Of a stretch of 37,090 bases of DNA, positions 1 to 37,090 are shown piece after piece. A model generated the notes under the pieces. That model saw only the letters and a program-made list of their open reading frames with translations. It was not told the DNA's origin and made no database searches. Numbering within the stretch: position 1 is the first letter of the stretch; each line of letters begins with the position of its first letter. The translations under genes and the position numbers were made by a program. Source of the stretch: Bdellovibrionales bacterium (lineage in GTDB: Bacteria > Bdellovibrionota > Bdellovibrionia > Bdellovibrionales > UBA1609); assembly GCA_007121385.1 (NCBI GenBank), contig SKLV01000132.1, forward strand, positions 1 to 37,090, in the 5' to 3' direction.

Positions 1-1561
1 CGATAGGGGGAAGTTGTCCATCCACCCGGGTCATCTCCAGAAAAATCTGATAGATGTGGTGTCGGCGCATCTTTTCTTCCACCGGGTCTGAGTGGGGAGG
101 CAAAAAGAAAGGACTCATTTCAAAGCCCTGACCGGGCGCTAAACTCATCACCCTTCCACCCAAAAACTGGGTGAGGCGATTGTAAGAGCCACCAATGTCC
201 ACAATAAAAATATTGGGATCCAAAGACATGCTCTGGGCTAAAAGGGAGTTTACAAAAAAGCTTTTTCCCGAACCACTGGTTCCACTGACCAGCCAATTGT
301 AGTTAGCCAAACGGCCATCCACAGGATCAATTCCATAAAGACTGGCACTGCGGGTTTGAAAGCTGGCGACGGCTCTTTGGTCCCCCTTTGAGGGTCTAAA
401 AAAGGGTAAAAAGTGGAGGGCGTTAGATCCCAATACCGTATGAGCTTTGATATTTCGGCCTGAGAAACCTGGCAAGCACTCCAAATAGGAATCAAAGACT
501 CCTAAGGTGCTCTCCTCCAGCTCACAGAGGTCCATTTGCGAAGCCGCACGAGCCATAGTGGCCAAAGCTTTGCGATGAAAGGAGCCCCACTGACTGGGAA
601 ACCTCAGTCCCAACGTCAGCTTCAAATCAAAAATGGACTCCGACTTCTCAGCAATGTCACGCAAGATCTGGTCAATCTGCTCAATCTGAGTGCTCAGAGT
701 GGCCGAGGGAGAAGTCTTGTTGGCCCTTTGGGAGTTGAGTAAATTTCGTTTGCGCTCAAGGCGAGACACAATGGGTTTGATGTCTCGAGCGATCAAGCGC
801 AGGGATAGATCCATGGGATAGGGAAGACGGGACAGAGCTTGTATCATGCCCAGCTCAGTGTGAGTTTCAGGTAACTGCACCAGCTCTAAAGCCCTGAATA
901 CATCCTTGTTGATCTCCAAGTGGCCAGCATGCAGTTTAAGCTCGGGAAACTCAGCCTCATCTCGCGCTGAAGTGCTCAGATCCTGGGCACTCATACTCAA
1001 TTCTTTTTCCACTTGCTCTCGATGGAGGGGAGAAACCCTTAGGCCAAAAGCCGAGAACTGAGACTCCACCAGCTCTCTTTTTTGTTCAAGGTCAAAGCCT
1101 TCCAGAGGCTCTCGAGTCCAAAAGCACACAATGATCTTTTGTGAGAGCAGCCGAGGCTCCGATTCACTCATCTGATTGAGTTGGTCTGCCAAATGATCCA
1201 AAAGGATTTTACGGCCAGCAGCATTCTCCGCCAAAAAGGCCTGGCTCAATTGAGACTCGACCCACTCTGTAAACTCCACCCGCTTTCTAAAAATAATCTG
1301 GACTTCCTCTCCGGGCTCAAAGCGCAGGGCTGATCGCCACTGTTGATGGAGCATCTCCATTTGGTCAGGGCCTAAGAAATCTCCATCCAATCCCCCAAGC
1401 TCAAACATAAAGCCCACTCTTTTTTCACTTAACAAGTTGCCCTGCTCGTCCACCCTGTGGGGGGTAAAGTAATCTCTCAGGCTGAGGGGTGTGGAACTGC
1501 CCGCTCCCATTTTCAAGGCTGAGCCTGTTTTCAATGAGAGCCAGTTCAATAGCTTTTTCAT
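1..1561 (-). CDS. VirB4/TraC-like type IV secretion ATPase (partial, C-terminus beyond the left edge)
   Basis: Minus-strand reading frame open from ATG at 1561 to the window edge (MKKLLNWLSLKTGSALKMG...). Walker A GTSGSGKSFFVNSL near 290-320, followed by NIFIVDIGGSYNRL. Start overlaps the upstream VirB3-like stop (ATGA). Not in the ORF track because it has no stop in the window. Confidence 0.85.
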   Translation of the reverse strand, partial: MKKLLNWLSLKTGSALKMGAGSSTPLSLRDYFTPHRVDEQGNLLSEKRVGFMFELGGLDGDFLGPDQMEMLHQQWRSALRFEPGEEVQIIFRKRVEFTEWVESQLSQAFLAENAAGRKILLDHLADQLNQMSESEPRLLSQKIIVCFWTREPLEGFDLEQKRELVESQFSAFGLRVSPLHREQVEKELSMSAQDLSTSARDEAEFPELKLHAGHLEINKDVFRALELVQLPETHTELGMIQALSRLPYPMDLSLRLIARDIKPIVSRLERKRNLLNSQRANKTSPSATLSTQIEQIDQILRDIAEKSESIFDLKLTLGLRFPSQWGSFHRKALATMARAASQMDLCELEESTLGVFDSYLECLPGFSGRNIKAHTVLGSNALHFLPFFRPSKGDQRAVASFQTRSASLYGIDPVDGRLANYNWLVSGTSGSGKSFFVNSLLAQSMSLDPNIFIVDIGGSYNRLTQFLGGRVMSLAPGQGFEMSPFFLPPHSDPVEEKMRRHHIYQIFLEMTRVDGQLPPI

Positions 1562-1854
1562 GGACGAGGTCCTCCCCGCAGACTGTTTAAGAGCAACTTG
1601 GGGTAAAGCACAGCCGGAAGACGCAAGAACCGCAGCAGCCGCCGGACAAAAAGATCACCAAAGGAGCGACGAAATACAAAGAAGACACTGGCAAGAATAA
1701 GAGTGGCCACAAAGGCCCAAACCCGATGCACGCCCAGGAGCTGAAAGAGCTCTCCCCCGCCCACCAAAGTGACCGCCAAAAGAGTCAGTTCGGCCACACT
1801 AAAGCCCATCACCTGGAAGGGCTGGTCTAAATTTCGGTAAATGGGTGCGCGCAT
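1558..1854 (-). CDS. VirB3/TraL/TrbD-like T4SS membrane protein
   Basis: 98 aa; N-terminal PIYRNLDQPFQVMGFSVAEL followed by two hydrophobic segments; lies between VirB2-like and VirB4-like genes. Confidence 0.75.
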   Translation of the reverse strand: MRAPIYRNLDQPFQVMGFSVAELTLLAVTLVGGGELFQLLGVHRVWAFVATLILASVFFVFRRSFGDLFVRRLLRFLRLPAVLYPKLLLNSLRGGPRP

Positions 1855-1911
1855 GCTTCTTGCTCCCTTCGCAACAAGGCTTGGACTCTCTGTGCTGCGT
1901 GGAAATGCACC

Positions 1912-2208
1912 CTAGTTGAAGTAGTGAATGATGAGGTGGGATGCATTCACCACCACGAGGCCAACAACCCCATAGATAAGACGGGTCACTCCCGTATTCT
2001 CACCTTTTGCAATTAAAAATCCGGCCCAAGCCACAAAGCCCACAATCAAAATATTAATAATTCTCACCAGATCCGTAATGGTCTGCTGAATGCGCCCCTC
2101 CAGGCCACTTTGAGCCAGAGCGGGCCAGGCAAAGAAAAAGCAGATCAGAGCCAAAATTGTAAAAATCACCAGGGCATCAAGGCCCCTTACTAAGTAAACT
2201 TTATTCAT
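1912..2208 (-). CDS. VirB2/TrbC-like pilin subunit
   Basis: 98 aa with a signal-peptide-like N-terminus (ALA cleavage site) and two hydrophobic helices; first of a VirB2-VirB3-VirB4 order. Confidence 0.7.
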   Translation of the reverse strand: MNKVYLVRGLDALVIFTILALICFFFAWPALAQSGLEGRIQQTITDLVRIINILIVGFVAWAGFLIAKGENTGVTRLIYGVVGLVVVNASHLIIHYFN

Positions 2209-2214
2209 AGGGGC

Positions 2215-2244
2215 CTTATACTGGCTTATTTCTCAACGCGTCAA
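2215..2244 (-). promoter_or_regulatory. Sigma70-like promoter for the VirB2-3-4 genes
   Basis: Minus strand TTGACG (2244-2239), 18 nt spacer, TATAAG (2220-2215); ATG begins 6 nt after the -10 box. Confidence 0.45.
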
Positions 2245-2286
2245 GACCCCCTGAAATCTTTTTAGATAACTCAACAAATAGCGGGA

Positions 2287-2325
2287 AAAGAGGGCTTAGC
2301 CCCCAGCAAAGGGGGATTAGGGCCG
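2287..2325 (-). terminator. Possible intrinsic terminator downstream of the AI-2E permease gene
   Basis: Minus strand CCTAATCCCCC-TTTGCT-GGGGGCTAAGCCCTCTTTTCCC: C5/G5 core with imperfect extension, then a weak T-rich run. Confidence 0.35.
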
Positions 2326-2331
2326 AGTCTC

Positions 2332-3408
2332 TTAGGCCAAATACTGATCCCTAAGATCATAAATGATTGATTTTAAAATAGCGGCCGCGGGGATAGCCAA
2401 AAGCACTCCCAAAAAGCCAAAGAGATTGCCTCCCACCACAATGGCCAAAAGACCCACCAAAGGGCTAATGCCCACTTGTGAGCCTACCAGTCTAGGGGTG
2501 ATAAATAGACTCTCTAAAGTTTGGACAATGGCAAAGACGGCGATCACCCCTATCAGTAGAGCTATTCCCGTAAAGTTGGCAAAGAGAGTCACTAAGGCAA
2601 TGGCAAAGCCAATGGTGAAGCCTGCATAGGGAACAATACTCAGCAGCCCTGAAATCACGCCAATGAGAAAGCCAAAGGGCAGGCCCACCAGCCACAGTCC
2701 GATCCCGTAGAGGAGGCTCAATATCCCTGCCACCAGAAGCTGACCCCGCACATAGCCGCTCAAAATCCGATTGCTCATCTTCAGATAGCGATTGAGGGTG
2801 GGCTGAAAAGCTTTGGGAATAAAAGATTGGATCTCTTTGGCGATGCGCTCATAGTCGTGGATCAGATAAAAGAAAATCAGCGGAAATAAAATGAGCCCTA
2901 CAATGGCGGCAAACCAACGGCTCAAGTTAGAGAAGACTCTCTGCACCGACTGAGTGGTGGCCTTGGCTACACCCTCTGAAAGGACCGCAACATTCTCCAC
3001 CAAAAGGTCCTTAATTCCCTGACGACTGAGATCCATGGGCACCCCCCAGTGACGGGCCAAATCTTCGACTCTGTTGATCGCCGTTTCTGAAGTTTGCGGC
3101 AGGTCTCTGACAAAGCTCTGCCCCTGTTCAATCAGGGGGGGCACTAGTAAAACAAGGGCCACGACCAAGGCTAAAACAAAGGCGGCAAAAACCCCAACAA
3201 CGGCATAGACCCTGGGCACCCCTCTGCGCTCAATTTTTAAAATCAAGGGAAAGCTCAAATAGGCCAAGAGCATGGCCAAGAGCAGAGGCTTGAGGGCTGC
3301 TCCCAGGCCATAGAGAATAACTCCAACAAGGACCAAAAAAGCCAGAGCTGAAAGGCCAATGGCCCAAGAGCGATCCTTCATATTCACTCCCATTCGGTAA
3401 GAGCCCAC
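2332..3408 (-). CDS. AI-2E family transporter (PerM/YdiK-like permease)
   Basis: 358 aa polytopic protein; typical family segments (LLLAMLLAYLSFPLILKIERRGVPR, LIFFYLIHDYERI, GLLSIVPYAG, LVGSQVGISPLVGLLAIVVGG). Start may be the internal Met at 3381. Confidence 0.88.
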   Translation of the reverse strand: MGSYRMGVNMKDRSWAIGLSALAFLVLVGVILYGLGAALKPLLLAMLLAYLSFPLILKIERRGVPRVYAVVGVFAAFVLALVVALVLLVPPLIEQGQSFVRDLPQTSETAINRVEDLARHWGVPMDLSRQGIKDLLVENVAVLSEGVAKATTQSVQRVFSNLSRWFAAIVGLILFPLIFFYLIHDYERIAKEIQSFIPKAFQPTLNRYLKMSNRILSGYVRGQLLVAGILSLLYGIGLWLVGLPFGFLIGVISGLLSIVPYAGFTIGFAIALVTLFANFTGIALLIGVIAVFAIVQTLESLFITPRLVGSQVGISPLVGLLAIVVGGNLFGFLGVLLAIPAAAILKSIIYDLRDQYLA

Positions 3409-3920
3409 TCAGCATGGTAATCTTGAGCTGGATTTTGGGGGATCCCGTCGAGGTTGAGCCTCAGAAACCACTGACCTGGCATACTCATTAAGAGCATCTC
3501 CTCGACCTGAAAAATTCCCTCGCGAAGGGCCTGAACTTTTAAGGGACGGCCCCCATGCTCATGATTGTGGGGCATCTTCATCCAAAGATAAAAATGGGGC
3601 TCACTCTCAAGAGCCTGACCCTGGGGACTGTAAATATGGGCCATTCCCGAAGAAAAGCGGCGCTCCCCCCGAGGATTCACATAGGGCCCCTCCAAGTACT
3701 CATAGTGAAAGCAGAGATTCCAGCCCTGAATTTCCAGCTCTCCCAGCTCGCAAAGCTCAGTGGCTTCTTGAGAGGAGGGCAGTGAATGAGCCGCTAAGCC
3801 CCCTGCCACTAGGCCGAATGAAGTCAAGGCCACCACAAAGCCCATCAGGGCCTTAGGAAAGGAAAGGGCTCTTCTCCACTGAGGCTCTCTTTTATAAAAA
3901 ACATTCTGTTTTTCCTTCAC
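3384..3920 (-). CDS. FixH/YtkA-like exported domain protein
   Basis: N-terminal hydrophobic segment, then MKMPHNHEHGG...G-F-x-V...MSMPGQWFLRLNL, resembling the YtkA/FixH pattern. Confidence 0.5.
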   Translation of the reverse strand: MKEKQNVFYKREPQWRRALSFPKALMGFVVALTSFGLVAGGLAAHSLPSSQEATELCELGELEIQGWNLCFHYEYLEGPYVNPRGERRFSSGMAHIYSPQGQALESEPHFYLWMKMPHNHEHGGRPLKVQALREGIFQVEEMLLMSMPGQWFLRLNLDGIPQNPAQDYHAEWALTEWE

Positions 3921-3941
3921 TGTTCACCTCCTTAAAAAGGC

Positions 3942-4904
3942 TTAAATGGGCAGGGCCCGGCTGATGGCCAAACTCACTCGCCGAGACAGCTGACTGTTGC
4001 GAACCGGACCAAAAATGCTTTGATCTCCATAACTCATAGTCACAGTCCAATCCCCCTCGGGAGTCCACAGTACATAGGGACTCAGTTCATAGACCAGCTC
4101 GGCGGGTGCTCGCTGCGGCTCCCTCCCCTCGCCCAAGCCTCGGCCCTCTTTAAATAGGGCAGTCCATGAAACCCCATAACTCCAAGACCTCTCCCCTGCA
4201 GTCAGGCGCAAAAGCCCCAGGGTCAGTGCAAGCTCCTGGCGGGAGAGGAGCTGAAGTTCTCCTGCCGATTGAGGCCAACTCCAGCCCCAGTGGCTCTCTA
4301 GAGAGTAGCGGAAGCGATAGAGGGATTTGAACAGATGCACTCCTAGGCGACTGGTCCACTGCTCTCCTCCAGTCACATCAGTGACCCCAGGGCTCTGGGA
4401 CTGATAAAGGCCTCGACCAGTGGGGAGACCCTGGGTGTAACTCAAGAAGACTTGCGGCTGCCAAACCTGAGGGGGACTGGGGTAGAGCCATTCGTAGGCC
4501 AAAAATAGATTCAGGTCTCCGGGAGCCAGGCCGGAACTCTCCGAACCACCTCCCACAAAAGCTGCCTGACGGGAAACTAAGTCCCAGGACACTCCCCCCT
4601 GCCAATCGGGAGCAATAAAAAAACTCACAGAGGGAGTCAGCAAGTGCTCCTGCAACTGGCGCTCATCATCCCAAAACAACACAGGCCCCTGACCAAACTG
4701 TTCGGCCACCACAGTGGAAAAACGATGACTGAGACGAAATTCCCAGCGGTTGAATTCCGTCATTAAATTGCGGCTGCTGCTCCCTGCCGCACAACAGGCC
4801 GCCCCCAGCGCCCAGGGGCTTAGCAGAAGGGAGCTCAGGAGCCCAACCACTCCGCTAAAAATCAAAAGACAGACTGATCTCCTCAGCAAGTTCCCGCACT
4901 CCAT
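3942..4904 (-). CDS. Predicted outer-membrane beta-barrel-like protein
   Basis: 320 aa; signal peptide, ACCAAGSSS at the predicted mature N-terminus, alternating aromatic/hydrophobic strands (YRFRYSLESHWGWSW, WTVTMSYGDQSIFGP) throughout. Confidence 0.5.
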   Translation of the reverse strand: MECGNLLRRSVCLLIFSGVVGLLSSLLLSPWALGAACCAAGSSSRNLMTEFNRWEFRLSHRFSTVVAEQFGQGPVLFWDDERQLQEHLLTPSVSFFIAPDWQGGVSWDLVSRQAAFVGGGSESSGLAPGDLNLFLAYEWLYPSPPQVWQPQVFLSYTQGLPTGRGLYQSQSPGVTDVTGGEQWTSRLGVHLFKSLYRFRYSLESHWGWSWPQSAGELQLLSRQELALTLGLLRLTAGERSWSYGVSWTALFKEGRGLGEGREPQRAPAELVYELSPYVLWTPEGDWTVTMSYGDQSIFGPVRNSQLSRRVSLAISRALPI

Positions 4905-5325
4905 TTTTCCAAATCCAAACCTGAAGATTCAACTCCCAGTAGCCTGGCATATTGAAATAAAGCTCCTGCCCGCGAAAGCGGCCACCACCTAGGTTCTCAA
5001 TAAAGCCATCGTCGGCTGGTCCATGCCCTCCCATATAGGGCATGGCAGCCCATGAGCTGAGCTCAAATTCCAGCTCCTCTGGGGAGGAGAGACGCCCCCC
5101 TTGGTCCACCAGTAAAATTTCAAAAGAGGAGGCCTGAGTGGGATTGCCAAAAGGCCCCTCCAGCCACACAAAGACCAGGCGCCGATTGAGGGAACTGAAA
5201 AAGAGTTCGGAACTGACGGCCGACTTTGCAGCTCGGTGAGCTGAAGTCGACTCGCCGGAGAGAAGAGGAGACTCACAGCCAACCAAAAACACTAAACTCA
5301 ATAGGCCCCACAAAGCCCTTCTCAT
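4855..5325 (-). CDS. FixH/YtkA-like lipoprotein
   Basis: Lipobox FLVGC; AAMPYMGGHGP...GGGRFRGQELYFNMPGYWELNLQVW matches the same MP..H-G...MPGxW pattern as the 3384-3920 product. ATGA overlap with the upstream gene. Confidence 0.5.
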   Translation of the reverse strand: MRRALWGLLSLVFLVGCESPLLSGESTSAHRAAKSAVSSELFFSSLNRRLVFVWLEGPFGNPTQASSFEILLVDQGGRLSSPEELEFELSSWAAMPYMGGHGPADDGFIENLGGGRFRGQELYFNMPGYWELNLQVWIWKNGVRELAEEISLSFDF

Positions 5326-5993
5326 CCCCGCCCTCCCTTCAGGTTATAACTGATGGGACAGCCCAAGGGGCGAGTCTGCTGCGGGCGAAATCCTTGACCT
5401 GAGGCTCTGGCTTGAAGAGCCTCCTGCAAATAGAGTCGATTTTGCGGACTGAAGTCACTGGCAGAGGTCACCGCACCCTGGTAAAGAACTCTAGCTTCTG
5501 AGTTCAAGACAAAGACATGAGGAGTGGTGACAGCTCTCAGAGCTGAGCTGATTGTGAGCTTCCTGTCATCCAGAACGGGAAAGGAGAGTTGGCGCTCTTG
5601 GTAAAATTTTTTGAGCTCGGGGCCCTCTAAAACCCGGTCGGTGTGCAAACCGATAAACTGAAATTCAGGAAAACGATGGGCTAATTCATTCAAGTGAGCC
5701 ATATGCGACTGGGAGCAAGGGCAAAAAGAGGAGAGAGTGACCATAACCCAATCACGCTTTTTTAAAGAGGAGCTGAGCCCATCTCCCTCGTCGGCTTGAT
5801 TAGCCTCTTTGAAATTAGCCTGCTTGCTCCGGTCCAACCAGTTCTGATCATTGAGAATAGGCAAAGCTAAGAGTTGCTCCACAGAGACCGGTGTCCTGAT
5901 CCCCGATACCTCGGCCTCTTTGGGCCTGGTCTGACAAGCACTCACAAAAATAATGAGAGAAAAGAGTAAGGAAATCCGCCACCAGAGGCCCAT
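5322..5993 (-). CDS. Redoxin/thioredoxin-fold lipoprotein (PRX_like1/TlpA-like)
   Basis: Lipobox FVSAC; VTLSSFCPCSQSHMAHL; TTPHVFVLNSEARVLYQGAV; C-terminal TRPLGCPISY resembling the conserved C-terminal Cys of redoxin-like proteins. Confidence 0.7.
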   Translation of the reverse strand: MGLWWRISLLFSLIIFVSACQTRPKEAEVSGIRTPVSVEQLLALPILNDQNWLDRSKQANFKEANQADEGDGLSSSLKKRDWVMVTLSSFCPCSQSHMAHLNELAHRFPEFQFIGLHTDRVLEGPELKKFYQERQLSFPVLDDRKLTISSALRAVTTPHVFVLNSEARVLYQGAVTSASDFSPQNRLYLQEALQARASGQGFRPQQTRPLGCPISYNLKGGRG

Positions 5994-6008
5994 GGGCCTG
6001 GAATTAGC

Positions 6009-6830
6009 TTAGAAGCCCCGACGACGCAAGTCCAAGGGCCCTAAGGCCAGATCGCTGACGCGCTGATACGCAGAAATATGACGGGCACCATGCCAGGCGT
6101 ACATGAGGCTGCCCCATTGGAGGCGGCGGACGACGGACTCCACCAGATGCATTTCAACGGCGGGGCAGCCCCAGCTGCGACCGAGAGGAGTGAAGGCCGG
6201 ATTCACATAGTCGGCCCCATGGACCACAATGGCCCTTTGCCGAGCTCGGCTATTCGAGGCATCCAGGCCATCCAAGCGCATAGAGAGGCCGTATTTGCCA
6301 TAATAGGGCTCGGCGGTCAGATAAAAACCCAAGGAGGTCATGCGCGAGCCGGAGACATTGGAGAAGCGCTGAGCTCGGCCTGTGTGGTTGGGATCTGAGC
6401 CCACACCATGGGCGGTGAGCAAAGCCTCCACTTCCCCGCTGTGCAAATCAATAATGAATTTCCTGGGCTCATTGGAGGGAGCCGAAAAATCAATCACTGT
6501 TATATAATCTTTGTTTTTTATGCGATTTTGGTTTCGCTCAAAATAATCCACCGCCTGCAGCCAGGGCTCCCTGGGCACCCCTTGATCCAAGACCACTTGA
6601 ATTAAACTCCGGCTCTCTAAGGGTTCTTCCTGAGGCTCGTTGGGCTCCTGAGGCTTTTGAGACTCCTGAGTGGTGAAGTCCCGGGGCTCCACCACCTGGC
6701 GCTCCCACAGAGAGTCGGCAGGCCCCTGAGCACAGCCCAAAGCCCCTACCAGTCCAAAGCTTAAAACCAACGACAGCCAACCCCGAGAGCCGAGCTCCCG
6801 TCTTTGAGAAATCCCTAAATCTTTTTTCAT
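6009..6830 (-). CDS. L,D-transpeptidase catalytic domain (YkuD-type) lipoprotein
   Basis: Lipobox GALGC; IVVHGADYVNPAFTPLGRSWGCPAV = HG...SxGCxA catalytic motif. ORF extends to 6848; internal Met at 6830 (MKKDLGIS) is a better start for the signal peptide. Confidence 0.8.
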   Translation of the reverse strand: MKKDLGISQRRELGSRGWLSLVLSFGLVGALGCAQGPADSLWERQVVEPRDFTTQESQKPQEPNEPQEEPLESRSLIQVVLDQGVPREPWLQAVDYFERNQNRIKNKDYITVIDFSAPSNEPRKFIIDLHSGEVEALLTAHGVGSDPNHTGRAQRFSNVSGSRMTSLGFYLTAEPYYGKYGLSMRLDGLDASNSRARQRAIVVHGADYVNPAFTPLGRSWGCPAVEMHLVESVVRRLQWGSLMYAWHGARHISAYQRVSDLALGPLDLRRRGF

Positions 6831-6889
6831 AGATTTAAGAATAACCAAGTTGGAGTGAGGGACCCAAGCCTAGGCCCTGCAAACTGGAC

Positions 6890-7411
6890 CTAAGTCGAAA
6901 GTCCTGTCACCTTGACCAGGATGCGCTTTTCTCTCAGTCCATCAAACTCGGCGTAAAAGATCTGCTGCCAAGTTCCAAAGTCCAACTGTCCCTTGGTCAC
7001 CGGAGCGGTCAGACAGTGATTGGTCAGATAAGATTTGAGGTGAGCATCGCCGTTGTCTTCTCCCGTCTGATGGTGGCGGTAGTTGAGGCCAAAGGGGGCC
7101 AGCCCCTCCAGCCACTGGGAGATATCTTGCAGAAGCCCACTCTCGGCATCGTTAATGTAAACTCCGGCCGTGATATGCATGGCGCTGACAAAACAAAACC
7201 CATCGCGAACCTGAGAGCGAATCAAAACCTCTTGCACTAAATCAGTGATGTTCACCAGAGCGTAGCGTTTTGGGATTTTCACAAAGAGATACTCGGTGTG
7301 ATGGGTGTGTTCCGCCGACTGAACATGGTCCACCACTTGGTGGCGCAAATAGCCCGGACAGGAAGAGGGATTCAACAGCCAGGAGATGTCTTGAGATTTT
7401 GCATAGGTCAT
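6890..7411 (-). CDS. YjbQ family protein (UPF0047, secondary thiamine-phosphate synthase-like)
   Basis: Family motifs: SAMHITAGVYINDAESGLLQDI, YRHHQTGEDNGDAHLKSYLTNH, QLDFGTWQQIFYAEFDGLREKRILVKV. Confidence 0.85.
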   Translation of the reverse strand: MTYAKSQDISWLLNPSSCPGYLRHQVVDHVQSAEHTHHTEYLFVKIPKRYALVNITDLVQEVLIRSQVRDGFCFVSAMHITAGVYINDAESGLLQDISQWLEGLAPFGLNYRHHQTGEDNGDAHLKSYLTNHCLTAPVTKGQLDFGTWQQIFYAEFDGLREKRILVKVTGLST

Positions 7412-7429
7412 GGGGCCTCCAACTTGAGT

Positions 7430-8602
7430 TTATATTTTTTGAAAATGGGACAGAATTTCCAAATAGGGAGTTTGGGGAAATTGATCCAGAGGTTGCACTT
7501 GGCGCAGGGCAAAGCCAGCCTCTCTGAGTGTGGCGGCATCCCTCCCCCACCCGCCCATCTCGCAGGAGATATAATAAATGTCCTGCCAATGGGGAAAGTG
7601 GGGCAACCAGTGCTTGAGGGCGGGAAAGCCCTCCCGAGGGGGGTCCAAAACTAAAATCTGGGAGGAGGACGCAGACTGGGCCATTGGGCCCACCGAGCCT
7701 TTGGCCAAGAGATCCAACTCCATGGTCTGAACCCCTGCAAGTCTCAGAGCCTTGAGGTTTTCTAGAGCCTGGCCTCGGCCCTCCACAGCCCACACTGTCT
7801 GAAAGCCCAACTCAGAAATCACCTGAGTGAAGTTGCCCGAGCCACAAAAGAGCTCCAAGACGGGAGCGGAGCGAGACTGCGGACTCAGAGAATCTCTCAG
7901 CCACTGGCGCATACGCTGATTCTGAGAGCTGTTGCCCTGACGAAAGGGCCGACGGCGGTTGGCCACCACCTCAGAGGCCTTCAGGTCCTCGTCAATATCC
8001 AGAGAACTCCAGCGCCGCCCAGGCTGTGGCCTCCAGTCGGCTCGGGGAAGCTGGGCCCGAAGCTCCCTGAGGGTCTGGCGATTTTGAGGGCTTAAAACCA
8101 AACAGTCCTCCACCTCCACCAGCTCCTGACTCTGGGCTGAGACAAATCCCAATTTCTGCCCGTCGGTTTTGAATTGGGCCCGATTGCGATAGCCCAAGGC
8201 CTGAGGTGAGGGCCAAATGGGGCCTATCTCAAAGTCCTCTCCGGGAGAGAATCCCTGACGCTTTAGCTGGCTCCTTAAGAGTTGCTCTTTGGCCCTTAGC
8301 TGAGACATATCAGTGGCCAACATCCAGGGGCAGCCCCCGCAAGAGTCCGGGCTGTGCCCCTGATAGGGGCAGGGAATTTGACTGCGCCTCTCGGCCGAGG
8401 CCTTAATCAATTTCTGGAGCCGAGCAAAGCCATAGGTTTTGCTCTGTGACTCAATCACAAACTCCCCCTCGTCTCCAGGCCACACTCCAGGTACAAAATA
8501 GACCCGTCCCTCGGGGTGGTCCACCACCCCTAAGCCCTGCAGGCTCAAGTCCCTGACCTGGGCGATAAATTGACTGGAGCTCTGGTCTCTTTTAAGTTTC
8601 AT
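7430..8602 (-). CDS. TRAM-domain class I SAM-dependent RNA (uracil-5-)methyltransferase, TrmA/RlmC/RlmD family
   Basis: Fe-S cysteine cluster CPYQGHSPDSCGGCPW; VLELFCGSGNFT; LVLDPPREGFP; YISCEMGGWGRD. Confidence 0.85.
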   Translation of the reverse strand: MKLKRDQSSSQFIAQVRDLSLQGLGVVDHPEGRVYFVPGVWPGDEGEFVIESQSKTYGFARLQKLIKASAERRSQIPCPYQGHSPDSCGGCPWMLATDMSQLRAKEQLLRSQLKRQGFSPGEDFEIGPIWPSPQALGYRNRAQFKTDGQKLGFVSAQSQELVEVEDCLVLSPQNRQTLRELRAQLPRADWRPQPGRRWSSLDIDEDLKASEVVANRRRPFRQGNSSQNQRMRQWLRDSLSPQSRSAPVLELFCGSGNFTQVISELGFQTVWAVEGRGQALENLKALRLAGVQTMELDLLAKGSVGPMAQSASSSQILVLDPPREGFPALKHWLPHFPHWQDIYYISCEMGGWGRDAATLREAGFALRQVQPLDQFPQTPYLEILSHFQKI

Positions 8603-8679
8603 GGCGCAAGGGAGTTTAGGGGGCCCTTTTAAGGAAGTCCAGCCTCCCGACTGACCCCGAGCTAAAAGAGGAGTGAGCT

Positions 8680-9288
8680 ATTCGCCTGAAGGCTGATTTT
8701 TACCGCCAAGACACCATCGATGTGGCCCAACAGCTGCTGGGAAAGCAACTGGTCCGCCAGTTGCCGGGGGGTTTGAGGATTAGCGGAGAGATTGCGGAGA
8801 CCGAGGCCTATTTGGGCCTGGAGGATCCGGCCTGCCATAGCTTTTCAGGCAAAATCACCCCCCGCACCTCCACCCTTTATCTACCGGCAGGTCATAGCTA
8901 TGTGTACTTTGTCTATGGAATGCACCACTGCTTTAATGTGGTTTGCGGAGACCAGAGCCAGCCCGAGGCCGTCTTGATCCGAGCTCTGCGTATCACTGAG
9001 GGCTGGGAGCAAATTCTGGCCTCCCGAGGCCATGAGCCCCTTTCCCCTCGCCAAAGAGAGACTGTCGCCTCAGGACCGGCCAAGCTCTGTAGGGCCTTGA
9101 GCATTGACCTCAGTCTGAACCGGCTGGATTTAACCACCTCTGAGCAGATTTTTATTGAGGAGCCTCGAGGCGCTGAGGCCTTGCCAAAACCTGGCCTTGG
9201 GCCCTTGGGCTTTATGGCTCTGCCACGAGTGGGGATAGACTATGCAGGAGATGCGGCCCTATGGCCCCTGCGTTTTGTGCTGGCTTAA
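8680..9288 (+). CDS. DNA-3-methyladenine glycosylase (AAG/MPG family)
   Basis: VAQQLLGKQLV, IAETEAYLGLEDPACHSF, YVYFVYGMHHCFNVVC, VLIRALR, GPAKLC. Homology-like residues ADFYRQDTID lie upstream of the ORF-track GTG start (8722); an AUU at 8680 follows an SD GAGGAG. Confidence 0.85.
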   Translation: MRLKADFYRQDTIDVAQQLLGKQLVRQLPGGLRISGEIAETEAYLGLEDPACHSFSGKITPRTSTLYLPAGHSYVYFVYGMHHCFNVVCGDQSQPEAVLIRALRITEGWEQILASRGHEPLSPRQRETVASGPAKLCRALSIDLSLNRLDLTTSEQIFIEEPRGAEALPKPGLGPLGFMALPRVGIDYAGDAALWPLRFVLA

Positions 9289-9370
9289 GACCGATTGACC
9301 TTGAAAATCATGGGCCAGAGCATATTCTTGAGGGCGATTTTTGGGCATAATTTTTTTAAAGAGGTGATTT

Positions 9371-9766
9371 ATGGCATTAAAGAATTTCTTAACTCGAGTC
9401 TTTTTCGGCCTTTCCGTGGCCAGCACTTCCAGCCTCAGCTCGGTGGCTCTTGCCGACTTGGAAAAGGCTCAGCCTGGAGATGTGATCTTTATTGATGTGC
9501 GCACTCCTGCCGAGTTCAACCAGGGCCACATCCCTGGAGCCATCAATATTGATCTCTATGATTCCAGCTTTATGGGGCGCTTAAATGAGCTGGACCCTGG
9601 AAAATTTTATAAGCTGTATTGCCGCAGCGGAGCTCGCTCCGGCCAGGCTCAGCAGATTATGCGAACTTTGGGCTTTTTGCGGGCCGAGAATATCGGCGGC
9701 TTCCGCCAGGCCTCTCGCTACGCCAACCAGCTTTTACAGAGCCTTCCTCAACTCAAGGCTCAGTAA
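9371..9766 (+). CDS. Exported rhodanese-like domain protein
   Basis: Signal peptide ending VALA; VIFIDVRTPAEFNQGHIPGAINID; active-site loop CRSGARSGQA; SD AAAGAGGTGA upstream. Confidence 0.88.
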   Translation: MALKNFLTRVFFGLSVASTSSLSSVALADLEKAQPGDVIFIDVRTPAEFNQGHIPGAINIDLYDSSFMGRLNELDPGKFYKLYCRSGARSGQAQQIMRTLGFLRAENIGGFRQASRYANQLLQSLPQLKAQ

Positions 9767-9824
9767 GCTTTTTTAAGGACTTTTTCTTTGCTTAGGCCCC
9801 TCAAACAGGGCATAAGCGGACTTC

Positions 9825-10832
9825 ATGTTATGTGAAGTTTTGGCTAAATCTCGCAGCAAGGCCTCTCATGTTCTAAATGCCACAACTGTCCGAACTTTTC
9901 AGTTCAGGATCTCCATATTGAGTCTGGGGCCATTGCTCCTGGTGGCTCTCCTCGCTCTCTCCTCCCCTGGGGCCTGGGCCGAACAGCAAAAGAGCTGTGA
10001 ACAGACTCTCCAGGGAAAAGGGGCTCAGGCCCCCTCGACCGCAAGCTCAGAGTCTGTCCTGGACTCCGCAGAACTCCGAAAGATCTATCAAAGTGTCCTT
10101 GCCGACCTGCCGCCGAGGGGAGACTCTCCCTCCATCAGTTTGATTTTGCCGGCCTATCGGGAGGAGAAAAGGCTGCCCCGATCCATTGCCAAAATGCAGA
10201 GTTTTTTGGACCGCCATCCATTGCCCCTAGAGATCCTGCTTGTCGTGGAAAAATCCCCCGATCAAACTCTGGGCTTGGCTCGATCCCTGACTGAAGGAGA
10301 CCCGCGCTTTGTGGTCATCGACAATCAAGTTCATCGAGGCAAGGGCTATGCGGTGCGCTCAGGAGTAAAAAAGGCTAAAGGGGACTTTGTGTTTTTCACT
10401 GACTTAGATCTCTCCATACCCCCTGAGGAGATGCTCAAAGCCCTGTCGCTTCTACTGTCTCAGCCTCAGGTGGATATGATCATTGGCTACCGCAACTTGG
10501 CCGAGGAGAGGAGCTTGATTCGCCAAGCCTTCAGTTGGACCTTTCAGTACTTGGCTCTGTGTATTGCCGGTGTGCCCACCAGCTGGGACAGCCAATGCGG
10601 CTTTAAGGCCTTTCGCTGGGAGGTGGCCCAGCAACTCTTTGATGAACAGCGGCTGGATGGCTTTGCCTTTGATGTGGAAGTCCTGGCCCTAGCCCGACGG
10701 GAGGGCTATGAGGTCTATAGTCAAACAGTGCCCTTCTTTGATCAGGAGGGCTCCACTGTGCATCTGCTCAAAGATCCGCCCAAGATGTTGATGGATCTCA
10801 TTCGGGTGCGCAGCTCCCTACTCCACAACTGA
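9825..10832 (+). CDS. GT2 glycosyltransferase (dolichyl-phosphate sugar transferase-like) with N-terminal signal peptide/anchor
   Basis: ISLILPAYREEKRLPRSI; HRGKGYAVRSGVKKAKGDFVFFTDLDLSIPPEE; SQCGFKAFR; hydrophobic segment ending SSPGAWA-EQQ at the N-terminus. Confidence 0.8.
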   Translation: MLCEVLAKSRSKASHVLNATTVRTFQFRISILSLGPLLLVALLALSSPGAWAEQQKSCEQTLQGKGAQAPSTASSESVLDSAELRKIYQSVLADLPPRGDSPSISLILPAYREEKRLPRSIAKMQSFLDRHPLPLEILLVVEKSPDQTLGLARSLTEGDPRFVVIDNQVHRGKGYAVRSGVKKAKGDFVFFTDLDLSIPPEEMLKALSLLLSQPQVDMIIGYRNLAEERSLIRQAFSWTFQYLALCIAGVPTSWDSQCGFKAFRWEVAQQLFDEQRLDGFAFDVEVLALARREGYEVYSQTVPFFDQEGSTVHLLKDPPKMLMDLIRVRSSLLHN

Positions 10833-11903
10833 TTTGGAATTTTGTGAGGAGAGAAGATCCTCACATTGAGAGGCCTGAGCCCGCGCCAAGCCCCTCTCCT
10901 CAACCCCCTGCCACCCCTGCGCTGTGGGCGGAGGCACCAAGCTTTTGAGACGAATTTTGACTGGCACTTTAAAGCGCAGAGTGACCACTTGAAAACTGGC
11001 CGTAGTGGCAATCAAAGGGGGCACACTCACCCCCATCGCCATGCCCCCTCCAACCATTCGGTCATTTCTGAGGAGCATAGGGCCGCCCGGCAAATAGTAT
11101 GTATTTATCTTTTCAAAAAAACGCCCCTCTTGGGATCCCACTTGAGGACTGGCGGCAGCAATCATCCGACCATTGACGGAGGCCAGTAGAGTGGGCAGAA
11201 GAGCCCTCTTGGGAATCTCCACATCCAAATAGAGACTTTTTAAGCAAAGCTCTCCCTCGGGCCCCATGTCCACTGAGAGCTCGCAGCCCAAGACCAGTCC
11301 AAAACCTAAAGCCACTCCGGGGACTCGATACTCTCCCCATGTCCATCCGGGCCAACCCGAGGCCACCTCAGCGCCGGCCCCCATATAGAGCTCCATATCC
11401 TGAGCTCTTGATAAACTTTTTATATTTTTTTGAATAAAAAAGCCATCCACCTTTTGCAGCAGGGCCTCAATCAGCAAATGGCTCTTTTGTCGTGGCCCTG
11501 GCTGTGGTGGACTTTGTGCTGAGGTCAGGAATCGACGTAAAAAATAAAGCCGAGAAGTCAATTTGGGCAGTGACTCCAGCTTGTAGGCCAAGGCCGTAAG
11601 AATCATGCGCCTTTTGTGGACAAAGGCCTGACGATCAACAAGAGACAGGGCTAAGAACTCCTCTAAGACTTCCTGTCGGGGCTCATAGAGGTCATAAGAG
11701 TGGGACAGCTCCTCTCCCACCAAATGCACCTCCAACCGGTCCAAATGGTCAAAGTGAGTCCAGCCTCCTAGATCACTGGCCCAAGCCCTCTCCCAGTCAG
11801 GGGCTGAGGCCTCCTCAGCCACCACCCTGTCCAGCTTCAAGCCTATTGTTAAGACAACAAAAAGGGCTCCTGCTAACCAGAGCCCATAGCTACGCAAAAT
11901 CAT
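10818..11903 (-). CDS. Exported protein of unknown function
   Basis: ORF extends to 12119, but Met at 11903 (MILRSYGLWLAGALFVVLTIGL) gives a signal peptide and avoids overlap with the FAD oxidoreductase gene. No family recognised. Confidence 0.6.
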   Translation of the reverse strand: MILRSYGLWLAGALFVVLTIGLKLDRVVAEEASAPDWERAWASDLGGWTHFDHLDRLEVHLVGEELSHSYDLYEPRQEVLEEFLALSLVDRQAFVHKRRMILTALAYKLESLPKLTSRLYFLRRFLTSAQSPPQPGPRQKSHLLIEALLQKVDGFFIQKNIKSLSRAQDMELYMGAGAEVASGWPGWTWGEYRVPGVALGFGLVLGCELSVDMGPEGELCLKSLYLDVEIPKRALLPTLLASVNGRMIAAASPQVGSQEGRFFEKINTYYLPGGPMLLRNDRMVGGGMAMGVSVPPLIATTASFQVVTLRFKVPVKIRLKSLVPPPTAQGWQGVEERGLARAQASQCEDLLSSQNSKSVVE

Positions 11904-11964
11904 AAGCCCCCAGTCATACCCCAAGCCCCAAAGGGGACCAAGTCCCTTTAGTGATAGCGGCGCG

Positions 11965-14112
11965 TTAAGAACGACGCCACTGATGGTAGCGGGCCAACCA
12001 GCGCAGAGCCCCTTGAGGAGCTGTGGCCTTTTTCCAGACCCCGGCGGCAAATTTATTGGCCTCAGCCAGTGTGGGGTAAATGTGAATGGTGCCCAGGATT
12101 TTGTTGAGTCCAAGGCCATACTTCATGGCTAAAACATACTCGGCCATAATGTCGCCGGCATGGGGACCTACAATGGTCGCACCTAAAATCCGGTCACTGC
12201 CTGGAGGAGTGAGCACCTTTACAAAGCCTTTGGCCTCACCATCGGCAATGGCTCGATCCAAGCCCTCAATACTGTAGCGAGTGAGCTGGTACTCCACCCC
12301 CCTCTCCTGGGCCTCCTGTTCGTTCAAGCCCACCCGAGCCACTTCGGGATCGGTGAAGGTGCACCAGGGGATCACTCGGTAGTCCACCCGAAAGCGCTTA
12401 AAGGGGCTGAACAAAGAGTTCACAGCCACAAACCAGGCCTGATGACTGGCCACATGAGTGAACTGGTAGGGGCCCGTGACATCTCCACACACATAGATAT
12501 TGGGGTAGTTGGTCACTCGCATATATTCATCAGCCACAAGGGTTCCCCGCTCCGAAACCTCCACCCCAAGCTCCTCCAAGCCAAAGCCTTTGATATTGGC
12601 CTGTCTGCCCAGAGCCAAGAGAATCCTGTCAAAGTCCAAGGCCGTCTCTTGCCCCTCATGCTCACAAATCAAACGACGGCCCTCTTCAATGCGCAGCCCC
12701 CTATGGGATGTCTTGATGGCAATGCCCTCTTGCTCAAAGCGCTGGCGGATGAGTTGGGCCACCTCTTGGTCCTCACGGCCCATAATCTCAGGGGCCATCT
12801 CCACTAAAGTCACCTTGGAGCCCAGTCGCGCAAAGCTCTGGGCTAGCTCGCAGCCAATGGGACCACCCCCCAAGACCAACAAGTTTTTTGGCAACTCTTT
12901 CAGGTCCCAAACATTGTCGCTGGTGAGATAGTCCACTTCTTTCAATCCTGGCAGTTCAGGCACAAGGGGCCTGGCTCCAGTGGCAATCACTATATTTTTA
13001 GAGGTTAAGACCTTGTCTCCCACTTGCACTTCATAGGGGCTCAAAATTTTGGCCTCACCTTGAAAGCAGTCCACACCAAGACCCGAGTAGCGCTCCACTG
13101 AATCGTGGGGTTCAATGCGGGCGATGATCCTCTTCACCCGCTCCATAACCTGACCAAGATCCACCGGTTGAGGAGCAGAATCCACTTGAGGCAAGCCAAA
13201 CTCGGGAGCTCGCTTCAGATAGTTGAAAATCTTAGCCGAACGAATTAAGGCCTTACTGGGCACGCAGCCTGTGTTGAGACAGTCCCCCCCCATCTTGTGC
13301 TTTTCAACCAAAGCCACCTTGGCCTTGATGGCGGCGGCAATATAGGCTGACACTAAACCGGCACTGCCGGCCCCAATGACCACCATATTGAAGTCAAACT
13401 TTTTGGGCTTTTTAAAGCCTCGCAGATGCTTGCGCGCCTTGATCACCTCCAGAGTTCGCTTGGAAATCAAGGGCAAAACACCAATCAGAACAAAGGACAG
13501 CAGCAGTGCCGGAGAGAGTAAACCTTTAAGAGAGTCCAGCTGGGCAATTTGAGTGCCCGCATTCACATAGACGGCCGTGCCTGGAAGCATCCCCACCATG
13601 CTCACAAAAAAGTAGGCGCTGGTGCGAATAGGAGTGAGTCCCATCACCAAGTTGATCAAGAAAAAGGGGAAAAGAGGCACTAATCTTAAGGTGAAAAGGT
13701 AAAAAGCTCCTTCCTTTTCAATACCGCGATTAATACTTCCCAGCTTATCGCGAAAGCGGGTCTGCACCCAGTCTCGCAGTAGAAAGCGGGACACCAAAAA
13801 GGCCAAGGTGGCCCCGATGGTGCTGGACAAAGACACAGTCACTAAGCCCACCCAAAAGCCAAAAATCGCCCCGCCAGCCAGAGTCAAAACCAAAGCGCCC
13901 GGTATGGAGAGGGCGGTGGATAAAATGTAAATTCCGGCAAAGAGACCCAGGAGCAGCAGAGGCTGGCTGCGGTAAAAGTCGTCCAAGGCCTGTTGGTGCT
14001 CCTTGAGAGCTTCAAGAGATAGGTACTGAGCCAGGCCTGACTGCTGGATCAAAAAAAAGACCAAAGCCAGGCCTGTGAGAACGAGAATTTTTTTAAGCCA
14101 CTGCTTTTTCAA
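11965..14112 (-). CDS. TVP38/TMEM64 (DedA-like) membrane domain fused to FAD-dependent pyridine nucleotide-disulfide oxidoreductase
   Basis: N-terminal membrane half with SIPGALVLTLAGGAIFGFWVG; C-terminal VVIGAGSAGLVSAYIAA, GGDCLNTGCVPSKAL redox CxxxxC, GGGPIGCELAQSFARLGSKVT, CGDVTGPYQFTHVA. TTG start at 14112. Confidence 0.9.
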   Translation of the reverse strand: MKKQWLKKILVLTGLALVFFLIQQSGLAQYLSLEALKEHQQALDDFYRSQPLLLLGLFAGIYILSTALSIPGALVLTLAGGAIFGFWVGLVTVSLSSTIGATLAFLVSRFLLRDWVQTRFRDKLGSINRGIEKEGAFYLFTLRLVPLFPFFLINLVMGLTPIRTSAYFFVSMVGMLPGTAVYVNAGTQIAQLDSLKGLLSPALLLSFVLIGVLPLISKRTLEVIKARKHLRGFKKPKKFDFNMVVIGAGSAGLVSAYIAAAIKAKVALVEKHKMGGDCLNTGCVPSKALIRSAKIFNYLKRAPEFGLPQVDSAPQPVDLGQVMERVKRIIARIEPHDSVERYSGLGVDCFQGEAKILSPYEVQVGDKVLTSKNIVIATGARPLVPELPGLKEVDYLTSDNVWDLKELPKNLLVLGGGPIGCELAQSFARLGSKVTLVEMAPEIMGREDQEVAQLIRQRFEQEGIAIKTSHRGLRIEEGRRLICEHEGQETALDFDRILLALGRQANIKGFGLEELGVEVSERGTLVADEYMRVTNYPNIYVCGDVTGPYQFTHVASHQAWFVAVNSLFSPFKRFRVDYRVIPWCTFTDPEVARVGLNEQEAQERGVEYQLTRYSIEGLDRAIADGEAKGFVKVLTPPGSDRILGATIVGPHAGDIMAEYVLAMKYGLGLNKILGTIHIYPTLAEANKFAAGVWKKATAPQGALRWLARYHQWRRS

Positions 14113-14119
14113 AATAAAA

Positions 14120-14155
14120 ATCCCCCAGTAAAGACACTTTTCTTTACTAGGGGAT
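14120..14155 (-). terminator. Intrinsic terminator/attenuator-like hairpin between persulfide dioxygenase and the TVP38-FAD gene
   Basis: Minus strand ATCCCCTAGTAAAGA-AAAGTG-TCTTTACTGGGGGAT followed by TTTTATTTTG: 15-bp stem (one U-G pair), 6-nt loop, U-rich tail. Confidence 0.85.
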
Positions 14156-14187
14156 CATAATTAGAGCAGGAGATCAACTGAGGATCT

Positions 14188-15051
14188 TTACTCGCGGATG
14201 GGGATCTTCAAGTAGCTGGCTCCGTTATTCTCTTGGGGGGGCAGCTTTCCCGCATCAATATTCACCTGCACACTGGGAAGCAGCAGGCGGGGAGCTGCAA
14301 GAGTGCGGTCGCGGCTGGTGCGAAACTCCACAAACTCGTTCTTGGTGGTTGAGGCCTTGATATGAATGTTCTTTTCCTTCTGTTCACCAATGGTGGACTC
14401 CCAGGCCACAGGACGACCATTCGGCTGGTAGTCATGGCCAGTGAAGGCCCGAGTCTCATCGGGCAAGCTGTAGAGCTTGTCGTGGACGGAAGTGTAGAGG
14501 TCTTCCGCACTGCCTGCGGGAAAATCACAGCGACCCGTTCCGTAGTCTGGCATAAACAGAGCGTCCCCAGTGAAGACCGCATCACCAATCAAATAGCTGG
14601 CGCAGGCCGGAGTGTGACCAGGAGTGTAAATGGTGTCAATCTTTAGAGTCCCGGCCTGCAGGGGCTCGCCCTCCTTAAGAAGCACATCAAACTGACTGCC
14701 ATCTGTTTTAAACTCGGGGTCTAAGTTAAAGACCCCTTTAAAGACTTCTTGGACCTTGCAGATATTGGCACCAATACCCACTTTGACTCCGGGGAGATGG
14801 GGCTTCATCACCTGAGCACCGGATATGTGATCGGCATGGGCATGGGTCTCCAAAATGTAGTGGACCTTTAAATCCTTATCGTTGACAAAGGCCAAGACTT
14901 CCTCGGCCGATTTGGTGCTGACTTTGGAGGCCGCTGGATCGTAGTCCCATACTGGATCCAATATCACTGCATCTTTACTGGAAGGGTCAAAGACCACATA
15001 AGTCAGGGTCCAGGTGTCCTTATCAAAAAATTCTTTTACTGAAGGCTTCAT
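14188..15051 (-). CDS. MBL-fold persulfide (sulfur) dioxygenase, ETHE1/Blh-like
   Basis: ILETHAHADHISGAQ, TIYTPGHTPACASYLIGDAVFTGDALFMPDYGTGRCDFPAGSAEDLYTSV, FTGHDYQPNGR. Confidence 0.9.
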   Translation of the reverse strand: MKPSVKEFFDKDTWTLTYVVFDPSSKDAVILDPVWDYDPAASKVSTKSAEEVLAFVNDKDLKVHYILETHAHADHISGAQVMKPHLPGVKVGIGANICKVQEVFKGVFNLDPEFKTDGSQFDVLLKEGEPLQAGTLKIDTIYTPGHTPACASYLIGDAVFTGDALFMPDYGTGRCDFPAGSAEDLYTSVHDKLYSLPDETRAFTGHDYQPNGRPVAWESTIGEQKEKNIHIKASTTKNEFVEFRTSRDRTLAAPRLLLPSVQVNIDAGKLPPQENNGASYLKIPIRE

Positions 15052-15177
15052 AATTCACCTCTTTCTTGTTCTGGTTGAAAACTCTAGGCTGATTTTGTCA
15101 GCTACAGCCTTAGACTAACTGAGGCCACTGAGCAATGAAGATGTGCCAGCACACAATTAAGCCCCCAATTCGGTGCC

Positions 15178-15192
15178 CCTGAGGACCTCAGG
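15178..15192. promoter_or_regulatory. Inverted repeat CCTGAGG-A-CCTCAGG in the divergent intergenic region
   Basis: Perfect 7-bp arms with a 1-nt centre. Confidence 0.35.
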
Positions 15193-15263
15193 CCGCTACT
15201 GAAATCTGGGCCTCGACGGGGTCTCGACCTGGAGATCAAGGCGGGAGATAGAGCCTCAACCCG

Positions 15264-15278
15264 TGTTGCATCGCAACA
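15264..15278. promoter_or_regulatory. Inverted repeat TGTTGC-ATC-GCAACA in the divergent intergenic region; candidate operator
   Basis: Perfect 6-bp arms with a 3-nt spacer between persulfide dioxygenase and Crp/Fnr genes. Confidence 0.4.
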
Positions 15279-15405
15279 ATTACCCCGCTGCCCCCCCCTG
15301 AATCCCCCTCAAAGGTCCTGAAGGCCTTGAGTGTCTTAAAATGAGTCATTACACTTTCCCCTCTTTATATAAGAGATAAGCTGATGATTTCTCAGTGAGG
15401 CCTTG

Positions 15406-16053
15406 ATGTTTTTCCGCGAGTTTTGGAGCTACCTGGCTCCAGAGATTAAAATCCAATTGGAGTCTTCGGCAAGAGCCCTGGACTTTAAGCGAGGAGAGTT
15501 TATTTACCAAGAGGGGGAGCTGCCTCAGGGGCTCTACTTTGTCAAATCAGGCCTGGTGGGACTGGTTCTCTTGGGGGCCGCCTCTGGTAAAGAGCACCTG
15601 CTGCGCTTCTTCCGTGAAAACCAGTTTTTTGGCCACCGCTCTCTCTTTGCTGAAGAGGGCTACCATGGCTCCACCATTGCCTTAGAGCCCACATCCCTGC
15701 GCATGATCCCCAAGGCTGTTATTTTTGATATCCTGAGTAAACATCCTTATCTCTACAAAGATGTGGTGGTGGTCCTCTCTAAGGAATTGCGTCAGGCCGA
15801 GGTTCAGCGAGTGATGATTTTGGAGAACCAGATTCTGGCGCGAACGGCTCAGGCCGTGATCTACTTGAAAGAACTCCACCCCGACCACAAGTGGACGCGC
15901 CAAGAGATTGCCAACTTTTGCGCCAGTACGGTCTCAACCATTATCAAGGCCCTGGCAGAGCTGGAGTCCCGGGGTCTGATCCGCCAAGCTGGCAGAAGTA
16001 TTGAGATCTTAGATCGACAGGGCCTTCTCACTTTGCAAGAGAGCAACCTCTAA
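15406..16053 (+). CDS. Crp/Fnr family transcriptional regulator
   Basis: cNMP-like beta barrel (FIYQEGELPQGLYFVKSGLVGL...FFGHRSLFAEE) and C-terminal HTH (TRQEIANFCASTVSTIIKALAELESRGLI). ATG at 15406 preferred over TTG at 15403. Confidence 0.9.
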   Translation: MFFREFWSYLAPEIKIQLESSARALDFKRGEFIYQEGELPQGLYFVKSGLVGLVLLGAASGKEHLLRFFRENQFFGHRSLFAEEGYHGSTIALEPTSLRMIPKAVIFDILSKHPYLYKDVVVVLSKELRQAEVQRVMILENQILARTAQAVIYLKELHPDHKWTRQEIANFCASTVSTIIKALAELESRGLIRQAGRSIEILDRQGLLTLQESNL

Positions 16054-16069
16054 GGGAGTTCTTCTGAAA

Positions 16070-16096
16070 CTATAAAAAGTTTTCAGGGACTTAGCG
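16070..16096 (+). terminator. Possible stem-loop after the Crp/Fnr gene
   Basis: CTGAAACT-ATAAAA-AGTTTTCAG near-inverted repeat; no strong T tract, so terminator function is uncertain. Confidence 0.25.
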
Positions 16097-16234
16097 ATTT
16101 TTGCGGACAATTATGCTCCAGCACATCTAGATATCCTCACCGCTCGTGGCAATCTTAAGTTTTCAGAGCGTGAAGAGCTGTAGTTTAAAAAAAGTATTTT
16201 GAGTCATTTTATTTAACAGGAAAAGAGGTGACCT

Positions 16235-16663
16235 ATGCCTATGGATTGGATTTATGCCCTAGTGGGCGGAGTGCTGATTGGAGTGTCCGTCTCCATTATG
16301 CTGATCTGGAACGGAAGAGTGACCGGGATCAGTGGAATTATCAATGGAGCTCTAGCCAACCTAGAAGGAGATCGCTCCTGGCGATTCGCTTTTATTGGGG
16401 GTCTGGTGTTGGGAGGACTCACTCTCAATTTGATCAATCCGTCTTTTTTTGCCGGCGGTCTCAACAGCCCGGACTGGACTGTGGTGGTGGCCGGCCTCCT
16501 GGTGGGCTTTGGCACCATTATGGGCAGTGGATGCACCAGCGGACACGGAGTCTGTGGCATTAGCCGCTTTTCGACTCGCTCTCTGATGGCCACAGTGACT
16601 TTTATGCTGGCGGGCATTTTGGCGGTCTATCTGTTTAGAACAATGGGGGTTCTGTCATGGTAA
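16235..16663 (+). CDS. YeeE/YedE family protein (PmpA-like, sulfur-compound transport)
   Basis: GFGTIMGSGCTSGHGVCGISRFS signature; paired with a second YeeE half-protein. Confidence 0.85.
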   Translation: MPMDWIYALVGGVLIGVSVSIMLIWNGRVTGISGIINGALANLEGDRSWRFAFIGGLVLGGLTLNLINPSFFAGGLNSPDWTVVVAGLLVGFGTIMGSGCTSGHGVCGISRFSTRSLMATVTFMLAGILAVYLFRTMGVLSW

Positions 16664-17094
16664 AAGTTAAAACATCTGTTGTTTCACTGATTGTAGGATT
16701 TTTGTTTGCACTGGGCCTGGGGCTCTCGGGCATGACTCAGCCGGCAAAGGTGGTGGGATTTTTGGACCTCTTTGGCAACTGGGACCCCTCACTGATGTTT
16801 GTGATGATCGGGGCCATTGGAGTTCACGCTGTCACCTACTGGATGACGCGACACCGCACATCCCCTCTTTTGGCGGAGAAGTGGCATGTCCCCACCAAGA
16901 GAGATCTCACTCCAGCCTTGATGATTGGAGCCCTTATGTTTGGCGTGGGCTGGGGACTTGCTGGTTACTGCCCGGGGCCAGCTGTGACTTCTTTAGCAAG
17001 TTTTGAGGCCCGGCCTGCTATTTTTGTGGTGAGTATGTTAGTGGGAATGTTCCTGTTCAGAATGCTGGACAAAAAACTGCAACTCAACCGCTAA
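16657..17094 (+). CDS. YeeE/YedE family protein (PmpB-like)
   Basis: GLGLSGMTQPAKVVGFLDLFGNWDPSL and GVGWGLAGYCPGPAVTSLAS signatures; overlaps the preceding gene by 7 nt. Confidence 0.85.
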   Translation: MVKVKTSVVSLIVGFLFALGLGLSGMTQPAKVVGFLDLFGNWDPSLMFVMIGAIGVHAVTYWMTRHRTSPLLAEKWHVPTKRDLTPALMIGALMFGVGWGLAGYCPGPAVTSLASFEARPAIFVVSMLVGMFLFRMLDKKLQLNR

Positions 17095-17104
17095 GGAGGT
17101 TCTA

Positions 17105-17689
17105 GTGACTTGGTGGACGTCGAAAGTTTTAGGAGTCACTTTGACCTGGACTCTCAGCTTATTGGTTTTACCAAGCCAAGCTGAGACTCAGGGGGAAAAA
17201 GGACAGAAGCAGAAGGTCTCCGAGGCGGTGCAAACACTCAACTCCTTTTCCACTTTGCGCGAGGGCTTGGCCGCCACTTTAGAGGGGCAGGAAGAGGTCA
17301 CCATAGAGGACTTCCGCCGGGTCTGCGCTCCCATTGGCCAACAACTTCAGGCTTGGGCCCAGGAAAAGGGCTACGAGGCCAAGCAGGTAGCCACCAAGTA
17401 CAGGAACCCGGCCAATCGGGCCTCAGAGGCCGAGGCCAAGATTTTAAAGAAATTTGCACAGGACTCCAAACTGGATCAGCACCAGAAAGTTCGCCGACCC
17501 TCTGGCCCAGACGACCCCGAGGGCATTCACCTCTATGTGCCCATTCGCGTGGCTTCTTCCTGTCTTCACTGTCATGGAGCTCAGGCCTCCCGCCCTGAAT
17601 TTGTCCGCCAAAACTACCCCGAGGACAAAGCCTACAACTTTAAGGCTGGGGACCTACGCGGCATGTATTCAGTTTTTATAAAAAATTAG
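17105..17689 (+). CDS. Tll0287-like (DUF3365) periplasmic heme-binding protein
   Basis: Signal peptide; YRNPANRASEAEAKIL; CLHCHG heme motif; C-terminal FKAGDLRGMYSVFI. GTG start. Confidence 0.82.
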   Translation: MTWWTSKVLGVTLTWTLSLLVLPSQAETQGEKGQKQKVSEAVQTLNSFSTLREGLAATLEGQEEVTIEDFRRVCAPIGQQLQAWAQEKGYEAKQVATKYRNPANRASEAEAKILKKFAQDSKLDQHQKVRRPSGPDDPEGIHLYVPIRVASSCLHCHGAQASRPEFVRQNYPEDKAYNFKAGDLRGMYSVFIKN

Positions 17690-17702
17690 ATAGGACTAAG
17701 GG

Positions 17703-19079
17703 ATGACTTATAAGCCATCCCGAGATCTCAAGGTGATCAAAGGCCTTGAGGAACTGAGCGACACCCTCAACTCCCTGATCCGCGGCCGCCTGTGGCTCCA
17801 GGTGATGATGGGTCTCTTTTTGGGAGTGGGTGTGGGCATATTGCTGGGCCCCACAGTGGGATGGGTGGAGCCCAGCAAAGCCAAAACCATCAGTGACTGG
17901 CTGGCCCTTCCTGGGCAGATTTTTTTGGCCGTCATTCAGATGATCGTCGTACCCTTGATTTTTGCCTCCATCATCAGCGGAATCGCCTCCAGCGAGAGCT
18001 TGGAGAGGCTTAAAAGGGTGGGGTTAGCGGCCTTGGCCTTTTTTGTTCTGACCACCACAGTGTCTATTTTGATTGGCATCTCCCTGGCCCAAAGCATTCA
18101 ACCTGGCTCCTACATTGATGCCTCTCTGCTCAATGGCTCCAATGGGGCGCCATCTCCAGCGGCAGACCCTTTGGCTTTAAATACTTTTAATGGAGATCAT
18201 AGCCTTCCAGAGAGAATTATTGACCTGATCCCCCGCAATCCATTGAACTCAATTTTAAATATGGAGATGCTGCAAGTGGTGGTCTTTGCCATTATTTTGG
18301 GCATTGCCATGGTGGCCATGAGACGCAGTGAGGCCCTCCCCTTGCTACAGCTTTTGGCCTCTCTGCAGCAGGTGTGCATGACCATTGTCAAAGGGGCTAT
18401 GTGGCTGGCCCCCATTGCTGTCTTTGGTCTCACGGCTCAGCTCTCGGCCCAAGTGGGTTTAGGCACACTGGCGGGAATGACTGTGTATATGGGGACAGTG
18501 ATTTTAGGTCTTTTGCTTCTGCTGGTGATGTATTTGATCCTGGTGGTCTTACTCACCGGGATGTCCCCTTGGAGGTTTTTGTCCGCCGTTCGCAGCGTTC
18601 AGCTCCTGGCCTTTTCCACCTCCAGCTCGGCGGCGGTCATGCCTTTGGCCATGAAGGTGGCCGAGGAAGACCTGAAGGTGAAGCCCTCGGTGGCTCAGTT
18701 TGTGATTCCACTGGGGGCCACCATCAATATGAATGGAACAGCCCTCTACCAAGGGGTGGCCACTTTGTTTTTGGCCCAAGTTTTTGGGATCAATCTGGAC
18801 TCAGGAGCCCTCACTCTCCTTGTGGTGACGGCTGTGGCCGCCTCCATCGGTTCTCCCGCCACTCCCGGAGTGGGCATCGTGATTCTCTCCATGATCCTGA
18901 CCTCAGTGGGGGTGCCCTTGGCCGGAGTGGGCCTGCTTTTAGGAGTGGATCGCATACTGGATATGTGTCGCACCGCCGTGAATGTGACTGGTGACTTAGT
19001 GGCCACTTTGTTTATTGATCGCCGCATTGATCGCCAGCCTGTGTCCGGAGAAGCTCCACCGGCCCCAAAAGACCTATAA
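17703..19079 (+). CDS. Dicarboxylate/amino acid:cation symporter (DAACS family)
   Basis: FLAVIQMIVVPLIFASIISGI, STSSSAAVMPLAMKVAEE, VIPLGATINMNGTALYQ, SIGSPATPGVGIV, GVDRILDMCRTAVNVTGD. Confidence 0.9.
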   Translation: MTYKPSRDLKVIKGLEELSDTLNSLIRGRLWLQVMMGLFLGVGVGILLGPTVGWVEPSKAKTISDWLALPGQIFLAVIQMIVVPLIFASIISGIASSESLERLKRVGLAALAFFVLTTTVSILIGISLAQSIQPGSYIDASLLNGSNGAPSPAADPLALNTFNGDHSLPERIIDLIPRNPLNSILNMEMLQVVVFAIILGIAMVAMRRSEALPLLQLLASLQQVCMTIVKGAMWLAPIAVFGLTAQLSAQVGLGTLAGMTVYMGTVILGLLLLLVMYLILVVLLTGMSPWRFLSAVRSVQLLAFSTSSSAAVMPLAMKVAEEDLKVKPSVAQFVIPLGATINMNGTALYQGVATLFLAQVFGINLDSGALTLLVVTAVAASIGSPATPGVGIVILSMILTSVGVPLAGVGLLLGVDRILDMCRTAVNVTGDLVATLFIDRRIDRQPVSGEAPPAPKDL

Positions 19080-19084
19080 AGACT

Positions 19085-20764
19085 TTAGAGCGAGGCTAAA
19101 TACCTCTTGCCGAGGATTTTTTCTGCCGCATACATGCCCATGTCAATGGGGGGACAAAAAACCTCGTCGGCACCTAACTCTTTAAACTCCTCTATCTGAT
19201 GAGGATAAGCCACCGTCACCGCCACTTGCCCCTTAAAATCAATTTCCTTAAGGGCTCGAATCAATCCCCGATTGTTGAGAGCGTCGGGCACTGTGGATAT
19301 CACTGCTTTAACTTTATCGTGGGTCAAATTCTGTAGAAGCTCTGGATCACTGAGGTCTCCATAAATCACTGGCTTCTTTTGCTCGCGCAGCTGAGAGACC
19401 ACATAGGGGTCAAAGTCCACTCCCATATAGCGAATATAATTTTTTTCAAAACACTGAAACACCTGCTGGCCCATGCGCCCCGTGCCCAAAACCAGATACT
19501 CGTAGGGCTCTGAATCCTGCCCATTGGCCAATTTGTCCTCGGCAGTGGCATTGGCCCTTTCAAATAGACTCAAGAAAGGAGCGATTTTCTCATAAATGGG
19601 CTGAGAATAAATGATCAAATAAGTGGACACCCCTATGGTGATCAAGCCCACCACGGTGATCAAACCCACCGTCTCTTCACTCACATGGCCCAGGCGGGCC
19701 CCCAAAGCAGCCAGGATAAAGGAAAACTCACTGATTTGAGCCACAGTCAGCCCGGCTAGGAATCCAGTGCGCTTGCGGTAGCCCATAAAGCCCATGATCA
19801 CCATCACAATCAGAGGATTGCCAATCAGCACAAAGAGAGAGAGCAATGTGGCGGGAACAATTTGTGTGGTCAAGTGGCTGAGATCCAAACCAGAGCCCAA
19901 GTGGACAAAAAAGAACAGGAGCAAAAAGTCGCGCAGGCTGACCAGTCGGCTGGCCACACTTTCCCGAAAGTGAGAGGAGGCCATACTGATACCGGCAATA
20001 AAGGCTCCCACCTCTTGACTGAGTCCTAGGGAGTCACTGAGGGCTGCCGCGATCACCGCCCAACAGACAGCAAAAAGAGTGAGCAGTTCGGGCTTTTGGG
20101 CAATGATCTCTAGGGCCTTGGGCAGAACCCAGCGGCCAATGGCCAATATCCCTGCGGTAAACACCAAGCCTTTCAAGCCTACGAAGGCCGCCTGCAGACC
20201 GAGTGAGCTACTGTTGGTCACTTCTCCCGCCGTGCCCATGGCCGAAAGGGCGATCATGGCCAGGACCACTAAAATATCCTGCACAATCAGAAAGCCCACA
20301 GCAATGCGGCCATGGAGGGCATCAATCTCTTTTTTATCTGACAGCAGTTTGACGATAATGATGGTGCTGGAAAAGGTTAGAGCTACTGCAATATAGATGG
20401 AGGCCTCCACCTCAAAGCCCAGCCCCAAACAAATAAAAAATCCGATGATAGAAGTAAAGGCCACCTGCCCCAGTCCGGTGGCCAAGGCCACGGGCCCCAT
20501 GGTCTTTATCACAGTCAGATCGAGCTTAAGACCAACGGCAAAGAGGAGAATGCTGATTCCCACCTCGGACAATAGCCCCAGAGCTGAGGAGTCAGGAAAG
20601 AGATTCAGAGCTCCGGGGCCGGCCAGAAGACCGACAGCAATAAAGGCAATAATCAGGGGCTGTTTGAGCCAATTGGCCACCAGGCCAAAGAGAGAGGCAA
20701 AAAACAAGAGACTGGCCAAAGCCAAAAACAGAGTGCCGTGATCTAAAGCTCCGTTGACATCCAT
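19085..20764 (-). CDS. CPA2-family monovalent cation:proton antiporter with TrkA-N domain (KefB-like)
   Basis: Polytopic N-terminal exchanger domain (LLAGPGALNLFPD, SEVGISILLFAVGLKLDL, ALTFSSTIIIVKLLSDK) and C-terminal Rossmann domain YLVLGTGRMGQQVFQCF...GDLSDPELL. Confidence 0.88.
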   Translation of the reverse strand: MDVNGALDHGTLFLALASLLFFASLFGLVANWLKQPLIIAFIAVGLLAGPGALNLFPDSSALGLLSEVGISILLFAVGLKLDLTVIKTMGPVALATGLGQVAFTSIIGFFICLGLGFEVEASIYIAVALTFSSTIIIVKLLSDKKEIDALHGRIAVGFLIVQDILVVLAMIALSAMGTAGEVTNSSSLGLQAAFVGLKGLVFTAGILAIGRWVLPKALEIIAQKPELLTLFAVCWAVIAAALSDSLGLSQEVGAFIAGISMASSHFRESVASRLVSLRDFLLLFFFVHLGSGLDLSHLTTQIVPATLLSLFVLIGNPLIVMVIMGFMGYRKRTGFLAGLTVAQISEFSFILAALGARLGHVSEETVGLITVVGLITIGVSTYLIIYSQPIYEKIAPFLSLFERANATAEDKLANGQDSEPYEYLVLGTGRMGQQVFQCFEKNYIRYMGVDFDPYVVSQLREQKKPVIYGDLSDPELLQNLTHDKVKAVISTVPDALNNRGLIRALKEIDFKGQVAVTVAYPHQIEEFKELGADEVFCPPIDMGMYAAEKILGKRYLASL

Positions 20765-20824
20765 TTCTTATGATTGACATGGCTCAAGGCAAGAATCAAC
20801 TGGTGGTTGAGGAAAGCTTGGGGG

Positions 20825-20853
20825 TTGCCAAGTGCAGTCTCAATTGCTCTAAT
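20825..20853 (+). promoter_or_regulatory. Sigma70-like promoter for the MFS-PlsC gene
   Basis: TTGCCA (20825-20830), 17-nt spacer, TCTAAT (20848-20853): one mismatch to consensus in each hexamer. Confidence 0.6.
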
Positions 20854-20913
20854 TGGGCTGAAGCCGAGCCATCGGTTTGGGGAGAGTCGCAAAAATCAAG
20901 AGGAGCCGAGGCC

Positions 20914-22788
20914 TTGATCCCACATCTTATTTTTAGAGATCGGCGCTTTCGCCCCCTGTTTTGGACTCAGTTTTTTGGTGCCCTCAATGACAACTATCTC
21001 AAAAATGCCCTGGTCATTATGATTGCCTACCAAGGTGTTAGCCTTTGGGGGCTAGATCACAAGTCTTTGGTGGCTTTGGCCGGGGGAATTTTTATTTTGC
21101 CCTTTGTACTCTTTTCCGCTCTGGCCGGCCAGCTGGCCGACTGCTACCCCAAGCACCGGATCATGCGCCTCACCAAATTGTGGGAGGTCTTTATTATGAT
21201 CCTGGCCTCCATGGCCTTTTACTTGGATCACTTCTCGGCTCTGATGTACTTGCTGGTGCTCATGGGACTTCAGTCCACTTTTTTTGGTCCGATCAAAAGG
21301 GGAATTATTCCCGACTTAGTAAAGGATCGCGACTTGGTGGGGGGCAATGCGGCTGTGGAGATGGGCACTGTTTTAGCCATACTCATTGGCACCATTGCCG
21401 GAGGTCTGGCGGCGGCCTCAGACCACAAAAGCTTTTTCATGATGACCGGACTCCTGAGCTTTGCCCTTGTGGGCTTGGCGGCCAGCTGGCTCTCTCCTCC
21501 CGTTCCCGTGGCCGACCCTCAACTGAAAATTCGCCTTAACCCCATTCCAGAGGTTTGGGGCAACCTGAAAAGGATATGGCCTCGCCCTGATATTTTTAAC
21601 TCCATCCTTGGGGTCTCCTGGTTTTGGATGTTTGGCTCGATTCTTCTTTCCCTTCTTCCCGTTTACACAAAAGATCTTTTATTCACAGATGAAAGTGTGA
21701 TCACCAGCTTTTTGGCCTCCTTCACCTTGGGAGTGGCCATAGGAGCTGTGCTCTGCGCCCGCCTTTCCTTTGGTAGAGTAGAGCTGGGACTTGTGCCCAT
21801 AGCCTCCCTTGGGCTGACAGTATTTGCCCTGGCCCTGTGGCACTACACCCCTCAGCTGGCTCCCCCTTTTAACCCCAATAACCTTATGCCTGTGGGCGAG
21901 TTTTTAAAAACAGAATATGGACTCCCCATCACCTTAAGCCTTATGGGCCTCTCCATCTCTGGTGGCCTCTTTATTGTCCCTCTCTACACCCTCATTCAGC
22001 AGCGCAGCCCGGCCGAATATCGCTCCCGCATTATCGCCACCAGCAATATTATCAACTCCTTTTTTATGCTGATGGGAGCGGCCCTCCTGATGGCCCTCTA
22101 TGCTCTGGGCTTTAGTGTTCCCGATGTCTTTATTATTCTAGCTGTTCTGAACCTCGGAGTGGCCATTTATCTCTATTTTTTGGTGCCCGAATTCACTCTG
22201 CGCCTTTGGAGCTGGCTCCTCGTGAATCTCCTCTACCGCCTTAAGGTTCGCGGGCAAGAGAATATCCCTGAAAGCGGACCGGCCCTTTTGATCTGCAACC
22301 ATGTGTCCTATGTGGATTGGCTGATTATTGCCGGGGGAATTCGCCGCCCGGTGCGCTTTGTGATGGACTACAAAATGGCGCAAAGACCTTGGTTTCGCTG
22401 GATTCTCAAGCAGGCCAAAGTCATACCCATAGCCCCACAAAAAGAAAGCCCAGAGATTCTGGCCTCCGCCTATGCCCAGATCTCAGAGGCCCTTCAAGCG
22501 GGCGACTTGGTCTGCCTTTTTCCCGAAGGGAAACTCACTCGAGACGGAGAAGTCCAAGACTTTAAAATGGGAGTGGAGAGGATTTTGGCACAGACTCCAG
22601 TTCCGGTGGTCCCTTTAGCTCTCAAAGGGCTTTGGGGCAGTTTTTTTAGTCACCGCGAAGGACCGGCTCTACGCAAACTCCCGCGGCGATTCTGGCATCG
22701 AGTGGGCTTACATATAGGTCAAAGTCTTCCCCCCTCGGAGATGCCGCTACGAGCCGAAGATCTCCGAGACAGAGTCAAACAGCTTTAG
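20914..22788 (+). CDS. MFS transporter (LplT-like) fused to a PlsC-type 1-acyl-glycerophosphate acyltransferase
   Basis: MFS part FRPLFWTQFFGALNDNYLKNALVIM; acyltransferase part LLICNHVSYVDWLII (NHxxxxD) and CLFPEGKLTRDGE. ORF track opens at 20770; TTG at 20914 has an SD (AGAGGAG) 8 nt upstream and fits homologous N-termini. Confidence 0.85.
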   Translation: MIPHLIFRDRRFRPLFWTQFFGALNDNYLKNALVIMIAYQGVSLWGLDHKSLVALAGGIFILPFVLFSALAGQLADCYPKHRIMRLTKLWEVFIMILASMAFYLDHFSALMYLLVLMGLQSTFFGPIKRGIIPDLVKDRDLVGGNAAVEMGTVLAILIGTIAGGLAAASDHKSFFMMTGLLSFALVGLAASWLSPPVPVADPQLKIRLNPIPEVWGNLKRIWPRPDIFNSILGVSWFWMFGSILLSLLPVYTKDLLFTDESVITSFLASFTLGVAIGAVLCARLSFGRVELGLVPIASLGLTVFALALWHYTPQLAPPFNPNNLMPVGEFLKTEYGLPITLSLMGLSISGGLFIVPLYTLIQQRSPAEYRSRIIATSNIINSFFMLMGAALLMALYALGFSVPDVFIILAVLNLGVAIYLYFLVPEFTLRLWSWLLVNLLYRLKVRGQENIPESGPALLICNHVSYVDWLIIAGGIRRPVRFVMDYKMAQRPWFRWILKQAKVIPIAPQKESPEILASAYAQISEALQAGDLVCLFPEGKLTRDGEVQDFKMGVERILAQTPVPVVPLALKGLWGSFFSHREGPALRKLPRRFWHRVGLHIGQSLPPSEMPLRAEDLRDRVKQL

Positions 22789-22872
22789 ACTGCGGCAAAT
22801 GACCCAGATAAGGACTTCCCGCTTCCGGCAATTGTTGCCACCCTCATTTTCTTTAGCTAGCTTAGTGGCCCT

Positions 22873-25176
22873 ATGATTTCTCTTTTGCTCCTGATGTTAC
22901 TGACAACTCTACTCGCTCCACTGGCCCCATGGATGATTCGATGGGCAGGAGCCAAGGCCAGTTGGGCTCTGGCTCTTTTGCCTACCGCTATCTTTGTTCA
23001 GTTTTTGAGTCTGAGCGGCCAAGTATTTTCCCAAGGGGCCTTGAGCTGGTCTCTGCCCTGGATGAGCCAGGTGGGTTTTGATTTGAGCTTTTATGTGGAT
23101 GGACTGTCTTTGATGATGGGCCTTCTGGTCTCAGGAATTGGAGCCCTGATTGTGGTCTATGCGGGGGGCTACCTCAAAGGCCACCCCTATTTGGGGCGCT
23201 TTTTTCTTAGCCTACTGCTCTTTATGGTGTCCATGCTGGGCGTGGTTATATCCGACAACCTGATCTTGCTCTTTATTTTCTGGGAGATGACCAGTGTCAC
23301 TTCCTATCTGTTGATCGGCTTTGATCACGACAAAAAGGAAGGGCGTCAAGCGGCCCTGCAGGCTCTCCTGATCACGGCAGGAGGGGGCTTGGCTCTCTTA
23401 GCAGGGCTTATTTTGTTAGGACTTTCTGGGGGCAGCTTCGATCTCTCCATTTTGAGAGAGTTGGGCTTTCAGGCCAGCGCTCTGCCCCAGTACCCCTGGA
23501 TTCTGGCGCTGGTGGCCCTGGGGGCCTTTACCAAGTCGGCCCAATTTCCCTTTCACTTTTGGCTGCCTGGAGCCATGCAGGCCCCTACCCCTGTGAGTGC
23601 TTATCTGCACTCGGCCACCATGGTGAAAGCTGGAGTTTTTTTGCTGGCTCGACTCCAGCCTGAGTTGGGGGGCACAGATCTGTGGTTTTGGCTGCTCTCC
23701 AGCGTGGGCGGAATCACCATGCTGTGGGGAGCTTTTTTAGCTTTGAGCAAAACGGACTTAAAACAAATTCTGGCTTACACCACCATCAGCGCACTGGGCT
23801 TGATGATTCTCTTGCTGGGAACAGTCTCTGCTCTGGCCGCCACAGCTTTTGCCGCTCTGTTGTTGGCCCACGCTTTGTACAAAGGAACTCTGTTTATGGT
23901 GGCTGGAGCCGTAGACCATCAAACCGGCTCCCGAGATGTGAGAGAGCTCTCGGGCCTACGCCGGGCCATGCCCTGGACCGCCACCAGTGCTCTCTTGGCC
24001 GCCTTGGCCATGGCGGGCCTTTTACCCACCTTTTCCTTTGTCGCCAAAGAGCTGGCTTTGGAGGCCCTGCTCCTTAGCCCCTGGAATTGGATTTTGGTCT
24101 CCATCATTAGCTTGGCGGCTTTGAGTTTTGTCTTTGTGGCCGCCCAAATGATTTGGCTGTTTTTTGCCGGCGACCTGAAGGCTCCCAAAAGCCCGGTGAA
24201 AGAGGGCTACCCCTCTCTTCTTTTGGGCCCCTTGGTGCTCTCCTTCCTGGGTTTGCTGATGGGCCTGTGGGCCGGCTTCGGGCAAGGACTAATCCACTCC
24301 GTGGGTCGATCTCTGCAGCCTCTGGGTGAATTTCCCAAGCTGTCTCTGTGGCATGGCTTTAACTTGCCCCTTTTGTTGAGCGTCTCCACTCTGGTGGCTG
24401 GCTTGGCCCTCTTTCACTTTAGCAACTACAAGTCCATTCTCAGTTGGGACTTTATCCGCAGCCCCTGGCGTCTCAATACCCGCTTTCAGGATCTTTTTGA
24501 GGGCACCTTGATGGCCTCTGGATGGGTGACGGATCTCCTGCAAACCGGCTATCTGCGACACTATCTGCGCATGGTGATCCTGGGCATTTTGCTCCTCTTT
24601 GGCTTGAGCTTTTTTAAGTACTCCCTACCTCAACTGCAAACCGATTGGACTGATGTGAGGCTCTACGAGCTGGGCGTGGCCTTAATCATTGCCTTAGCCG
24701 CCTTGGCGGCGACCATGGTTCAATCCCGCCTAGCCACTATTGCCTGCCTGGGAGTCATTGGCTTTATGGTGGCCACCATGTATGTCATGTTCTCAGCTCC
24801 CGATTTAGGGCTGACCCAAATTGCCGTTGAAACCCTCACAGTGATTCTCTTTGCTCTGGTGATCTACAAACTTCCCGTCTATCAGGTGCTCTCTTCAAGG
24901 ATCAATGTGGCCCTAGACGCTCTCCTCTCCTTGGGTATGGGCTTTTTATTTTTTGTGATGATCCTCTCGGCCGCCAATCTGCAATGGCATGAGCCCATCT
25001 CCAGCTTTCATGGAGACAATGCCTGGCTTCAGGCCTATGGACGCAATGTGGTCAATGTCATCTTAGTGGATTTTCGAGTCTTAGACACTCTAGGGGAACT
25101 CGCTGTGGTGGCTGTGGCCACCATGGGCGTTTACTCTTTGGTGCGACTGAAGCGAAGGAGAAAGTCTCTTCTATGA
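22873..25176 (+). CDS. mrpA: Na+/H+ antiporter subunit A (MrpA/MnhA)
   Basis: NuoL-like core ([62 protein letters not shown]) plus DUF4040 segment [37 protein letters not shown]. Confidence 0.93.
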
Positions 25177-25589
25177 ACTCCCTTCTGATCACCACCGCAG
25201 CCAAATTTTTACTGCCGGGGATTTTACTCTTTAGCGTATTTCTTTTGCTTCGCGGTCACAACCTGCCCGGAGGGGGTTTTGCTGGAGGACTTGTGGCCGC
25301 CTCAGCCTTTGCTCTTTATGGGCTGGCCTTTGGCCGCAGCCAAGTCATGAAGCTGTTCAAAATCCACCCCATCCGGCTGATGGGCGGGGGCTTGATTTTA
25401 GCCTTGGTCAGCGGTTTTTTTGCCCTGTCTCAGAGTCTGCCCTTTATGCAGTCCCTGTGGCTGGAGCTCGCCCTTGTTGAAGACCAACCCTTAAAAGCCG
25501 GCACTCCCCTGATCTTTGATCTGGGCGTGTACTTTGTGGTGATTGGAGTGATCATGGGGGTTTTTGTGGCCTTAAGGGAGGATGACTAG
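25173..25589 (+). CDS. mrpB: Na+/H+ antiporter subunit B (MrpB/MnhB)
   Basis: [30 protein letters not shown]; operon position; 4-nt overlap with mrpA. Confidence 0.92.
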
Positions 25590-25592
25590 AAA

Positions 25593-25940
25593 ATGCAAAC
25601 GACCTTGGCTCTACTTTCTGGAATCGTCTTTGCCTGCGGCGTGTTTCTTATCCTCCGGCGAAATATGGTTAAGTTTGTCTTTGGCTTAGCTCTGATCAGC
25701 CAGGGCATCAACATGGGTATTTTTACAGCTGGAGGACTGGTTCGCCATCGAGCCCCCCTTATCCCCAGCGACCAAGACCTCTTGGCGGCGGGATCGGCCG
25801 ACCCCCTTCCCCAAGCCATGATCTTAACGGCCATTGTCATCGGCTTTGGAATTTTGGCCTTCACCATTGTGCTGATCCTGCGCACCTATGAGGTCTTTGG
25901 CCAAGTGGACATTGATGAAGTCCGGGCGGTGGACCGATGA
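25593..25940 (+). CDS. mrpC: Na+/H+ antiporter subunit C (MrpC/MnhC, NuoK-like)
   Basis: NuoK-like 115 aa; LISQGINMGIFTAGG; DPLPQAMILTAIVIGFGILAF. Confidence 0.92.
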   Translation: MQTTLALLSGIVFACGVFLILRRNMVKFVFGLALISQGINMGIFTAGGLVRHRAPLIPSDQDLLAAGSADPLPQAMILTAIVIGFGILAFTIVLILRTYEVFGQVDIDEVRAVDR

Positions 25941-27436
25941 ATCTGCTGGCGTGGCCTCTGATCATTTCTCTTTTTTCAGCGGCTCTCTGCATGGCTCTGT
26001 GGCAACAGCCACTTTGGCAACGCAGGCTTGGGCTTGTGGGCAGCGGGGCCAATGCTTTAGTGGCCATTGTGCTTCTGCAGACCGTGCTCCGTGATGGAGT
26101 TCAGGTTTTACACATTGCCAACTGGCATGCCCCTTTTGGTATCACCTTAGTGGCTGATCTGCTCTCGGCCATTATGGTCGCGATGACGGCTGTCATGGGC
26201 CTGAGTGTTCATTTTTACTCTTGGTTCTGTATGGATAGGGACATAGAGACCTATGGCTTTCACTCCCTTTTTCACTTTTTGCTACTGGGAGTTTATAGCT
26301 CTTTCTTAACGGGAGATATCTTTAACCTCTATGTCTCCTTTGAGATTATGCTCATTGCCTCCTTTGTTCTTCTGGCCTTAGGCAATCGCCGAGCGCAAAT
26401 TGAAGGGGCGCTGAAGTATATGGCCCTGAATTTGTTTGGCTCCTTTTTGTTTTTGGGGGGAGCAGGAATTCTCTATGGACTCTTGGGCACATTGAATATG
26501 GCTGATGTGGCCGTTAAATTGGCCACAGTGGACAACCCCTCTCTCACCAATGCCCTGGCTTTGGTGTTCCTGGTGGCCTTTGGCCTTAAGGCCGCTGTCT
26601 TTCCCTTTTTCTCATGGCTTCCGGCCTCCTACCATACCCCCCCCTCAGCGGTGTCAGCAATTTTTGCGGCCCTGCTCACCAAAGTGGGAGTCTACTGTCT
26701 GATGCGCTTTTTCTCTCTGATCTTTGTCGGAGACCAAAGCTTTACCCATGAGATCATTGCGGTCATTGGCCTGTCAGGCATGGTCTTTGGTGTTTTGGGG
26801 GCTGTCTCCAAAAATGAAATTCGCCGGATTTTGTCTTTTCACAGCATCAGCCAGATCGGTTACATGATCTTTGGTTTTGCCATGATGACCCCCCTAGCCA
26901 TCGCCGGCGCTCTCTTCTATGTGCTTCACCACAGTATTGTGAAGTCCAACCTCTTTCTGATTGGCGGAGCCATTCATCGCATTTTTGGCAGTTACCACTT
27001 GAGTCGCTTGGGAGGCCTGTACCGCAGTCATCCCTTTTTAGCGGCGGTCTTCTTGATTACAGCCTTGTCGCTGGCCGGCCTCCCCCCTCTGTCCGGTTTT
27101 TTTGCCAAAATTTTTTTGGTTCAGGCTGCCTTTTTGGACGATCGGCCTCTTGCCGTATTTATTATGCTGGCGGTGGGGCTCTTCACCTTGATCTCCATGA
27201 GTAAGATCTTCGACAAGGCTTTTTGGAAGCCCCTGAGCTCTGAGCACAAACCATCTCCCATTGAGCCCTCCCCCTCAGCACAACTGGGAATGATGCTTCC
27301 CATCACCTTCTTGGCAATTCTCACTCTGCTTCTGGGGCTAGGAGTCCCCTTTGCCTACGATGTCTTCTATCAAGCGGCTGAGCAGATTCTTAACCCCAGT
27401 GAGTACATTGACCGAGTTCTGGGAGGAGCGCCCTGA
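25937..27436 (+). CDS. mrpD: Na+/H+ antiporter subunit D (MrpD/MnhD)
   Basis: NuoN/M-like; FKAAVFPFFSWLPASYHTPPSAVSAIFAALLTKVGVYCL-type motif; FHSISQIGYMIFGFAM. Confidence 0.93.
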   Translation: MNLLAWPLIISLFSAALCMALWQQPLWQRRLGLVGSGANALVAIVLLQTVLRDGVQVLHIANWHAPFGITLVADLLSAIMVAMTAVMGLSVHFYSWFCMDRDIETYGFHSLFHFLLLGVYSSFLTGDIFNLYVSFEIMLIASFVLLALGNRRAQIEGALKYMALNLFGSFLFLGGAGILYGLLGTLNMADVAVKLATVDNPSLTNALALVFLVAFGLKAAVFPFFSWLPASYHTPPSAVSAIFAALLTKVGVYCLMRFFSLIFVGDQSFTHEIIAVIGLSGMVFGVLGAVSKNEIRRILSFHSISQIGYMIFGFAMMTPLAIAGALFYVLHHSIVKSNLFLIGGAIHRIFGSYHLSRLGGLYRSHPFLAAVFLITALSLAGLPPLSGFFAKIFLVQAAFLDDRPLAVFIMLAVGLFTLISMSKIFDKAFWKPLSSEHKPSPIEPSPSAQLGMMLPITFLAILTLLLGLGVPFAYDVFYQAAEQILNPSEYIDRVLGGAP

Positions 27437-27924
27437 TGTTTGCTCTCAATATCCTCCTGGCCATTGCTTGGACCGCCCTCACCAATAACCTCAGTTGGTT
27501 TAACCTTCTATCGGGATTTGCCCTGGGCTATGTCATCCTCTATTTTGCCTCGGAGGGGGGGCTCACCGAAAGGCCCACTTACATTATCCGGGTCATCAAA
27601 GCCTTTGGCTTCACCCTCTTTTTTATAAAAGAGCTGATTGTCTCCAACTTTAAACTGATGGCCGAAGTGCTCACCCCCACTCACTATATGAAGCCCGGAG
27701 TGGTGGCCATTCCCCTGGATGCAAAAACCGACTTTGAAATCACCCTGCTGGCCAACCTTATCACTCTGACTCCGGGAACTCTGAGCCTCGAAGTCTCGCC
27801 AGACCGAAAATACCTCTACATCCATGCCATGTATGTGGATACAGAGGACTTGGACGGCTTTCGCAACAAGATTAAACAGGATTTCGAAAAGCGACTTTTG
27901 GAGGTGATGCGCGATGAGCCCTGA
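27436..27924 (+). CDS. mrpE: Na+/H+ antiporter subunit E (MrpE/MnhE)
   Basis: [34 protein letters not shown]; operon position. Confidence 0.92.
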
Positions 27925-28204
27925 GGTCGATAGTGTAATCACTCAATTGGCCATGTGGATTCTGGTTGTCCACACTTTGGGCCTTTTAATCTCTCTTTAC
28001 CGAATATTTTGGGGGCCAGACCTCTCCAATCGCCTGATTGGCCTGGAGTACGTGGGTTTGAACGCCCTCTCCTTTATCGCTGTGTTCTGCATCGTGGCCG
28101 GAGACACTGTCTATCTGGATGTGGGAATTGTCTTGGCCTTGATCACCTTTTTAAGCACCCTGTCTTTGGGGCGCTATATTGAGAGAGGGGCGAAAAATTT
28201 ATGA
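27914..28204 (+). CDS. mrpF: Na+/H+ antiporter subunit F (MrpF/MnhF)
   Basis: LYRIFWGPDLSNRLIGLEYVGLNALSFIAVFCI...DVGIVLALITFLSTLSLGRYIERG. Confidence 0.9.
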   Translation: MSPEVDSVITQLAMWILVVHTLGLLISLYRIFWGPDLSNRLIGLEYVGLNALSFIAVFCIVAGDTVYLDVGIVLALITFLSTLSLGRYIERGAKNL

Positions 28205-28542
28205 GGGACTTTCTTATTATCTTACTGCTCATCTTTGGCACCTTTTTATCTATGGTGTCGGTCCTGGGAATTCTGCGGCTGCCGGATATTCTCATGCGTC
28301 TTCAGGCCATGAGTAAGGCCTCCACCCTGGGAATCACCTGCACCGTGGCTGGTATGGCCGTTTATTTTGGCTCGGTGGAGATTTCGATTCGCGCCCTTTT
28401 TGTGGTGACCTTTTTGTTCCTCACCTCACCCATTTTGGCTCACCTGATTGCGCGAAGTGCTTATCGCAGCCAGGTCCCCTTATGGAAGGGAACGGTCTGC
28501 GATGAGCTTCGGGACAAGATTAAAGAGCACCCCCAGTCATGA
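28201..28542 (+). CDS. mrpG: Na+/H+ antiporter subunit G (MrpG/MnhG)
   Basis: SVLGILRLPDILMRLQAMSKASTLGITC; FLTSPILAHLIARSAYR. Confidence 0.92.
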   Translation: MRDFLIILLLIFGTFLSMVSVLGILRLPDILMRLQAMSKASTLGITCTVAGMAVYFGSVEISIRALFVVTFLFLTSPILAHLIARSAYRSQVPLWKGTVCDELRDKIKEHPQS

Positions 28543-29372
28543 AAGCCCCTTGGCCGTTGATTTTAAGATGCCTCTGGGTCTTTGGCTTGACCGCCGCACT
28601 GTCTCTCCTGGGCTGCGCCCATGGTGGGGCTCCAAAGACCTCTAAAGACTCTATAGAACCACCACCCACACCTGAGCGCCAGGCCGAGCTAGACCTCCTG
28701 CGCGAGGCCAGTCGCGGAAATAGGGAAGAGGTCCGCCGCCTTGTGGCTCAGGGAACACAGATTGATGCGCCCTCTGCTTCGGGGACCACAGCTCTGATGT
28801 CAGCGGCCTTTCGAGGCTTAGAGTCTACAGTGGCCGAGCTTCTTGAACTGGGAGCTCGAGTGGACTTAGCTGACCAAGATGGAGCCACAGCCCTCCATTA
28901 CGCTCTCTTTCAAAATCAAATTCCTGTGGTGAGACTTTTGCTTGCGGCCAAGGCCCCTTTGGAGGCTCAAGACAGCAGTGGATTGACTCCCCTTATGCTG
29001 GCCGCTCGATTTGGATCCGCAGAAACTGTGGAGCTTTTACTGAAGGCCGGGGCTCAGCTTGAGACCCAGGATGATCAAGGCTGGACGGCCCTCTTTTTTG
29101 CCGTTCACCGCGGGTCTCCAGGCCAGGCGGAGCTTCTGCTTAAAGCGGGGGCTAAAGTCAACCATCAAAGTCTTGGAACAAAACAGAGCCCCCTTGGGGA
29201 AGCCGTGTACTTGGGACATCGAAATATGATTCAGCTGCTGCTCCAGTACAAGGCGGATGCCCACCTTAAGGATGCTGGAGGTAAAAGCCCCCTCGACCTT
29301 GCCAAAGAGCAGGGACTGCCCCGGTCGTGGCTAGAGCTTGAGAACTCAGGATCCGGGTCTAGGTCGGATTGA
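28539..29372 (+). CDS. Ankyrin-repeat lipoprotein
   Basis: Lipobox LSLLGC; at least five ankyrin repeats (SGTTALMSAAFRGLESTVAELLELGARVDLADQDGATALHYALFQNQ...). ATGA overlap with mrpG. Confidence 0.88.
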   Translation: MKAPWPLILRCLWVFGLTAALSLLGCAHGGAPKTSKDSIEPPPTPERQAELDLLREASRGNREEVRRLVAQGTQIDAPSASGTTALMSAAFRGLESTVAELLELGARVDLADQDGATALHYALFQNQIPVVRLLLAAKAPLEAQDSSGLTPLMLAARFGSAETVELLLKAGAQLETQDDQGWTALFFAVHRGSPGQAELLLKAGAKVNHQSLGTKQSPLGEAVYLGHRNMIQLLLQYKADAHLKDAGGKSPLDLAKEQGLPRSWLELENSGSGSRSD

Positions 29373-29428
29373 CTTCGTTTTGGGACTGACCTAGCTTGAG
29401 ATGATGACTTTTTTTTGGGGGAGGTTTG

Positions 29429-29896
29429 ATGAGTCAGCATGTGCGTCTCAACGACAGTCAGTTCAATAAGTGGCGAACTTTGGTGGCCTTGGCCCATGTG
29501 GATGGCCTGGTCTGTGATGTGGAAAAAGGTTTTATCATCGACAGATTACAGAACAGACGAGTAGATCCTGAGCAAATAAAATTAATTGAACAGGACTTTG
29601 ATCAGGCCCATTCCCCCGGAGAGCTTTTTGAAAAGATCACTGATCCTCGGGATCGCGCAACCTTGCTGTACCTGGCCCGCATTATGTTCCTCTCTAACAA
29701 CGATAAATTCTGTGATTACGAAAAGCTTTACTACGATAAATTTAAGGCCAAACATATGTCCTCCATTGACATGGCCCAACTGATTGAGCAAGTGAAGAAA
29801 GTGGAGACAGAGGTCAGCCTCGCCGAAGATCTGGAGCCCAAAAGGGGCTCCTTTATTTTTCGCAGCTTCTCCAATCTTTTGGACAAGTTTTTTTAG
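29429..29896 (+). CDS. TerB-like/hypothetical protein
   Basis: 156-aa mostly helical protein; WRTLVALAHVDGLVCDVEKGFIIDRL resembles TerB-type helices; SD GGGGGAGG upstream of ATG 29429. Confidence 0.45.
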   Translation: MSQHVRLNDSQFNKWRTLVALAHVDGLVCDVEKGFIIDRLQNRRVDPEQIKLIEQDFDQAHSPGELFEKITDPRDRATLLYLARIMFLSNNDKFCDYEKLYYDKFKAKHMSSIDMAQLIEQVKKVETEVSLAEDLEPKRGSFIFRSFSNLLDKFF

Positions 29897-29959
29897 ATCC
29901 AGTCTTAAGATATTGTTCAGATTGCCGATGCCTTCTCTTGAGTGGAGGGGAGCGCATCT

Positions 29960-30409
29960 ATGTCCAGTAAAAGTCAGCAGGAAAAAGATCTCACAATTGA
30001 ACTTGAGCCGGGTGACTATCTGGTTCAGGAAAAGCAGCCCTGTGATGCTCTTTACATTATTCAGGAGGGGCAGCTGGCCGCTTTCCGTCTGGGGAAACAG
30101 GGAAAAATTCCAGTGGGACTGATCAGCTCTGGGGAGTATGTGGGGGAGGCGGCCATTTTCTTAGAGGGCCATCATCTTTCTACCGTTATGGCTCTGACCA
30201 AGGTCAAGGCCCTAAAAATTCCCAAGTCCTCCATCGAGGCTCAATTAAAAAATATGCCCTCTTGGATGGTGGCCCTGGCCCGAGGTCTCGTCACTCGCCT
30301 CCACCACAGCAACGAAATATTGCGACGCAATGCTTGGATTGATCCAACCATTCAGCAAAAGGTGAAGGCCATCAGCGAAAAAAATCCGTCTCGCCGAAAG
30401 GCCAGTTAA
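29960..30409 (+). CDS. Cyclic-nucleotide-binding-like domain protein
   Basis: Single CNBD fold: LEPGDYLVQEKQPCDALYIIQEGQLAAFRLG...SSGEYVGEAAIFLEGHHLSTVMALTKVKALKI; no HTH. Confidence 0.8.
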   Translation: MSSKSQQEKDLTIELEPGDYLVQEKQPCDALYIIQEGQLAAFRLGKQGKIPVGLISSGEYVGEAAIFLEGHHLSTVMALTKVKALKIPKSSIEAQLKNMPSWMVALARGLVTRLHHSNEILRRNAWIDPTIQQKVKAISEKNPSRRKAS

Positions 30410-30440
30410 AGTTTACACAGCCACTCGCCGAAGAGAGAGT

Positions 30441-31055
30441 ATGGGACAGGCTATCCGAAAATTTGTACCTCGCGCACCCCGCTATGTCTTACAGCCCAGA
30501 GACAATCGGGTCCTGCGCTATGGCAGTGAAAAGGATCAACACACCCCTCATAAAACTAATGTTGTTGATCTTTCAGAGACTGGATTAGCCTATCTTGTGG
30601 ATCGGGAGTGCGCCCCTCAAATCGGGGACATGATTCGCCTGGAGTTCACCATTCCTCATCAGAATACGGTGTCCTGGTGGGGACGAGTCACCCGCATCAC
30701 TGAATACGATCCAGCCCCCTACCAGGTGGCCCACCGAAACGAAGATGGATCAGCGGCCGATGAGGTACTGATCGGGGTGGAGTTTCACAATGTGGACGAG
30801 AATCAGCGCCTAAAGATCCGGGAAGGCTTGGCCGAGCGACTCCAGCAACTGGATCAGCAGCGCCGCCAGGAGCGCTGGCAGGCTCTGGCCTATTGGTTTC
30901 AAAAGTACGCAGTCCGTACAACTCTCATTTTGGCTGTTCTGGTTGTGACTCTGGGAGTTCTCTACGCCCTGTCACGACCAGGCCCCAATTACGATCCCGA
31001 AAGAGGATCCCCCTGGGGCCAACGCTACCCCTGGCTCAACTTTTTCTCTGATTAA
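30441..31055 (+). CDS. PilZ domain protein with C-terminal transmembrane segment
   Basis: TNVVDLSETGLAYLVDRECAPQIGDMIRLEFTIP...WWGRVTRI, with hydrophobic TTLILAVLVVTLGVLYAL near the C-terminus. Confidence 0.7.
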   Translation: MGQAIRKFVPRAPRYVLQPRDNRVLRYGSEKDQHTPHKTNVVDLSETGLAYLVDRECAPQIGDMIRLEFTIPHQNTVSWWGRVTRITEYDPAPYQVAHRNEDGSAADEVLIGVEFHNVDENQRLKIREGLAERLQQLDQQRRQERWQALAYWFQKYAVRTTLILAVLVVTLGVLYALSRPGPNYDPERGSPWGQRYPWLNFFSD

Positions 31056-31723
31056 AGCCGAAGGGGCTGAGCCTCCAGCCTGGCCTCTTCCACCCTCTTT
31101 AAAAAACGACGGCGCGAGATGTACTTACCGCCCAGTTGTTGCAGGTGGGGAGTGACCATCTGAATGTCCATCCAACTTAAGTCCTGCTCGCTCAAGCTCT
31201 CAATCAGTTTCAATAGACTCAGCTTAGAGGCATTGTCCCGACGATAGAACATACTCTCTCCACTAAAGACCCCCGCCACATAAACCCCATAGAGGCCTCC
31301 CACCAGTTGGGGGCCCTCCCAGCACTCCACGCTGTGAGCATAGCCGGCGCGGTGAAACTCCAAATAGGCCTTCTGAATGGCTGTATTGATCCAAGTCCCC
31401 TGTTGTCCGGGGCGAGGCACCTGAGAGCAGGCCTCAATCACTGCGGCAAAGTCCTGGTTGAAGGTCACCTCCAAAGAGGTCCTCTTGAGCCACTTGCTCA
31501 GAGAACGACTCAGATGAAGATCCTGAAAGTCCAACACCCCACGCTGAGGGGGACAGTACCAGAGACAGGGGAAGCCCTCATGGGGCCAGGGAAAAATTCC
31601 AAAGCTGTAGGCTTCAAGGAGAGAGTCCACACTTAAGTCCCCACCAATGGCCACCACCCCGCTGCTATCTCGAGTCTGGGCCGGGTCAGGAAAGCGCTGA
31701 CGCTGACTCACAAAGAGCTTCAA
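31052..31723 (-). CDS. aat: Leucyl/phenylalanyl-tRNA--protein transferase
   Basis: FPDPAQTRDSSGVVAIGGDLSVDSLLEAYSFGIFPW, WINTAIQKAYLEFHRAGYAHSVECWE, LVGGLYGVYVAGVFSGESMFYRRDNASKLSL. TTG start at 31723 overlaps the recQ stop (TTGA). Confidence 0.92.
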   Translation of the reverse strand: MKLFVSQRQRFPDPAQTRDSSGVVAIGGDLSVDSLLEAYSFGIFPWPHEGFPCLWYCPPQRGVLDFQDLHLSRSLSKWLKRTSLEVTFNQDFAAVIEACSQVPRPGQQGTWINTAIQKAYLEFHRAGYAHSVECWEGPQLVGGLYGVYVAGVFSGESMFYRRDNASKLSLLKLIESLSEQDLSWMDIQMVTPHLQQLGGKYISRRRFLKRVEEARLEAQPLRL

Positions 31724-33183
31724 CCCCCCGCCTCCTTCCAGCCCCCACAGGTGCCGCAAAAGCCACAGTCCTGGTGAGTCCCCTCATCAAAGTAGTCATA
31801 AATTTTTCGCTTAAAACACTCCTCCCCTTTCACCAACTCCATCAACTTTAAGAGTTTCTGGTTCTGCAGCAGCAAATGATTTTTGTGGTCCACTAAGGCA
31901 AAGGCCTGCTCCGGAAAGTCCTCAAGGACCTCCAGTTGGCGAAAGTCCCTTTGCGGCCAAGAGATACTGCCCAAACTCTCCAGTTGGTTCAAAGCGGTCT
32001 CCAAGCGAAAGTCCCGGCGGTTGTAAAAGTTGAGCTGCCCCCTCAAGTAATCAGCCCCCTCTGTCCGAACACGGTCTATTTGCCCCACTAAAAGGTTGTA
32101 GAGAGCCCGCACAAAGCCCGGATCGGGGTGGGACCACTTGATAAAGTCCATGGAGATAGAGAGGTCGTCCGGATCATAAAAGAGAGTGCAGCGGGAGGGT
32201 CGCCCGTCTCGCCCTGCTCGCCCCACCTCCTGATAGTAGGCCTCGATGGAGCCGGGAATCTCCATATGCACCAAGGAGCGCACATCGGGCTTGTCCACCC
32301 CCAAGCCAAAGGCCGGAGTGGCGAGAATGAGTGGCTCTTGGCCTTTTAAAAAGAGCTCCTGATGGCGACGGCGCACCGCTTGCGGCAATTGCCCATGGTA
32401 GGTCAGAGCTGAAAGCCCTAGGCGACGCAACTCAAAGGCCACCTTCTCAAGGGAGGAAATCAGCTGAAAGTAGACAATCATCGGCCCCTGGCTTTGATGA
32501 ATCAGGCCCACCAATCGACGAAGCTTTTCCTCTAGGCCATGGACCGACTCCACCTCTAAATAGAGGTTGGGGCGCCGGACTCCCTCTTTGAAGACCAGGC
32601 AGTCCTCCGCTCCAAGACCTAACTGGCGAAAAATATCCTCACGCACCTGAGGGGTGGCCGTGGCCGTGAGAGCCATGGTGGGGGGCTCCCCCATTTGGGC
32701 ACGAAATTCCCCAAGGCGCCCATAGTCTGGGCGAAAGTCATGACCCCATTGGGAGATGCAGTGGGCCTCGTCCACAGCCAGAAGGGGGATGGTCACCTGA
32801 CGGAGAGCTTCCACAAACTCGGGCTTGCGAAAGCGCTCCGGGGTTACATAGAGGAGCTGGTAAGCCCCTTGGCTGAGCTGCCCAAGCCTCTCCTGCCTTT
32901 GCGAGGCCCTGAGGGAGGAGTTGATAAAACTGGCTCTCAGCCCCTTTTGCCGCGCCTTGTCTACCTGGTCCTGCATAAGGGCAATCAGGGGGGAAACCAC
33001 CAGCACAGTCCCCGGCAGCAGACAACTGGGCAACTGGTAGCACAGGCTTTTGCCCATTCCCGTGGGCATCATGACCAGGCTGGAGCGCCCGGCAAGGGCC
33101 GCGAGTATGGCCTCCTCCTGTTGCCCTCTGTATTGGGAAAAGCCAAACTGCCTCTGCAGGCAGTCTTGGGCCCTGTCTTTCAT
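31720..33183 (-). CDS. recQ: RecQ-family ATP-dependent DNA helicase
   Basis: MMPTGMGKSLCYQLPSCLLPGTVLVVSPLIALMQDQV, VDEAHCISQWGHDFRPDY, FGLGVDKPDVRSLVHMEIPGSIEAYYQEVGRAGRDG, C-terminal Zn-binding Cys cluster. No HRDC-length tail. Confidence 0.9.
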   Translation of the reverse strand: MKDRAQDCLQRQFGFSQYRGQQEEAILAALAGRSSLVMMPTGMGKSLCYQLPSCLLPGTVLVVSPLIALMQDQVDKARQKGLRASFINSSLRASQRQERLGQLSQGAYQLLYVTPERFRKPEFVEALRQVTIPLLAVDEAHCISQWGHDFRPDYGRLGEFRAQMGEPPTMALTATATPQVREDIFRQLGLGAEDCLVFKEGVRRPNLYLEVESVHGLEEKLRRLVGLIHQSQGPMIVYFQLISSLEKVAFELRRLGLSALTYHGQLPQAVRRRHQELFLKGQEPLILATPAFGLGVDKPDVRSLVHMEIPGSIEAYYQEVGRAGRDGRPSRCTLFYDPDDLSISMDFIKWSHPDPGFVRALYNLLVGQIDRVRTEGADYLRGQLNFYNRRDFRLETALNQLESLGSISWPQRDFRQLEVLEDFPEQAFALVDHKNHLLLQNQKLLKLMELVKGEECFKRKIYDYFDEGTHQDCGFCGTCGGWKEAGG

Positions 33184-33316
33184 AGAATCTTTCCTCCTGA
33201 ACCAACTGACTCAACATATCTTTGCACTTTATGGGGCTTCATGCTAGTTCTGGCTGCCTTCGTATAAGATTCACCAACTATATTAGGTACAAACCGATTA
33301 GGGAGAGGCTAACTCA

Positions 33317-35425
33317 ATGGCGAAAAAGTGGGTTTTGGACAAGGTTCGCAATATTGGTATTTCCGCTCATATTGACTCGGGAAAGACAACCCTCACTGAG
33401 AGAGTTCTCTTCTACACCGGAAGAATTCATGCCATTCATGATGTCCGAGGCAAGGACGGGGTTGGCGCCAAAATGGATAGCATGGAGCTGGAGCGGGAGC
33501 GCGGAATCACCATCCAATCGGCGGCCACCAATGTTCATTGGGGAGAGACCGAGGTCAATATTATCGACACCCCCGGACACGTGGACTTCACTATCGAAGT
33601 GGAGAGATCCCTGCGCGTACTCGATGGAGCCGTTTTGGTTCTGTGTGGAGTGGCCGGTGTGCAATCCCAGTCCATCACCGTGGATCGACAAATGCGTCGC
33701 TACAATGTTCCCCGTGTGGCCTTTATCAACAAGTTGGACCGCTCAGGGGCCAACCCCTTCCGCGTCCTCCAGTCCCTCCGTGAAAAACTCCGCCACAATG
33801 CGGTTTTAGTGCAAATTCCCATTGGGGTGGAAGACAAACTGGAAGGAGTGGTGGACCTGGTCAAAATGAAGGCCCTTTACTTCCGCGGCGAACACGGGGA
33901 AAAAATTGAGGAGACCGACATTCCCGCTGACCTGATGGACCAGGCTAAGCAGTATCACCACGAACTGGTGGGTAAAGCTGCTGACTTTGATGAGACTGTG
34001 GGTGAAAAGTTTTTGATGGAAGAAGAGCCCACTCTAGCGGAGCTCCAAGCCGCCATTCGCAAGGGCACCATCTCTATGGATCTAACCCCAGTTTTCTGCG
34101 GTTCGGCTTACAAAAATAAGGGAGTTCAAGCCCTGCTGGATGGGGTTAGAGACTATCTGCCCAACCCCACTGAAATTCCCCAGAAAGCTCTGGACCTAGA
34201 TAACAATGAGCAAGAGGTGCCTATTGAGGCTAAGGACGATGCCCCCTTTGTGGGCTTGGCCTTTAAATTGGAAGACGGCCGCTACGGACAGCTGACCTAT
34301 ATTCGCATCTATCAGGGGGTTTTGCGCAAGGGCGAGTTTATCATCAACTCGGCCAACGGCAAAAAAGTGAAGGTGCCACGGGTAGTGAAAATGCACGCGG
34401 ACGAAATGGAAGATGTTGAAGAGGCTCGCGCCGGTGACATCTGCGCCGTCTTTGGCATTGACTGTGCCTCCGGAGACACCTTTACCGATGGTACTGTGAA
34501 TTACTCCATGACCTCTATGTTTGTTCCCGATGCGGTGATCTCTTTGGCCGTGGCTCCCAAGGACAAAAGTGGGGCCAATAACTTTGCCAAGGCTCTGAAC
34601 AAGTTCCGCAAAGAGGACCCCACCTTCCGCGTCCACAGGGATGAGGAGTCCGGAGAGACCATTATTTCCGGAATGGGGGAGCTCCACCTGGATGTGTACA
34701 TTGAGAGAATGAAGAGAGAGTTCAACTGTGAGGTGATTGCCGGTCAGCCCCAGGTGGCTTACCGAGAGACTATCAACTCCCGCGGAGAATACGACTACAC
34801 CCACAAAAAGCAGACCGGTGGATCCGGACAGTTTGCCAAGGTCGTTGGCCATATTGAGCCCCTTGAGCCCAACAGTGAGAAGACCTATGAGTTTGTTAAC
34901 TCGGTCACAGGCGGACGCATTCCAAAAGAGTTTATCCCTGCTGTGGATAAAGGCTTCCAGGAGCAAATGGCTAAGGGATCTTTGATTGGCTACCCCATTG
35001 TGGGAGTGAAGGCCACCTTGGCCGATGGAGCCTACCATGATGTGGACTCCAGCGAGATGGCCTTCCGGATTTGCGGTATGGCGGCCTTCCGTCAGGCCTA
35101 TGAAAGAGCCAACCCAGTGGCCCTAGAGCCCCTGATGAAGTTGGAGACCTCAGCTCCCGAGGAGTTTCAGGGCAATGTGATGGGTCAGATCAACCAGCGC
35201 CGAGGCATTATCTCTGGGACCACCACCAACGAGGGCTTTGTGGTGGTTGAGGCGGAAGTGCCTTTGACGGAAATGTTTGGCTACTCCACAGAGTTGCGCT
35301 CGGCCACTCAGGGTAAGGGTGAATTCACCATGGAATTCTCCCGCTATGCTCAGGTACCAAGAAACATTCAAGAGGAACTGGTCAAAAAGTATCAGGCCAA
35401 GAGAGCGGAAGAGGCTAAAAAATAA
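33317..35425 (+). CDS. fusA: Elongation factor G (mitochondrial EF-G1/spdEFG1-like)
   Basis: [91 protein letters not shown]; full five-domain length. Confidence 0.94.
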
Positions 35426-35968
35426 ATGATCCTCTCTGACTCCACCTTGCGCTCCATGATCGAAAAGGCCGAACTCTCCGTCAGCCCCCTGACCGAGGAG
35501 TCCATCCAGCCGGCCTCCATTGACTGCCGGCTGGGAACTCATTTTTTGATCGTGGAAGACCGCAACATGGAGATTCTGGACCTGAACTCCGAGATCCTCT
35601 ATCGCAGTATCGAGGGGGAGAGTATTACCATTCCCCCTCACTCCTTTCTGCTGGCCACCACCATGGAATACGTCAAGCTGCCCAACGATCTTACGGCCTT
35701 TGTTGAGGGGCGCAGCTCTGTTGGACGCATGGGGTTATTTATTCAGAACGCCGGGTGGGTGGACCCCGGCTTTGAAGGCCAGATCACCTTGGAGCTCTAT
35801 AATGCCAATTCTCTGCCCATACGCCTGCAGGCGGGGCGGCGCATTTGCCAACTGGTCTTTTGCAAGATGGACCAAGAGACCCCCAACCCCTACCGGGGAA
35901 AATACCAGGGACAGATGAACACCACCGGAAGTCGGGTTTTTCACGACTCTGAGTCACAAAAGTCATGA
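35426..35968 (+). CDS. dcd: dCTP deaminase
   Basis: [47 protein letters not shown]-x-G-K-Y-Q-x-Q. Starts immediately after the fusA stop. Confidence 0.93.
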
Positions 35969-36005
35969 ATGAGCCTCCCCCTAGTGCTAGAATGGGGTCT
36001 CGATC

Positions 36006-37040
36006 ATGACATTGCTACTGGCCTTTGCCCTACTTGCCGTTCTGGTGTCTTTTTTGTGCTCCCTCTTGGAGGCCGTTATCCTCTCCGTCTCCGCTCCCTA
36101 TATTGCGGTCTCCGTCAAACAGGGCAAACGCAGTGGAAAGATTCTCCAGGAGCTGAAGTCGCAAATTGATCGGCCCTTGGCGGCCATCCTCACCCTAAAC
36201 ACAGTTTCACACACCATGGGGGCCGCCGGCGTGGGAGCCCAGGTTCACCGTCTCTACGGGGACGGCTTTATCGCTCTGTCTTCGGCTCTGCTCACTTTGA
36301 CCATTTTGATCTTCTCCGAGATCATCCCTAAAACCTTGGGGGCCTCCAATTGGAAAAGTCTGGCCCCCTTTGCCGCCTATGTCACCTGGGGGCTTATTTA
36401 TGCCATTTACCCCTTTGTGTGGCTTTCTGAAAAACTCTATGGCCTCCTGTCCCCGGATCAGGAAAGCTCCCTGACCCGGGAGGAGATGATTATGTCGGCG
36501 GAAATCAGCGCCTCTGAGGGGAGTATCCGCCCCAAAGAGAGTGCCATTATCAAAAACCTCCTGATGCTCGACAATATCAAGGTCATGGACATTATGACTC
36601 CCCGATCGGTGATTTATGGTCTAGAGAAGGACCAGACTGTGGGAGATGTGATTGAAAATCACCGCCCCATTCGCTTCTCGCGAATTCCGGTCTTTGTCGA
36701 CGATCTGGACCATATTGAGGGCATTGTCCACCGCTATAAAATTCTGGAAGCCTCCAGTCACGATTTGGACAATATCTCCATCAATGGAATGGTCACAGCT
36801 GTGCACAGCATTCCTGAGAATATCTCTGTGGCCGCCGCTCTGGATCAGTTTATCAAGCGCCGCGAACATATTTTTATTGTGGTGGACGAGTATGGTAGCA
36901 CCACCGGACTGGTCTCTCTTGAGGACGCCATTGAAACTCTTTTGGGTGTTGAAATCGTGGACGAGTTTGACTCGGTGGCCGATATGCGCCAGTACGCCCT
37001 GGATCTGTGGCGGGAACGCAAAAGCAAACAGCTGAATTAA
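36006..37040 (+). CDS. CNNM/CorC-like (DUF21) transporter with CBS domains
   Basis: N-terminal DUF21 membrane region (SLLEAVILSVSAPYIA, ILIFSEIIPKTLGASN), then CBS pair (VMDIMTPRSVIYGL, FIVVDEYGSTTGLVSLEDAIETLLG). Confidence 0.9.
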   Translation: MTLLLAFALLAVLVSFLCSLLEAVILSVSAPYIAVSVKQGKRSGKILQELKSQIDRPLAAILTLNTVSHTMGAAGVGAQVHRLYGDGFIALSSALLTLTILIFSEIIPKTLGASNWKSLAPFAAYVTWGLIYAIYPFVWLSEKLYGLLSPDQESSLTREEMIMSAEISASEGSIRPKESAIIKNLLMLDNIKVMDIMTPRSVIYGLEKDQTVGDVIENHRPIRFSRIPVFVDDLDHIEGIVHRYKILEASSHDLDNISINGMVTAVHSIPENISVAAALDQFIKRREHIFIVVDEYGSTTGLVSLEDAIETLLGVEIVDEFDSVADMRQYALDLWRERKSKQLN

Positions 37041-37061
37041 AGATTCTTTGAGCAAAAAAAA

Positions 37062-37090
37062 GCCGAAGACTTTTGGTCTTCGGCTCTTTC
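37062..37090 (+). terminator. Rho-independent terminator after the fusA-dcd-CNNM unit
   Basis: GCCGAAGAC-TTTTG-GTCTTCGGC perfect 9-bp stem, preceded by an A-rich run and followed by TCTTTC. Confidence 0.85.

Follow-up and report, generated by a model that had tools for sequence, protein, structure and literature searches.

What do a redoxin, two YtkA-like proteins and an outer-membrane barrel, encoded side by side, do together in the envelope of a member of the Bdellovibrionales? The window analysed here, 37,090 nucleotides in length, is one complete contig (G000:C17) from a 2.4-Mb draft genome, in which the initial annotation had singled out five consecutive minus-strand genes. All five open reading frames are present, and are given here with the gene that follows them:

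6009..6848, minus strand: L,D-transpeptidase (LDT) lipoprotein (YkuD_2, E 5e-47), with a probable ATG start at 6830.
5322..5993, minus strand: RED, a redoxin with a lipobox (SAC), the active-site region SSFCPCSQSH, a TPH motif and a C-terminal LGCPI.
4855..5325, minus strand: YtkA1, a YtkA/CrdA-like lipoprotein with MPYMGGH...MPGYW, with a 4-bp overlap between its start and the stop of RED.
3942..4904, minus strand: OMP, a 12-strand β-barrel with a signal peptide and Cys37-Cys38 just past the probable cleavage site.
3384..3920, minus strand: YtkA2, a second, secreted YtkA/CrdA-like protein with MKMPHNHEHGG...MSMPGQW, in which no lipobox was seen.
2332..3408, minus strand: AI-2E family transporter (Pfam E 6.5e-61), directly downstream of YtkA2 and a neighbour only.

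The motifs quoted in the annotation were found as described, namely MPHNHEHGG and MPGQW in YtkA2, MPYMGGHG and MPGYW in YtkA1, and FCPC with a C-terminal GC in RED; lipobox-like sequences, read by eye in LDT, RED and YtkA1, agree with its count of three predicted lipoproteins. RED, YtkA1, OMP and YtkA2 form one unit on the minus strand. LDT ends 15 nt before RED and may be co-transcribed with it locally. However, neither LDT, which had been counted as a member of the cluster, nor the AI-2E transporter nor UPF0047 has a homologue in the 80 other cluster loci, and all three were therefore set aside as members of the module.

The initial annotation had named conservation of the neighbourhood beforehand as a test that could refute it. 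A search with OMP alone found the barrel in 20 of 40 relatives, nearly all of which encode a redoxin and a YtkA-like lipoprotein upstream in the same order; these relatives carry the names Bdellovibrio, Bdellovibrionales, Bacteriovoracaceae and Oligoflexia, and their proteins align with those of the window at ~20% identity. A profile search extended the family to 176 of 369 Bdellovibrionota genomes, the sister genome G001 not being among them. Of 99 non-redundant OMP loci, 92 extend upstream by at least 1.5 kb; RED lies within the module at 87 of these 92, and the order RED-YtkA-OMP is kept at 85. As OMP alone served to select most of the loci, and RED the remainder, YtkA was observed independently of the selection. 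An additional YtkA occurs at 51 of the 92 loci, downstream of OMP in 23, divergent and upstream in 19, and in the same direction, either upstream or between RED and YtkA1, in about 10. Thus the pairing of two YtkA-like proteins around a barrel stands insofar as a second YtkA is found at over half of the loci, but its position varies, and RED-YtkA-OMP is what forms the conserved core. Outside the phylum, a single scan with a 7-sequence RED subset, the full redoxin alignment having no sufficiently conserved stretch, turned up related redoxins (L176-L185) with neither an OMP nor a YtkA homologue adjoining them. Our literature searches found no paper on a RED-YtkA-OMP module, in keeping with the earlier remark that the arrangement has no known name.

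RED matches the Pfam AhpC/TSA family (AhpC-TSA) above its cut-off (E 7e-9; 36.1 bits versus 26). SxxCPCSxSH, TPH and LGCxI are conserved across 17 aligned relatives, and in the larger set SxxCPCS is found in 88 of 94 sequences, CPC and TPH each in 92, and a C-terminal GCx[IVL] in all 94. A RED profile matches the structure 2CVB (E 4.5e-19), with the C-terminal GCxI aligned; since this motif also occurs in 2YWI, it characterises the redoxin family concerned.

Pfam gave no match for the OMP of the window, and none that was credible in 19 members of its family, although the outer-membrane families of Pfam-A include copper-resistance barrels. The AlphaFold (AF2) model of the 320-residue protein (pLDDT 85, pTM 0.78) has twelve strands, and its best Foldseek matches are Pseudomonas FapF (5O67/5O65; E 1e-11, TM 0.67 by query and 0.75 by target), followed by the COG4313 channel 4RL8 (E 4e-8); a profile comparison also matched FapF (E 1e-8). 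OMP thus shares the 12-strand barrel of these proteins, and the suggestion of an OMP-assembly system is on this account not supported. It differs from FapF in its YtkA and redoxin partners, in an identity of about 13-16%, and in an N-terminal Cys-Cys that sits in a low-confidence stretch of the model (residues 29-43), after a signal-peptide-like helix. What the initial annotation had given as ACCAAGSSS proves to be a Cys-Cys close to the mature N-terminus, found by regular expression in 97 of 98 OMPs; the remaining one has VCCGG when read by eye.

The only Pfam matches of YtkA1 and YtkA2 are to YtkA (PF13115), and both fall below the cut-off (15.7 and 14.7 bits versus 25.9); by comparison, 8 of 20 members of the YtkA1 family match it at E<=0.01 (best 6e-10), and the YtkA of a relative's locus, L206, scores 33.3 bits. 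YtkA2 is 30% identical to YtkA1 (BLASTP, E 0.001). Among 350,542 PDB chains, the folds closest to the AF2 model of YtkA2 are those of Helicobacter pylori CrdA, silver-bound and apo (9LL4 and 9LL2; E 3e-4 and 9e-4), and the third is chain C of the cbb3-2 NOH complex 9G6B, which we take to be a FixH-like subunit. The model, of medium quality (mean pLDDT 76; TM 0.39 by query length and 0.61 by target length), points to a CrdA/FixH-like β-sandwich. A YtkA1 profile also matched 9LL2 weakly (E 0.006). CrdA binds copper and is rich in methionine (PMC9182242), and its Met-rich loop aligns with MP-M-GH in the YtkA1 family. The two short proteins therefore appear not to be unrelated: the more divergent of them has a CrdA-like predicted fold, and the Met and His residues are conserved. 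Unrelated folds for this pair, like an unconserved neighbourhood, had been named by the initial annotation as grounds for refutation, and on both points the outcome favours it.

Those residues had been put forward as possible metal ligands, and conservation favours the suggestion. His122, Met147, Gly149 and Trp151 are invariant in an alignment of 28 YtkA sequences, in which Met114 is conserved in at least 90%; MxGx[WYF] occurs in 144 of 153 YtkA proteins, and the YtkA1 family has an invariant lipobox Cys, Met, His and Met-x-Gly. As the motifs of both RED and YtkA are conserved in relatives, they are not due to chance. The Met and His residues are thus candidate ligands, and we infer that the YtkA proteins bind copper.

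Further indications come from the DNA upstream of the modules of relatives. Inverted repeats are more frequent upstream of RED than in shuffled sequences (65 versus 19.5), an excess partly due to a tRNA gene. One candidate operator from a single lineage, GCCCTTT-N3-AAAGGGC (a 7-3-7 repeat), was rejected because by eye it reads as the anticodon arm of a tRNA gene in antisense orientation. A second palindrome, TGCAACA-N3-TGTTGCA, was found at 16 places in 1.49 Mb when at least 12 of its 14 bases had to match; six of these lie 51-53 bp before RED (L073, L077, L081, L129, L130 and L158), and in L029 the palindrome stands just before the YtkA1 open reading frame. The exact sequence has 17 sites in 15 of the 369 genomes, compared with none for a reversed-pattern control. 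By our own reading of the neighbourhoods, 14 of the 17 belong to one gene set, which was defined after the sites had been seen and comprises PrrB-like kinase operons, a 176-residue secreted protein, a 334-345-residue protein, SCO1-PCuAC-YtkA and RED-YtkA-OMP. The other three, before XRE-type regulators, are probably unrelated. Six exact sites, in five genomes, are no more than about 3.5 kb away from SCO1, the positions of which were obtained before the sites were.

In two relatives (L206 and L211) a PrrB/RegB-like kinase, a Fis-type PrrA/RegA-like regulator and SCO1 are linked, and in L206 kinase, regulator, SCO1, PCuAC and YtkA follow each other in one run. The best NCBIfam matches of kinase and regulator are PrrB/RegB (E 3e-36) and PrrA/RegA (E 1e-37), with scores below the equivalog cut-offs (125 versus 350 and 130 versus 250 bits), so that they are relatives of these families and not equivalogs. 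Against a copper role, the kinase directly adjoins the OMP module at a minority of loci, 7 of 99, and SCO1 and PCuAC at two each, and the Pfam families of immediate neighbours have no general enrichment for metal or copper. In relatives with the palindrome, both gene sets are probably under the control of a PrrB/RegB-like two-component system that acts through it. The regulatory link rests on relatives, as the genome of the window has no exact palindrome, no short PrrA-type regulator and no PCuAC, and the window itself no palindrome within three mismatches.

The genome of the window encodes a COX2 of the CuA type, immediately preceded in the oxidase operon by a diverged Sco. SCO1 is present in 153 of 176 genomes with OMP versus 131 of 193 without (odds ratio 3.1, p 1e-5, uncorrected for phylogeny). 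We had considered the module as a replacement for SCO1 and rejected this, as its own genome has the diverged Sco, and OMP and SCO1 co-occur across the phylum. It is also not strictly tied to the CuA oxidase, because some near-complete genomes with OMP (for example G075 and G079) have no COX2 match at E<=1e-8; COX2 is found where OMP is absent as well, as in the sister genome.

Taken together, the conserved synteny, the CrdA-like fold, the conserved thiols and Met/His residues, and the shared palindrome and the gene clusters containing SCO1 and PCuAC in relatives bear out the idea of an envelope metal/thiol-redox module, and suggest more specifically that RED-YtkA1-OMP-YtkA2 handles copper in the envelope, a reading to which we assign a probability of roughly 75–80%. 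Whether it does so for supply and assembly, instead of export or resistance, seems to us evenly poised; the direction we favour is supply, because the genes linked to it in relatives are assembly factors. OMP would then serve as an outer-membrane conduit, whose Cys-Cys tail would exchange Cu(I) with the lipoprotein YtkA1, and YtkA1 and YtkA2 would ferry Cu(I) across the periplasm by means of their Met and His ligands. RED, tethered beside the YtkA proteins, may reduce the Cys-Cys tail, the cysteines of copper-receiving proteins, or both, allowing the thiols to bind Cu(I) as is made possible by TlpA and Sco elsewhere. The likely purpose would be to provide copper to SCO1/PCuAC and a CuA-type cytochrome oxidase, adjusted to the redox state.

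Several known systems resemble parts of this scheme. In Bacillus, CtaK, a YtkA protein, is implicated along with Sco in the assembly of CuA (PMC13344008), a precedent for copper delivery by a YtkA-domain lipoprotein and a thioredoxin-fold thiol protein; here, however, the setting is a Gram-negative envelope with an outer-membrane barrel, and RED is an AhpC/TSA-type CPC redoxin, not a Sco. Sco or TlpA reduces the thiols of COX II, and pCuAC carries the copper (PMC6696091); Bradyrhizobium has TlpA, ScoI and pCuA/pCuC, and an operon that is induced by copper and includes a membrane copper receptor (PMC6696091). A thiol reductase, carriers of copper in the periplasm and a membrane component would in principle divide the work in the same way, although all of the protein families differ and the genes form one compact operon in our case. 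The arrangement of kinase, regulator and SCO1 (SenC) in L206 and L211 recalls regB-senC-regA of Rhodobacter, where regA and regB are cotranscribed with senC and copper is bound by RegA itself (PMC9147068); unlike Rhodobacter, the relatives add PCuAC and YtkA and share the palindrome with RED-YtkA-OMP. The window's genome lacks this system.

The strongest competitor to copper supply is copper or silver export and resistance, in which YtkA would capture surplus periplasmic Cu(I), the barrel would release it from the cell, and RED would repair oxidised thiols, by functional likeness to CrdA-CrdB or to CopC/PcoC with PcoB. The closest fold to YtkA2 is indeed that of a copper-resistance determinant; many divergent YtkA proteins have His-rich tails; and in L029 a metal P-type ATPase, together with a MerR-type regulator, can be read by eye downstream. 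The CrdAB-CzcBA system of H. pylori likewise has an outer-membrane partner encoded nearby. In contrast to CrdAB-CzcBA efflux, with its TolC-type outer-membrane factor and RND pump, the partner here is a FapF-like barrel, a redoxin lipoprotein is added, and the conserved unit has no RND gene. Neither RND nor multicopper oxidase families are among the 25 commonest neighbour families. As the linked genes of relatives are SCO1, PCuAC and a PrrBA-like redox system, not efflux pumps, we consider export rather unlikely.

A periplasmic thiol-repair or signalling module, with a barrel that merely anchors the complex and an incidental metal, would suit the membership of RED in the AhpC/TSA superfamily and the GCxI it shares with 2CVB and 2YWI. 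PrrB/RegB-type kinases are, moreover, redox sensors. This explanation nevertheless leaves the Met and His residues of YtkA, the Cys-Cys of the barrel and the link to SCO1 and PCuAC unaccounted for, and strikes us as improbable. Still harder to sustain is the handling of another metal, such as zinc: genes for a FUR-family regulator and a TonB-dependent receptor come after one module (L031), and there are two instances of ZrgA zinc-uptake proteins among the neighbours, but sites rich in Met are suited to Cu(I) or Ag(I), and the CrdA and YtkA precedents, together with the SCO1/PCuAC link, indicate copper. Finally, FapF, the best structural match of the barrel, is a polypeptide transporter, which would suit secretion of a polypeptide, YtkA and RED assisting as folding factors. 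This reading is very improbable, since no further conserved gene that might encode a substrate adjoins RED-YtkA-OMP across the loci.

Carried to its furthest, the copper reading would make the module a copper conduit of a new class in the outer membrane: a FapF-like barrel, with a dedicated CrdA-like lipoprotein and a thiol reductase at its service, would take on or give up Cu(I) via its Cys-Cys tail, and the whole would be the branch at the outer membrane of a PrrBA-like copper/redox regulon in the Bdellovibrionota, Bdellovibrio included; this we put forward tentatively, as a possibility on the doubtful side. How copper passes the outer membrane is a poorly settled matter, and the module, if the proposal is true, would be a compact and widely conserved system in which to test it. 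In relatives, TGCAACA-N3-TGTTGCA is a concrete candidate DNA site, and the regB-senC-regA theme of redox sensing coupled to copper chaperones would gain a further phylum and additional partner genes. The proposal offers a function for an outer-membrane family without a Pfam entry, present in about half of the sampled genomes of the phylum to which the predatory Bdellovibrio belongs.

The palindrome TGCAACA-N3-TGTTGCA precedes, in several genomes, the gene of a conserved secreted protein of ~176 aa, which matches nothing in Pfam or NCBIfam and may be a further, new component of the copper/redox regulon. It is encoded at the following loci of other genomes (own coordinates):

L206:8355-8885
L172:871-1401
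L073:1296-1826
L201:4941-5486
L210:1171-1803

A second secreted protein (~334-345 aa; no Pfam match) adjoins the palindrome or the module of redoxin, YtkA-like protein and outer-membrane barrel (L208:2011-3015 and L203:4290-5327), and also occurs near L089, L090 and L143. The TonB-dependent receptors at L031:4861-8110, accompanied by a FUR-family regulator, and L208:5776-7923, likewise near module or palindrome, share the motif C-x2-CGAKR-x-(T/S)INGLKGEHT.

The identical exact palindrome also precedes XRE-type regulator genes (L202:2446, L202:12080 and L209:4902), where it is probably an unrelated operator. The Bdellovibrionota trio is present in metagenome records titled 'Streptomyces griseus' (L156) and 'Nitrosovibrio sp.' (L163), titles that are probably mistaken.

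Within the window, the contig edge cuts into a set of conjugation/type IV secretion genes, of which this part is present:

2-2208, minus: whole fragment, including a 520-aa ORF truncated by the edge
1558-1854, minus: small membrane protein
1912-2208, minus: TrbC/VirB2-like pilin (Pfam E 1e-7)

Further along, four genes were read by eye:

9371-9766: rhodanese-like protein
11965-14112: apparent fusion of a TVP38-type membrane domain and a flavoprotein reductase
14188-15051: metallo-beta-lactamase-fold protein
15403-16053: Crp/Fnr-like regulator

Judged from sequence, the first three may form a sulfur-handling group, accompanied by the Crp/Fnr-like regulator (whole region 9371-16053).
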